DNA of 48,707 nt. Source: an uncultured Clostridia bacterium (GTDB lineage: Bacteria > Bacillota > Clostridia > Christensenellales > UBA1242). The stretch covers positions 1-48,707 of the forward strand of contig CALVML010000009.1 in NCBI GenBank assembly GCA_944345705.1, written 5' to 3'. Below the pieces are notes generated by a model. It made no database searches. It saw nothing but the letters and a program-made list of their open reading frames with translations, and was not told where the DNA came from. The translations under genes were made by a program, and so were the position numbers. Below are positions 1 through 48,707 of this stretch, in pieces; positions within the stretch are counted from its first letter, which is position 1; each line of letters starts with the position of its first letter.

Positions 1-352
1 TGTCTTATTTTATTTATTAATCAAGCAATTTTGCAAATCTAATTGCACTTTAAAAATAGCTGATATATTTTTCACATTTTGTTTTCTATTTGCATATACA
101 TATTTAGAGGGCTTAAGGAGAAAACTATGCCTTGTAATCTAAATTTTAACCAATGTTACAGCTTTTTCAACTATCCTTTGCCTATTTTTAATTGCAGAAG
201 AAGATTTTTTGCTATGATGAATGGTGACTCAGGGATAGTTGTGATAAATCCAACGATTTAATCATTTCGGAAAGTTAAAGACAATAAATTGGCATGCAAA
301 ATGTATGTGCATGGCTTAAAATCCTTTATTAATTTCCAAAATGATCAAATAT

Positions 353-449
353 GAGCAAAAGTCGAAATGGGTATTTTTTAATATCTTTCAATCCGTGATT
401 AAAAAGAAAGGGTATAAAAATGCTTAATTTTTTGACTTTTGCTCTTTTT
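353..449 (+). terminator. Long-stem hairpin with T-run, probable terminator of an upstream gene
   Basis: GAGCAAAAGTC (353-363) is perfectly complementary to GACTTTTGCTC (434-444), and TTTTT follows directly. The roughly 70 nt between the arms can extend the stem imperfectly (ATTTTT against AAAAAT). A perfect 11-bp stem followed by a T-run fits a rho-independent terminator, but the enclosed loop is much longer than usual, so a folded RNA or other palindromic element is possible. Confidence 0.5.
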
Positions 450-498
450 AACTCGTGAAAAAAAGTCGACAAATAAATAAAAATATTTTCAAAAAATG

Positions 499-528
499 TT
501 GCTCAAAATAATTTTTTTGGTATATACT
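499..528 (+). promoter_or_regulatory. Promoter of yqzL-recO
   Basis: TTGCTC (499-504), an 18-nt spacer, then TATACT (523-528), about 25 nt before the yqzL start codon. It matches a vegetative sigma-A promoter moderately well. Confidence 0.5.
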
Positions 529-553
529 AATAGTAAACAAGGGGGTACATGCT

Positions 554-721
554 ATGGAAAACGAAATAGAAGAAAAAAAGAATGATTGGCTAATGGCTTG
601 GGAAATTTTTTCTATGACCGGATCGATTGAAGATGCAAGGTTGCTTGTTGACACTTATCTTGCATACCTTGAAGCATGTAAATCCAAAGAAACTGAAATT
701 GAAATGGGAGAAAGACAGTAG
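554..721 (+). CDS. yqzL: YqzL-like small protein
   Basis: This encodes a 55-residue protein starting at ATG 554 behind a GGGGG ribosome binding site. It carries the pattern W-x-x-F-x-x-TG-x-I followed by a tyrosine- and leucine-rich helix (WEIFSMTGSIEDARLLVDTY), which resembles the YqzL family encoded just before recO in Bacillota. The function of YqzL is unknown. The stop codon at 719-721 lies 1 nt before the recO start, so the two genes are very probably cotranscribed and translationally coupled. The charged extensions at both ends are longer than in Bacillus YqzL. The family call rests on the short motif plus position. Confidence 0.7.
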   Translation: MENEIEEKKNDWLMAWEIFSMTGSIEDARLLVDTYLAYLEACKSKETEIEMGERQ

Positions 722-722
722 A

Positions 723-1433
723 ATGTCATCATATAAAATAAATGCCATAGTTCTTGGCGGTACTAATGTTAAAGAAAAGGACAGGCTGTTGCGGGTTTTT
801 AGTTTAGAGCAGGGTAAACTTACGCTTTCACTCAAAGGGGTTAGGCAAGAAAAATCAAAACTTAAGATTGCAAAGGAGATATTTTGCTTTGGGCAGTTTA
901 TTTGTGAGAAAGGTCGTGAAATTGATATTGTTACTGGATTTGATGTAATTGACAACTTTTCAGGACTTACTAAAGATATAGAAAAGTACTATGAAGGATG
1001 TGCAATTCTAGATCTTCCAAATGCAGTTGCAAGCGGAGCTAATCCGCCTTTATTTATTGAAGTTATATCTGCGCTAAAGACTCTATGCTATGAGAATTTA
1101 CCTAAGTATTACATAATTGACAAATTTTTACTTTCGCTAATAGACGCACTGGGCTATAATTTTTTGACTGAAAATTGCTCCACTTGTCAAGTTCGATTGA
1201 CAAAAAGATATCTTAATTTGGATATCGGTGAGATTGTTTGTCCATCTTGTCGCAATCAAAATTGTGTTGCGATAAGCGAGGCTTGCTACAGTGCTATGAA
1301 ATTGTTAAGTTCATCTTCGTATGAAAAATTGAGCACCATAAAGCTTGGTGGTGATGGCGAAAAGGAAGCTTACAATATTCTATCAAAAGATTTTTACTAT
1401 AGGACAGGCCATCAAGTTTTAAGCATTATTTAA
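723..1433 (+). CDS. recO: DNA repair protein RecO
   Basis: RecO (236 aa) helps load RecA onto SSB-coated single-stranded DNA in the RecFOR recombination-repair pathway. The N-terminal OB-fold begins with the typical YKINAIVLGGTNVKEKDRLL, and the C-terminal half holds a four-cysteine zinc site (CSTC and CPSC about 20 residues apart). The reading frame is open upstream to 627, but that part overlaps yqzL. ATG 723, preceded by the purine-rich GGGAGAAAGACAG, gives the normal RecO N-terminus. Length is slightly below the usual 240-260 residues. Confidence 0.93.
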   Translation: MSSYKINAIVLGGTNVKEKDRLLRVFSLEQGKLTLSLKGVRQEKSKLKIAKEIFCFGQFICEKGREIDIVTGFDVIDNFSGLTKDIEKYYEGCAILDLPNAVASGANPPLFIEVISALKTLCYENLPKYYIIDKFLLSLIDALGYNFLTENCSTCQVRLTKRYLNLDIGEIVCPSCRNQNCVAISEACYSAMKLLSSSSYEKLSTIKLGGDGEKEAYNILSKDFYYRTGHQVLSII

Positions 1434-1567
1434 TTATTAAATTTATTAAAAATAGATAAATTTCGTGAAATTTGTTGAAAATAATGCAAATTTCTTGAAA
1501 TTTAGTTAAAAATTGCTTTAATTTTTGTTTTTTCGCTTAATTAGATTATTGTTTTATTTTACCAATA

Positions 1568-1596
1568 TTGACAGTGGTGTCCTTTTATGATAGAAT
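1568..1596 (+). promoter_or_regulatory. Promoter of the LRR surface protein gene
   Basis: A consensus TTGACA (1568-1573), a 17-nt spacer and TAGAAT (1591-1596) lie just upstream of the gene starting near 1622. Confidence 0.75.
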
Positions 1597-1621
1597 ATAA
1601 ATAAGAAGTGGAGGTATGATT

Positions 1622-4600
1622 GTGAAGTATCAATATGCAACGGATACTGGCGAGAAAAGTGGAGCGAGCAAAACTAAAAAGTTTTTCATTGCGCTATTTG
1701 TTATTTTGCTTATAGGAGCGGTGGGCTTTTTGATCTATTGGTTTGCTATTCGTGATAATTCTAAGCCAGAGTTTGAAGTTTTAACTGCAAATCAAAACTA
1801 TGCAAGTATTGAATATACAAAAGAAGGGAATACTATAACACTTAAAGCAACGCCAAAATATAATGTTGAATTTTATGGCTGGCGATATGGTGAAGATGGA
1901 GTTGTTTTCTCAACTACGTTGACAACCACAGTTGAATTTCAAAAGCAAGATGATACAGTTGTCTATTATGCCGACTTTAGAAATTTGAATGATAGTAGTT
2001 TTGAGTATGATTTTAATGATTTAAACGACACTGCAATAATCACAAGTTATGATAGTTCAGTAAAAGATTTAATTTTGCCGTCTTTTGTAACAAATCAATG
2101 GGATTTTTACACTGTTGTCGACTACGATTTAGATTTTTCGCAGAACACAAGTTTGAAAAGCCTTGTCATAAGTGAAAATATCGATACAATAAAGGCAAAT
2201 ACATTTACTGATGTTTCAACTCTAGAAAGTGTGAAATTTGGTGGCGGACTTCTCCACATCGAAGATAAAGCTTTCGCTGGCACTGCACTACAAAGTATTT
2301 CTTTGCCAAAGTCTGTTTCTTATATTGCAGGTGATGCTTTTGCAAACTGCCAAAATTTGCAGAATATCGAGGTTAGCCAAGACAACACAACTTTCTCTAG
2401 TGACGGAAATGATATAGTAAAAGATATCACTACAAATAAACTTATAGTTGGAAGCAGTGCATCTGTTATTGCGGAAGGTATAACTGTAATAGGTGACTAT
2501 GCTTTCAGCGGAAGAAATATAACTACATTATCTTTGCCAAATACTGTACGGAAAATAGGAAGTTATGCTTTTGAAAATACTCCGCTTGAGAGTGCAAATA
2601 TAAATCATGTGACCATTGTTTCGGAGGGGGCTTTTAAAAACTGTTCTAACCTTTCACAAGTTATAATTTCAACAAACTCGACGATGACAGAAATAGGTGC
2701 TGACGCTTTCAACTCTTGCTCAATCCTTACAATGTTCACGGTGCCACAAACTGTAAAATCAATAGGAGATCGTGCTTTTGCAAACTGCTTAAGCCTTGAA
2801 AACTTTGGCTTTGCTCAAAATACTGTAATAGAACAAATAGGGGAGCTTGCACTAATGTCTACTGCCATCTCTTCCTTCTATTTGCCGAGCACTGTAACAT
2901 CTATAGGTGAAGGTATCCTTGCAGGCTGTACAAACCTTACTTCAATTCAGGTAGGCGATGAAAATACAATTTATACTGATAAAGATTCCAATATTATAGT
3001 AGATGTTCAAAATAAGACATTGCTTGCTTCTTGTTCAACTTCTGCAAATGTATTCAATGATATTACAGCTATTGCAAACTATGCCTTCTATGGTGTTAAA
3101 AATGATAGTTTAGTAAATGTCAATTTGTCTGCAACGATTAAAAGTATCGGTGACAAAGCGTTTGGAAAATCAAATGTTGCAAGTATTAATATACAAAGTG
3201 TTTCTAGTTTAGGAGAGGCAATATTTGAAAATTGTGAAGATTTAACTACTATCACATTGCCATCAACTTTAACTACTATTCCACAATCGACTTTTGCTGG
3301 TACTAAAGCATTGACAAGTCTGAAATTGTCAGAGAATATAACTACGATAGGTCAAAACGCCTTTGCAAACTCAAACATAAAAGAAGTCGTTTTCGCAAAC
3401 AAAACCAGCAACATAGTTGGAGATAATGCTTTCTCAGATTGTCAAAATTTGACTAATATAACCTTTGCAACAGATTTAGAGAATTTACAACTTGGCAAAA
3501 ATTCATTTAAAGGTACGCAAAATTTAAAATCAATATCCCTTGATGCTACAAATGTTACTATACAAGATAATGCATTTGTTCAATCTGGTGTAGAGAAGGT
3601 GACTTTAGGCATTAATAATAATATAACCAACCATGCTTTTTATGAAAATCAGTCCATTAAAGAACTTGCTTTACCTGAAAATGTAGCAACAGTAAATATT
3701 GGAGATTATGCATTCTATTCAACCGCAAATCTTACAAGTATTGACTTTAAAAATGCTACCGTGAATGTTGGAGAATTTGCATTTAGTAAATCAGGTATTT
3801 CAAGCATAAATTTAGGAGATGTGCAAACTATTAAAGAGTCAGCATTTGCATATTGTGCAAACCTGCAAAGTGTTTCAATGAATGAGAATGCTCCTATACA
3901 AACAATAGGAAAATCTGCATTTTATCAGGATAGTCTTTTATATACAGTATCCCTATCTACTAATATTACAACTATAGAATCATCTGCCTTTATGGATTCA
4001 AGTGTAGTAAATATTAATTTACAAAATATTCAAGTTATACAAGATTATGCTTTTGCAAATTGTAAAAAATTGTCATTTTGGGGCGTTTTATCGATTTCCG
4101 AGAAATTAAATTACATTGGCAAAAAGGCATTTTTCTCTTGTGACGATATAGTGTTAGTTGCTATTAATTCGAATATTAATTATATTGGAGATTATGCTTT
4201 TGCTGAATGTGACAATCTTGCGAGTGTGAGTTTTTCAGATGATTCAACGCTTGAAACAATAGGTGAAGGTGCATTCTCTTCAAATCCTAAATTAAAACAA
4301 GTATTTCTACCTGATAATTTGAAAACAATAAACAGCTTAGCATTTTCAGATACAGCTATAAATTCTATTACCATTCCTAAATCGGTTGGAACAATTGACG
4401 ATCGCGCATTTGGAAATTGCATAAATCTAGCGGAAGTAACTATAGATAGCGGAATAGTTTTTAATAGGATAACAAGCAAAAACTCACAAGGATACTTAAT
4501 TGCTAACGCAATTATTGTAAATGTAGAAGCATCGCTTATAGATAATGATGGTTTAAAAAGTTCCTATCTCGATAGCAGTGCATTTACAAGAGCAAAATCT

Positions 4601-4639
4601 CAAGATGGAAAGTACTATGTTTATTCTTTTAAAGCCTAA
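1622..4639 (+). CDS. Membrane-anchored BspA-type leucine-rich repeat surface protein
   Basis: A protein of about 1005 residues. A short basic cytoplasmic N-terminus is followed by one hydrophobic segment (around residues 20-43, ending IYWFAIRD), so the rest should be outside the cell. A small beta-rich domain (about 50-120, with a FYGW element) leads into some 30 BspA/LRR_5-type repeats of the form IG-x-x-AF-x-x-C-x-x-L-x-x-I-x-LP. Such proteins are thought to bind host or matrix ligands; the ligand here is unknown. ATG 1616 is only 1 nt from GGAGG, whereas GTG 1622 is 7 nt away, so GTG is the more likely start. The gene is monocistronic, with its own promoter and a folded region downstream. 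Confidence 0.85.
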   Translation: MKYQYATDTGEKSGASKTKKFFIALFVILLIGAVGFLIYWFAIRDNSKPEFEVLTANQNYASIEYTKEGNTITLKATPKYNVEFYGWRYGEDGVVFSTTLTTTVEFQKQDDTVVYYADFRNLNDSSFEYDFNDLNDTAIITSYDSSVKDLILPSFVTNQWDFYTVVDYDLDFSQNTSLKSLVISENIDTIKANTFTDVSTLESVKFGGGLLHIEDKAFAGTALQSISLPKSVSYIAGDAFANCQNLQNIEVSQDNTTFSSDGNDIVKDITTNKLIVGSSASVIAEGITVIGDYAFSGRNITTLSLPNTVRKIGSYAFENTPLESANINHVTIVSEGAFKNCSNLSQVIISTNSTMTEIGADAFNSCSILTMFTVPQTVKSIGDRAFANCLSLENFGFAQNTVIEQIGELALMSTAISSFYLPSTVTSIGEGILAGCTNLTSIQVGDENTIYTDKDSNIIVDVQNKTLLASCSTSANVFNDITAIANYAFYGVKNDSLVNVNLSATIKSIGDKAFGKSNVASINIQSVSSLGEAIFENCEDLTTITLPSTLTTIPQSTFAGTKALTSLKLSENITTIGQNAFANSNIKEVVFANKTSNIVGDNAFSDCQNLTNITFATDLENLQLGKNSFKGTQNLKSISLDATNVTIQDNAFVQSGVEKVTLGINNNITNHAFYENQSIKELALPENVATVNIGDYAFYSTANLTSIDFKNATVNVGEFAFSKSGISSINLGDVQTIKESAFAYCANLQSVSMNENAPIQTIGKSAFYQDSLLYTVSLSTNITTIESSAFMDSSVVNINLQNIQVIQDYAFANCKKLSFWGVLSISEKLNYIGKKAFFSCDDIVLVAINSNINYIGDYAFAECDNLASVSFSDDSTLETIGEGAFSSNPKLKQVFLPDNLKTINSLAFSDTAINSITIPKSVGTIDDRAFGNCINLAEVTIDSGIVFNRITSKNSQGYLIANAIIVNVEASLIDNDGLKSSYLDSSAFTRAKSQDGKYYVYSFKA

Positions 4640-4673
4640 AGATGTAAGTGACGCTGAAAATATATTACTAAAT

Positions 4674-4844
4674 CGCCCTTTAGAGAAGGGCGTTTCAAAC
4701 TGTAGATAAACGGCGCGACCGAAAAATTATAAATAATTTTTCTTGCCTCGTTTACTGAAAAACGCCCAAAACCAGTCATTTAGGTATACTAAACTCCTGG
4801 CTTTGGGCATTTTTCGAGCCTTGCCTCGCTTGTTTCTCTACAGT
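4674..4844. repeat. Multi-stem inverted-repeat element
   Basis: A dense set of nested inverted repeats: CGCCCTT/AAGGGCG (4674-4692); an outer pair ACTGTAGA (4699-4706) with TCTACAGT (4837-4844); and inside it two hairpins. One is GAAAAATTA with TAATTTTTC; the other is long, around GCCCAAA/TTTGGGC and CCAG/CTGG. The layout is a closing stem around hairpins and contains no ORF. It could be a folded RNA, a terminator cluster or a MITE-like palindromic element. Confidence 0.6.
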
Positions 4845-4864
4845 CTGTTAATGTCGACACACTG

Positions 4865-4893
4865 AAACGCTTTTTGTTATGGGGGCGTTTTTT
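4865..4893 (+). terminator. Terminator-like hairpin
   Basis: AAACGC (4865-4870) pairs with GCGTTT (4885-4890) and is followed by more Ts. It probably ends transcripts that read through from the LRR protein gene. The loop is rather long (14 nt). Confidence 0.55.
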
Positions 4894-5167
4894 GTTGGCT
4901 TATATTCTATCATAGTTTTGTTAAAAAAAGAGTTGGTAATTAGAGCGATTTAATGGTAAGTGCGAGTTAATGAAGAGAGTTGACGATAAAAGCGACTTTG
5001 CAACTCGATGGTTTTATAGGGTTTTACTATATTTAATATATTATATATATATTTAAAATATAATCCTATTATAATGATCTTGTCGAAAAATGAGAGTGGT
5101 AGGGATTTTTATTTATTTGAAGATTTATAAAAAATCTAAAAATAATTAAAATATTTCAAAATTTTTC
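4894..5167. other. AT-rich spacer before the ribosomal operon
   Basis: No gene is visible. There are loosely repeated short motifs (GAGTTG near 4930 and 4977, CAACTC near 5001, GCGA several times) and a very AT-rich tract around 5025-5070. Confidence 0.5.
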
Positions 5168-5196
5168 TTGACTTATTGATTTAGTTTTGGTATTAT
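5168..5196 (+). promoter_or_regulatory. Promoter of the S10 ribosomal protein operon
   Basis: TTGACT (5168-5173), a 17-nt spacer and TATTAT (5191-5196). Transcription would start near 5203 and give a leader of about 315 nt before rpsJ. It is the only strong promoter seen between here and the spacer before rpsM, so it probably drives the whole S10-spc block. Confidence 0.75.
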
Positions 5197-5202
5197 ATAT
5201 TA

Positions 5203-5517
5203 GCTGTGAATTATGGGTTGAAGCATAAGGTTACCTTGACAACCGGCTATCAAGGAGAATTTATGTGGACAAATGTCGTGGCATAGACTACGGCGACTAA
5301 CCGAAAAGTCACATTTTTTAATCTCTTACAGCGTGACGCACGCGGGCAAGTGTACCGAGAAAAAGCAAACAAAATTTTCTACTGAAAATCAGTTTGGGGT
5401 AAAAATCGGGAGAATGAAATTAAAATGCCTATAGTTAGGCTAAAAATGCCTAAAGTAAAGTCATTAAAAGGGAAAATGATGATGGTTAGCATTGCTATTA
5501 CAGGAGGTTATAAATTA
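5203..5517 (+). promoter_or_regulatory. Long structured leader of the S10 operon
   Basis: About 315 nt of non-coding leader with several pairable segments: CCTTG with CAAGG around 5232-5254, GTCG with CGAC around 5275-5297, GACT with AGTC around 5295-5311. Its GC content is clearly higher than that of the surrounding AT-rich DNA at 5210-5400, which suggests selection on the RNA. Autoregulation by a ribosomal protein is the usual role of such leaders, but I cannot name the binding protein. An open frame from 5425 runs into rpsJ but is not needed for it. Confidence 0.5.
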
Positions 5518-5826
5518 ATGGCAACACAAGTTATAAGAATTAAATTGAAGGCCTTTGAACACAGCCTTATCGACGAAGCTTGCAAAAGAATTATCGATAC
5601 TGCTGAAAAGTTTGGCGCAAAAGTTGCAGGGCCTATCCCACTTCCAACACAGAAGGAAGTTGTTACTGTTATTCGTTCACCACACAAAGATAAGGATAGT
5701 CGTGAACAATTTGAGTCAAGAACTCACAAAAGACTGATTGATATCGTATCTCCATCTGCTAAGGCAGTTGATGCACTTATGAAGATTGATCTTCCAGCAG
5801 GGGTTGATATCAAAATCAAACTATAA
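5518..5826 (+). CDS. rpsJ: 30S ribosomal protein S10
   Basis: S10 (102 aa) is a 30S head protein and also the NusE transcription antitermination factor. The start [15 protein letters not shown] is standard. AGGAGG at 5502-5507 supports ATG 5518 rather than the upstream in-frame ATG at 5425, which would add 31 unrelated residues. The family signature is present around KRLIDI and the C-terminal [11 protein letters not shown]. First gene of the S10 block, 18 nt before rplC. Confidence 0.97.
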
Positions 5827-5844
5827 TAGGAGGAAGACATAGAA

Positions 5845-6480
5845 ATGAAAAAAGCAATTTTAGGTAAGAAACTTGGAATGACTCAAGTCTTCACTCCTGA
5901 AGGCGTGGTAATCCCGGTTACTGTTGTCGAGGCTGGTCCTTGCCCTGTTGTTCAAGTTAAGAACAATGAAAAAGACGGATATGAAGCAGTTGTTGTTGCT
6001 TTCGAAAAACAAAAACAACACAGAGTTAACAAGCCTATGACAGGCGCTTTCAAGAAAGCCGGAGTTGACTGTTATAAGATTGTTAAAGAACTTAAATTTG
6101 AAAATGCAAATGAATATTCTCTTGGTCAAGAAATCAAAGCAGATATCTTTGCAGAAGGTGACAAGGTTGATGTTACAGGCACTACTCGTGGTCGCGGTTT
6201 CACTGGCGTTATCCAAAGATGGAATCAACACAGACTTAAGATGACTCATGGTACTGGTCCTGTTCACAGAGAAGTTGGTTCAATGGGTGCAAACTCTACT
6301 CCTTCTAGAGTGTTTAAAAACAAACACATGCCTGGACACTATGGCGTAGAGAGAGTGACCATTCAAAACCTTGAAATAGTAAAAGTTGACCCTTCAAGAA
6401 ACTTGATTTTAGTTAAAGGTTGTATCCCTGGCCCTAAAGGTTCGGTTATTACAATTCGCGAAGCGGTTAAAAAGGCTTAA
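5845..6480 (+). CDS. rplC: 50S ribosomal protein L3
   Basis: L3 (211 aa) is a primary 23S rRNA binding protein near the peptidyl transferase centre. It starts MKKAILGKKLGMTQVF and carries the conserved central loop GRGFTGVIQRWNQHR with GSMGANSTPSRVFK after it. Length and ends are normal. The ribosome binding site AGGAGG lies just upstream, and rplD follows after 11 nt. Confidence 0.98.
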   Translation: MKKAILGKKLGMTQVFTPEGVVIPVTVVEAGPCPVVQVKNNEKDGYEAVVVAFEKQKQHRVNKPMTGAFKKAGVDCYKIVKELKFENANEYSLGQEIKADIFAEGDKVDVTGTTRGRGFTGVIQRWNQHRLKMTHGTGPVHREVGSMGANSTPSRVFKNKHMPGHYGVERVTIQNLEIVKVDPSRNLILVKGCIPGPKGSVITIREAVKKA

Positions 6481-6491
6481 AGGAGTAAGGT

Positions 6492-7118
6492 ATGGCAAAA
6501 GTTAAAGTTTATAATATGCAGGCCAAACAGGTTGGCGAAATCAATCTCCCTGATGACCTTTTTGCAGTTGAATACAATGAACCTTTAATTCATGAAGTCA
6601 TTGTTGCCTACAACGCAAATCAAAGACAGGGTACAAAATCTACTCTTACTAGAAGTGAAGTAAGAGGTCACGCAAAGAAGCCTTGGCGTCAAAAGGGCAC
6701 TGGCAGGGCTAGACATGGCTCTACAAAAGGTCCACAATGGAAGGGTGGCGGAATTGTATTCGCTCCAAAGCCAAGAGATTTCTCTAAAAAAGTTAATAAG
6801 CAAAAGAAGCGTTATGCACTTCTTTCTGCCCTAAGCACAAAGATTAAAGACGGACAAGTCGTAGTGCTTGACAAATTTGGCTTTGACGCGCCAAAGACAA
6901 AAGATGCTAAAGCATTCATCGATGCATTCAAATTTAGCGGTTCAACTCTTGTAGTTAATGACAAGAACGATAAAAACATCAAACTTTCAACCGCAAACAT
7001 TCCTTCGCTTAGCATCGAAGAAGTTGACAATCTCAATGTTTATGAAGTTGTTGCAAACAAAAACATCGTATTGTCACAGTCAGCGATAAAACAACTAGAG
7101 GAGGCGTACGCAGAATAA
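6492..7118 (+). CDS. rplD: 50S ribosomal protein L4
   Basis: L4 (208 aa) lines the peptide exit tunnel and, in some bacteria, represses its own operon. The extended loop motif TRSEVRGHAKKPWRQKGTGR (about residues 50-69) is intact, followed by GPQWKGGGIVFAP. Its final base overlaps the rplW start codon (TAATG), implying coupled translation. Confidence 0.98.
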   Translation: MAKVKVYNMQAKQVGEINLPDDLFAVEYNEPLIHEVIVAYNANQRQGTKSTLTRSEVRGHAKKPWRQKGTGRARHGSTKGPQWKGGGIVFAPKPRDFSKKVNKQKKRYALLSALSTKIKDGQVVVLDKFGFDAPKTKDAKAFIDAFKFSGSTLVVNDKNDKNIKLSTANIPSLSIEEVDNLNVYEVVANKNIVLSQSAIKQLEEAYAE

Positions 7119-7420
7119 TGGAAGCAGAGAAAATTATTATTAAACCACTTCTCACTGAAAAAAGTTATGCGGGCATTCAAAACAAAGTTTATACTTTCGT
7201 TGTAAGCAAAAATGCAGGGAAGGTAGAAATCAAAAAAGCCGTTGAAAAACTTTTTGATGTAAAAGTTGACAAGGTTAATACAAGTGTTGTAAAAGGACAC
7301 AAGAAAACTCAAAACACAAAGGCTGGAAGAACAGTTGGCAAAACTGGCGATTTCAAAAAAGCAATCGTTACCTTAAAGGCAGATTCAAAGTCAATTGCAT
7401 TCTTCGATAGCTTATCTTAA
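7118..7420 (+). CDS. rplW: 50S ribosomal protein L23
   Basis: L23 (100 aa) sits at the tunnel exit and is the docking point for trigger factor and SRP. It starts with the typical [14 protein letters not shown] and contains [20 protein letters not shown]. Start overlaps the rplD stop by one base. Length is normal. Confidence 0.97.
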
Positions 7421-7434
7421 TAAGGGAGGGGAAT

Positions 7435-8262
7435 ATGGCAATCAAAAATAGTAAACCAACTTCCGCAGGAAGAAGATTTTATTCATCCTCTACCTTCGAG
7501 GAAATCACAAAGAAAACTCCTGAGAAATCACTCCTTGCTAAAAAATCAAAGAATGCAGGAAGAAACGCTCAAGGAAAAGTCACCGTTCGTCATCAGGGCG
7601 GTGGAAATAGACAAAAATATCGTATAATCGACTTCAAGAGAAACAAAGACAATATTCCTGCAAAGGTTATTGGTATTGAGTACGATCCAAACAGAACTGC
7701 ATATATCGCACTTTTAAGTTATCAAGATGGTGAAAAGAGATACATCATTGCACCACAAGGACTTAAAGATGGTGACATACTTATGAGTGGAACTGAAGTT
7801 GAAATCAAAGTCGGAAATGCACTTCCACTTGCATCTATCCCTGTTGGTAGTTTAGTGCACAACATTGAACTTCAACCTGGAAAGGGCGCACAACTTGCAA
7901 GAAGTGCTGGAAGTGAAGTTCAACTTATGGCTAAGGAAGGCAAATATGCAACTTTGCGTCTTCCAAGTGGAGAAATGAGAAAGGTGCTTTTAAACTGCCG
8001 TGCTACAATCGGTACAGTTGGAAACATCGATCACGAACTTGTTTCTCTTGGTAAGGCAGGTAGACATCGTCACATGGGCGTAAGACCAGCTGTTCGTGGT
8101 GTTGCTATGAACCCTAACGACCACAAACACGGTGGTGGTGAAGGTAAGAGCCCTGTCGGTATGGCAAGCCCTGTTACTCCATGGAACAAACCAGCTCTTG
8201 GCTATAAGACAAGAAAGAAGAAAAATCGCTCTAACCGTTTGATGGTTAAGAGAGTTAATTAG
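7435..8262 (+). CDS. rplB: 50S ribosomal protein L2
   Basis: L2 (275 aa) is essential for subunit association and peptidyl transferase assembly. Conserved motifs include [20 protein letters not shown] near the N-terminus and the [20 protein letters not shown] block with its key histidine near residue 228. The basic C-terminus [17 protein letters not shown] is normal. Confidence 0.98.
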
Positions 8263-8273
8263 GAGAGAAGACT

Positions 8274-8561
8274 ATGAGCAGATCATTAAAGAAAAAGCCT
8301 TATGTTCATCCAAGTTTGGTTAAAAAAGTCGCTGAAATGCAAGAAAGTGGCGTAAAAAGACCTATCAAGACTTGGTCAAGAGCATCTACTATCTATCCTG
8401 ATTTTGTAGGATTTACATTTGCTGTACACAATGGTAAAAAGCATGTCCCTGTTTACTGTACAGCAGACATGGTAGGACATAAACTTGGAGAATTCTCTCC
8501 AACTAGAACTTACAAGGGACACACTAAAAAGTCGGCAACTGTTGCAAAGAAAGGCAAGTAA
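8274..8561 (+). CDS. rpsS: 30S ribosomal protein S19
   Basis: S19 (95 aa) forms a head complex with S13 near the A site. It starts [11 protein letters not shown] and has the signature [16 protein letters not shown]. Normal length; AGGAGAGA ribosome binding site; 11 nt after rplB. Confidence 0.98.
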
Positions 8562-8573
8562 TTGAGGTAAGAA

Positions 8574-8963
8574 ATGGCTACAAGAATTAGACAAAAGGCT
8601 CAAAAGCGTAAAGAACAAGTTAAAAAGCCTTACGCTATAGCAAAATATATTAGAATGAGCCCATCAAAAATCACTTATATCCTTGACCTCATCAGAGGCA
8701 AGAAGGCACTTGAAGCAAGAGCAATCCTTGCAAATATGCCAGATAAGGGCGCTTTTGAAAGCTTGAAAGTTTTGAATAGTGCTATCGCAAACGCTGAAAA
8801 TAACATGGGCAAAAATGCAGATAGCTTATATGTAAGCGAAACTTATGTTACAAGCGGACCTCAATTTAGAAGAATGAGTGCAAGAGCGAAAGGTTCGGGC
8901 AACATAATACTCAAAAGGACTTCACACATCACTATTGTGCTTGATGAAGTGGTAGGAGGTTAA
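8574..8963 (+). CDS. rplV: 50S ribosomal protein L22
   Basis: L22 (129 aa) lines the exit tunnel opposite L4. It carries the globular domain (KYIRMSPSKITYILDLIRGK) and the C-terminal beta-hairpin region FRRMSARAKGSGNIILKRTSHI. It has a basic N-terminal extension of roughly 20 residues compared with the E. coli protein. rpsC begins 2 nt after its stop. Confidence 0.97.
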   Translation: MATRIRQKAQKRKEQVKKPYAIAKYIRMSPSKITYILDLIRGKKALEARAILANMPDKGAFESLKVLNSAIANAENNMGKNADSLYVSETYVTSGPQFRRMSARAKGSGNIILKRTSHITIVLDEVVGG

Positions 8964-8964
8964 G

Positions 8965-9636
8965 ATGGGACAAAAAGTTAGTCCAATAGGACTCAGACTA
9001 GGAATAAACAAAGATTGGAATTCAACTTGGTATGCAGATAAGAAAACTTTTGCTATCAACCTTAAAGAAGACCAAGATATCAAGAATACCTTGATGAAAA
9101 AGTATAAGGCTTGCTCAATTTCAAAGATCACTATTGAAAGAACAAGCGGAAAACTTACTGTTAACATCTTCACTGCTAAACCTGGCATGATCATCGGAGC
9201 AAAGGGTGCTGGCATTGAAGTTATCAAGAAAGACATTACAAAACTCATTAGACCTGTAAAACTCTTAGTTGTAAATGTAAAGGAAATCAAAAAACCTGAT
9301 CTTGATGCTCAACTCGTTGCAGAGTCAATCGCATCTCAACTTGAAAAGCGTGTTGCTGCAAAGAGAGCATTAAAGCAAGCAGTTGAAAGAGTTATGAAGG
9401 CAGGCGCTAAAGGTTGTAAAGTTCAAGTTAGCGGTGTGCTTTTGAAAGCAAACGAAAAGGCACAAACCGAAAAACAATTTAGAGGAAGCGTGCCACTTCA
9501 TACACTAAGAGCAGACATTGACTATGGCGAAGCTGCAGCATATACACTTATCGGAAAGATCGGTGTAAAATGCTGGATTTACAAAGGCGAGATACTCGGT
9601 GGCAAGCCTGCTGATAAAAAAGGAGGAAACGAATAA
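8965..9636 (+). CDS. rpsC: 30S ribosomal protein S3
   Basis: S3 (223 aa) is part of the mRNA entry channel. It starts [18 protein letters not shown], has the KH-domain [12 protein letters not shown] around residue 75 and the C-terminal [20 protein letters not shown]. Stop overlaps the rplP start by one base. Confidence 0.98.
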
Positions 9637-10076
9637 TGTTAATGCCTAAAAGAGTAAAGAGAAGAAAGGTGTTTAGAGGCAGAATGACAGGAAAAGCAAC
9701 TCGTGGAAATACTCTTGCATACGGCTCTTATGGCATTATCGCTACAGAGCCTTGCTGGATTAAATCTAACCAAATTGAAGCTGCCAGAATTGCTCTTACT
9801 AGATACACTAGAAGAGATGGTAAAGTTTGGATTAAGATTTTCCCTGACAAGCCAGTAACTAAGAAACCTGCTGAAACTCGTATGGGTTCTGGTAAAGGTT
9901 CTCCTGAATTCTGGGTTGCAGTTGTTAAACCTGGCAGAGTGCTTTTTGAACTTGAAGGGGTAAGTGAAGAAGTTGCAAAAGAAGCACTTAGACTTGCTGG
10001 ACACAAACTTCCATGTAAAGTAAAATTTATCAAAAAAGAAGAAAATGCAAAAGGTGGTGTGGAAGATGAAAATTAA
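9636..10076 (+). CDS. rplP: 50S ribosomal protein L16
   Basis: L16 (146 aa) helps position A-site tRNA. Motifs include [17 protein letters not shown], the ARIALTR segment and [24 protein letters not shown] at 9622-9626 is 9 nt from ATG 9636 and 15 nt from ATG 9642, so the two-residue longer start is preferred. Its 3' end overlaps rpmC by 11 nt. Confidence 0.97.
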
Positions 10077-10284
10077 TGAAATTAAATATCTATCTGTTAG
10101 CGAGTTAAACGCAAAACTCAAAGAACTAAACAGTGAATTATTCAATCTTCGTTTCTCTCACGCTACTAGATCTCTTACAAATCCTATGGCTATCCACAAT
10201 GTAAAAAAGGATATCGCAAGGGTTAAGACAGTAATCAGAGAAAAAGAATTAGAAAGCAAGGGAGGAAATGATGGAAACAAGTAG
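10066..10284 (+). CDS. rpmC: 50S ribosomal protein L29
   Basis: L29 (72 aa) is a small coiled-coil-like protein near the tunnel exit. The start [20 protein letters not shown] is typical. The frame is open further upstream (10045), but that would place the start deeper inside rplP; ATG 10066 gives the family N-terminus. It contains [17 protein letters not shown] and [15 protein letters not shown]. Confidence 0.96.
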
Positions 10285-10534
10285 AAATGCAAGAATTACT
10301 CGCGTTGGCGAAGTAGTTAGCGCTGGAAAGATGGACAAAACTATTGTTGTTAAAGTCATTTCCAGAGTAAAAGACCCAATCTATAAAAAAGTCGTACAAA
10401 AATCTAAAAAGTTCAAGGCTCATGATGAAAACAATGAGTGCGGAATTGGCGACAGAGTGCTTATTATGGAAACTAGACCAATAAGCAAAGACAAACACTT
10501 CCGTCTTGTTAAAATCATTGAGAAGGCTAAGTAA
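10271..10534 (+). CDS. rpsQ: 30S ribosomal protein S17
   Basis: S17 (87 aa) is an OB-fold 16S rRNA binding protein. It contains [19 protein letters not shown] and the [20 protein letters not shown] signature. Two adjacent ATG codons (10268, 10271) are possible; GGAGG at 10261-10265 is better spaced for 10271. The start overlaps the rpmC end. Confidence 0.96.
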
Positions 10535-10546
10535 GGAGGACGCACT

Positions 10547-10915
10547 ATGATTCAACCTCAAACAAGATTAAAAGTTGCCGATAATACAGGCGCTAAAGAG
10601 ATTATGTGTATAAGAGTTCTTGGTGGTTCTTTTAGAAGAAGTGGCAACATCGGTGATGTTATCGTTGCTTCTGTTAAAAAGGCAATCCCTGGCGGAACTG
10701 TTAAGAAAGGTGATGTAGTTAAGGCAGTTATCGTTCGTTCTTCTAAAGGTCTTAGAAGACAAGATGGCTCTCATATTAGATTTGATGATAATGCTGCTGT
10801 TATTATCGACAATCAAAAACAGCCAAAGGGTACTCGTGTGTTTGGACCTATCGCTAGAGAACTTCGTGACAAGGGATATATGAAAATCATCTCTCTTGCA
10901 CCAGATGTTATTTAA
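10547..10915 (+). CDS. rplN: 50S ribosomal protein L14
   Basis: L14 (122 aa) sits at the subunit interface. [19 protein letters not shown], the central [12 protein letters not shown] segment, [12 protein letters not shown] and [20 protein letters not shown] are all standard. Strong AAGGAGG ribosome binding site. Confidence 0.99.
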
Positions 10916-10932
10916 AAGGAGCGCGAATAGAT

Positions 10933-11646
10933 ATGAAGATGACAATTAAAACTGGCGATAATGTTCTTGTTATCGCAGGTAAAGATAAAGGCAAAACAGG
11001 AAAAGTTAGCGCTGTAATAGTAGATTCAAACAAAGTGGTAGTAGATGGCGTAAACATCATTACAAAACACAAAAAGCCTAGAACTCAACAGGATAAGGGT
11101 GGAATTATTAAGAAATCTGCTCCTATCGAAGCTTCAAATGTACTCGTTATTTGTCCAGTTTGCGGAAAGGCAACACGCGTTGCTCACGCTGAAATCGATG
11201 GCAAAAAGGTACGCTCTTGCAAAAAATGTGGAGCAAGCCTTGATAAAGAGTATGTAAAACAAACAAAGAAAGAAGCTAAAAAGGCAATTAAGGCAAGCGA
11301 ACTTAAAGGTGCTTCCCTTAAGGCAACTAAAAAGGCTGAAAAAGTTGAAGAAGTCAAAGAAGTAACAGAAGAGGCAAGCGAAAAGTCAGCAAGCAAAGCT
11401 AAGACTTCAGCAAAAAGCACAACTGCTAAAAAGGCAACTTCAAAGACAGCTTCAGCAAAAGAAGAAACAAAATCAGCATCTAAGTCAACTAGCAAAGCAA
11501 AAACTTCAGCAAGCAAAGAGGCAAAAGAAGAAAAGCCTGTGAAGAAGACTACTGCTAAAACAAGCAAAGCAAAATCAGCAGAAGGCGAAAGCGAAACAAA
11601 GAAAACAACAAAAAAGTCGACAGCATCTAAAAAGGAAACTAAGTAG
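10933..11646 (+). CDS. rplX: 50S ribosomal protein L24 with long histone-like C-terminal tail
   Basis: A protein of 237 aa against the usual 100-115. Residues 1-105 are ordinary L24: a KOW domain (TGDNVLVIAGKDKGKTGKV), then a CPVC...CKKC zinc ribbon. From about residue 108 to the end the sequence is almost entirely Lys, Ala, Ser, Thr and Glu, with repeated SKAKTS and KKTT units, like histone H1-like tails. The tail is in frame with normal codon use and rplE follows after 9 nt, so it appears translated. Its role is unknown; rRNA or nucleoid contact is a guess. Confidence 0.95.
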   Translation: MKMTIKTGDNVLVIAGKDKGKTGKVSAVIVDSNKVVVDGVNIITKHKKPRTQQDKGGIIKKSAPIEASNVLVICPVCGKATRVAHAEIDGKKVRSCKKCGASLDKEYVKQTKKEAKKAIKASELKGASLKATKKAEKVEEVKEVTEEASEKSASKAKTSAKSTTAKKATSKTASAKEETKSASKSTSKAKTSASKEAKEEKPVKKTTAKTSKAKSAEGESETKKTTKKSTASKKETK

Positions 11647-11655
11647 GAGTAAATA

Positions 11656-12207
11656 ATGGCTAAAGAACAAAATAGAATTTTAGAAAAATACAAGAGTGAA
11701 ATTGTGCCAGCCCTTATCAAACAATTTGGCTATAAAAATGTCAACGAAGTTCCAAAACTTGAAAAGATTGTTCTCAACATGGGACTTGGCGAAGTTAAAG
11801 GCAACTCTAAGAGTTTCAACATTGCTGTAGACGAACTCGCTGCAATTTCTGGACAAAAACCAATCGTTACAACTGCTAAAAAATCAATCTCTAACTTCGG
11901 TTTAAGAGAGGGACAGAAGATTGGTGCTAAAGTCACTTTGAGAGGAGAAAGAATGTATGAATTCTTTGACAAACTCACAGCAATCGCACTTCCAAAAGTG
12001 AGAGACTTTAGAGGTATTTCCGATAAGTCATTCGATGGCAGAGGAAATTATTCAATGGGAATTAAGGAACAACTTATCTTCCCTGAAATCGTATATGAAA
12101 AAGTCGAAAAAATTAGAGGTTTTGATATTACTTTTGTAACTACCGCTAAAACTGACGAAGAAGCAAAAGCGCTACTTTCAGCACTTGGACTTCCTTTCGC
12201 TAAATAG
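11656..12207 (+). CDS. rplE: 50S ribosomal protein L5
   Basis: L5 (183 aa) binds 5S rRNA in the central protuberance. Conserved segments are [35 protein letters not shown], and the C-terminal [18 protein letters not shown]. Normal length, complete. Confidence 0.98.
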
Positions 12208-12218
12208 GAGATCATTTT

Positions 12219-12404
12219 ATGGCAAAGAAAGCATTAGTTGAAAAACAAAAAAGAACACAAAAGTACAAAACACGCGCATATACCCGTTGCTCACTCTGTG
12301 GCAGACCTCATGCTGTACTTCGCAAGTATGGTATCTGCAGAATCTGCTTTAGAGAACTTGCGAACAAGGGTGAAATTCCTGGCGTTAAGAAATCTAGTTG
12401 GTAA
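12219..12404 (+). CDS. rpsZ: 30S ribosomal protein S14, zinc-binding type
   Basis: S14 of 61 residues with the four-cysteine pattern CSLC...CRIC, the short zinc-containing form common in Gram-positive bacteria. It ends with the usual [11 protein letters not shown]. The first codons [10 protein letters not shown] are typical. Confidence 0.98.
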
Positions 12405-12418
12405 GAGAGGAGGAAAAA

Positions 12419-12817
12419 ATGTTAGTTACAGATCCAATTGCAGATATGCTTACTAGAATTAGAAATGCGATCATGGTTAAACATGAACAAGTTTCAATTC
12501 CTGCATCAAACGAGAAAAGAGCAATAGCAAAAATCCTTCTTGATGAAGGCTATATTGTAGAATATAATGAAGTGGAAGAAAATGGTCATAAAAACATCAC
12601 AATCACTCTTAAATATGACGAAAGTGGTGACAGCGTAATACAGGGACTTAAGAGAATATCTAAACCAGGACTTAGAATTTACGCACAAAAAGATAAACTT
12701 CCAAAGGTTATAAGCGGACTTGGAATCGCTATCATCTCTACAAACAAGGGTATTGTTACTGATAAACAGGCAAGAAAACTTGGCGTAGGTGGCGAAGTTC
12801 TCGCTTATGTATGGTAA
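12419..12817 (+). CDS. rpsH: 30S ribosomal protein S8
   Basis: S8 (132 aa) binds helix 21 of 16S rRNA. The true start is ATG 12419 ([18 protein letters not shown]) behind GAGGAGG; the in-frame ATG at 12398 lies inside rpsZ. The C-terminal [20 protein letters not shown] signature is intact. Confidence 0.98.
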
Positions 12818-12828
12818 AGGAGGGTGTT

Positions 12829-13377
12829 ATGTCAAGAATAGGTAAGGAAATTATAGTTATGCCAAACGGCGTATCTGCAAAACTTGAAAACTCTTCTTTA
12901 ACAGTGACAGGTCCAAAAGGCACTCTTTCAATGCAGATGGACGATGTCATTAAAGCAAACATTGATGGACAAAATCTTTCATTTGAAATTGCTAAACAAA
13001 CTCAAACCGCAAATGCAAAGCATGGTCTTTACAGAGCACTTGCAAACAATATGGTAAAGGGTGTTAGCGAAGGCTTTACAAAGTCGCTTTTAATTTCAGG
13101 TGTAGGTTATAAAGCAAGTGTAAGTGGAAATAAACTTGTTATGAACCTTGGATTTTCTCACAATGTAGAAGTTGAAATTCCTAGCGATATTCAAGTTGCT
13201 TGTCCAAGTGCAACTGAAATCAAAATCTCTGGAATTGATAGACAAAAAGTTGGACAATTTGCTTCAAATATAAGAGATATAAGACCTGTTGAACCATATC
13301 ATGGTTATGGTGTTAGATACTCTGATGAAGTAGTTATAAGAAAAGTCGGAAAAGCCGCTGGTAAAGGTAAGAAATAG
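12829..13377 (+). CDS. rplF: 50S ribosomal protein L6
   Basis: L6 (182 aa) contacts the sarcin-ricin loop region. [15 protein letters not shown] at ATG 12829, preceded by AAAGGAGG, is the standard start; an in-frame ATG at 12811 lies within rpsH. The C-terminal [20 protein letters not shown] motif is present, with a basic KAAGKGKK end. Confidence 0.98.
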
Positions 13378-13388
13378 GAGAAACTTCA

Positions 13389-13757
13389 ATGATTAACAAA
13401 ATAGATAAAAATTCAGTTAGACAAGTTCGTCATAAGAGGGTTAGAAACAAAGTTGTTGGATCAAGCGTAAAACCACGCCTTTGCGTATATCGTAGTTTGA
13501 GCCAAATCTACGCTCAAATCATAGATGACGAGAAGGGAGTAACTCTTGCTAGCGCATCAACTCTTGAAAAGCCAATCAGTGCATTATGCGAAGGTAAGTC
13601 AAAGACTGAGCAGGCAAAGATTGTTGGAACAGAAATTGCTAAAAAAGCGCTTGAGCAGAATATCAGCGAAGTTGTGTTCGATAGAGGTGGCTATCTCTAC
13701 ATAGGTAGAGTGCAAGCTTTGGCAGACGGCGCAAGAGAAGCCGGACTAAAATTCTAG
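13389..13757 (+). CDS. rplR: 50S ribosomal protein L18
   Basis: L18 (122 aa) binds 5S rRNA together with L5. It contains [29 protein letters not shown] and the end segment [20 protein letters not shown]. Normal length, GGAG ribosome binding site. Confidence 0.98.
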
Positions 13758-13766
13758 GAGGAAATC

Positions 13767-14375
13767 ATGGCAGAAAATGAACAAATCAATGTAGAAAATA
13801 CAGTAGAAAATGCCACAGCTGAAGGCAAAGAGGTTTCTAAATCTAAGAAATCAGCAGGCTTCAAGAAAGCCGATAGACGCGAGAGAGCACCTAAAAAAGA
13901 AGCAAGTGAATTTGACAAGCGTGTAGTTTCTGTAAGAAGAGTTACAAAGGTTGTCAAAGGCGGAAGAACTTTAAAATTCTCAGCACTAGTTGTCGTTGGT
14001 GACGGCAAAGGCAGAGTTGGACTCGGCATTGGAAAGAGCAGAGAAGTAAGTGCCGCTATTGAAAAGGCAACTACTATCGCTAAGAAGAACATGAAGGTTA
14101 TTCCTATCGTTGATGGCACTATCCCTCACGAAACAACAGGAAAATTCTCAGCAACAAACATTCTCTTGTTGCCAGCTCCAGAAGGTACCGGTGTTATCGC
14201 TGGCGGTTCTGCCCGTGCGGTAATTGAACTTGCTGGAATCAAGAACATTGTTACTAAAAGACATGGCTCTTCAAATAAAATCAACTGCGTTAAGGCTACC
14301 ATGAGCGGTCTATTAAATCTTAAAACTAAAGAAGAAATAGCAAGACGCCGTGGCAAGTCGGTAGACGAAATTTAA
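13767..14375 (+). CDS. rpsE: 30S ribosomal protein S5 with N-terminal extension
   Basis: S5 (202 aa; about 166 is usual). The core starts near residue 48 ([19 protein letters not shown]) and continues with [17 protein letters not shown] and a [11 protein letters not shown] segment. The first 47 residues are a low-complexity acidic then lysine-rich extension. The start is fixed by TAGGAGG just upstream. The extension resembles the tail on L24 in composition and is likely a disordered addition. Confidence 0.97.
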
Positions 14376-14386
14376 GGGAGGAAAGT

Positions 14387-14578
14387 ATGGCAAAGAAAGA
14401 AAAAATGCTAAAAGTGACTTGGGTAAGAAGTGCTATTGGCTACAACGCTAAACAAAGCCTTATCATCGAAGCACTTGGCTTTAAAAAACTTAACCAAACA
14501 AGAATGCTCCCTGATAATGATTCCATAAGAGGAAGCCTTCATCACGTGGCTCACCTTGTAAAAGTGGAAGAGATTTAG
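14387..14578 (+). CDS. rpmD: 50S ribosomal protein L30
   Basis: L30 (63 aa). The lysine-rich start leads into LKVTWVRSAIGYNAKQSLII, then GFKKLNQTRMLPDNDSIRG and HHVAHLVKVEE. Strong GGGAGG ribosome binding site; rplO follows after 8 nt. Confidence 0.96.
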   Translation: MAKKEKMLKVTWVRSAIGYNAKQSLIIEALGFKKLNQTRMLPDNDSIRGSLHHVAHLVKVEEI

Positions 14579-14586
14579 GAGGCGAT

Positions 14587-15033
14587 ATGGAACTTAATAA
14601 TTTAAAACCAGCTGTAGGTGCTACTACTAAAAAGGTAAGAGTTGGTCGTGGCATTGGAAGCGGAATAGGTAAGACAAGCGGAAAAGGTCACAAGGGACAA
14701 AATGCTCGTAGTGGCGGTGGAGTAAGACCTGGATTTGAAGGTGGAAATATCCCTCTTATCCGTAAACTCCCTATGCGAGGCTTCAACAACAAGAACTTCG
14801 CTAGAAAATATGCTTGTGTAAATGTTGGGGATCTTGAAGCATTTGAAGCAAATGCAGTTATAGATCAAGAACTTCTCTATCAAACAAGATTTATCGGAAA
14901 GAGATCAGAGTATGGTCTTAAAATCTTAGGCGATGGAAATTTAAGCAAGCCACTTACTATTAGATGCAATAAAGTTACAAAACAAGCAAGAGAAAAAATC
15001 GAGAAAGTTGGTGGTAAAATAGAGGAGTTGTAA
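14587..15033 (+). CDS. rplO: 50S ribosomal protein L15
   Basis: L15 (148 aa). It has the typical N-terminal MELNNLKPAVGATTKKVRVG, the glycine-rich GKGHKGQNARSGGGVRPGFE and the LPMRGF motif. The stop codon overlaps the secY start (TAATG), as in many bacteria. Confidence 0.98.
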   Translation: MELNNLKPAVGATTKKVRVGRGIGSGIGKTSGKGHKGQNARSGGGVRPGFEGGNIPLIRKLPMRGFNNKNFARKYACVNVGDLEAFEANAVIDQELLYQTRFIGKRSEYGLKILGDGNLSKPLTIRCNKVTKQAREKIEKVGGKIEEL

Positions 15034-16319
15034 TGTTTAGAACGATTATAGACGCATTTAAAATAAAAGAAATAAGGAATAAGATTTTAATCACACTCCT
15101 TCTTCTTTTTGTGTATAGGGTAGGTTGCTGGTTGCCATGCATCGGCTTTGATACTTCAGCAATCTTTGAAGGAAGTTCAGGTTTTGGCTTCTTTGAACTT
15201 ATGAATATGGTCAGTGGTGGTGCACTTTATAACTGTTCGGTGCTGGCGCTTGGCGTGTCGCCATACATTACAGCATCAATTGTTATTCAGCTTCTCACTG
15301 TCGCTATTCCTGCACTTGAAAAATTATCCAAAAGTGGAGAAGACGGAAGAAGAAAAATCAGTTTCTATACAAGAATTGCGGCTCTCGTTTTAGCTATCGC
15401 TCAAGCTATAGGTATAGTTGTTTCCTATTCTGATAGCATTGATCCAAACCTTCTTGGCATGCCTAGATGGCTTGTAGGAGCAGGTGTTGTGCTTATCATG
15501 GTGGCAGGTGCAATGTTCACCGTTTGGCTTGGCGAGCGTATCACCGATCTCGGAATTGGAAATGGTACTTCTCTTTTAATCTTTGTTGGTATTCTATCAA
15601 CTGCTGGCACAAGTGTTGCTGCTATTATTGAGCAGTGCACAGTGGATATCACATATATTTGGTATCTTGTACTTTTCATCGTTGCAATAATTGCAATCTT
15701 CGCACTCATTGTTTTTGTCGATGGAGGAGAAAGACGAGTTCATGTGCAGTATGCAAAACAGATTAAGGGAAGAAGAATGTATGGCGGTCAAAGCAATTAT
15801 ATTCCTATTAAGGTCAACGCCACTGGTGTTATGCCAATCATATTTGCTTCGGCACTTTTAACATTCCCACAACTTATCATCTCAATTTTCTGGCCAAATG
15901 TAACTTGGTATAGCGACTGGCTTGGAACAAACTCATGGCTTTATATAGTTCTTACAGCAGTGCTAATTCTAGTGTTCTCATTCTTCTATTCAAAGATTTC
16001 CTTTGATCCAGATGATATTGCAAAGAGAATACAACAGCAGGGCGGAACAATACCTGGAATAAGAGCAGGAAAACTCACTAGTGAGTATTTAGGTAGAATT
16101 TCTACTAGAATTACATTTTTTGGAGCAATCTTCCTTGCAATAATCGCACTTATTCCATCACTTGCATTTAAGGCTATTGGTGATTATGCGGGCGCTTCAG
16201 TGCTTATAAACGCATTCTCAGCAACAGGTCTTATGATCGTTGTTTCGGTTGCACTAGAACTTGAAAAACAACTATCAGCACAAATGTTTGTAAGAAATCA
16301 TAAAGGATTTTTAAGTTAA
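15033..16319 (+). CDS. secY: Preprotein translocase subunit SecY
   Basis: SecY (428 aa) is the channel of the Sec translocon with SecE and SecG. Ten membrane segments can be counted, and the plug region, the LGVSPYITASIVIQLL segment of TM2 and GERRVHVQYAKQIKGRRMYG in the large cytoplasmic loop are conserved. Last gene of the spc block; the next 263 nt are full of hairpins before adk. Confidence 0.98.
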   Translation: MFRTIIDAFKIKEIRNKILITLLLLFVYRVGCWLPCIGFDTSAIFEGSSGFGFFELMNMVSGGALYNCSVLALGVSPYITASIVIQLLTVAIPALEKLSKSGEDGRRKISFYTRIAALVLAIAQAIGIVVSYSDSIDPNLLGMPRWLVGAGVVLIMVAGAMFTVWLGERITDLGIGNGTSLLIFVGILSTAGTSVAAIIEQCTVDITYIWYLVLFIVAIIAIFALIVFVDGGERRVHVQYAKQIKGRRMYGGQSNYIPIKVNATGVMPIIFASALLTFPQLIISIFWPNVTWYSDWLGTNSWLYIVLTAVLILVFSFFYSKISFDPDDIAKRIQQQGGTIPGIRAGKLTSEYLGRISTRITFFGAIFLAIIALIPSLAFKAIGDYAGASVLINAFSATGLMIVVSVALELEKQLSAQMFVRNHKGFLS

Positions 16320-16331
16320 TTAAGGCATTTC

Positions 16332-16504
16332 TAGTAAAGATTACTTTACTAAAAGGCATAGCAATCTTTTTTGAAAAGCAGGTCTAAAGTTAAATTTTGA
16401 TAGGCAATTCAAAAAAGATTGCAAAGATTATCTTAAATCAAGATAATCAAAGGATTATACTTTTTAAGGCTTTTAAAATGGATAAAATTATTAATTTTTA
16501 AAAG
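16332..16504. repeat. Hairpin cluster between secY and adk
   Basis: Four inverted repeats sit in a 263-nt non-coding gap: TAGTAAAG/CTTTACTA (16332-16351); the perfect 15-bp GCAATCTTTTTTGAA/TTCAAAAAAGATTGC (16361-16375 with 16408-16422); GATTATCTT/AAGATAATC (16426-16448); and CTTTTAAAA/TTTTAAAAG (about 16469-16504). No ORF and no clear promoter. It could act as an attenuator or an RNA processing signal that separates secY from adk expression. Confidence 0.6.
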
Positions 16505-16582
16505 TTAGAAGTTGGTAATTTTATTTCGAAAACCAAAGCAGTAAAAAGTAAAATCAAAAAAGAGAAATATCAAGGAGAAAAT

Positions 16583-17194
16583 ATGAAAATCATACTATTA
16601 GGTGCACCAGGAAGCGGAAAAGGTACACTTGCAAAAAAGATATCTAAAGAATATAACATTCCACAAATTTCTACAGGCGATATGTTTAGAGCTTGTGTAA
16701 AAGAAGAAAGCGAACTTGGCAAAAAAGTAAAATCTATTATGGAAAGTGGCGCGCTTGTGCCAGATGAAGTAACGATTGAAATTGTAAAGGATAGACTTTC
16801 TAAAGATGACTGCAAAAATGGCTTTATCCTAGATGGTTTTCCAAGAACAATCTCTCAGGGCGAGGCTCTTGAAAATATTTCTCAAATTGACAAGGTGATT
16901 TTGGTTGAGCTTGACAATGATATCATTATTGACAGACTTTCATCTAGAAGAACTTGTCCAAACTGTGGCGAGATTTACTCTTTGAGCGAACTTGAAAATG
17001 AAGTTTGCAAAAAGTGTAACTCAAACCTTATTCAGCGTGATGACGATAAACCTGAAACTATTAAACATCGTCTGGAAGTTTATGAAAAATCTACCGCACC
17101 ACTCATAAACTTCTACAGTGACAAACTTGTCAAAGTTTCATCTAGTGGAACGCCAGAAGAAACTTTCGAGCAGGTAAAAGCTTTTCTTAATTAA
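16583..17194 (+). CDS. adk: Adenylate kinase
   Basis: Adk (203 aa) interconverts ATP + AMP and 2 ADP. It shows the P-loop GAPGSGKGT (residues 7-15), the AMP-binding STGDMFR and DGFPRT, and a LID with four cysteines (CPNCGEIYS...CKKC) that should bind zinc, common in Gram-positive enzymes. The LID is shortened relative to the 215-residue family norm. AAGGAG ribosome binding site; map follows after 12 nt. Confidence 0.97.
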   Translation: MKIILLGAPGSGKGTLAKKISKEYNIPQISTGDMFRACVKEESELGKKVKSIMESGALVPDEVTIEIVKDRLSKDDCKNGFILDGFPRTISQGEALENISQIDKVILVELDNDIIIDRLSSRRTCPNCGEIYSLSELENEVCKKCNSNLIQRDDDKPETIKHRLEVYEKSTAPLINFYSDKLVKVSSSGTPEETFEQVKAFLN

Positions 17195-17206
17195 TGGAGG
17201 CAAGAA

Positions 17207-17950
17207 TTGAATAACTTAACTCCGTCAGAGCTTGTACTCATGCGCAAGGCATGCCAGATCACAAGAGATGCATTAAACTATTGTGAAAGCATAATAAAGC
17301 CAAATATGACTACACTTGCTCTTGACAAAATGCTAGAAAAGTATATAATTGATTGTGGTGGCTATCCCGCAAGCAAGGGCTATGAAGGTTTCCCAGGCGC
17401 GACTTGCATTTCAGTAAATGATATGGTCGTACATGGAATACCTAGTGATAAAATAGTTCTCAAAGAAGGGGATATTGTCAGCGTGGACATTGTGGTAAGA
17501 TACAAGGGTTTGTATGGTGACGCGGCTAGGACTTTTCCTGTAGGAAAAATCTCACCAGAAAAACAAAGACTTATCGATGTAACCAAACAGTGCTTTTTCG
17601 AAGGAATTAAAAACCTTCAAATTGGTCATAGACTAGGAGAGTTATCACACGCGATACAGGCGTATGCTGAAAAGAATGGCTACAGCGTTGTGCGAGAACT
17701 CGTAGGTCATGGAATCGGGAAAAGTATGCATGAGCCACCTAATGTGCCAAACTATGGCAAAGTGACAGATGGTCCAATCGTCACCGAAAATGCCTGCCTT
17801 GCTGTCGAGCCTATGATAAACATGGGTCGCAAAGAGGTGTGGCTTATCGAAGATGGCTGGGGCGTGGTCACAAGAGATGGCTTATGTTCGGCTCATTATG
17901 AAAACACAGTGCATGTGACTAAAGACGGCATTGAAATTATGACTCTTTAA
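17207..17950 (+). CDS. map: Methionine aminopeptidase type I
   Basis: Map (247 aa) removes the initiator methionine. The pita-bread fold residues are in place: H (VHGIPSDK), two aspartates (SVDIVVRYKGLYGDAART), HGIGKSMHEPP and the C-terminal glutamates (VEPMI, AHYENTVHV). TTG 17207, 6 nt after GGAGG (17196-17200), is the probable start, since no ATG lies in position. Confidence 0.96.
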   Translation: MNNLTPSELVLMRKACQITRDALNYCESIIKPNMTTLALDKMLEKYIIDCGGYPASKGYEGFPGATCISVNDMVVHGIPSDKIVLKEGDIVSVDIVVRYKGLYGDAARTFPVGKISPEKQRLIDVTKQCFFEGIKNLQIGHRLGELSHAIQAYAEKNGYSVVRELVGHGIGKSMHEPPNVPNYGKVTDGPIVTENACLAVEPMINMGRKEVWLIEDGWGVVTRDGLCSAHYENTVHVTKDGIEIMTL

Positions 17951-17959
17951 GGAGAAAAC

Positions 17960-18220
17960 ATGAAGATCGGAAATGTGGTCTTAGCAACCGCTGGCAAGGA
18001 GAAGGGACAGATTTTCGTCATAGTAAAACTAGATGATAAATATGTATATCTGTCCGATGGGAAAAGGCTTAAAGCGACAAAGCCTAAGAAAAAAAGTTAT
18101 AAGCATATTAAAAAATATACTTTAAAGTCGCTAACCGAAAGCGAAGTACTTGACAAAAATGAGCGAGTAAACGCAAAGATTCGAAAATTTTTATCTAATA
18201 TAAGGAGTGAACATGTCTAA
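17960..18220 (+). CDS. KOW-domain RNA-binding protein
   Basis: An 86-residue basic protein with an N-terminal KOW-like motif ([20 protein letters not shown]) and a lysine-rich middle ([17 protein letters not shown]). Genes of this type (annotated as L14e/KOW-domain) lie between map and infA in many Clostridia, and it is presumed to bind ribosomal RNA. It overlaps infA by 8 nt. Confidence 0.85.
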
Positions 18221-18449
18221 AGAAGATGTAATTGAATTTGAAGGGGAAGTTGTGGAAGTACTACCAAATACTACTTTCAAAGTTCGTCTATCTAATGGTC
18301 ATGAAATCATCACATACCTATCAGGAAAACTACGAAAAAATTATATCAAGATTCTTGAAGGTGACAGCGTAAAAGTTGAAATGAGCCCTTATGACCTTTC
18401 CAAAGGAAGAATAACTTGGAGAGATAGGGTTAAAAAGGAGACATTATGA
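18213..18449 (+). CDS. infA: Translation initiation factor IF-1
   Basis: IF-1 (78 aa), a single OB-fold protein that occupies the A site of the 30S subunit during initiation. It starts [19 protein letters not shown] at ATG 18213 (AAGGAG upstream; ATG 18207 is too close to it) and ends [11 protein letters not shown] plus a short tail. Stop codon overlaps the rpmJ start (ATTATGA). Confidence 0.97.
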
Positions 18450-18562
18450 AAGTTAGAGCATCTGTTAAGCCTATTTGTGACAAGTGTAGAGTGATTAAGA
18501 GAGATGGAAAAGTTATGGTCATCTGCTCTAAAAGCGCAAAACACAAACAAGTACAAGGCTAA
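18446..18562 (+). CDS. rpmJ: 50S ribosomal protein L36
   Basis: L36 (38 aa), the zinc-binding form: [19 protein letters not shown], then a third cysteine (VICS) and a histidine (AKHKQ). ATG 18446 overlaps the infA stop codon. It is followed by an AT-rich 284-nt gap. Confidence 0.96.
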
Positions 18563-18846
18563 TATACTTTAAAATTTAATACAAAAATAAAATAAAAATT
18601 TTTAATTTAATAATTTACTTTAATATTATTGATTTTAAAATAAAAAATATTTTGATTTTAATATTTAAAAATATTTATTCGCCTTTAAAATCAAGGAAAT
18701 AAAAAAGTTATAATTAATAAATTATTAATTAAAAATGAGACTTAAATTAATAAAAAATTAATTTAATTTTAATTAAAAAATAAATTAAATAAAAAATTTA
18801 ATTTATAAAAACAATTCACAAAAAATATAAATGGAGGATAAATTAA
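18563..18846. other. Extremely AT-rich spacer between rpmJ and rpsM
   Basis: A 284-nt gap inside the ribosomal superoperon composed almost only of A and T (AAT, TTAA and A-runs). One inverted repeat is clear, TTGATTTTAAA near 18630 with TTTAAAATCAA near 18687. No ORF. Spacers here are normally 10-100 nt. It may carry a promoter for the alpha block, but I cannot pick a convincing one. Confidence 0.7.
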
Positions 18847-19224
18847 ATGGCAAGAATTGCTGGTGTTGACTTACCTAGAGAAAAAAGACTTGAACTTGGT
18901 CTTACTTATATCTATGGTATAGGCAGAGTGACATCTAACAAAATTTGTGAAGCAACAGGCGTTAGTGCAGATATCAGAGTAAAAGATTTGACTGATGACC
19001 AAATTGCTAAACTTCGTAATTATATTGAACACAATGTAATTGTTGAAGGTGAACTTCGTAAAAAAGTCGATATGGATATAAAGAAACTCGGCGAAATAGG
19101 TTGCTATCGTGGTGTTCGTCATCGTAAGGGACTTCCTGTACGCGGACAAAACACAAGAAACAATGCAAGAACTAGAAAAGGACCTAAGAAAGTTGTCGCT
19201 GGTAGTTCTAAGAAAGGTAAATAA
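18847..19224 (+). CDS. rpsM: 30S ribosomal protein S13
   Basis: S13 (125 aa) contacts the P-site tRNA and L5. [20 protein letters not shown], the helix-two-turn-helix region and the C-terminal [20 protein letters not shown] are conserved. TGGAGG ribosome binding site. First gene after the AT-rich spacer. Confidence 0.98.
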
Positions 19225-19235
19225 GGAGAAAGAAT

Positions 19236-19634
19236 ATGGCTACAAAATCTAGTGGTAAAAAAACAACTAAAAAGAGAGTAAGTAAAAATATTTCTGCAGG
19301 ACAAGTTCATATTAAGACTTCTTTCAACAATACTATTGTAAGTTTTACTGATTGCAATGGCAATGTTCTTTCTTGGTGCAGTTCAGGTAAACTTGGACTT
19401 AAAGGTTCTAAGAAAAGCACTCCATTTGCTGCTCAATCATGCGTAGAAGATGCTGCAAAAGTCGCAAAGGAACATGGAATTAAAACTGTTGAAGTTTTTG
19501 TAAAAGGACCAGGAAGCGGACGCGAGCTTGCTATCCGTTCTATACAAAACTGCGATATCAATGTAACAATGATTAAAGATGTTTCACCTATCGCTCACAA
19601 CGGTTGCAGACCACCTAAAGTAAGAAGAGTTTAA
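19236..19634 (+). CDS. rpsK: 30S ribosomal protein S11
   Basis: S11 (132 aa) lies on the 30S platform. It contains [28 protein letters not shown] and the C-terminal [11 protein letters not shown]. Normal length, complete. Confidence 0.98.
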
Positions 19635-19649
19635 AAGGAGAATAAGTAA

Positions 19650-20276
19650 ATGGCAAGAACTATTGAACCAGATTGCCGTCAATGCAGGAGAGAAGGTTGC
19701 AAACTTTTCCTTAAGGGAGAACGTTGCACAAGCAAGAAATGTGCGATGGAAAGAAGACCTGTTATCCCTGGACAACATGGCAACTCTAAGAGAAGGGTAA
19801 CATTCTCTGAATACGGCACTCAACTTCGTGAAAAACAAAAAGTTAAAAGAATGTATGGAATACTAGAAAATCAATTCAGAATGTACTATGAAAAGGCAAA
19901 GAGAATGGAAGGGGCTACAGGTGCTGTTATGCTCACTTTGATTGAAAGACGCCTTGACAATGTAGTTTACAGAATGGGTATTGCTGTTTCTAGAAAACAG
20001 GCTCGTCAAATGGTAAATCATGGACTTATCACAGTAAATGGCAGACGAGTTGATATTCCTTCATACCAAGTTAAAGCAGGCGATGTAATCGCAATTAAAG
20101 AAAACAAACAAGACAATGTTGCATTCAAAGAACTTAGAGGTAGCAAGATTGTTATGCCTAAGTGGCTTGAATTCGACTCAAACACTCTCTCTGGGAAAAT
20201 CGTTGCACTTCCTAGCAGGGAAGATATCGACTCCGATATCAAAGAACAACTTATCGTAGAAATGTATTCTAGATAG
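19650..20276 (+). CDS. rpsD: 30S ribosomal protein S4
   Basis: S4 (208 aa) nucleates 30S assembly. The N-terminal zinc site is present (CRQCRREGC...CTSKKC), followed by RRPVIPGQHG and the S4 RNA-binding domain (LIERRLDNVVYRMGIAVSRK). Located within the alpha block between rpsK and rpoA, the usual Gram-positive arrangement. Confidence 0.98.
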   Translation: MARTIEPDCRQCRREGCKLFLKGERCTSKKCAMERRPVIPGQHGNSKRRVTFSEYGTQLREKQKVKRMYGILENQFRMYYEKAKRMEGATGAVMLTLIERRLDNVVYRMGIAVSRKQARQMVNHGLITVNGRRVDIPSYQVKAGDVIAIKENKQDNVAFKELRGSKIVMPKWLEFDSNTLSGKIVALPSREDIDSDIKEQLIVEMYSR

Positions 20277-20292
20277 TAGACGGAGGCAAAAT

Positions 20293-21249
20293 ATGAATAT
20301 GGAAATAGAAAGACCAAGAATAACTTGTGAAGAAACCGACAATGGTGCTTTTGCAAGATTTGTGGTAGAACCACTTGAAAAAGGATATGGAATAACTCTT
20401 GGAAATGCCATGAGAAGAACACTTTTATCTTCACTTCCTGGCTCTGCACCTATTGCTGTGCGCATTGCTGGAGTGAGCCATGAGTTCTCAACTATTCGTG
20501 GCGTAAGCGAAGATGTAGTTGATATAATCTTAAATCTTAAGGGACTTGCTGTAAAATGTAAAGACCAAAGCAAAGATTTCGTTACTTATCTTCACTTAAG
20601 AAAGAGTGGTGTAAATACAATCACTGCAAGAGATTTTGAAGATAATAGCGATGTTGAAATTTTAAATCCAGATCTCTACATTTGTACAATGGATGAAGGC
20701 AGTGTACTCGACATGGATCTTATGATTGCAAATGGCAGAGGATATGTTTCAAACAGCGAAAACAAGTCAAGATTTGACGATATTGACTATATTGCTATGG
20801 ACTCACTATTCTCACCAGTTAAAAAAGTAAATTTCAATGTTGAAAGCACTCGTGTAGGACAAAGCGTTAACTATGATAAACTTACTTTGGAAGTTGAAAC
20901 AAACGGCACTACAAGTGCAAGAGATATCGTTTCACTTGCTGGTAAGATCGTTATGGAACATGTAAACTTGTTCGTTGAACTTTGTGCACAAATGGCTAAC
21001 ACTGATATTTTGGTATCAAGAGAAGAAGATAAACAAATCAAACTTATGGAACTTCCTATTGAAGAAATGGATCTTTCTGTTCGTTCATACAACTGCTTAA
21101 AGAGAGCAGGTATCAACACCGTTGAAGACCTTACAAAGAAATCAAGAGGTGATATGCTTAAAGTTAAAAATTTAGGTATTAAATCTATTGATGAAGTAAT
21201 TGCAAAACTTGAAAGTTATGGACTTTCACTTCGCAGAGACGAAGACTAA
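20293..21249 (+). CDS. rpoA: RNA polymerase subunit alpha
   Basis: RpoA (318 aa). The assembly domain has EPLEKGYGITLGNAMRRTLL and GAPI-like SAPIAVRIAGVSHEFSTI; the C-terminal domain has RSYNCLKRAGINTVEDLTKK and VKNLGIKSIDEVIAKLESYG, which contact UP elements and activators. ATG 20299 is an alternative start two residues later. Confidence 0.98.
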   Translation: MNMEIERPRITCEETDNGAFARFVVEPLEKGYGITLGNAMRRTLLSSLPGSAPIAVRIAGVSHEFSTIRGVSEDVVDIILNLKGLAVKCKDQSKDFVTYLHLRKSGVNTITARDFEDNSDVEILNPDLYICTMDEGSVLDMDLMIANGRGYVSNSENKSRFDDIDYIAMDSLFSPVKKVNFNVESTRVGQSVNYDKLTLEVETNGTTSARDIVSLAGKIVMEHVNLFVELCAQMANTDILVSREEDKQIKLMELPIEEMDLSVRSYNCLKRAGINTVEDLTKKSRGDMLKVKNLGIKSIDEVIAKLESYGLSLRRDED

Positions 21250-21268
21250 TTAAAAAGGAGAAAATAAA

Positions 21269-21778
21269 ATGGCTAATGCAAAATTAGGTAGACCAAGTAA
21301 AGAAAAAAACTCAATGCTCCGTGGACTTGTTTCAGATTTATTATGGTTTGGAAAGGTTGAAACTACTCTTGCTAGAGCAAAGTCTGTAAGAACTATGGCA
21401 GAAAAGATTTTGACAAAGGCAATCAACTCTTATGAGGATATCGTAAAAGTTACAAAAGACATAAAGGACGAGAAAGGCGTTAAAGTTAAGACAACTGTTT
21501 CTAACGATGGCCCAAAGAAATTACAAGCTCGAAAGAGTATTATGGCTTATGTAATGGATAGACAAGAGCAGAGAAAGCCTAAAGAGTCAATCGAATCATA
21601 TAAGGCAAGAGTTAAAGATATCAATCACCCATTGCTTGAAAAGATATTCAATGTATATGCTCCAAAGTATGCTGCTAGAATTAAAGAAGTTGGACAGGGC
21701 GGTGGATATACTAGAATAATAAAGATGGGACAGCGTCGTGGCGACAGTGCTGAAATGGCAATCGTAGAATTAATTTAA
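21269..21778 (+). CDS. rplQ: 50S ribosomal protein L17 with internal insertion
   Basis: L17 of 169 residues against a usual 113-130. The N-terminal core (KNSMLRGLVSDLLWFGKVETT) and the C-terminal core (GGGYTRIIKMGQRRGDSAEM) are intact. The extra length lies in the middle (about residues 52-115), a charged stretch containing VTKDIKDEKGVKVKTTVSND and PKESIESYKARVKDI. Last gene of the alpha block; a terminator follows immediately. Confidence 0.97.
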   Translation: MANAKLGRPSKEKNSMLRGLVSDLLWFGKVETTLARAKSVRTMAEKILTKAINSYEDIVKVTKDIKDEKGVKVKTTVSNDGPKKLQARKSIMAYVMDRQEQRKPKESIESYKARVKDINHPLLEKIFNVYAPKYAARIKEVGQGGGYTRIIKMGQRRGDSAEMAIVELI

Positions 21779-21780
21779 TC

Positions 21781-21830
21781 AAAAAATCATTGCTAAATGG
21801 GGTGCATCCCAAAAGGGCAATGATTTTTTT
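21781..21830 (+). terminator. Terminator of the ribosomal superoperon
   Basis: AATCATTGC pairs with GCAATGATT across an inner GGG/CCC hairpin (GGGTGCATCCC), followed by TTTTTT. It lies directly after rplQ and has the form of a strong rho-independent terminator. Confidence 0.9.
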
Positions 21831-21852
21831 GTTATCATAAATAAATTCCCTA

Positions 21853-21880
21853 TTGACAATTTATTATTATATGATATAAT
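21853..21880 (+). promoter_or_regulatory. Promoter of the small lipoprotein gene
   Basis: TTGACA (21853-21858), a 16-nt spacer and TATAAT (21875-21880), both perfect hexamers. Confidence 0.8.
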
Positions 21881-21902
21881 AGTAATAGAAAAAGGAGTTA
21901 TT

Positions 21903-22262
21903 ATGAAAAAGAAAGGTGCTTTAAAGACAGACAGACTCAAGAAATTGTTGTTGGTAGCTGGAACGACAGCTATCATTGCTATAAGCGCTTCAGGTTGTAC
22001 CTATTCCTCAAAAGGTCTTGAAAGTTTTGCGGTTGCAGAAAATAGTTTTATAGTTGTTAGCGAAAATGGCAAAGAAACTTTGCATAAGGGCGATATAGTG
22101 ACTGAAATGACTTATTGGGCCCAAATTCCTTCTGCTGTCCCTACACTAAAATTTAACTGTGGCGAAAAGTTATATACTTCTCAATTTGTAGGATATGGAG
22201 AAAATAAACCAAGCGAAGAAAATTATGATGAAGTCTGTGAGTTTTGCTTTGGACGTGAATAA
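21903..22262 (+). CDS. Small predicted lipoprotein
   Basis: A 119-residue protein with a basic N-terminus, a hydrophobic signal segment and a lipobox-like ISASGC, placing the lipidated cysteine at residue 32. The mature part is small and acidic with a CEFC pair near the end (DEVCEFCFGRE) and no family I recognise. It has its own consensus promoter and terminator, so it is monocistronic. Function unknown. Confidence 0.8.
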   Translation: MKKKGALKTDRLKKLLLVAGTTAIIAISASGCTYSSKGLESFAVAENSFIVVSENGKETLHKGDIVTEMTYWAQIPSAVPTLKFNCGEKLYTSQFVGYGENKPSEENYDEVCEFCFGRE

Positions 22263-22280
22263 TAATCGTTATGAATAGTA

Positions 22281-22313
22281 AAAACATACCTTTAAACAAG
22301 GTATGTTTTTTTA
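22281..22313 (+). terminator. Terminator of the small lipoprotein gene
   Basis: AACATACCTT pairs with AAGGTATGTT across a five-base loop, with a T-run after it. Confidence 0.9.
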
Positions 22314-22393
22314 TAAAAATCAATATATAAAAATAATTTAATTTTATTATGTAGATTGATCTCTTTTATGTAAAATATAATAAAGGAGCATTT

Positions 22394-22840
22394 ATGAAAG
22401 CAGTTGTACAAAGAGTTTTAAAAGCCTCTCTATCGGTTGATGGAAAGCTTGTAAGTGAAATTGAAAAAGGGATGGTTGTATTTTTAGGTGTTAAAAGTGG
22501 AGATGATGAAAAGGAGCTTAATAAGTTAATCGCCAAGATCAGCAAATTGCGTATCTTTGAAGATGAAAATGGCAAGATGAATTTAGCAGTTAAAGATATA
22601 GGCGGACAAATTCTTCTTGTAAGTCAATTTACTTTGCTAGCAAATTGTAAAGATGGCAACCGTCCAAGTTTTATCATGGCTGAAAAACCTGAAAGGGCAA
22701 ATATGCTATACTTGCAAGCAAAAGAGTTGTTACAGTCAAATGGCATTGAAGTGAAGACAGGAATATTTGGTGCAGACATGAAAATTGATGTCTTAAACGA
22801 TGGCCCTGTGACAATTTTGCTTGATAGCGAACAGTTATAA
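22394..22840 (+). CDS. dtd: D-aminoacyl-tRNA deacylase
   Basis: Dtd (148 aa) hydrolyses D-amino acids wrongly attached to tRNA (and glycyl-tRNA-Ala). Signature motifs are present: [17 protein letters not shown], the catalytic [17 protein letters not shown] and the C-terminal [10 protein letters not shown]. Length is normal and AAAGGAG lies upstream. Single gene with unrelated neighbours. Confidence 0.97.
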
Positions 22841-22919
22841 TTATTTGTATAATTTGTTCTAAAAAGTTGGGCAAATAATGGAAAACTAAAATTAGATTAA
22901 AATTCACAATGGTTTGCTA

Positions 22920-22948
22920 TTGACTTTACGATAAACATAGTGTATAAT
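22920..22948 (+). promoter_or_regulatory. Promoter of the 22971 gene
   Basis: TTGACT (22920-22925), a 17-nt spacer and TATAAT (22943-22948). Confidence 0.8.
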
Positions 22949-22970
22949 TAATACATAAGGAGATTAGATT

Positions 22971-23780
22971 ATGAATCCAATTTATGATAAGGAAAATCAA
23001 TATAATCAAAAAGTGTATAGTAAAGTAGAGCGAAATGGTCATAATAAAAATCGATTAGATGCATCTAGATTCTTTATTTTTAAGATTAAATCAAAAGATT
23101 TAGAATTAAGAATCTCGCATGACTATCAGCCAACCTATAATCCAAGAGATTATGATCCTACTGAAGAAACAGCTGTCTTTATTAAAGCAAAAGCTGGCGT
23201 TCTTGTTGATAGCAGTAATAAAACAAAAGAAAAGACAGATAAAAAAGGTTATGTGGAAATATATGCTGATCATTATAGAGGTGGAGTACCATTAGCTGGA
23301 TCATTATATGGCAAAACTACAGCAAGTCCAAAAGCGTTCTATTCTGGGATAATAGCAAACCTTTTATATACATTCCAGTATTATTTAAGCAACAAAAAAG
23401 AATTATTAGCAAACTCTAAATATTCAGATAAGCATATACAAGAAGTCTTTTTAGAAAATATTAAAAAGGCGTGTGCTGGCGATATTTTGCGTGATTATGA
23501 TAGAAAGATGCTAGATCTTCCTAAAAGTGAAAAAGAGATTTGTGATGAATTATTTGGTGAAGGTACAATAGATATAGAGAAAGCAATTGAAAGCCAAGTA
23601 GACGAGCAGTTGAAGATCATGGAAAAAGAAGCCTCACGAGAAAAATTAAAGGCATCTATAAAAGCTCCAATTTGTAGATTGGCTAAATTTCTTAAAAATA
23701 AGATTAGAGAAAACAATTCTAGAAAAAAAGTAGTAAATAAAAGTAATAACGAGAATAATAACAATGAATTAGGTATGTAA
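22971..23780 (+). CDS. Protein of unknown function
   Basis: A 269-residue soluble, charged protein I do not recognise. It has no signal peptide or membrane segment. The N-terminal half is a lysine-, asparagine- and tyrosine-rich region (SHDYQPTYNPRDYDPTEETA); the C-terminal half is strongly helical and basic (KIMEKEASREKLKASIK) and ends in an asparagine-rich tail. It has its own strong promoter, AAGGAG ribosome binding site and terminator, so it is very probably expressed. No neighbour suggests a role. Confidence 0.75.
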   Translation: MNPIYDKENQYNQKVYSKVERNGHNKNRLDASRFFIFKIKSKDLELRISHDYQPTYNPRDYDPTEETAVFIKAKAGVLVDSSNKTKEKTDKKGYVEIYADHYRGGVPLAGSLYGKTTASPKAFYSGIIANLLYTFQYYLSNKKELLANSKYSDKHIQEVFLENIKKACAGDILRDYDRKMLDLPKSEKEICDELFGEGTIDIEKAIESQVDEQLKIMEKEASREKLKASIKAPICRLAKFLKNKIRENNSRKKVVNKSNNENNNNELGM

Positions 23781-23803
23781 TTATTTTCGATAACAAATTT
23801 AGT

Positions 23804-23836
23804 AAAAATCCTAACAAATATTTTGTTAGGATTTTA
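23804..23836 (+). terminator. Terminator of the 22971 gene
   Basis: AAAATCCTAACAAA pairs perfectly with TTTGTTAGGATTTT across a four-base loop, followed by further T-rich sequence. Symmetric A and T flanks could allow bidirectional use. Confidence 0.9.
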
Positions 23837-23901
23837 TGTTGTTGTTTATATCCTAAAATTAATATTTTATTAAAAGATTTGCTTTTTCAATTAAATTAGA
23901 T

Positions 23902-23929
23902 TTGACTTTTTGGGGAAATGTATTATAAT
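23902..23929 (+). promoter_or_regulatory. First promoter of the cloverleaf repeat array
   Basis: TTGACT (23902-23907), a 16-nt spacer and TATAAT (23924-23929). The predicted +1 (about 23936) falls on the first bases of the folded repeat. Confidence 0.75.
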
Positions 23930-24034
23930 TTATGTGATGCTTAAAATTTTATTGACATAAAATTTTGTAAATTCTTCGAATTTAGTGCTGACGCACTTAG
24001 CATCACATAAATTGTTAAACCATCAGCCTCACCC

Positions 24035-24063
24035 TTGCAAGCAAGTTCGGCTTCCGGTATAAT
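24035..24063 (+). promoter_or_regulatory. Promoter inside repeat copy 1, reading into copy 2
   Basis: TTGCAA (24035-24040), 17 nt, TATAAT (24058-24063). The same arrangement recurs at 24167-24195 ahead of copy 3. Confidence 0.7.
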
Positions 24064-24166
24064 AATTGATGCTTAAAATTTTATTGACATAAAATTTTGT
24101 AAATTCTTCGAATTTAGTGCTGACGCACTTAGCATCACATAAATTGTTAAACCATCAGCCTCACCC

Positions 24167-24195
24167 TTGCAAGCAAGTTCGGCTTTCGGTATAAT
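24167..24195 (+). promoter_or_regulatory. Promoter inside repeat copy 2, reading into copy 3
   Basis: TTGCAA (24167-24172), 17 nt, TATAAT (24190-24195). One spacer substitution relative to the first copy; both hexamers unchanged. Confidence 0.65.
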
Positions 24196-24366
24196 AATTG
24201 ATGCTTAAAATTTTATTGACATAAAATTTTTTAATTCTTACGAATTTAGTGCTAACGCACTTTAGTGCATTTTTAAGAATTTAGTATTAGCATGCTGGGT
24301 TTGAGATAAATAAGGCTATAATTTATATAGGTTTTAATTTTAGTATATAAATGCTATGGAGGTAAA

Positions 24367-25134
24367 ATGATTTTATACGGAGATTATCATACGCACACAA
24401 AATATTCTAGGCATAATCATGGTAAGGGTACAATCCTTGAAAATGCTTCGGTTGCAATGAATAAGGGACTTAAACAAATAGCTATAACAGAACATGGTTT
24501 TAATCATTTTACTTATGGCGTGCGTAGACGAGAAATTAGAGCCATGAAGGAAGATATCTTGAATGCAAAGGAAGTCACAGGTATCGACATTCTGCTTGGT
24601 GTTGAGGCTAATTTGATAGGTTGTGATGGAAGTATAGATGTAGTTGATAGTGATTTTGAGTTTTTGGATATTCTGCTTATGGGACATCACCAGTTAGTCA
24701 AAACTAAAACTCGTCAAGATTTTAATCGTTTAGTACTTGCGAATATGTTTGGCTCTCCATTCAATCCAAGTCAGGAAAGGCTAAATAGAAATACTACCGG
24801 CTTCTTAAAAGCCCTTGATAAATATCCAATCGATATTATCACGCATTTAAACTATGGATGTCCAACCGATACTCTTGCAGTTGCCAAAATGGCGCGAGAA
24901 AAGGGGACTTTGATTGAACTCAATGGCAAGCGCATAAATTTCACTGATCGAGAGCTTTTGACGATGGCGGAAGAAGGGGTGAAGTTTATTGTCGATAGTG
25001 ATGCGCATAGTCCGGAGCGGGTTGGAGAATGTAACAACGCAATTAATACAATCTTTAGATTGAATTTACCATTAAATCAAATAGTAAATATAGATAAATT
25101 ACCTAAATTTTTAAGTAAACGGGGGACAAATTGA
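24367..25134 (+). CDS. PHP-domain metal-dependent phosphoesterase
   Basis: A 255-residue PHP hydrolase of the YcdX/histidinol-phosphatase-like kind. Metal-binding motifs are in order: DYHTHTKYSRH near residue 6, ITEHGFNHF near 39, the glutamate in GVEANLIG, MGHHQL, ITHLNYG and the C-terminal DSDAHSPERVGE. The substrate is unknown; relatives act on phosphorylated small molecules. GGAGG ribosome binding site. The stop codon overlaps the TTG start of whiA, so the two are translationally coupled. Confidence 0.88.
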   Translation: MILYGDYHTHTKYSRHNHGKGTILENASVAMNKGLKQIAITEHGFNHFTYGVRRREIRAMKEDILNAKEVTGIDILLGVEANLIGCDGSIDVVDSDFEFLDILLMGHHQLVKTKTRQDFNRLVLANMFGSPFNPSQERLNRNTTGFLKALDKYPIDIITHLNYGCPTDTLAVAKMAREKGTLIELNGKRINFTDRELLTMAEEGVKFIVDSDAHSPERVGECNNAINTIFRLNLPLNQIVNIDKLPKFLSKRGTN

Positions 25135-26096
25135 GTTTTGCTAAAGATAGTAAATTAGAGATAATAGAAAATGATATTGATGATGCATCAAGTGCACAAG
25201 CCTTTTTGGCTGGGCTTTTTCATGCATGTGGCAGTATAAGCAAAAACAATGATGGGTTTGAACTTGATATAGTAACTGATTTTAAGGAAATTTATCCTTT
25301 TATTAACAAGCTTATTGTGAAATTTTATGGTGAAAATCTAGAACTCGAGATTTTTGACGATTATATTATCAACAAGACCACATATTATAGAATTAAATTT
25401 CCGCAAGAGATTGCTTTTAGACTTTTGCAGGATATTGGTATCATCAATCAAAATGGAGAGATTGACATTTTCGCAGAAGTAGATGAAAATCTTTTGCCTG
25501 ATGATGAATGTAAAAAGTACTTTGTAAAAGGTGCCTATATTGGTTGTGCGACTTCTAGCATAAAGCTATCAACTCTTGGCTCACAATCACCGACGACTGG
25601 CTATCATTTTGAATTTACATCGCATAATAATCAATTTTTGGTTAATTTACAGTCAATTTTACAAGGGTTTGGTATAAATTGTAAGATCGTGCAGAGAAAA
25701 AAGAATTTTGTTTTATATTTGAAGGATAGTGAGGCAATTAAAGATTTGCTTGCACTTGTTGGAGCAAATATGAGCGTGCTTGAACTTTCAGACGAAATGG
25801 CAAAGCGAGAACTTCGCAACACAGTAAATCGCCAAGTAAACTGTATAAACGCAAATATCTCAAAGACGGTAGAGGCAAGTTTAAAACAAATAAGTGCCAT
25901 CAACTATATTAATAAGAAAATAGGGCTTGAGTCACTTCCTGAAGATCTTCAAGAAGTTGCGGTTTTAAGACTTGCAAATCCGCAAGAGAGTATGGAAGAA
26001 CTTTTAAAACTTTCTACTATAAAATTAACTAAAAGTGGCTTAAATCATAGATTTAGAAGAATATTAAAAATTGCTGATTTTCTGAAGGAAAAATAA
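25131..26096 (+). CDS. whiA: WhiA-family DNA-binding regulator
   Basis: WhiA (321 aa) combines a degenerate homing-endonuclease-like fold with a C-terminal helix-turn-helix and influences division and sporulation in Gram-positives. It shows the N-terminal AFLAGLFHACGSIS, the central KKYFVKGAYIGCATSS and the C-terminal helix-turn-helix with RLANPQESMEELLKLS and KLTKSGLNHRFRRI. Start is TTG 25131, overlapping the PHP gene stop. The usual rapZ-yvcK partners are absent; a PHP gene takes their place and dnaE follows. Confidence 0.93.
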   Translation: MSFAKDSKLEIIENDIDDASSAQAFLAGLFHACGSISKNNDGFELDIVTDFKEIYPFINKLIVKFYGENLELEIFDDYIINKTTYYRIKFPQEIAFRLLQDIGIINQNGEIDIFAEVDENLLPDDECKKYFVKGAYIGCATSSIKLSTLGSQSPTTGYHFEFTSHNNQFLVNLQSILQGFGINCKIVQRKKNFVLYLKDSEAIKDLLALVGANMSVLELSDEMAKRELRNTVNRQVNCINANISKTVEASLKQISAINYINKKIGLESLPEDLQEVAVLRLANPQESMEELLKLSTIKLTKSGLNHRFRRILKIADFLKEK

Positions 26097-26173
26097 TAAA
26101 AATCCAATAAAATTTTTCAAATTTTATCAAAAAAACATAAATATTTACCAAATTATATACTTTAGGAGAAAAT

Positions 26174-29100
26174 ATGAAAGATTTTGCGCATTTGCACTTG
26201 CATACAGAATTTAGCTTGCTTGATGGACTTGCAAGGATAAATAAACTTGTCGATATTGTCAAAGAGCGTGGCTGGAAGGCAGTTGCAATTACTGATCATG
26301 GCAATATGTATGGCGTTATAAAGTTTTTTGAGGCGTGCGTTACAAATGGCATAAAGCCTATAATTGGCGAGGAGTTTTATATCTGTCATGATATGAAATC
26401 GAGAACGAATAGAGATGACACAGGTCATCTTATTTTGCTTGCAAAAAACAATGTAGGCTATCAAAATCTTTTAAAACTATCATCCTTTGCATATCTTGAC
26501 GGAATGTACTATAAACCTAGAATTGACTATAAATTGCTTGAACAACATAGTGAAGGTGTAATATGTCTTTCTGCTTGTATTGCTGGTCATATTCCGCAAT
26601 ATATTTTAAAAAGACAGTTTGACGAGGCTGATAAAATTGCACTTAAACTGAAAGAAATCTTTAAAGATGATTTTTACCTAGAGATACAAAATCACGGTTT
26701 GCCTGAAGAAAAAGAGGTGCTTTTAGAGCTTACTAAGATGAGCGAAAGATTATCTATTCCACTTGTTGCAACAAACGACGTTCACTATTTAAATAAGGAA
26801 GATGCTGAGCTTCAGGATGTACTTATGTGCGTACAAATGCAAAAGACGGTTGACGATCCTGACCGAATGAAGTTTTCGACCGATGAATTTTATCTTAAAA
26901 CTTACGACGAAATGCTTGAGGCTTTACCGGGATATGAAGAAGCGCTTGATAGAACAATAGAAATTGCAGAGAAATGTAATGTTACTATTAGGACAAAATC
27001 ACTACGCGAAATTGCTGAAGGTGGCAATGAAAATGTTCCTAAAGAAGATTGTCTTGGTGCTACCGAGAACTTTATTCCAAAGTTTGTGCCAGACACAGGT
27101 GAAACCACCTATGAATTTTTGTCAAGGCTTGCATGGGAAGGGCTTAGGAGAAATTATAAAACTGTTCCTAAGGAATATGAAGACAGACTCAAGATGGAAC
27201 TTGAAACCATCAACAAACTTGGATATGTAGAATACTTCCTTGTCGTCTATGACTATATCAATTTTGCTCGCAATAATGGCATACCTGTTGGGCCTGGGCG
27301 TGGCTCTGGTGCGGGTAGTTTAGTTGCATATTGTACAGGCATCACGCAAGTAGATCCAATGAAGTATGACTTATTCTTTGATAGGTTTATAAACCCTGAG
27401 CGTGTGTCCATGCCTGACTTCGATGTCGATTTTTGTATGGATAGAAGGCGTGAAGTCATTGAATACGCGAAGCGTAGATATGGTGCTGATCATGTGACAA
27501 ATATCGTTACATTTGGAAACATGCAAGCGAAAAACGCCATAAAGGATGTTGCACGCGTGTTGCGTTTTCCATATTCAGAAGTTGACAAGATCACTAAGGA
27601 AATTCCTGGCAAACCTGTCAAAAAACCACCAGTACTCAAATATTATTTTGGTACAACAGGCAAAGAAGAAGATAAACAATATATCATTCCAGAACTTCGC
27701 GCGCTCTATGACGAAGATCAGCAGGTGCGAAAGACTATTGATATGGCTATCAAGCTTGAAGGTGTGCCGAGAAATGTATCTATGCACGCTGCAGGAGTAC
27801 TCATTGCTCCAGATCCTGTCTTTGATCATGTTCCAATGGCGAAGAGTGGAGAAGATGAAATTACTCAATTCGATATGACCGAACTTGAGCATTTAGGACT
27901 TTTGAAATTCGACTTCCTCGGCTTGCGTACGCTGACCGATATACAAAAAGCTATAAATTATGTCAAGCAGATACACGGAGTTGAAATAGATTTCAGTAAG
28001 ATGAGCTATGATGATCCTAAGGTGTTCGAACTAATCTCGTCTGGCAATACTGAAGCTGTCTTCCAACTTGAAAGTGGCGGTATGAAGAAGTTCATGATGG
28101 ATCTTCAGCCATCTTCACTTGAAGATATCATAGCGGGTATTTCGCTTTATCGACCAGGTCCTATGGATTTCATACCGAAATTTATAAAAGGTAAGAAAGA
28201 ACCTGAGAGCATAGAGTATGAAGATCCTTGTCTTATTCCTATTTTAAGTAATACTTACGGCTGTATTATCTATCAAGAGCAGGTTATGAAGATATTTCAA
28301 GTTATGGCGGGCTTTAGTCTTGGCGGAGCTGATAATGTGCGAAGAATTATGTCTAAGAAAAAGCCTGAAAAACTTCCACCTGAAAAAGAAAAATTTATCT
28401 ATGGAAAGAAAGATCCTCAAGGCATCAGAGATATTCCAGGTGCACTGAAACTTGGTCATGATAAAAAAGTTGCTGAAAAAGTGTTTGACCAGATGGCAAA
28501 ATTTGCAGGTTATGCATTTAACAAATCTCATGCTGCAGCTTATGCCTATATTTCCTACCAAACTGCCTATCTTAAGACATATTATGAAATAGAATATTTG
28601 ACCGCAGTTCTAAATAATAAAATCACAAACGCTGATGCAGTGCGCAAGTATACCAACTATGTACGCAAAGAAGGCTTTGAAATTTATCCACCTGACATCA
28701 ATAAGTCATATACTGAATTTACCGTAGAAAATGGTAATATGCGTTTTGGACTTGGTGCTTTGAAACATGTTGGTACAGGGCTTATCGATATCATCGTTGA
28801 GGAACGAGAAAAAAATGGAGATTTTAAAAGCATTGAGGACTTTATTAAGAGAATTAATTCCAACTCACTCAACAAAAAATCTATGGAATGTTTGATTTTG
28901 AGTGGCGCATTTGATAGATTTGGTCTTTATAGAAGTCAATTGATGGCTATTTTTCCTCATTATATGGAAATGGTTAATTATGATAGAAAAACGCAAGCGA
29001 GTGGTCAATTTTCCATGTTTGACGCATTTGAGGAAGTGACTTCGTCCGTCAATAACATTGAAGTGCCTAATATCAAAGAATACAACAAAGAGAGTCTTTT

Positions 29101-29800
29101 GAAATTTGAAAAGGAATATGTAGGCATTTACCTATCAGGACATCCGCTTGATGACTATCTCAAAAAGTACGACCATTTCAACTTCACTTCTGATATGATT
29201 GCTGACATGCAAGGCGATGACGAAATGTTTGATCAGGATGATGAAGAAGGTGAAAACGGACAGGGTGGATTCTACCAAGATCAAGAAAATGATAATCCTT
29301 CTCCAGTTTACGATGGTCAGCAAGTTACATGTGGTGGCATAATAACAAACATCAAAAAGATTGCAACTAAAACAGGGACTATGGCATTTATAACAGTAGA
29401 AGACATAAATGGCACATTTGACGCAATGCTGTTTAATAAAAACTTTGCCAAATTTAGAGATTTAATTGTTGAGGATAATTTGATTACAATTAAGGGAAAG
29501 GTTTCGATTAGAGATGGAAAAGCACCTGTAATCGTTGCTGAAAATATCTTTTTATGGGAAAAACCTGAAGAAAAAGTAGTGGATACTCGAAAACTTTATC
29601 TTAGATTTAATACTAAAGATTTAGACCTTTATAATAAGGTTAAACAAATTACATCATCTTATCCAGGTGAAAGCAATGTGATTATTAAGTGTACCGATAG
29701 TGGCAGTGCATTTTCTTTCTCAATCAAAGTAGATTTAAATAATTATTTACAAAACGAACTGATTGGCTTGCTTGGTGAAACAAATGTGGTGGTGAAATAA
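26174..29800 (+). CDS. dnaE: DNA polymerase III subunit alpha (DnaE)
   Basis: A replicative C-family polymerase of 1208 aa. An N-terminal PHP domain (FAHLHLHTEFSLLDG, ITDHGNMYG) leads into the palm, with GPGRGSGAGSLVAYCTGIT and the catalytic MPDFDVDF near residue 413, then the fingers (SLYRPGPMDFIP, FNKSHAAAYAYISYQTAYLK), a helix-hairpin-helix region and a C-terminal OB domain (VTCGGIITNIKKIATKTG). An acidic Asp/Glu/Gln-rich linker sits just before the OB domain. AGGAG ribosome binding site; 77 nt after whiA. Confidence 0.98.
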   Translation: MKDFAHLHLHTEFSLLDGLARINKLVDIVKERGWKAVAITDHGNMYGVIKFFEACVTNGIKPIIGEEFYICHDMKSRTNRDDTGHLILLAKNNVGYQNLLKLSSFAYLDGMYYKPRIDYKLLEQHSEGVICLSACIAGHIPQYILKRQFDEADKIALKLKEIFKDDFYLEIQNHGLPEEKEVLLELTKMSERLSIPLVATNDVHYLNKEDAELQDVLMCVQMQKTVDDPDRMKFSTDEFYLKTYDEMLEALPGYEEALDRTIEIAEKCNVTIRTKSLREIAEGGNENVPKEDCLGATENFIPKFVPDTGETTYEFLSRLAWEGLRRNYKTVPKEYEDRLKMELETINKLGYVEYFLVVYDYINFARNNGIPVGPGRGSGAGSLVAYCTGITQVDPMKYDLFFDRFINPERVSMPDFDVDFCMDRRREVIEYAKRRYGADHVTNIVTFGNMQAKNAIKDVARVLRFPYSEVDKITKEIPGKPVKKPPVLKYYFGTTGKEEDKQYIIPELRALYDEDQQVRKTIDMAIKLEGVPRNVSMHAAGVLIAPDPVFDHVPMAKSGEDEITQFDMTELEHLGLLKFDFLGLRTLTDIQKAINYVKQIHGVEIDFSKMSYDDPKVFELISSGNTEAVFQLESGGMKKFMMDLQPSSLEDIIAGISLYRPGPMDFIPKFIKGKKEPESIEYEDPCLIPILSNTYGCIIYQEQVMKIFQVMAGFSLGGADNVRRIMSKKKPEKLPPEKEKFIYGKKDPQGIRDIPGALKLGHDKKVAEKVFDQMAKFAGYAFNKSHAAAYAYISYQTAYLKTYYEIEYLTAVLNNKITNADAVRKYTNYVRKEGFEIYPPDINKSYTEFTVENGNMRFGLGALKHVGTGLIDIIVEEREKNGDFKSIEDFIKRINSNSLNKKSMECLILSGAFDRFGLYRSQLMAIFPHYMEMVNYDRKTQASGQFSMFDAFEEVTSSVNNIEVPNIKEYNKESLLKFEKEYVGIYLSGHPLDDYLKKYDHFNFTSDMIADMQGDDEMFDQDDEEGENGQGGFYQDQENDNPSPVYDGQQVTCGGIITNIKKIATKTGTMAFITVEDINGTFDAMLFNKNFAKFRDLIVEDNLITIKGKVSIRDGKAPVIVAENIFLWEKPEEKVVDTRKLYLRFNTKDLDLYNKVKQITSSYPGESNVIIKCTDSGSAFSFSIKVDLNNYLQNELIGLLGETNVVVK

Positions 29801-29836
29801 TAAAAAATCTATGGAGTTTAAATTTTGATAATTTAG

Positions 29837-29932
29837 GGCTTGCAAGCATATTTTAGCGCAAAAATGCGCTAAAAAATCATTGTTTTTATGCTAAAAACAA
29901 TGAAAAATTATAAATTTTTATGCTTGCAAGCC
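29837..29932. repeat. Palindromic element with two internal hairpins
   Basis: GGCTTGCAAGCATA (29837-29850) is perfectly complementary to TATGCTTGCAAGCC (29919-29932). Between them are TTTTAGCGC/GCGCTAAAA (29851-29874) and CATTGTTTTT/AAAAACAATG (29878-29902). It is the same general design as the 24-kb array: one closing stem around hairpins. It lies between dnaE and pfk with no ORF and may be a folded RNA, terminator or MITE-like unit. Confidence 0.65.
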
Positions 29933-30000
29933 TGTTCAAACTCAAACTGTATTCTAAAGCTATACCAATAGAATTTCAAACTTTTAAAAGGGGAGTTTTT

Positions 30001-30861
30001 ATGAAGATTTTAGTTTTGACAAGTGGTGGCGATGCGCCGGGCATGAATCAAACGATATACCAGCTTAAAAAGTCTTTTAAAGATGATTTATTTGCAAGCC
30101 TTGAAGGCTTTAAAGGTTTGATTAATGGAAATATTGTCAAAGTGCCTGATTGTAGAAAAGAAAAAAACAAAGCTGGAAGTATTATTTTTTCATCAAGGTG
30201 TCCAGAGTTTGCCACACGTGAAGGTTTTAGTAAAGCTCTTGAGAATGCAAAAAAGTTTGACTATATCATCGTGCTTGGTGGCAACGGATCATATAAGGGG
30301 TGTAAAGAGTTAAATGAAAATGGCGTAAAAACTGTCTTTATTCCATCTACTATTGACAATGATGTCGACATAAGCGAGTATAGTCAGGGGTTTGATAGTG
30401 CAGTATCAGCTTGTGAATTTTATATCAAAAACAGTATGCCTTCTATGCAAGCCTTCAATAGATGTGCAATCTTTGAAGTAATGGGAAGAAAATGCGATAA
30501 AATTGCAAAAGAAACATTTTTAAGAGTTAAAGGTGACTACTTAATTGCAAATGAAGAAGATTTAGATTACGACAAAATATCAAGGCTGATTTTAGATAAT
30601 CACAAACAACACAGGGCATCATCAATAATTTTGCGTGAAAATATACTCAAAATCGATGATTTTCAAGCTGAATTATCAAAATTATGTCCTGAAGTTGAAA
30701 TTAAAACAATTATTATAGGGTATATTCAAAGGGGAATTAGTCCTACAAAGAAAGAACTAAAAATATCTAAGCAATTTGCTCGTTATGCGACTCGTGCAAT
30801 AAAAGCAGGTCGAAAAAGCACGGCAGTAGTAGTGAAAGACAATAAAATAACCATTATATAA
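30001..30861 (+). CDS. Divergent 6-phosphofructokinase-like protein
   Basis: A 286-residue member of the PfkA fold (about 320 is usual). It keeps LTSGGDAPGMN at the N-terminus, the catalytic TIDND and EVMGR. Several usual active-site positions differ: GGDGS is GGNGS, the residue before TIDND is serine (glycine in ATP enzymes, lysine in PPi enzymes), QRGGSP is QRGISP and the downstream fructose-6-phosphate-binding segment with its aspartate and arginine is not recognisable. The C-terminal helix is missing. ATG 30001 follows AAGGGGAG; the open frame upstream to 29920 runs through a palindrome and is not coding. It could be an altered-specificity kinase or a non-catalytic paralogue. Confidence 0.8.
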   Translation: MKILVLTSGGDAPGMNQTIYQLKKSFKDDLFASLEGFKGLINGNIVKVPDCRKEKNKAGSIIFSSRCPEFATREGFSKALENAKKFDYIIVLGGNGSYKGCKELNENGVKTVFIPSTIDNDVDISEYSQGFDSAVSACEFYIKNSMPSMQAFNRCAIFEVMGRKCDKIAKETFLRVKGDYLIANEEDLDYDKISRLILDNHKQHRASSIILRENILKIDDFQAELSKLCPEVEIKTIIIGYIQRGISPTKKELKISKQFARYATRAIKAGRKSTAVVVKDNKITII

Positions 30862-30961
30862 TGGCTTAGATTATTAATTATTATTGATTAACTTTAATCA
30901 ATAGTAGTATCTTGTTAAATCGAAAAAATAAAAACAAAGAAATATTGTTTTTGAAACTAAC

Positions 30962-31000
30962 AAAAAAGATAGTGTGAATATAATTCATCACTATTTTTTT
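30962..31000 (+). terminator. Terminator after the pfk-like gene
   Basis: ATAGTG and GAA pair with TTC and CACTAT around a short loop, followed by TTTTTTT. A second hairpin (TATTGATTAA with TTAATCAATA, about 30882-30903) precedes it. Confidence 0.8.
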
Positions 31001-31093
31001 GTATTATGCTTGGCTAAATACTTAAAAATTAAATGTATTTAAAGAAAAATATAATATTTTTATCAACTTTTTCATCAAAATTCGACAAAATAT

Positions 31094-31122
31094 TTGACAA
31101 TATGCAAATTTAGCAATAAAAT
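31094..31122 (+). promoter_or_regulatory. Promoter of the large lipoprotein gene
   Basis: TTGACA (31094-31099), 17 nt, TAAAAT (31117-31122). It lies inside the upstream open frame, which supports the later start at 31163. Confidence 0.75.
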
Positions 31123-31162
31123 TTACTTAGTCTTTAAAATACTTGAAATATTAGGAGAATTC

Positions 31163-32950
31163 GTGAAAAAGTTAAGGGTTTTGCTACTTGTCATAGCAGT
31201 TTTTTCATTGATTACATTTGTCGGTTGTAGTAAACAAGAATTAGTCGTAATTCAAGATATCTGGTTATACAATATTGGTCAAGAAATTGAAAGTGGTGAC
31301 TTTAGTGTCGCACTTGCAGATGGAGATGAGAATATATTGTTAGATAGTTCTCTCTATTCTTTTGATAGTAATTTTGATAGTGGAAAAGAAGGAGTGTATA
31401 GCTTTGAGATCAAATACAATGATTTAATTTCAAACATTCAAGTTGTTGTATTTGATTTTGATAGATTAAATTTGTATGTAGGTCAATCTTTAAACGATAT
31501 TATCTTGCCTGAAAATGTTTACTTTGAAAATGCTAGTAAAATATATACTGCTACAGGAAAATACACAGAAAAGTTATGTTTTAATGATAATGGAAAAGTG
31601 AAAGAAACTGCTGTTATAGTAGAAGTATCTCAAAATCAAAATGAGTGGATAGTTTATCCTGCTATTAATAATTGGACTTATGGAGAAAGTCCAGCAGTTG
31701 TCAATGCACAAAGCAAGTATGGAAAGATTGTCTACAACTATTATACTTTAGACAATAAGTTATTAAATGATATACCAACTCAAGCTGGAAAATATTATCT
31801 TAAAGCAGAAGTAAAGGGCACTGATAGTTATACTTCTCTTACAGCCAAAATTCCATTTGAAATAGAGAAGGCAGAAGTTAATATAACGCCACTTACAACA
31901 AAGGTTACAAAGGTATATGATGCATCTTTTGAATATACAGGTGATATACTTTCTTTGATAGAGTTTTCGTCTACAATAGATTGCTTAGACTACATAAAAC
32001 CTGTTGATGTCTACTTTGCAAATAATGATTATGAAAAAGATTGCAGTGTTGGCGAAAAACTATTGGTACTTGAATTTGAACTAGTAAATAACGAAAATTT
32101 AACTTTTTCAGGCAAAAATTCAACAATTTTCGAGATAAAAGCTGAAATTATTCCACTTTCTGCTGATATTTTGTCTAATCCTACTCCATCTCAAGCTGTA
32201 TATAGTCAAGAATTATCAACAGTGACTTTAACCGATGGCATAGTAAAAGCATACCTAAATCAAAACTCACAACTATCCTATTGTCAAATCGAAGGAGTAT
32301 GGAGTTTTAAAAATCCTTCTAATCTATTAATAGATAGTGGACTGTATGATATTATCTTTACTCCTAATGATAAAAATATTTGTACAATAGAAACTCAAAT
32401 TTATTTAGATGTCATATTAAACTTAGATATTGATGTACTGCTTGACGGAACAGAACTGTCCTATACTCAGCAGGGCAATGAAATATATATTGAATTGCCT
32501 AGAGATAGTTCTTCTTGTCAAATAGTATTTAATGAACTAATAGATCTTGACTGTAATTGTCTTGTATACTACGATGACATCTATCAAGATAGATTAACAG
32601 ACTACTGTGATTATACAGTAAATACAAACGATCTTGAGTTGATCAATCTAATCACCTTAAGAGTTAAACTAACAGGAGAACAAAACGCATATTTTACTAT
32701 CTATATTGAACTTGAAAAGCCTGTCACAATGTATGTAAACGGACAAAAACATAGCTTTACAGATGCTGTCAAGGTAGGCGATATACTTACCTTTCAAACA
32801 AATGATGAGAGCATAAAGGTTTATCTAGATAGCGAAGAAATATCAGGAGAATTTGTTGTACCAGATTATTACTCAGGAAGCATGATATATCTAGAAGCCT
32901 ATGATGATAATTTTGAAACCTATTTCTTTCAATTCATTATTGTGGAATAG
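31163..32950 (+). CDS. Large predicted lipoprotein with Ig-like (MBG-type) repeats
   Basis: A protein of 595 aa from GTG 31163, which follows AGGAG by 5 nt. A short signal peptide (KKLRVLLLVIAV) and a lipobox FVGC put the lipidated cysteine at residue 22, anchoring it to the outer face of the membrane. The rest is beta-rich: a MBG-like domain with YGESPAVVNAQSKYG and another with KVTKVYDASFEYTGD, then domains of similar size. Such modules are common in adhesins or scaffold proteins of gut bacteria. No catalytic motif is visible. Ligand unknown. Monocistronic with a shared convergent terminator. Confidence 0.82.
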   Translation: MKKLRVLLLVIAVFSLITFVGCSKQELVVIQDIWLYNIGQEIESGDFSVALADGDENILLDSSLYSFDSNFDSGKEGVYSFEIKYNDLISNIQVVVFDFDRLNLYVGQSLNDIILPENVYFENASKIYTATGKYTEKLCFNDNGKVKETAVIVEVSQNQNEWIVYPAINNWTYGESPAVVNAQSKYGKIVYNYYTLDNKLLNDIPTQAGKYYLKAEVKGTDSYTSLTAKIPFEIEKAEVNITPLTTKVTKVYDASFEYTGDILSLIEFSSTIDCLDYIKPVDVYFANNDYEKDCSVGEKLLVLEFELVNNENLTFSGKNSTIFEIKAEIIPLSADILSNPTPSQAVYSQELSTVTLTDGIVKAYLNQNSQLSYCQIEGVWSFKNPSNLLIDSGLYDIIFTPNDKNICTIETQIYLDVILNLDIDVLLDGTELSYTQQGNEIYIELPRDSSSCQIVFNELIDLDCNCLVYYDDIYQDRLTDYCDYTVNTNDLELINLITLRVKLTGEQNAYFTIYIELEKPVTMYVNGQKHSFTDAVKVGDILTFQTNDESIKVYLDSEEISGEFVVPDYYSGSMIYLEAYDDNFETYFFQFIIVE

Positions 32951-32997
32951 CGGAAATTTAAAACATTTTTTCTTCTTTTTTAATTGTAAATCGAAAT

Positions 32998-33036
32998 AAA
33001 AAGCAGTAATCATGATAATAATTACTGCTTTTTTAC
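32998..33036. terminator. Bidirectional terminator between convergent genes
   Basis: AAAAAGCAGTAAT pairs with ATTACTGCTTTTTT. A-run on one side and T-run on the other suit both the lipoprotein gene (plus) and the 33041-33997 gene (minus). Confidence 0.88.
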
Positions 33037-33040
33037 TTAT

Positions 33041-33997
33041 TTAAACTCTATCCAAATCATCGTTATAGAATATCTTTGAAAGTTTTTCTTTTATGATATC
33101 AAAAGGTTTACTTTTAAATCTTTTAGGGTCATTTATAATATTCAATACCGCTTCATTACAAGACAATAATTTTGCATTTACAATCTTATTTATTTGTGAT
33201 GTTTTTATAAAATCTTCACTAAATTTGGACTCTTCGTAATGGTTGATAAAATATAAATCTTGTTTTTTAGATGTCCATATTGATACAGGCTTTATTGTCA
33301 ATAGATTTTCAAAGTTTCCTATTTTAGTTAATGCACCTTCTTCAATGTCAACATTGAAAGCGAGATTTTGTGAATTCTCGATAGGGTAGTATTCTATATG
33401 TTTTGGCAGACCTATCCACTTATAGTGATTTTCCGCATACTTTTTAAAAGTTTCATTTTTACTATGATTGTCGTGAAAGGACTTATATAATTTGGCTATT
33501 TCTGGATATTTATTTTCATCTCCTTTGTTATATATATAAGGAATTGTTTGAAGTTCGCCATATAAAACTGCTCTATCTAAAACTGAAGCAAAACTGCTAG
33601 CATAAATTATAAATCCATTTTCTTCATTATATAAGATTACCTCTATATTATTTTTTTCATTGTTTTCGCTGTCGCCATATTCATTTTGATATCCAATTTT
33701 GAAGCCTTTATCTTGCATTTTACTTAAAAAATCTTCAAATTTCATGTAGCGATATGTTTCATTTGCTTGCTTTAGAATATTTGATTTAATTTTATTAAAT
33801 ATGTTCTCAAAAGCCAATTTCCCATCATTATTTGTATAATATGAACCTGCGGCCTTTTTCCACTCCTTGTCTATATTCATATTACATATCTCGGTTATAG
33901 ATTTGCCATTGAGAAGATTTGTAATATAAATGTTTGTATCGTTATTGAGTATCACATCACATACTCGTTTTATAGATTTAAAAATTGAGTCTTTCAT
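33041..33997 (-). CDS. Protein of unknown function
   Basis: A 318-residue soluble protein that I do not recognise. It has no signal peptide and no membrane segment; composition is rich in Asn, Lys, Tyr and Glu. The N-terminal third looks helical (FENIFNKIKSNILKQA), the middle beta-rich (VILYNEENGFIIYASSF). It has a perfect-spacing promoter and AGGAG ribosome binding site. It sits directly beside the prophage scar, opposite in strand to the housekeeping genes, so it may be cargo of an older element or a host accessory gene. Confidence 0.72.
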   Translation of the reverse strand: MKDSIFKSIKRVCDVILNNDTNIYITNLLNGKSITEICNMNIDKEWKKAAGSYYTNNDGKLAFENIFNKIKSNILKQANETYRYMKFEDFLSKMQDKGFKIGYQNEYGDSENNEKNNIEVILYNEENGFIIYASSFASVLDRAVLYGELQTIPYIYNKGDENKYPEIAKLYKSFHDNHSKNETFKKYAENHYKWIGLPKHIEYYPIENSQNLAFNVDIEEGALTKIGNFENLLTIKPVSIWTSKKQDLYFINHYEESKFSEDFIKTSQINKIVNAKLLSCNEAVLNIINDPKRFKSKPFDIIKEKLSKIFYNDDLDRV

Positions 33998-34019
33998 AAT
34001 TCTCCTAATAGATGTAAAA

Positions 34020-34048
34020 AGTATATCATGAATTTAAAATAAAGTCAA
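34020..34048 (-). promoter_or_regulatory. Promoter of the 33041-33997 gene
   Basis: Read on the minus strand: TTGACT (34048-34043), 17 nt, TATACT (34025-34020). Confidence 0.8.
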
Positions 34049-34183
34049 TATGGTAGTGTAGTATTATACTGTATGCAAAGTTTAGAGTTTAGAAGTCAAA
34101 TTAAACCATATTTATAACAAAGCTTGACAAAAGTAAATTCAAAAATTGCGAAGTAAAATTTTTATACCATTTTCTCCATAATA

Positions 34184-34270
34184 AATAATATATACTCAAA
34201 CATAAAAGAAAACATACCAAAGGCTAGACTGCGTGAATTATATGGGAATTTATATCCATCATTTGACTAG
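34184..34270 (+). pseudogene. 3' fragment of a second, related tyrosine integrase
   Basis: The 87 nt encode the last 28 residues of an integrase (NNIYSNIKENIPKARLRELY and onward to PSFD) and a stop. They match the end of the complete integrase at 48225-48311 with a single residue change (S for T). The catalytic tyrosine is included, but everything upstream is gone and replaced by unrelated sequence. The match continues past the stop through arm-site repeats, the tRNA terminator hairpin and an attachment core to 34376. Confidence 0.88.
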
Positions 34271-34284
34271 ACTTTTGACTAGCC
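34263..34284 (+). promoter_or_regulatory. Vestigial integrase arm-type repeats
   Basis: TTGACTAGAC (34263-34272) and TTGACTAGCC (34275-34284), 12-bp period. The same pair lies at both ends of the intact element. Confidence 0.5.
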
Positions 34285-34316
34285 TTTCGTTGCAAAATCA
34301 TACACAAAATAAAAAA

Positions 34317-34346
34317 AGATGCTGTATATCGTGTTATACAGCATCT
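34317..34346 (-). terminator. Vestigial tRNA-Lys terminator hairpin
   Basis: AGATGCTGTATA (34317-34328) pairs with TATACAGCATCT (34335-34346); read on the minus strand a T-run follows. It duplicates the hairpin beyond tRNA-Lys at 48358-48387. Confidence 0.7.
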
Positions 34347-34358
34347 AGAAACCACTAC

Positions 34359-34376
34359 TGGTGGCCTACCCGGGAT
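34359..34376. other. Partial attachment core, copy 1
   Basis: The 18 bases TGGTGGCCTACCCGGGAT equal the 3' end of tRNA-Lys (minus strand). The same 18 bases recur at 34573-34590 and begin the full 45-bp repeats at 34785 and 48400. Confidence 0.8.
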
Positions 34377-34753
34377 ACGTTATGAGCATTGCTTGGGAGA
34401 AATGCGAATGGCCAAATTTCAGGAAGAAGTTGACATTATTAAATCAGTGGAAGAAATTTCGACCGGGACGGTCACGGGTTCGGCGTGCGGATGCACGCTG
34501 ACATAATGAATATATTCATTATGTTAAATCTTGGGTAGGCAATAAAAAAATACTATGACTATCATAGTACTTTGGTGGCCTACCCGGGATACGTTATGAG
34601 CATTGCTTGGTAGAAATGCGAATGGCCAAATTTCAGGATAAAGTTGACATTATTAAATCAGTGGAAGAAATTTCGACCGGGACGTCACGGGTTCGGCGTG
34701 CGGATGCACGCTAGCATAATGAATATATTCATTATGCTGAATCTCGGGTAGGC
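34364..34753 (+). repeat. Two tandem 177-bp structured units between attachment cores
   Basis: Copy 1 is 34364-34540, copy 2 is 34578-34753, about 95 percent identical (9 differences). Each begins GCCTACCCGGGAT and ends with its near-complement (ATCTTGGGTAGGC or ATCTCGGGTAGGC). Inside are AAATTTC/GAAATTT, a GCGTGC/GCACGC hairpin with loop GGAT and a 24-26-nt palindrome around CATAATGAAT. The five differences that fall in helices keep pairing only on the plus strand, where G-U pairs form; the minus strand would have A-C mismatches. So a plus-strand structured RNA of about 175 nt is likely. I do not recognise its class and see no nearby protein gene that would name it. Confidence 0.7.
34544..34569 (-). 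terminator. Terminator hairpin between the 177-bp units
   Basis: TACTATGA (34551-34558) pairs with TCATAGTA (34562-34569); on the minus strand a T-run follows. The copy at 34763-34782 (beyond the attL core) is the probable original tRNA-Lys terminator, with one compensating closing pair. Confidence 0.7.
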
Positions 34754-34784
34754 AATAAAAAATACTATGATTATCATAGTATCT

Positions 34785-34829
34785 TGGTGGCCTACCCGGG
34801 ATTCGAACCCGGGACCCCTTGATTAAAAG
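34785..34829. other. attL: left attachment repeat of the prophage
   Basis: These 45 bp equal 48400-48444, the 3' 45 bases of tRNA-Lys (including CCA, T-arm, variable loop and anticodon stem side). Sequence diverges on both sides (A at 34830 against T at 48445). It is the displaced 3' half of the original tRNA gene, still followed on the minus strand by a terminator. Confidence 0.92.
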
Positions 34830-34881
34830 ACGACTTGGGAAAAAGGCTATAAGTATTGAAAATAAAGGGAATTAGGCTTTC

Positions 34882-34903
34882 TTGACTAGACTTTTGACTA
34901 GAC
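34882..34903 (+). promoter_or_regulatory. Left integrase arm-type repeats
   Basis: TTGACTAGAC at 34882-34891 and 34894-34903, 12-bp period, about 53 bp inside attL. The identical pair at 48304-48325 lies about 75 bp from attR. Likely binding sites for the integrase N-terminal domain. Confidence 0.55.
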
Positions 34904-35354
34904 TTTTTGTTAAAAAAGGATATTTTTTAGATCTAAATACCGGCACCAATCTTTCAGCTTAACCTTAGGGCTAGTGTAGTTATGTAGTAATAAGTGAATA
35001 TGAATCATACTTCTTTTCAGCTTGCGACGATAGTCGCATAAAAAATTACATCCGCTTATAGTGATTTTAACGCTATATTATTTTAAATATAATATTTTTA
35101 TTAAATATATATATATTATATAAAATATTTTCTCTAATAATATAAAAGAATTTGAATATAGTATAAGGATATATTTTCTTTGCTACTTTCTTTTAGAGAT
35201 AGAAATTTTTTAGTACATGGGAAGAAATTTTTTAGTACGAAATATAAATGCAAAAAAAGGCATTAACATTTTGTGATGCCTTTTTCTACTAAATTTGATA
35301 CTATTGAGAAAATTTTTTGTTATTATTATATTCTATTTACTACTATATCACCTC
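34904..35354. other. Non-coding left end of the prophage
   Basis: About 450 bp without a gene. It holds the hairpin TGCGAC/GTCGCA (about 35027-35042), a very AT-rich tract (35080-35150), two direct repeats GAAATTTTTTAGTAC (35202-35216, 35224-35238; 22-bp period) and a bidirectional terminator-like hairpin (AAAAAGGCAT 35254-35263 with ATGCCTTTTT 35276-35285). The repeats are possible iterons or regulator sites. Confidence 0.6.
35252..35285. terminator. Terminator at the left end of the prophage
   Basis: AAAAAGGCAT pairs with ATGCCTTTTT around a 12-nt loop. Symmetric A and T tails suit leftward phage transcripts as well as rightward ones. Confidence 0.75.
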
Positions 35355-35582
35355 CTATTTATTTATAAAATCATCATATCGGTAGATGTTAGTCAATCTC
35401 TGCTTTTTGCGTCCTATTTGTGAGCCTGTTATAATTTGTATAAATGGCGGAGAGCGTCTAACAATTTCTTTAAAATCAGTTAGGCTTATATTTATACCTT
35501 TTTCAACCAAAATTCTTTTATCGATTGTTGATAAACTAAAATATTTACTTGTGTCTACTTGATTTAATACACTTTGTCCCAT
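35355..35582 (-). CDS. Small protein, possible excisionase or DNA-binding factor
   Basis: A 75-residue basic protein starting MGQSVLNQVDTSKYF at ATG 35582 behind AAAGGA; the open frame extends 12 codons further but without a better ribosome binding site. It ends RLTNIYRYDDFINK, a pattern like the end of MerR-type excisionase folds, and lies nearest attL, a typical xis position. That call is inference; no clear family match is seen. Confidence 0.55.
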   Translation of the reverse strand: MGQSVLNQVDTSKYFSLSTIDKRILVEKGINISLTDFKEIVRRSPPFIQIITGSQIGRKKQRLTNIYRYDDFINK

Positions 35583-35691
35583 TATTTTATCCTTTTTGAT
35601 TAATATATGCATAACCAATTTTTTGAAAAAAACTGATTATTTTTTCCGACTTTTTATTAATTTTTGATTAAAAAATCGATTTCAGCGCATT

Positions 35692-35877
35692 TTAGACGGC
35701 AATTTTATTGTATATGGCTTTAAGTTTTTGCAAATTTGCAAGTTTTGGCTCTGCATTATTCATCCATCTTGTTATTTGTGCAGGGGATACGCCAAGTCTT
35801 TCTGCAAGTTTCTTCTTTGTAATTTGCTCTTTATCTAAAATGTTTAAAATCATTTTTTGAATTGAATTTTTTTTCAT
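35692..35877 (-). CDS. Small helix-turn-helix (Xre/Cro-type) protein
   Basis: A 61-residue protein consisting almost only of a Cro/C1-type helix-turn-helix (QITKKKLAERLGVSPAQITRWM). Strong AAGGAG ribosome binding site. It lies downstream of the morphogenesis-like genes and after a hairpin with T-run, and may control a late or excision function of the prophage. Confidence 0.85.
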   Translation of the reverse strand: MKKNSIQKMILNILDKEQITKKKLAERLGVSPAQITRWMNNAEPKLANLQKLKAIYNKIAV

Positions 35878-35922
35878 AATTTCTCCTTAAATTAAAATTG
35901 TTTTTAAATTGCGCAAACGCAA

Positions 35923-35937
35923 AAACGCTTCGCGTTT
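35923..35937 (-). terminator. Small terminator-like hairpin
   Basis: On the minus strand AAACGC pairs with GCGTTT around GAA and is followed by Ts. It lies upstream of the 35692-35877 gene, which should therefore have its own promoter or be attenuated. Confidence 0.55.
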
Positions 35938-35970
35938 CATAAGGATTTATTATATAAATATTGTATTTAA

Positions 35971-36062
35971 TTAAAAAATCAAATCATTCGTAAATGCAGG
36001 CAATCACTGCAACTTGCATTGTGATTTGCCTTTGCATTTACTCATTATTTTTGATTTTTTAA
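35971..36062. repeat. 92-bp long imperfect palindrome
   Basis: TTAAAAAATCA (35971-35981) pairs with TGATTTTTTAA (36052-36062); GTAAATGCA (35990-35998) pairs with TGCATTTAC (36033-36041); inside, GGCAA and TCAC pair with GTGA and TTGCC, capped by TGCA/TGCA. Only a few bulges interrupt. It begins at the stop codon of the 36059-36580 gene. In a filamentous phage-like element this is the place and shape expected of a packaging signal or single-strand origin; it would also terminate transcription in both directions. Confidence 0.7.
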
Positions 36063-36580
36063 ACACCTTTATTGAAAGTATCATCAGGAGCTGATAAAGT
36101 TAAATCTTCGATGTGTTCATCATTTTCATCAGATTGATTATGTTCTATAAGTTTATTACTCACATTATCTATCTGTGGAGCTGCATCTGTAATAATATCA
36201 ATATTTGCCTCTTTTCTTCCTTTTATAATCAAACGCATTGCATTCTTAGTGCCTCTTAAAATAACTCTAGGTATACTTACCATTCCCTTTATAATGCTTT
36301 TAAAAGACGATGAATGTTGCTCTTTAAATTCTTTATTAAACTCACTTATTTCCGTCTTATCAACCATCTTATTTGATTTAGCTTTGTTTTTTAAAGTTTC
36401 TAGATCTTCAAAGAAAAAGAAAGTTATATAATTATGCAGTTTCTTTTTTTCTTTTCTTGTTAGTTCGTTTGATTCATTAGCAAAAGAATCTATTTTACCT
36501 AGTTCTTCTAGATAGTACTCCGTACATTCAGATAGATCATCAAATTTATTACTCAACTTTATTTTTTCTTTGTTTTCCAT
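36059..36580 (-). CDS. Unknown prophage protein following the Zot gene
   Basis: A 173-residue charged protein with an acidic N-terminal half, a basic central stretch (IPRVILRGTKNAMRLIIKGR) that could be amphipathic and an acidic tail. It overlaps the 3' end of the Zot-like gene by 32 nt in another frame, which implies tight coupling and a shared function in assembly. No family recognised. Confidence 0.75.
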   Translation of the reverse strand: MENKEKIKLSNKFDDLSECTEYYLEELGKIDSFANESNELTRKEKKKLHNYITFFFFEDLETLKNKAKSNKMVDKTEISEFNKEFKEQHSSSFKSIIKGMVSIPRVILRGTKNAMRLIIKGRKEANIDIITDAAPQIDNVSNKLIEHNQSDENDEHIEDLTLSAPDDTFNKGV

Positions 36581-37400
36581 CTTCTTTTACCTGCTTTTTA
36601 TAATTTGACCATTCAGCTGGTCTTTGCATTATATTATCATTATCATAATAGTTGAAGTCATCATCTAAGTTTTCCATTTCAACTGCATAAGCGTATGGGT
36701 CATAATGAGCTTTAATATTTCCTTTGAAACAATATTTAAAAGGTTTGCCTAGTTTCTTATCTTCTTTCTTTTCGCCTTCAACATATCTTTCATGCTCACC
36801 CATTGTAGAGAAAGATCTTCCATACCAAACAGTTTTCATTAATCTACCCTTATTTAAAAACTTATCTGATAAGACTTTTTTGCCATTTATACTATAAGTG
36901 TGAATAGATTTTTCTATATGGATTCTTTCATCGGCTATTGACCTTATATCTCTATGTAATCTTACAACTCGTTGAGTTATTAAAAATATATCAATGAATA
37001 TATGTCCGCGAAGTTCAAATGCTTGAGTAACCCATGGTGGTAGCTCTCTGTCACCTTTACTGTCAAAATATCTCTGTGCTTCATCAAATATATATACTCC
37101 ATAAGGCATAAGTGGCCTTGTGACTTTACAAAAGTTATTAGGAGCGCCAAATTCCCATCCTGACATATTATAACTTTGCATTGTAGGAAATCTACTGGTG
37201 ATTAAAACATTTGAAAACACCACATGTCGCTGTGGAGGCAGTGACTGAGAAGCACCACGATACTTATTTCGATTTTTAATGTAACTACAGGCTGATGCAT
37301 ATCTCCAGTTTAGAAAGGTCATGTTTTCTTTGAGATTTCTTGCGACAACATAGGAAGTTTTACCAGCTCTAGGATTTCCTGTAACATGAATTAGTGCCAT
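36549..37400 (-). CDS. Zot/pI-family morphogenesis ATPase
   Basis: A 283-residue protein of the Zonular occludens toxin (Zot)/filamentous phage pI family, which powers extrusion of filamentous virions. The Walker A motif GNPRAGKTS lies at residues 8-16 and the Walker B motif VYIFDEAQR at 102-110; the arginine-containing TQRVVRLHRDIRS follows as in the family. Unlike Ff pI, I see no hydrophobic membrane segment after the ATPase; the C-terminus is charged. Neighbours are short basic proteins and large membrane-anchored proteins, as in inoviral late regions. Other P-loop DNA-packaging ATPases are the alternative. Confidence 0.82.
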   Translation of the reverse strand: MALIHVTGNPRAGKTSYVVARNLKENMTFLNWRYASACSYIKNRNKYRGASQSLPPQRHVVFSNVLITSRFPTMQSYNMSGWEFGAPNNFCKVTRPLMPYGVYIFDEAQRYFDSKGDRELPPWVTQAFELRGHIFIDIFLITQRVVRLHRDIRSIADERIHIEKSIHTYSINGKKVLSDKFLNKGRLMKTVWYGRSFSTMGEHERYVEGEKKEDKKLGKPFKYCFKGNIKAHYDPYAYAVEMENLDDDFNYYDNDNIMQRPAEWSNYKKQVKEDGKQRKNKVE

Positions 37401-37408
37401 TATTAAGC

Positions 37409-37594
37409 CTATTCATAATATAGAGTAATTGCAGTGACCTTTCTTTTTTTATTTTGTTTAAGCGCTTTTACAGCTTGTTTTTCTTGTTTATTTGTTTGTT
37501 TAGGTTTTTGTTTTAGTTTAGTTGGTTTATTAACCGATTTTGTAGCTTTTTTATCTTTTTTTATTTTTGTTGAATTTTTAGTTCTGTTTTTCAT
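37409..37594 (-). CDS. Small lysine-rich protein
   Basis: A 61-residue, extremely basic low-complexity protein (KPTKLKQKPKQTNKQEKQ), with AAGGAG upstream and only 8 nt before the Zot-like gene. It could be a DNA-binding or virion DNA-packaging peptide. Composition alone gives no family. Confidence 0.6.
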   Translation of the reverse strand: MKNRTKNSTKIKKDKKATKSVNKPTKLKQKPKQTNKQEKQAVKALKQNKKRKVTAITLYYE

Positions 37595-37623
37595 TTTTCT
37601 TGTCTCCTTTTTTTCATTTTTTA

Positions 37624-37652
37624 TTGACTTTTAAAATAAAATTATTTATAAT
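37624..37652 (+). promoter_or_regulatory. Promoter of a plus-strand RNA within the prophage
   Basis: TTGACT (37624-37629), 17 nt, TATAAT (37647-37652), directed against the surrounding minus-strand genes. Confidence 0.75.
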
Positions 37653-37658
37653 GTAATT

Positions 37659-37825
37659 GTTGATTTAATACAATTAAATCATCGAAGATTAAATTTATAA
37701 TCTTCATCCTGAATAAAATCAGGCGGACGGTTTGTAAAAACCGAACGAAAGCCAATGATTAAAGCACGAATTATTTTCGTCATATTGGCAATTCAAGATT
37801 GAGCTTAAAGCTCAATCTTTTTTTA
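37659..37825 (+). ncRNA. Candidate structured small RNA with its own promoter and terminator
   Basis: About 165 nt between a consensus promoter and a perfect terminator (AAGATTGAGC 37795-37804 with GCTCAATCTT 37810-37819, then a T-run). Five hairpins follow in series: GATTTAAT/ATTAAATC (37662-37680), GAAGATT/AATCTTC (37684-37705), CCTGA/TCAGG (37708-37723), CGGTTT/AAACCG (37728-37743), and GCCAAT/ATTGGC (37751-37789) enclosing ACGAA/TTCGT. No ORF. It lies in the only large gap of the minus-strand late region. It could be a regulatory RNA or, as DNA, the phage origin; I know no matching class. Confidence 0.75.
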
Positions 37826-38153
37826 TTTTATTTATTATTGTCTTATCCTCTTTAGCAAAAGACCAGCCTTTTTTTCGCTTACCAAATGTTCTAGATGTGA
37901 GTTTTACACTATCTTTTTTAGGATGAATATAAGCAGGTCGATTTGGTGTCTTTGGATTTGGATTTTTATGTAATTTTATATTTTTAACATTAAAAGTTTT
38001 TGGTTTTGAAGTTATGCCTATAAATTCCGCCAGTGTATTTTCTACTTGTTTTTCAATTTTGGTAATATATGAGTAATGACCAGTTCTTGCATTATTCGCT
38101 CTAAAATCTCCAGGTCTAACCCTGTCTCTTTTTCTCTTATTTTGTTTTTTCAT
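37812..38153 (-). CDS. Small basic protein of the prophage late region
   Basis: A basic protein of about 113 residues from ATG 38153 (an in-frame ATG at 38177 overlaps the preceding gene). It starts MKKQNKRKRDRVRPGDF and is rich in Lys, Arg, Pro and Asn throughout (KLHKNPNPKTPNRPAYIHPK). A nucleic-acid-binding or virion-internal role is plausible. No family recognised. Confidence 0.7.
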   Translation of the reverse strand: MKKQNKRKRDRVRPGDFRANNARTGHYSYITKIEKQVENTLAEFIGITSKPKTFNVKNIKLHKNPNPKTPNRPAYIHPKKDSVKLTSRTFGKRKKGWSFAKEDKTIINKIKKD

Positions 38154-38154
38154 A

Positions 38155-39030
38155 TCAACTAACTTCTCCAAGTTCACTTAGTTTATAAAGTCGTTCAGTA
38201 GGGTAGTTATAAGATTGATAATAGTCTTCATATAAAGAGTCAGGTACATAGATTTTGCAATCTAGTGGTACTTCTAGATCTTCAGGACCACCAACTGTCA
38301 CAACTTGATCTTCATTTAAAATAACAAGTTCTTTGAGAGTTTCAACATTAAATGCTTGATAAAAATCTATTTGCTTGATTGTAGATGGCAATGTAACTTT
38401 TTCAAATGTTGAAAATTCAAATAGTACATTATCAAAACCTTCAGGAAAATACATTTTTGAATATTGCATATATTCACAAATACTCTCAACTACAAACTCA
38501 TCACCTTCATAATATGTAGCTTCGTAAAATTCTATTGTTGCAGGGAAAGATGACTCTATATTAAAATCAAGATCATCTTTGTTTGCTAATTCCCAATAAC
38601 CACCCGATAAAAAGATAGGCTCTACTTCTTCATTATCAAAAGTAATTTTAATTGGCTGAAACCAATTGTAAATATAATCAAGACATTCGCCTTCTATTTT
38701 ATCATGTACCCAATCTTCAGCGTCAGTGTAATATTTTTCTTCAACCTTTTGATACTCAACTGAATATGAAGATGGTATCGTGATATCTTTTTCAGTTCCG
38801 CTATAGTTGTAAACTGTATTACCATAGAAAGCAAAATCTGTGATCTCTACTTTTTCAGGCTCTTCAGGAATTACAGGATCATCAACTCCCGGTTTTTCCT
38901 GTTCTTGCTGTGTTGGATCTTTTTCAAACCAACTTTTAATTGTATCAGCATTTTGACCTATAAAGTATCCACCTATAAGACCACCGATTAAAAATATTAA
39001 TATTGTTAAAAATATTGTAAATTTTTTCAT
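38155..39030 (-). CDS. Membrane-anchored extracellular protein with a short LRR-like segment
   Basis: A 291-residue protein with one N-terminal membrane segment (residues 4-25, LTILIFLIGGLIGGYFIG), an acidic proline-containing linker (about 36-58) and an extracellular part with ITIPSSYSVEY and a BspA-like VTLPSTIKQIDFYQAF. It starts after GGAG, 12 nt past the 739-residue protein gene. It may be a minor virion or surface-display protein. The LRR part resembles the host protein at 1622-4639. Confidence 0.78.
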   Translation of the reverse strand: MKKFTIFLTILIFLIGGLIGGYFIGQNADTIKSWFEKDPTQQEQEKPGVDDPVIPEEPEKVEITDFAFYGNTVYNYSGTEKDITIPSSYSVEYQKVEEKYYTDAEDWVHDKIEGECLDYIYNWFQPIKITFDNEEVEPIFLSGGYWELANKDDLDFNIESSFPATIEFYEATYYEGDEFVVESICEYMQYSKMYFPEGFDNVLFEFSTFEKVTLPSTIKQIDFYQAFNVETLKELVILNEDQVVTVGGPEDLEVPLDCKIYVPDSLYEDYYQSYNYPTERLYKLSELGEVS

Positions 39031-39042
39031 ATTTCGCTCCTT

Positions 39043-41262
39043 TTAAACATAAGTAAGAATATAATGATAATAATCATCACTTAAAATAGAAGAATAAGAA
39101 TAATACATGTACTCGCCATCAGTCCAAATATCATCACCCGAAAGTATCAATCCAGAATTCCAAGACTTATTCTCCCAAATTTTTGTTTCTTTATTAAACA
39201 CATATTCGTCATAATAAATATTATCTTTATATCTCCAAATATGACTAGGAGCAAAGTTTAAAGGACATTCTATATCAATGCTGTCCCACATCATTGTTTC
39301 TTTATTCAATTTAAAATCTGATCCATGATATATATTCTCACCATCAGTCCAAACAGAAAGAGAAATAACACTAATATTCCATGTTATTGGCTCCCATATT
39401 TCAGTCTCTTGATTTAATTTATAATGCTCATCTAAAAATGAAGAATATACATCTTCGCCGTCAGACCAAAGTAATAATGGATTAACATTTATATTCCATT
39501 TTTTTTGTTCCCAGGTAAATGTTTCTTTATTTAACTTATATTGAACATCAGAACCATTGGAACAATAAACATTATTATTACAAAACCAAATCCATGAACC
39601 TTCAAAATCCGTGAAACCATTCCAATACATAACTTCCCAGTTTTTTGTTTTTTTATTTAACTTATATTGAGAATCAGAACCATTGGAATAATATGTATTT
39701 CCGTCATAATTCCAAACATATTTTCCTTCTATATCTATATTCCATTCAATTTCTTCAAGAGTATTTAAATCTATACTACTAAATATTGCTTTATAGGTAA
39801 TATTAGAAATAACTTGAGATGTTGTAATGTTTGAAACAATGTCCGTTCCATTTATAGACCAGCCAACAAATTCGTAGCCTTCTTTAGTTGGATTTTCAGG
39901 TAGGGTAGCAAAGTCATTTTCGGCTACTATTTGACTATCATAAACTTGACCATCAACCATGAATTTAACGTCATATTTGTTTGTATAGTCAGCAATAAAT
40001 ACTACCGAAGAATATATAGGATACTCAGAGATATTAATTATATCACTATCTATCTTCCAACCATTGAATACTTTGTATGTAGTGCTTTCAATATCAACAT
40101 TAGTTGCACACTCACCATTTCTTACACTTTGAGTAGATTTGATTTCACCATCTGACATAAAGGTGACTGTATGTAATTGAGTAAATACAGCTTTGTATGT
40201 AACATTTGAATTGACTTGAGTTGTTGTAATATTTGATACAATATCAATTCCATTAATAGACCAGCCATCAAATTCATAGCCTTCTTTAGTTGGATTTTCA
40301 GGTAGGGTAGCAAAAGCATTTTCAGTTACTATTTGACTATCATGTACTTGATCATCAACCATGAATTTAACATCATATTTATGAGTTACATTTGCAACAA
40401 AAGTTGTGCTTTGAGTTATTGTATAACTCGATAAATCTACTTGCTCTCCATCAACAGTCCAATAGTTAAATTGTACATAATCAGTTGATGTTGGATCTTC
40501 AATAGTTAAAGTTGAATTCTTGTCTAATATTTGTACACTGTATACACTGCCATCAAATTCAAAAGTTGCAATGACTTTATCTCCAGCCTCGAACTGAGAA
40601 ACAAATTCTTCATAATACTCAATTGTTTGTTGTAATTGTGCAATTTGTGCATTTAAAGAATTGACTATAGACGAATTATTTTGAGATTGTTCTATTAAGT
40701 CACTAATCTGCTCATTTAAACTTTCAATTTGACTATTTAACGATGATATGGTAGTTAAATTATCTTCATTTGATTGCTGTAATTGAGAATTAATATTTTG
40801 TAAACTTGAAATTGTACTATTTAATTGTTCAACCTGCTCAGCATTATCACCAACAGTTGATTGTAATTGTTCTACTTGTGCTTGTAAATTGGATATTGTT
40901 GTTTCGTTTTCAGCAATTATTGCTAAATTAGAGTTGTTACTTTCAGTTAGATTTTCCACTTGCGTTTCTAACTGCTGTTTGCTTGCTTCTAAAGCACTGA
41001 TTGTTTCTTGATTTGTTGTATTCTGCTCTTGATATTGCAAAATTTGCTCATTTAAAGAATTGATAGTATTTTTGTCTTCTTCTATTTTTGCTAAATATTT
41101 AGCAATTTCACTTTTATTTGTGAAATTTTCTTCTTCTAATTGTTCGACTTTTTGTTCATAGTATGAAAGGTCACGTGTGTAGTACTGTACGCAATAATAA
41201 ATAAAAGCAACAAGCAATGGAAGAAAAAGAATAAATACTGTAAATTTTATAATTTTATTCAT
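39043..41262 (-). CDS. Membrane-anchored coiled-coil protein with InlB-like and tryptophan repeats
   Basis: A 739-residue protein. An N-terminal membrane segment (about 5-27) is followed by a long coiled coil (about 33-220, dense in Q, E, N, S, L heptads). Next come two or three Listeria-Bacteroides (InlB B-type) repeats with LPENPTKEGYEFDGWSING, and a C-terminal half of repeats with KLNKETKxWE and YYSNGSD, suggesting a beta-propeller-like or cell-wall-binding domain. The stalk-plus-head layout suits an adhesin or phage receptor-binding protein. Ribosome binding site AAGGAG. No virion protein family recognised. Confidence 0.78.
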   Translation of the reverse strand: MNKIIKFTVFILFLPLLVAFIYYCVQYYTRDLSYYEQKVEQLEEENFTNKSEIAKYLAKIEEDKNTINSLNEQILQYQEQNTTNQETISALEASKQQLETQVENLTESNNSNLAIIAENETTISNLQAQVEQLQSTVGDNAEQVEQLNSTISSLQNINSQLQQSNEDNLTTISSLNSQIESLNEQISDLIEQSQNNSSIVNSLNAQIAQLQQTIEYYEEFVSQFEAGDKVIATFEFDGSVYSVQILDKNSTLTIEDPTSTDYVQFNYWTVDGEQVDLSSYTITQSTTFVANVTHKYDVKFMVDDQVHDSQIVTENAFATLPENPTKEGYEFDGWSINGIDIVSNITTTQVNSNVTYKAVFTQLHTVTFMSDGEIKSTQSVRNGECATNVDIESTTYKVFNGWKIDSDIINISEYPIYSSVVFIADYTNKYDVKFMVDGQVYDSQIVAENDFATLPENPTKEGYEFVGWSINGTDIVSNITTSQVISNITYKAIFSSIDLNTLEEIEWNIDIEGKYVWNYDGNTYYSNGSDSQYKLNKKTKNWEVMYWNGFTDFEGSWIWFCNNNVYCSNGSDVQYKLNKETFTWEQKKWNINVNPLLLWSDGEDVYSSFLDEHYKLNQETEIWEPITWNISVISLSVWTDGENIYHGSDFKLNKETMMWDSIDIECPLNFAPSHIWRYKDNIYYDEYVFNKETKIWENKSWNSGLILSGDDIWTDGEYMYYSYSSILSDDYYHYILTYV

Positions 41263-41278
41263 ATTTTACTCCTTTTAA

Positions 41279-42910
41279 TTACATTTCAATAGCAGGTGGT
41301 GGAGTACCACCTTCATCTACGTAATATGCATATAATTCTAAGTCATCACGGACAATAAAATCATCACCAATTACTTTGTCATTAGAATCTCGCCAACTAT
41401 TAAAATAGTAAAATACCCAGTATGTACTTCCTGTTGTAACATTGTGTACCATGCCTTCTAATCTTGGTGGATCTTCTGGGAAATTGATAGTTTGTCCGAC
41501 TTTATACTCTTGCGATGAATATACTTCCATTTCCAAGTTCTCGTTGTATGAGTAAAATGTAACAGTAACGGTCGAATTAACAAGTTTTTTATAATGATTA
41601 TATTGTTTTGAATTAATGATTGTTGTATTGAATTCAAAATTATTAGTATCAGTCAGATAGCTATTAGTCTTATCATCGATTGAAGATAGGATATAAATAT
41701 CAGTGGCATAATCGGCTATATGTGATTTATGTGTGTTAGATATAATATCGTATACTTCTTTGCTGTCTATAATTAAACTTGAAAGGTTATAACAACCACC
41801 AAATGCTTGATCATAGACATTTATTATGCTTGAAGGAATAGTAAGACTTATAATAAACGAACAATTTGAGAAAGCTCCAAACGCAACAGAATTTACTGTT
41901 AAATCATTTCCTTTAAAAACATATCCGTCAAATGTTGAATATGTGGAAGGGATAACTACGGTTGAATCAGAGCCTGTATAATCATTAATAACACCATCTT
42001 TTATTACAAAATCTTCTATTAACTCTACACAATATCCATACAAATTTAAGCTGTCATTTACTGCAGTGCCATCTTCTATTTTATTATCATTTTCGTCATA
42101 CCAAGCTAGCAAGGTCATATTGCTTTGAGATGGAGTATAATTCAATAAATTAATTTCAGTACCTGGATAATAAAATTGGCTTGTGTAGTATTCATCATCT
42201 ACATAGTAGGAAACTTGTTTAAAATGTTTAGTGAATTCATCTTGATCTAAAGAGTCTGAATCTATAACATCCATTTCATTATCCTTGTTATAATTGCTTT
42301 CTCTTATCTCAATTGTAAAATTGTTATTGGCAATGAATTTATTCCAATAATTAACTGCATTTTGTCCGCCTTCAGTGTATAGTTTTAAATAAGTACTATT
42401 GTTGTAAAAAGCGAAATTCATATACAAAATGTCATCACATAGCGTTTCAAAATTAGAGTCAAAAAAGTTATATCTAAATGAAACATTTATATAGCCACTA
42501 CCTATGGTAGAAATTGAAATATCTTCATTGTTTACTAATACAGTATAATTTTTATCATTATCGAGTTTTAACACTTCATCAGAGTAGATTGTTGCTGAGT
42601 AGATATTATCTTTTTCATTAGTTAAAACTAAATTTTGGACATCAATTTTTATACTGTCATCAACAGTTACCGTTATAGTGTTGTTTGTGATTAAACCATA
42701 AATTTTGCCCCATATTCCGCCTTCACTTGTATAGTAGAAATTTAGTTGTATACCACAATAAACAGTTGCTCCAATGAGTAAAATTAATACAATAGACGCA
42801 ATATAGATCCTTCCATTTGGATATTTTATACAGGCAATTATAATTGCAGCAATTACAATAACAAGGGCTATATCATACCAAAAACTAGTATCAAATAATA
42901 AAGTTAACAT
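41279..42910 (-). CDS. Membrane protein with extracellular LRR and InlB-like modules
   Basis: A 543-residue protein. Two hydrophobic segments near the N-terminus (about 12-30 and 35-55, separated by KYPNGR) lead to a long extracellular part containing a BspA-like leucine-rich stretch (SLTIPSSIINVYDQAFGGCY) and InlB-like segments at both sides (LLAWYDENDNKIEDG, FYYFNSWRDSNDKVI). It overlaps the preceding gene by 7 nt. A cell-surface or virion-associated role is inferred from layout only. Confidence 0.78.
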   Translation of the reverse strand: MLTLLFDTSFWYDIALVIVIAAIIIACIKYPNGRIYIASIVLILLIGATVYCGIQLNFYYTSEGGIWGKIYGLITNNTITVTVDDSIKIDVQNLVLTNEKDNIYSATIYSDEVLKLDNDKNYTVLVNNEDISISTIGSGYINVSFRYNFFDSNFETLCDDILYMNFAFYNNSTYLKLYTEGGQNAVNYWNKFIANNNFTIEIRESNYNKDNEMDVIDSDSLDQDEFTKHFKQVSYYVDDEYYTSQFYYPGTEINLLNYTPSQSNMTLLAWYDENDNKIEDGTAVNDSLNLYGYCVELIEDFVIKDGVINDYTGSDSTVVIPSTYSTFDGYVFKGNDLTVNSVAFGAFSNCSFIISLTIPSSIINVYDQAFGGCYNLSSLIIDSKEVYDIISNTHKSHIADYATDIYILSSIDDKTNSYLTDTNNFEFNTTIINSKQYNHYKKLVNSTVTVTFYSYNENLEMEVYSSQEYKVGQTINFPEDPPRLEGMVHNVTTGSTYWVFYYFNSWRDSNDKVIGDDFIVRDDLELYAYYVDEGGTPPPAIEM

Positions 42911-44244
42911 GTCATCACCTCGCTTATGGACGATAGGCCATCATTGATTTCTAGTATTGTGAATTCTTGTAACCTGGAATCTTGATAAAGTCCTAAATAT
43001 GTATAGTTGTTTATTAGTGATGGATCAATATTGATTGATAAATATATATTTTTTGCATAAGAAGAATATTTTTTGTAGGTTTCATCACTTAGCATTAAAG
43101 CACAATATCCATCACCTAAATCTAAGATGTCAAAATCATATGTGTCTAATATTATTACTTGCTTGCCTTGAAAGTATTGTCCTGATTCATCTGTAGATCC
43201 ATCTAGAGTAAAGTTTGAACTGCCATGAATAATACCAAACATACTGTCATTTGAATTTTTGGCACCATCAGCAGAAACATTGACTTTAATAGTGAAATAT
43301 GTTTTTAATTCGCTTGTTACTAAATCTCTATCTTCATTTAATATTTCTTCACCAAAACTACCATCTTCATTGACTTCAAAATATTGAAACATATCATTGC
43401 CAAATTCAAATGTATAAGTTCCATTTGTTCCTAATGGTAATTTCTGTATCGAGTTGTATAGATAATATGCAAAAAAATCTACACTATAATAATTAAAAGC
43501 AACACTTCTTCCACCTTGAGCAATTTGTCTATCATCATTCATAAATTCATCAGCACTAGTGAACTTTACATAATTGTCGCCACAAAATTTCATGTATAAC
43601 AATTCAGATTGATTTTCTTCATTTAAATAGCTTATTGTAAAAAATGAATCATCAGTGATAGGATTAGTGGAGCCTGTAAATTCTTGTCCCTCAAGTGCTT
43701 GATATTCATATCGAGCATTTGTAAAAGGGTTTACAAATGGTTTATAATATATTGCTTTATAAGGATTATCAAATATCCACCATCCCGTATGCTTAACTGT
43801 ATAAAACGTCATATTTTCTTGAAATATTGGTGTTAATACGTCTAATAATTCGGATTGGTCATAATTTTCGTCTAAATATTTGTCAAATTCTTCAGCACCT
43901 GAATATTCTACCCATTCTATTTTATCAGAAGGTGAACCGGCTACATATTGTAAACCTTTAGAATAAATATACTCTCTTGTTTCATCAGTGAAATAATTTA
44001 ACTTTAGATCGAACAATTCAAGCCCATTATTATTAGCATTGCTTTTATAATCTATCTCTATAATGTAAGCACTGCTACCATCTGCTTTTTCAAGAACCGA
44101 ATTATTTACTGTACCAACTATCATTTTTTCAGTTCCATAGGTTAAAACATATAAATACCAGCCAATTACACCTATACAGCAAATGCAAAGCAAACAACAA
44201 AGAAATATTCCTATTACTTTCCAAACTTTATTATCATCGCTCAT
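42904..44244 (-). CDS. Membrane-anchored extracellular protein of unknown function
   Basis: A 446-residue protein with a cysteine-rich N-terminal membrane segment (about 8-32: IFLCCLLCICCIGVIGWYL) and a large acidic, beta-rich extracellular part without recognised domains. It overlaps the next gene and is the first of four consecutive membrane-anchored proteins, which look like one cotranscribed surface or virion module. Confidence 0.75.
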   Translation of the reverse strand: MSDDNKVWKVIGIFLCCLLCICCIGVIGWYLYVLTYGTEKMIVGTVNNSVLEKADGSSAYIIEIDYKSNANNNGLELFDLKLNYFTDETREYIYSKGLQYVAGSPSDKIEWVEYSGAEEFDKYLDENYDQSELLDVLTPIFQENMTFYTVKHTGWWIFDNPYKAIYYKPFVNPFTNARYEYQALEGQEFTGSTNPITDDSFFTISYLNEENQSELLYMKFCGDNYVKFTSADEFMNDDRQIAQGGRSVAFNYYSVDFFAYYLYNSIQKLPLGTNGTYTFEFGNDMFQYFEVNEDGSFGEEILNEDRDLVTSELKTYFTIKVNVSADGAKNSNDSMFGIIHGSSNFTLDGSTDESGQYFQGKQVIILDTYDFDILDLGDGYCALMLSDETYKKYSSYAKNIYLSINIDPSLINNYTYLGLYQDSRLQEFTILEINDGLSSISEVMTC

Positions 44245-44270
44245 ACTATATTCCTTTTAATCTAACGCAA

Positions 44271-44369
44271 TTAAAATAGCCCTACAATGAATTTAATGCC
44301 ATAGTACAATGCACTTAATAGTGACGGACAAACAATTGCAATTAGAATTATCCAAAATAAAGTTTTCAT
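44271..44369 (-). CDS. Very small membrane peptide
   Basis: A 32-residue, almost wholly hydrophobic peptide (MKTLFWIILIAIVCPSLLSA start, GIKFIVGLF end) with GGAAATAAAGAAAT upstream. Position just before the large surface proteins and size match small minor coat proteins (pVII/pIX-like) of filamentous phages; no sequence similarity can be claimed. Confidence 0.5.
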   Translation of the reverse strand: MKTLFWIILIAIVCPSLLSALYYGIKFIVGLF

Positions 44370-44392
44370 ATTTCTTTATTTCCTTTCGACTT

Positions 44393-44593
44393 TTATTTTA
44401 TATTACTTATTAACGCACTTGCGGTAGTTTTAACTGTTTCTGCTGTTTCTTTGTTAAACCAAGAGAGTATTTCTTGATCAAAACTTCTTCCATTGACTGA
44501 AGACATGATCAAAACAGTGACAACAAAAATAAAAATTAGCAAAAACAATCCAATGAAAAAACCAGATAATGCAGTTTTTGTTTTCTTACTCAT
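44393..44593 (-). CDS. Small membrane protein, candidate coat protein
   Basis: A 66-residue protein: basic start (MSKKTKTAL), one strong membrane helix (about 9-31) and an amphipathic soluble part (FDQEILSWFNKETAETVKTT) ending with a lysine. AAGGAG ribosome binding site. Filamentous phage coat proteins are small single-helix membrane proteins, but usually have the basic end after the helix, so the fit is partial. Confidence 0.65.
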   Translation of the reverse strand: MSKKTKTALSGFFIGLFLLIFIFVVTVLIMSSVNGRSFDQEILSWFNKETAETVKTTASALISNIK

Positions 44594-44614
44594 ATTTTTA
44601 CTCCTTTTAATCGT

Positions 44615-44716
44615 CTATCTCTGGACGAAGATTTTTTTTTGTTTCTTGTATTCCATTTGCAAAGTTGGATAATCTTTTTCTAAATCTTTAAATATTGCAA
44701 GTTGTACTATTTTCAT
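44615..44716 (-). CDS. Short overlapping ORF of the prophage
   Basis: A possible 33-residue lysine-rich peptide (MKIVQLAIFKDLEKDYPTLQ start) overlapping the end of the 44688-44837 gene in another frame. A run of nine A near its end makes slippage conceivable. Support is weak. Confidence 0.3.
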   Translation of the reverse strand: MKIVQLAIFKDLEKDYPTLQMEYKKQKKIFVQR

Positions 44717-44837
44717 TGATTAAACCTGCCTTTTTTAAAGCTGAATATTTTAATATATTGTTAGCATCGTTTGCCTTAAGATCTCGTTTCTTACACCAGT
44801 CAACAAAGGCAACTATGCTAGGGTGATATAACGGCAT
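44688..44837 (-). CDS. Small prophage protein
   Basis: A 49-residue soluble protein (MPLYHPSIVAFVDWCKKRDL start) with a strong AAAGGAG ribosome binding site, 17 nt after the replication-type gene. No family recognised. Confidence 0.6.
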   Translation of the reverse strand: MPLYHPSIVAFVDWCKKRDLKANDANNILKYSALKKAGLINENSTTCNI

Positions 44838-44854
44838 ATTTTTCTCCTTTTAAG

Positions 44855-45619
44855 TTAGAAATTGATTTCATCTAACGATTGAAAAAATGAATTTAGTTCT
44901 TGTTTCGTGTAATTTCTTTTGCTGGTATATGTTTCAGTTTTGTTTAAGAACGTGCTATCTCGATATTTGCCATCTATTATTGCTTGTGCATTTTCCAGCA
45001 TAAATTTTAGATTGAGATTTGTGCTTTCCATTAAAAACCGGCTATGTCTGATCGCATTTACTAGGCCCTGGTAATCGCATGGTGGATATATTGCTATTTG
45101 ACAATCTAATGTCTTATTTAATCGTTTCATTTCAGCAAGGAAATCTATTTGATCCATTGTAAGAATAAATTGTCTAGAGTTATCTTTGATTTCATGTAAG
45201 TATGGAGATGCTAGCATTTTTTCTATAAGCGCATTAAAATCATAAGTTCCAAAAACTATTCCTTTTTGCAATGAAGCAATCAGTTGTGCTGATTTTGGTT
45301 GCAATGACTCTTCTGTTGGCTCGTTAGGCACATCTCGTGATGGTGATTGCGGAAGGTTGAGAAAGATGATTCGCTTATGCAGGTGATTATTTAATTTTAT
45401 AGTTACAGCTTTCTTTCTTTGCATATTTGAAAGACGCGCTGTTATTGTCTTTTCGGATACATTAAGTTCTTTCGCAAACTCGGCATTTGTCTTGGTGCAA
45501 TATCCTGCCTCGTTTAGATTATCGGCAATGAAATAGTAAACTTCTTTTTCTTCGGCCGAAATCAATCTAGATTTCTTTATTTGTGTCGGTATGACACTCC
45601 AATATTTGTATGAATTCAT
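44855..45619 (-). CDS. Winged-helix replication-type protein
   Basis: A 254-residue protein with an N-terminal winged-helix domain (AEEKEVYYFIADNLNEAGYC, then FAKELNVSEKTITARLSNM) of the kind found in phage and plasmid replication initiators, followed by a linker and a C-terminal domain ending in charged and aromatic residues. I see no HUH rolling-circle nuclease motif in it or elsewhere in the element. Its ATG overlaps the stop of the preceding gene (ATGA), so translation is coupled. Best guess: replication or copy control of the element; a transcription factor is possible. Confidence 0.65.
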   Translation of the reverse strand: MNSYKYWSVIPTQIKKSRLISAEEKEVYYFIADNLNEAGYCTKTNAEFAKELNVSEKTITARLSNMQRKKAVTIKLNNHLHKRIIFLNLPQSPSRDVPNEPTEESLQPKSAQLIASLQKGIVFGTYDFNALIEKMLASPYLHEIKDNSRQFILTMDQIDFLAEMKRLNKTLDCQIAIYPPCDYQGLVNAIRHSRFLMESTNLNLKFMLENAQAIIDGKYRDSTFLNKTETYTSKRNYTKQELNSFFQSLDEINF

Positions 45620-45873
45620 ATCTTTCTCCTAAAAACTTTGATTATTTCTCCAGTAGGTGGAATATATAGCAGTTCCTTCACAGGACTTTTTATCGCAAAG
45701 TAAATGTTTAAAAGTCTTTCTAAATTCGTACACCAAATGCTATGCTGTTGATCTTTAATTTTCCAGCACAAACAAAAAATGCCAAGGCTATAGAAAAATG
45801 ATTGATTCATTTTCTTATTTCCTTGGCATTTAAAATTGTTATTTGATAAACTTTGTATTGTACAACTATTCAT
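45616..45873 (-). CDS. Small prophage protein of unknown function
   Basis: An 85-residue protein starting behind GAAGGAAGG. It contains a cysteine- and aromatic-rich stretch (FFYSLGIFCLCWKIKD) and ends TGEIIKVFRRKI, overlapping the next gene start by ATGA coupling. No family recognised. Confidence 0.6.
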   Translation of the reverse strand: MNSCTIQSLSNNNFKCQGNKKMNQSFFYSLGIFCLCWKIKDQQHSIWCTNLERLLNIYFAIKSPVKELLYIPPTGEIIKVFRRKI

Positions 45874-45886
45874 ATTACACCTTCCT

Positions 45887-46165
45887 TCAGAATTTATCTT
45901 TGTTGTTTATGAATTGATAAAGATATACTTTTTGATCAGGCGGGTAGAGATTGTTTAAATAATCTTGAAAGCTTAGTTCGCCGTTTTTGTATTTTCTTTG
46001 ATAATCTTCTAAATTGCATTTTATAAACAATAGATAGTCAATAACAGTTTGAGTCCTTCTTGTATCTGAAAGATAGTTATCAACAAATGGGAACAATCCA
46101 TTGTTATTGATTTTTAATTCATTAAAGTATCGAAATAGTTTTTTTTGACTTAATTTTTTAAACAT
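45887..46165 (-). CDS. First gene of the leftward prophage operon, unknown function
   Basis: A 92-residue basic, aromatic-rich helical protein (MFKKLSQKKLFRYFNELKIN start). It directly follows the repressed leftward promoter, the position of an early lytic or replication gene. No motif recognised. Confidence 0.7.
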   Translation of the reverse strand: MFKKLSQKKLFRYFNELKINNNGLFPFVDNYLSDTRRTQTVIDYLLFIKCNLEDYQRKYKNGELSFQDYLNNLYPPDQKVYLYQFINNKDKF

Positions 46166-46191
46166 TCTATGCTCCGCAAAACCTACAAAAA

Positions 46192-46271
46192 GTAGATTTA
46201 TTTTTAATATACACTATAAAATGTAGATTGTCAAGAGATTTTAATAAAAATATCTAAATTTTGTAGATTTT
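46192..46271. promoter_or_regulatory. Divergent control region with candidate repressor operators
   Basis: GTAGATT occurs three times (46192, 46223, 46263). Two copies are part of dyads: CTAC/GTAG around AAAAA near 46182-46195 and ATCTA/TAGAT around 46252-46268. The middle copy sits between the -35 and -10 of the leftward promoter, and the right-hand one overlaps a possible rightward -10 (TATCTA 46251-46256, with TTGTCA 46228-46233). This is a plausible lysogeny switch bound by the Xre proteins encoded next door. Confidence 0.6.
46206..46234 (-). promoter_or_regulatory. Leftward prophage promoter
   Basis: On the minus strand: TTGACA (46234-46229), 17 nt, TATATT (46211-46206), about 45 nt before the 45887-46165 gene. 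Confidence 0.8.
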
Positions 46272-46299
46272 TTTTAAAATAAAATTAAAAGGAGAAATT

Positions 46300-46647
46300 A
46301 TGAAAAATTTAAATAAATTAAGAGTTGATTCTGGACTCACACAAAAAGAATTGGCACATTTATTAAATATTACAGATAAAGCATATTGGTCTTACGAAAG
46401 CGGAAGAACGGAACCCAATATAGAAACGTTGATAAAACTTGCAGATTATTTTAATGTTTCTTTGGACTACCTTTGTGGAAGACAAAATAAAAATTTAATA
46501 TTTACTGATAGCTTGACTGAAACACAAAAAAAACTGGTGGCAATTATTAAAAAGCTAACGCCAGATCAGGCTTTATTTGCGCTAGGTTACTTTTCAGATA
46601 TGCTAAAATTGCCATATTCAGAAGTACGACCATCAAGGCCATTTTAA
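46300..46647 (+). CDS. Xre-family repressor, copy 1
   Basis: A 115-residue protein with an N-terminal Cro/C1 helix-turn-helix (LRVDSGLTQKELAHLLNITD) ending at DYLCGRQNKN, then a short tail (about 67-115). The tail is nearly identical to that of the following gene; the DNA-binding part is not. AAGGAG ribosome binding site. Transcribed away from the leftward operon, as expected of a lysogeny repressor. Confidence 0.88.
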   Translation: MKNLNKLRVDSGLTQKELAHLLNITDKAYWSYESGRTEPNIETLIKLADYFNVSLDYLCGRQNKNLIFTDSLTETQKKLVAIIKKLTPDQALFALGYFSDMLKLPYSEVRPSRPF

Positions 46648-46695
46648 AATAAGTAATGCTTAAAATTGATGAATAGATTAAAAGTTGAGATGTCT

Positions 46696-47040
46696 ATGAA
46701 ATTTAAAGAGTTAAGAAAAAGTTTTGGACTTACGCAAGAGGAATTTGCAAAAAAATTAGGACTTTCACGAGATACTTATAAAAATTACGAGCAAGGTAGA
46801 ACTCAAATGAATTATGAAATGCTGGTGAGAGTCGCAGATGTCTGCAATGTAAGTCTTGATTACTTATTTGAAAGACAAAATAAAAATTTAATATTTACTG
46901 ATAGTTTGACTGAAACGCAAAAAAAACTAGTTGCTATAATCAAACAACTAACGCCGGAACAAGCATCGTTTGCGTTAGGCTATTTTTCAGATATGTTGAA
47001 ATTGCCATATTCGGAAGTTCGGCCATTAAGACCATTTTAA
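46696..47040 (+). CDS. Xre-family repressor, copy 2
   Basis: About 114 residues from ATG 46696 (MKFKELRKSFGLTQEEFAKK); ATG codons at 46666 and 46690 are in frame but lack a better ribosome binding site. The helix-turn-helix differs clearly from copy 1, while the tail (NLIFTDSLTETQKKLVAIIK and onward to the end) is nearly the same at protein and DNA level. The pair probably arose by duplication followed by replacement or fast change of the DNA-binding head. They may form heterodimers or bind different operators. Confidence 0.86.
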   Translation: MKFKELRKSFGLTQEEFAKKLGLSRDTYKNYEQGRTQMNYEMLVRVADVCNVSLDYLFERQNKNLIFTDSLTETQKKLVAIIKQLTPEQASFALGYFSDMLKLPYSEVRPLRPF

Positions 47041-47096
47041 AAAGTCTTGATTTTTAGTTGTCCATAAATTAGTCTTGCCTTTAGGGGTATATACTT

Positions 47097-48311
47097 ATGG
47101 ACAAAGATTTTGGAAAGGACTTATTTGAAGGATTAAACAAGATTAGAGAAATTACTACATGGCTAATTGAATGCCTGCATATAGAAGGCGGGCGGAATAT
47201 TAGAACCTGGAAGGAAGAAGAAAAAACTATCATTGAAGTTAAAGCTGAAAGAAAGTCAAAAAAGTCGAGAGAGCCTACTCTAAAAATAGAAGATAAAGGA
47301 GTAGGTAACACAATGAGAAAGAACTGTTATAGAAGAAGTGACGGGCGTTGGCAATATTCAAAACAAGAGAATGGAATGCTTTACTACGCGATTGCTAACA
47401 CCTATCGAGAGTTGATAACAAAAATCGATAAGATTCAACCAAGACAAATTAAAACAATTAAAAGAATTAAAACTAAGATTTTGACATTCATTGAGTATTA
47501 CAAATTTTACATTGCAAACTATGTCAATACAAAACAAATCAAACAGCATACAAAAGATGTATGGACTATGCTCTTAAAAAAATACATAGCGCCAGCATTT
47601 CCTAGAGTACCGCTTGAAAAATTAGCGCCTGAACAAATTCAGGCGTTTGTAAATAAAATTGACAAGGAACGAACTAGGGAAGTTTTATATCAAAACATTG
47701 TCAAGGTGTTGCGAAAGGCATATATAACTGGAAAGATTAAAAAAGATATAACGCTTGGCATTGAGAAACCTGCCCGCAACAATACACAAACGCGAACACC
47801 ACTTACAGTTGAAGAACAAGAGAAACTTTTAAATTATGTCAAAGATACCAAGTTGTATCCTTTCGTTATGTTTTCGCTGATTGTTGGGAGTAGGAGAGAA
47901 GAAACAATCAAATTTAACTTAGCGGAAGATTTAGACGAAGAAAAACAAATAATACATATAAAAGGTACAAAGACTAGGAATGCGGATCGATATGTATATG
48001 TTACAAAAGAGTTTATCGCCTTCTTAAAAAAACATATGAAGTCGAACAAGTTTGATTTTAATGTAAGTTATCCAACGCATGAACTTGGCAAAGTATTTCA
48101 ACAGCTTAAGATCAAAAACTGTTTACATGGCTTAAGACATACATGTTCTGCAAACTTGTATTTCTTAAATGCTAAGGATAAATACAGACAACTGCAACTA
48201 GGGCATAGTAGCATTGTCACGACAAATAATATATACACAAACATAAAAGAAAACATACCGAAGGCTAGACTGCGTGAATTATATGGGAATTTATATCCAT
48301 CATTTGACTAG
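47097..48311 (+). CDS. int: Tyrosine site-specific integrase
   Basis: A 404-residue phage integrase. The catalytic set is complete: Arg266 (GSRREE), Lys292 (GTKTRNADRY), His344-x-x-Arg347 (HGLRHTC), His370 (LGHSS) and the nucleophile Tyr380 (NNIYTN). A SAM-like core-binding domain precedes (about 128-225). A second in-frame start at ATG 47313 (residue 73, MRKNCYRRSDGRWQYSK) has AAAGGAG and would give a 332-residue form of ordinary length; the first 72 residues are highly charged and atypical. It lies 88 bp from the tRNA-Lys attachment site, the usual place for a tRNA-targeting integrase. Confidence 0.95.
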   Translation: MDKDFGKDLFEGLNKIREITTWLIECLHIEGGRNIRTWKEEEKTIIEVKAERKSKKSREPTLKIEDKGVGNTMRKNCYRRSDGRWQYSKQENGMLYYAIANTYRELITKIDKIQPRQIKTIKRIKTKILTFIEYYKFYIANYVNTKQIKQHTKDVWTMLLKKYIAPAFPRVPLEKLAPEQIQAFVNKIDKERTREVLYQNIVKVLRKAYITGKIKKDITLGIEKPARNNTQTRTPLTVEEQEKLLNYVKDTKLYPFVMFSLIVGSRREETIKFNLAEDLDEEKQIIHIKGTKTRNADRYVYVTKEFIAFLKKHMKSNKFDFNVSYPTHELGKVFQQLKIKNCLHGLRHTCSANLYFLNAKDKYRQLQLGHSSIVTTNNIYTNIKENIPKARLRELYGNLYPSFD

Positions 48312-48325
48312 ACTTTTGACTAGAC
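48304..48325 (+). promoter_or_regulatory. Right integrase arm-type repeats
   Basis: TTGACTAGAC at 48304-48313 and 48316-48325; the first overlaps the integrase stop codon. It matches the pair at the left end. Confidence 0.55.
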
Positions 48326-48357
48326 TTTCGTTACAAAACCAAACACAAAATAAAAAA

Positions 48358-48387
48358 AGATGCTGTATATTGTGTTATACAGCATCT
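48358..48387 (-). terminator. Terminator of tRNA-Lys supplied by the prophage
   Basis: AGATGCTGTATA (48358-48369) pairs with TATACAGCATCT (48376-48387); on the minus strand a long T-run follows. The integrated element thus replaces the native tRNA terminator. Confidence 0.85.
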
Positions 48388-48399
48388 AATAACCACTAC

Positions 48400-48444
48400 T
48401 GGTGGCCTACCCGGGATTCGAACCCGGGACCCCTTGATTAAAAG
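48400..48444. other. attR: right attachment repeat of the prophage
   Basis: 45 bp identical to 34785-34829, inside the tRNA-Lys gene. The 34830-48399 interval plus one core is therefore the excisable unit, about 13.6 kb. Confidence 0.92.
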
Positions 48445-48475
48445 TCAAGTGCTCTACCGACTGAGCTAGTAGACC
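48400..48475 (-). tRNA. tRNA-Lys (anticodon TTT)
   Basis: A complete cloverleaf of 76 nt with encoded CCA: acceptor GGTCTAC/GTAGGCC, D-arm AGCTCAGTCGGTAGAGC, anticodon stem CTTGA/TCAAG with loop CTTTTAA and T-arm CCGGGTTCGAATCCCGG. Its 3' 45 bases are the attachment core duplicated at 34785-34829; the element restores a full gene. Confidence 0.97.
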
Positions 48476-48540
48476 AATTTGCAGTTTTTAAGATAGGATG
48501 TAGGTTAATAAATCAATTAAATCTTTCCAATCTTAAAAGA

Positions 48541-48615
48541 TGGCTGGGGTGGCAGGATTTGAACCTACGCATGCAAGAATCAAAATCTTGTGCCTTACCG
48601 CTTGGCGACACCCCA
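48541..48615 (-). tRNA. tRNA-Gln (anticodon TTG)
   Basis: A 75-nt cloverleaf with encoded CCA: acceptor TGGGGTG/CACCCCA, anticodon stem CAAGA/TCTTG with loop TTTTGAT and T-arm with GGTTTGAATCC. It lies 65 nt upstream of tRNA-Lys in the same direction. Confidence 0.96.
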
Positions 48616-48633
48616 TCAAAAGTGTGTCTGTTG

Positions 48634-48707
48634 TGGCTGGGGTGGTAGGACTCGAACCTACGCAATGTTGGAGTCAGAATCCAATGCCTTACCACTTGGC
48701 GACACCC
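48634..48707 (-). tRNA. tRNA-Gln (anticodon CTG), cut by the window end
   Basis: 74 nt of a cloverleaf very similar to the preceding tRNA-Gln, with stem TTGGA/TCCAA and anticodon loop TTCTGAC (CTG), and an encoded CCA. The first base is beyond the window. Confidence 0.93.

Follow-up and report, generated by a model that had tools for sequence, protein, structure and literature searches.

Anatomy of the array

The window, by which we mean the whole 48,707-nucleotide stretch of an uncultured Clostridia genome that we analyzed, contains a short tandem array of folded units in the leader region of a PHP-domain protein gene. What are these units? The initial annotation took each of them for a sigma-A promoter that drives its own cloverleaf RNA. 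The evidence below points elsewhere: the array probably consists of tandem copies of a short mobile element, roughly 137 bp long and non-autonomous, which belongs to one uncultured gut Clostridia genus. Its features are as follows.

23902-23929, plus strand: PHP gene promoter, TTGACT-16-TATAAT, like the promoter upstream of the orthologues in 22 of 29 relatives
23924-23933, no strand: left direct repeat TATAATTTAT, from reading the sequence; partner at 24317-24326
23930-24010, putative minus strand: part A of unit 1; fold z against shuffles -8.20 (minus) and -6.00 (plus)
24005-24072, putative minus strand: core hairpin of part B, unit 1; covariance model R1, 75.5 bits, E 3.5e-19
24062-24142, putative minus strand: part A of unit 2; plus-strand fold z -4.39; tandem repeat
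24137-24204, putative minus strand: part B of unit 2; model R1, 75.0 bits, E 5e-19
24194-24296, putative minus strand: degenerate part A of unit 3; plus-strand fold z -1.60
24297-24316, no strand: possible remnant of a third part B, suggested by its position; no R1 match there
24317-24326, no strand: right direct repeat TATAATTTAT, from reading the sequence
24367-25134, plus strand: PHP-domain protein gene (Pfam PHP, E 2.5e-9), whose leader region the array occupies

The array spans 23924-24326 in units of 132 bp. The tandem units described initially are readily recovered by Tandem Repeats Finder, which reports 23935-24262 with a period of 132, 2.5 copies and 97% matches. Each unit consists of part A, in which a closing stem encloses three hairpins, and of part B, which forms a fourth. 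Part A occurs three times, the third time in degenerate form, and covariance model matches place a full part B twice. In unit 1, the closing stem of part A pairs 23930-23941 with 23999-24010 and encloses hairpins at 23943-23966, 23969-23983 and 23984-23997. The TGAC loops on two hairpins are present as described. On the plus strand, none of 200 shuffles equalled the fold of copy 1 and one of 200 equalled that of copy 2; 14 of 200 equalled copy 3, which is the chance level, so that the proposal that copy 3 had kept its structure cannot be upheld from this copy alone. Between the cloverleafs, at 24005-24072 and 24137-24204, lies a hairpin that the initial annotation overlooked and that is the most conserved of the family. 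Its R1 match in unit 1 is printed on the plus strand, and a covarying 4-bp helix (24025-24028 with 24049-24052) flanks a conserved tip at 24029-24048. The flanking TATAATTTAT repeats, likewise overlooked at first, are possibly a target duplication, or a chance match given the AT-rich DNA. Elsewhere in the window, Tandem Repeats Finder lists one 12-base tandem motif, TTGACTAGACTT, twice: 2.2 copies of it, differing in phase, stand at 34882-34907 and at 48303-48328, and one of these two places adjoins a tRNA cluster.

The units belong to a dispersed family with a covarying core

The window units are members of an interspersed repeat family with units of about 137 bp. BLAST with the array found nine places in the 1.28-Mb genome, the window included, and a copy from another contig, used as query, gave 14 matches at E up to 0.1. 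A covariance model of part B, built from 29 sequences, placed 14 copies at ten loci of the same genome, with both strands represented. Across the genus, the model detected copies in at least 71 of 112 genomes, with 1-34 copies each and 400 in total; owing to strict filters, both the genome count and the total are lower bounds, and in this search the element was not found in the other 41. An order-wide sample yielded matches in 11 of 248 genomes, eight of them from the same genus (our genome included) and three weak (E 2e-4 to 9e-4). Read by eye, two of these weak matches, from another family, have a similar hairpin plan with an altered core. A pattern scan of named genomes returned at least 114 stretches; among the 80 matches listed, nearly all are from uncultured Clostridia, with some from uncultured Firmicutes and one from Christensenella. 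The array had no match in phages or plasmids, nor did the exact core string in viral contigs.

The initial annotation had named a genome-wide repeat in random orientation and with broken stems as the outcome that would speak against it. The repeat is indeed dispersed on both strands, but its stems are kept. The recurrent anatomy is a closing stem, whose arms a and a' usually enclose three hairpins, followed by the core hairpin B. Head-to-tail arrays are common in the family, and tandem units elsewhere are spaced at 136-138 bp. At one locus (L271), the copy at G000:C1:106963 appears to be followed, in the right flank beyond position 1131, by one more unit, diverged and with a different hairpin tip. 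In a gene-orientation census of 125 arrays, which used crude ORF calling and is too coarse for firm conclusions, 86 lie outside called ORFs with a neighbor on both sides (the two neighbors being co-directional for 49, convergent for 24 and divergent for 13), another 35 lie inside a called ORF and 4 lack a neighbor.

The structure of part B is kept, with covariation well beyond shuffles on most measures. Among 29 diverse cores, alignment cells changed on both sides of a pair numbered 108 versus 47 in shuffles, and the covariation score reached 0.404 versus 0.161 shuffled and 0.10-0.12 in slid controls. A set of 122 distinct rows, which were fitted to the model and hence lean towards it, gave 399 versus 139 cells and a score of 0.407 versus 0.147. 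Two measures stayed within the shuffle range: the number of pairs with a double change (73 of 500 shuffles as high for the 29 cores, 79 of 500 for the 122 rows) and the number of further pair types in the 122 rows (17 of 500 as high). Thus, the covarying homologues for which the initial annotation had proposed a covariance-model search exist in the genus, and its idea of a structure kept while the sequence changes holds for part B at the level of the family. The near-invariance of the core is partly imposed by our search patterns. Long-tip variants have the tip replaced by a longer hairpin, a few with an A-U to G-C change beside the tip, and many cores of the non-mobile type carry CGTC beside helix P3, where the mobile type mostly has CATC.

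The design matches no Rfam family, in line with what had been noted from the sequence. With Rfam 15, only three tRNAs exceeded the gathering cut-off in the window, and only tRNA and rRNA did so in 40 further loci. An E-value search of six loci produced eight sub-threshold matches besides tRNA and 5S, the best being Thr_leader, whose 35.9 bits fall short of its cut-off of 55.

A unit has been inserted since the split from the closest relative

Comparison with the closest relative, G022, reveals a clean insertion. In a gap between two genes that we take, judging by their sequence, to be yebC and ruvC, our genome has one unit and G022 has none, with flanks about 96% identical. The net gain is 137 bp, which matches the tandem spacing of 136-138, and the site, empty in G022, is TATA-rich. 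Insertion polymorphism is thus observed at one clean empty site among five loci compared with G022. A second locus (C2) holds an old degenerate copy common to both genomes; of the remaining loci, one flank (C37) had no match, and the C1 array and PHP gap were not alignable across the gap. Visual inspection of the single precise insertion revealed, at its two ends, no terminal inverted repeats of the kind that DDE-type MITEs share with an insertion sequence. Its junction, also inspected by eye, may bear some likeness to dif sites.

Among the PHP loci compared, the array itself is confined to our genome. It is absent beside the PHP gene of G022, whose PHP protein is 98% identical, and when 30 orthologous PHP stretches were scanned, one of which (L298) offered just 134 bases upstream, cores in the position of the array turned up in our genome only. 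In three stretches (L289, L311, L317) a core lies elsewhere, farther away in L311 and L317; in G022, the gap has its own element copy at a different place on the opposite strand.

One arm of the element matches gene ends in some relatives

Upon close examination of the units, we noticed that arm a', the 5' arm of the core in the plus-strand reading, is complementary to the upstream segment a. Removing 44 non-first units of arrays, 11 duplicates and 9 matches near a contig end from 145 model matches left 81 distinct first units, some of them near-identical between genomes. With kinship ignored, the pairing of a' beats all 60 shuffles in 36 of the 81, over 10-24 nt, and is silent in 35 (at least 5 of 60 shuffles equal). 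The distance between a and a' is 46-68 nt in 32 of the 36.

What arm a consists of differs between types. The arm of the mobile type is TATAAACTATGTGATG-like. In non-mobile units of some relatives, arm a coincides with a gene's end, namely that of tRNA-Val, tRNA-Glu, 5S, tuf or rpsI, with the EF-Tu and S9 neighbors confirmed by Pfam. A direct copy of a often follows 3' of the core: at 15 chosen loci, each tested against 500 shuffles, six copies were equalled by none and three by 3 to 11, and six (tuf included) were weak or gave nothing. At L024, where the stretch yielded no tRNA gene, the copy behind the core nonetheless matches at 18 of 19 positions.

Several arrangements near gene ends deserve mention in their own right. 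In several species (L022, L028, L061, L274, L283), tandem related units lie downstream of tRNA-Val; these include hairpins that resemble terminators, and they repeat the 3' end of the tRNA in antisense. L077 (3496-3660) has a core flanked on one side by a partial copy of the 5' half of tRNA-Arg and on the other by the intact tRNA-Arg gene, as if it had inserted into a duplicated tRNA. In two further units, L205 (near 1728-1900) and L197 (near 1501), arm a starts within GTGGATAAC, which we take to resemble a DnaA box; the unit in L205 lies near a gene for a UvrD-like helicase, the one in L197 near a gene for histidyl-tRNA synthetase.

The fold of the repeat, more than its sequence, persists throughout the genus, and the gene ends matched by its arms vary from species to species. 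Should the arm rule be a sign of targeting, the element would be a small, natural, gene-end-specific insertion system without a protein of its own.

The loops point to the minus strand

Two features bear on which strand folds. In 50 mobile-type units, GNNA accounts for 49 of 103 four-base loops on the minus strand and for one on the plus strand; non-mobile units have 22 versus 6 among 58 loops, and GNA triloops number 18 versus 4 among 86, all of these being raw counts without a control for composition. The second feature is the minus-strand core pattern G-GA-N4-GA-AC...GU-GA-N4'-GA, which contains two paired GA/GA mismatches, the inner one present in 109 of 122 rows and the outer one in 79 of 122. 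Together, the GNNA loops and the GA/GA mismatches suggest a folded minus strand, perhaps in the form of single-stranded DNA. In DNA, loops of the GNNA and GNA types have a special stability, as do tandem GA pairs; RNA has GNRA loops. The third GNNA position is a pyrimidine in 40 and a purine in 9 mobile-type loops, unlike GNRA; elsewhere it is a purine in 14 and a pyrimidine in 8, so that the loops there may be GNRA-like RNA loops.

We dropped two other strand tests. Fold energy is lower on the minus strand in 47-48 of 50 units, but a shuffle control explains most of this difference by base composition (-6.8 kcal/mol real, -5.6 shuffled). The plus-strand counts of G-U versus A-C disagree from one helix and data set to another: they stand at 16 to 2 for three P3 positions and 19 to 8 for four, and in a second data set at 11 to 15 for P3, 62 to 51 for P1 and 69 to 6 for P2, where 63 come from one column.

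A tentative mechanism and the search for an enzyme

How might such an element move? The folded minus strand would be recognized by an enzyme, possibly as single-stranded DNA, and this enzyme, akin to a tyrosine recombinase or a Y1 transposase, would cut and rejoin at TATA(A). Elements that integrate in tRNA genes leave the target gene intact; similarly, in other species, arm a would supply the target gene's own end, so that the gene would stay intact. In this specific form, with a four-hairpin particle, GA mismatches and GNNA loops, integration at TATA and a guide arm that copies the end of the target gene in some lineages, the folded single-stranded DNA model, which would amount to a new class of mobile element, is a tentative proposal that we would not call likely.

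A search of the 112 genomes for Y1 transposases, reverse transcriptases, IS110 transposases and tyrosine recombinases gave no convincing mobilizing enzyme. Y1 transposases (PF01797) occur in 13 genomes, 12 of which carry the element (p 0.03), and copy numbers are higher with Y1 (p 0.001), both with kinship ignored; our genome has no match, and one of five Y1 loci has a core in its fetched flanks. Reverse transcriptases are found in 26 genomes, again without a match in ours, and Transposase_20 (IS110, searched by PF02371 only) in none. Tyrosine recombinases or integrases are present in 111, and, after correction for genome size, copy number shows no relation to them (r 0.08, p 0.39; kinship ignored). 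At L321 (1423-2202), a Y1 transposase gene is followed by an element that starts about 130 bp past the stop codon, with the core about 230 bp past it.

Alternative readings

The copies could instead be kept for an RNA function: as cis elements or as small RNAs from either strand, they would be structured RNAs that serve, for example, in the processing or protection of stable-RNA 3' ends, and their spread would be a by-product. The strong covariation of part B, the copies 3' of tRNA-Val, tRNA-Glu, 5S, EF-Tu and S9 genes, the terminator-like hairpins within the closing stem, the plus-strand G-U excess in some counts and the GNRA-type third position in 14 of 22 non-mobile GNNA loops are all consistent with such a role. 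What speaks against it is that mobile-type copies have no constant gene partner at the loci read (with crude ORF calling), that the element was not found in 41 of 112 genus genomes, that a unit was inserted since the split from G022, and that a pyrimidine takes the third position in 40 of 49 mobile-type GNNA loops. We consider this role rather unlikely.

Nor need a palindrome have an enzyme or a function, since template switching during replication can by itself grow and perfect hairpins. Template switching would yield compensatory changes in one step, and arms that copy neighboring sequence at gene ends fit as well. A passive origin is nonetheless very improbable: a single model detects the near-invariant core in 71 genomes, the examined units share a recurrent hairpin plan and GNNA loops, and a whole unit was inserted at an empty site.

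The promoters proposed for the units bring us back to the PHP gene. The array follows immediately on the -10 box of the PHP gene promoter; because of this position, copy 1 borrows a promoter that belongs to the gene. In line with this, 22 of 29 relatives have TTGAC[A/T]-15 to 18-TATAAT in the last 150 or so bases before the PHP gene, and none of them has a core at this place. The promoter-like sites of the later copies, TTGCAA-17-TATAAT at 24035 and 24167, are located where the initial annotation put them, but both strands of 23800-24380 contain seven such sites against 3.7 (sd 2.0) in shuffles. Their -35 element, TTGCAA, lies within the hairpin tip, which is nearly invariant. Of 201 distinct cores, only 4 have a perfect TATAAT behind this element; a -10 matching at four of six positions follows it in 69 of 81 mobile-type cores, which makes an outward end promoter conceivable. 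The notion that each copy is a complete transcription unit therefore finds no support, copy 1 using the gene's promoter and a perfect -10 being so rare, and the units are probably not promoter-driven RNA genes. That a sigma-A promoter in every unit drives its own cloverleaf RNA, as the sites preceding copies 2 and 3 might suggest, is very improbable, given the borrowed promoter of copy 1, the rarity of the perfect -10, the place of TTGCAA in a conserved tip and the 3.7 sites expected by chance. As a caution, promoters and hairpins in AT-rich repeats can make a mobile element look like an RNA gene. For the PHP gene, the array would add about 390 nt of hairpins to the mRNA leader; any effect on its expression is a guess.

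Comparison with known systems

As a probable non-autonomous mobile element, the repeat invites comparison with other folded DNAs. Integron attC sites likewise keep their fold despite little sequence conservation, use one strand and have stem mismatches. Paired R boxes in attC read RYYYAAC and GTTRRRY; such a pair surrounds none of 220 cores, and we rejected an attC identity.

REP sequences (GTAG repeats) are described as clustered palindromes with compensatory stem changes, thought to be moved by a Y1 transposase that recognizes single-stranded REP DNA (PMC2817692, PMC3733652). A REP is, by these accounts, a palindrome of 20-40 bp, whereas the element has 132-138 bp and four hairpins. We rejected REP/RAYT membership: our genome has no Y1, and four of five fetched Y1 loci have no core in their flanks. 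The CGTC repeats are described as single hairpins with a stem of 8-9 bp, a loop of 4-5 bases and a tail that is mostly CCA (PMC3733652). They too are not known to have a dedicated transposase, and the CGTC tag is present in many cores of the non-mobile type. Membership was rejected here as well, since the element departs from the single-stem plan in these descriptions and its mobile type mostly has CATC.

Also close in kind are the BOX elements of Streptococcus pneumoniae, which are described as small, modular, folded, interspersed and mostly intergenic, thought to be mobile and over-represented between convergent genes (PMC3049150). Our element is likewise small, modular, folded and interspersed. 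It differs in its host group and in its modules, a closing stem with three hairpins and a core hairpin, and its arm rule has no counterpart in the BOX description consulted; the two are set apart by description, not by sequence (PMC3049150). The core string was not found in the literature text searched, where work on interspersed repeats concerned either known families or nothing that fits. Within the literature and databases searched, the family, its plan and its arm rule appear to be undescribed. Small folded mobile repeats are a known kind, represented by BOX and REP, and the element is probably a further, non-autonomous case.
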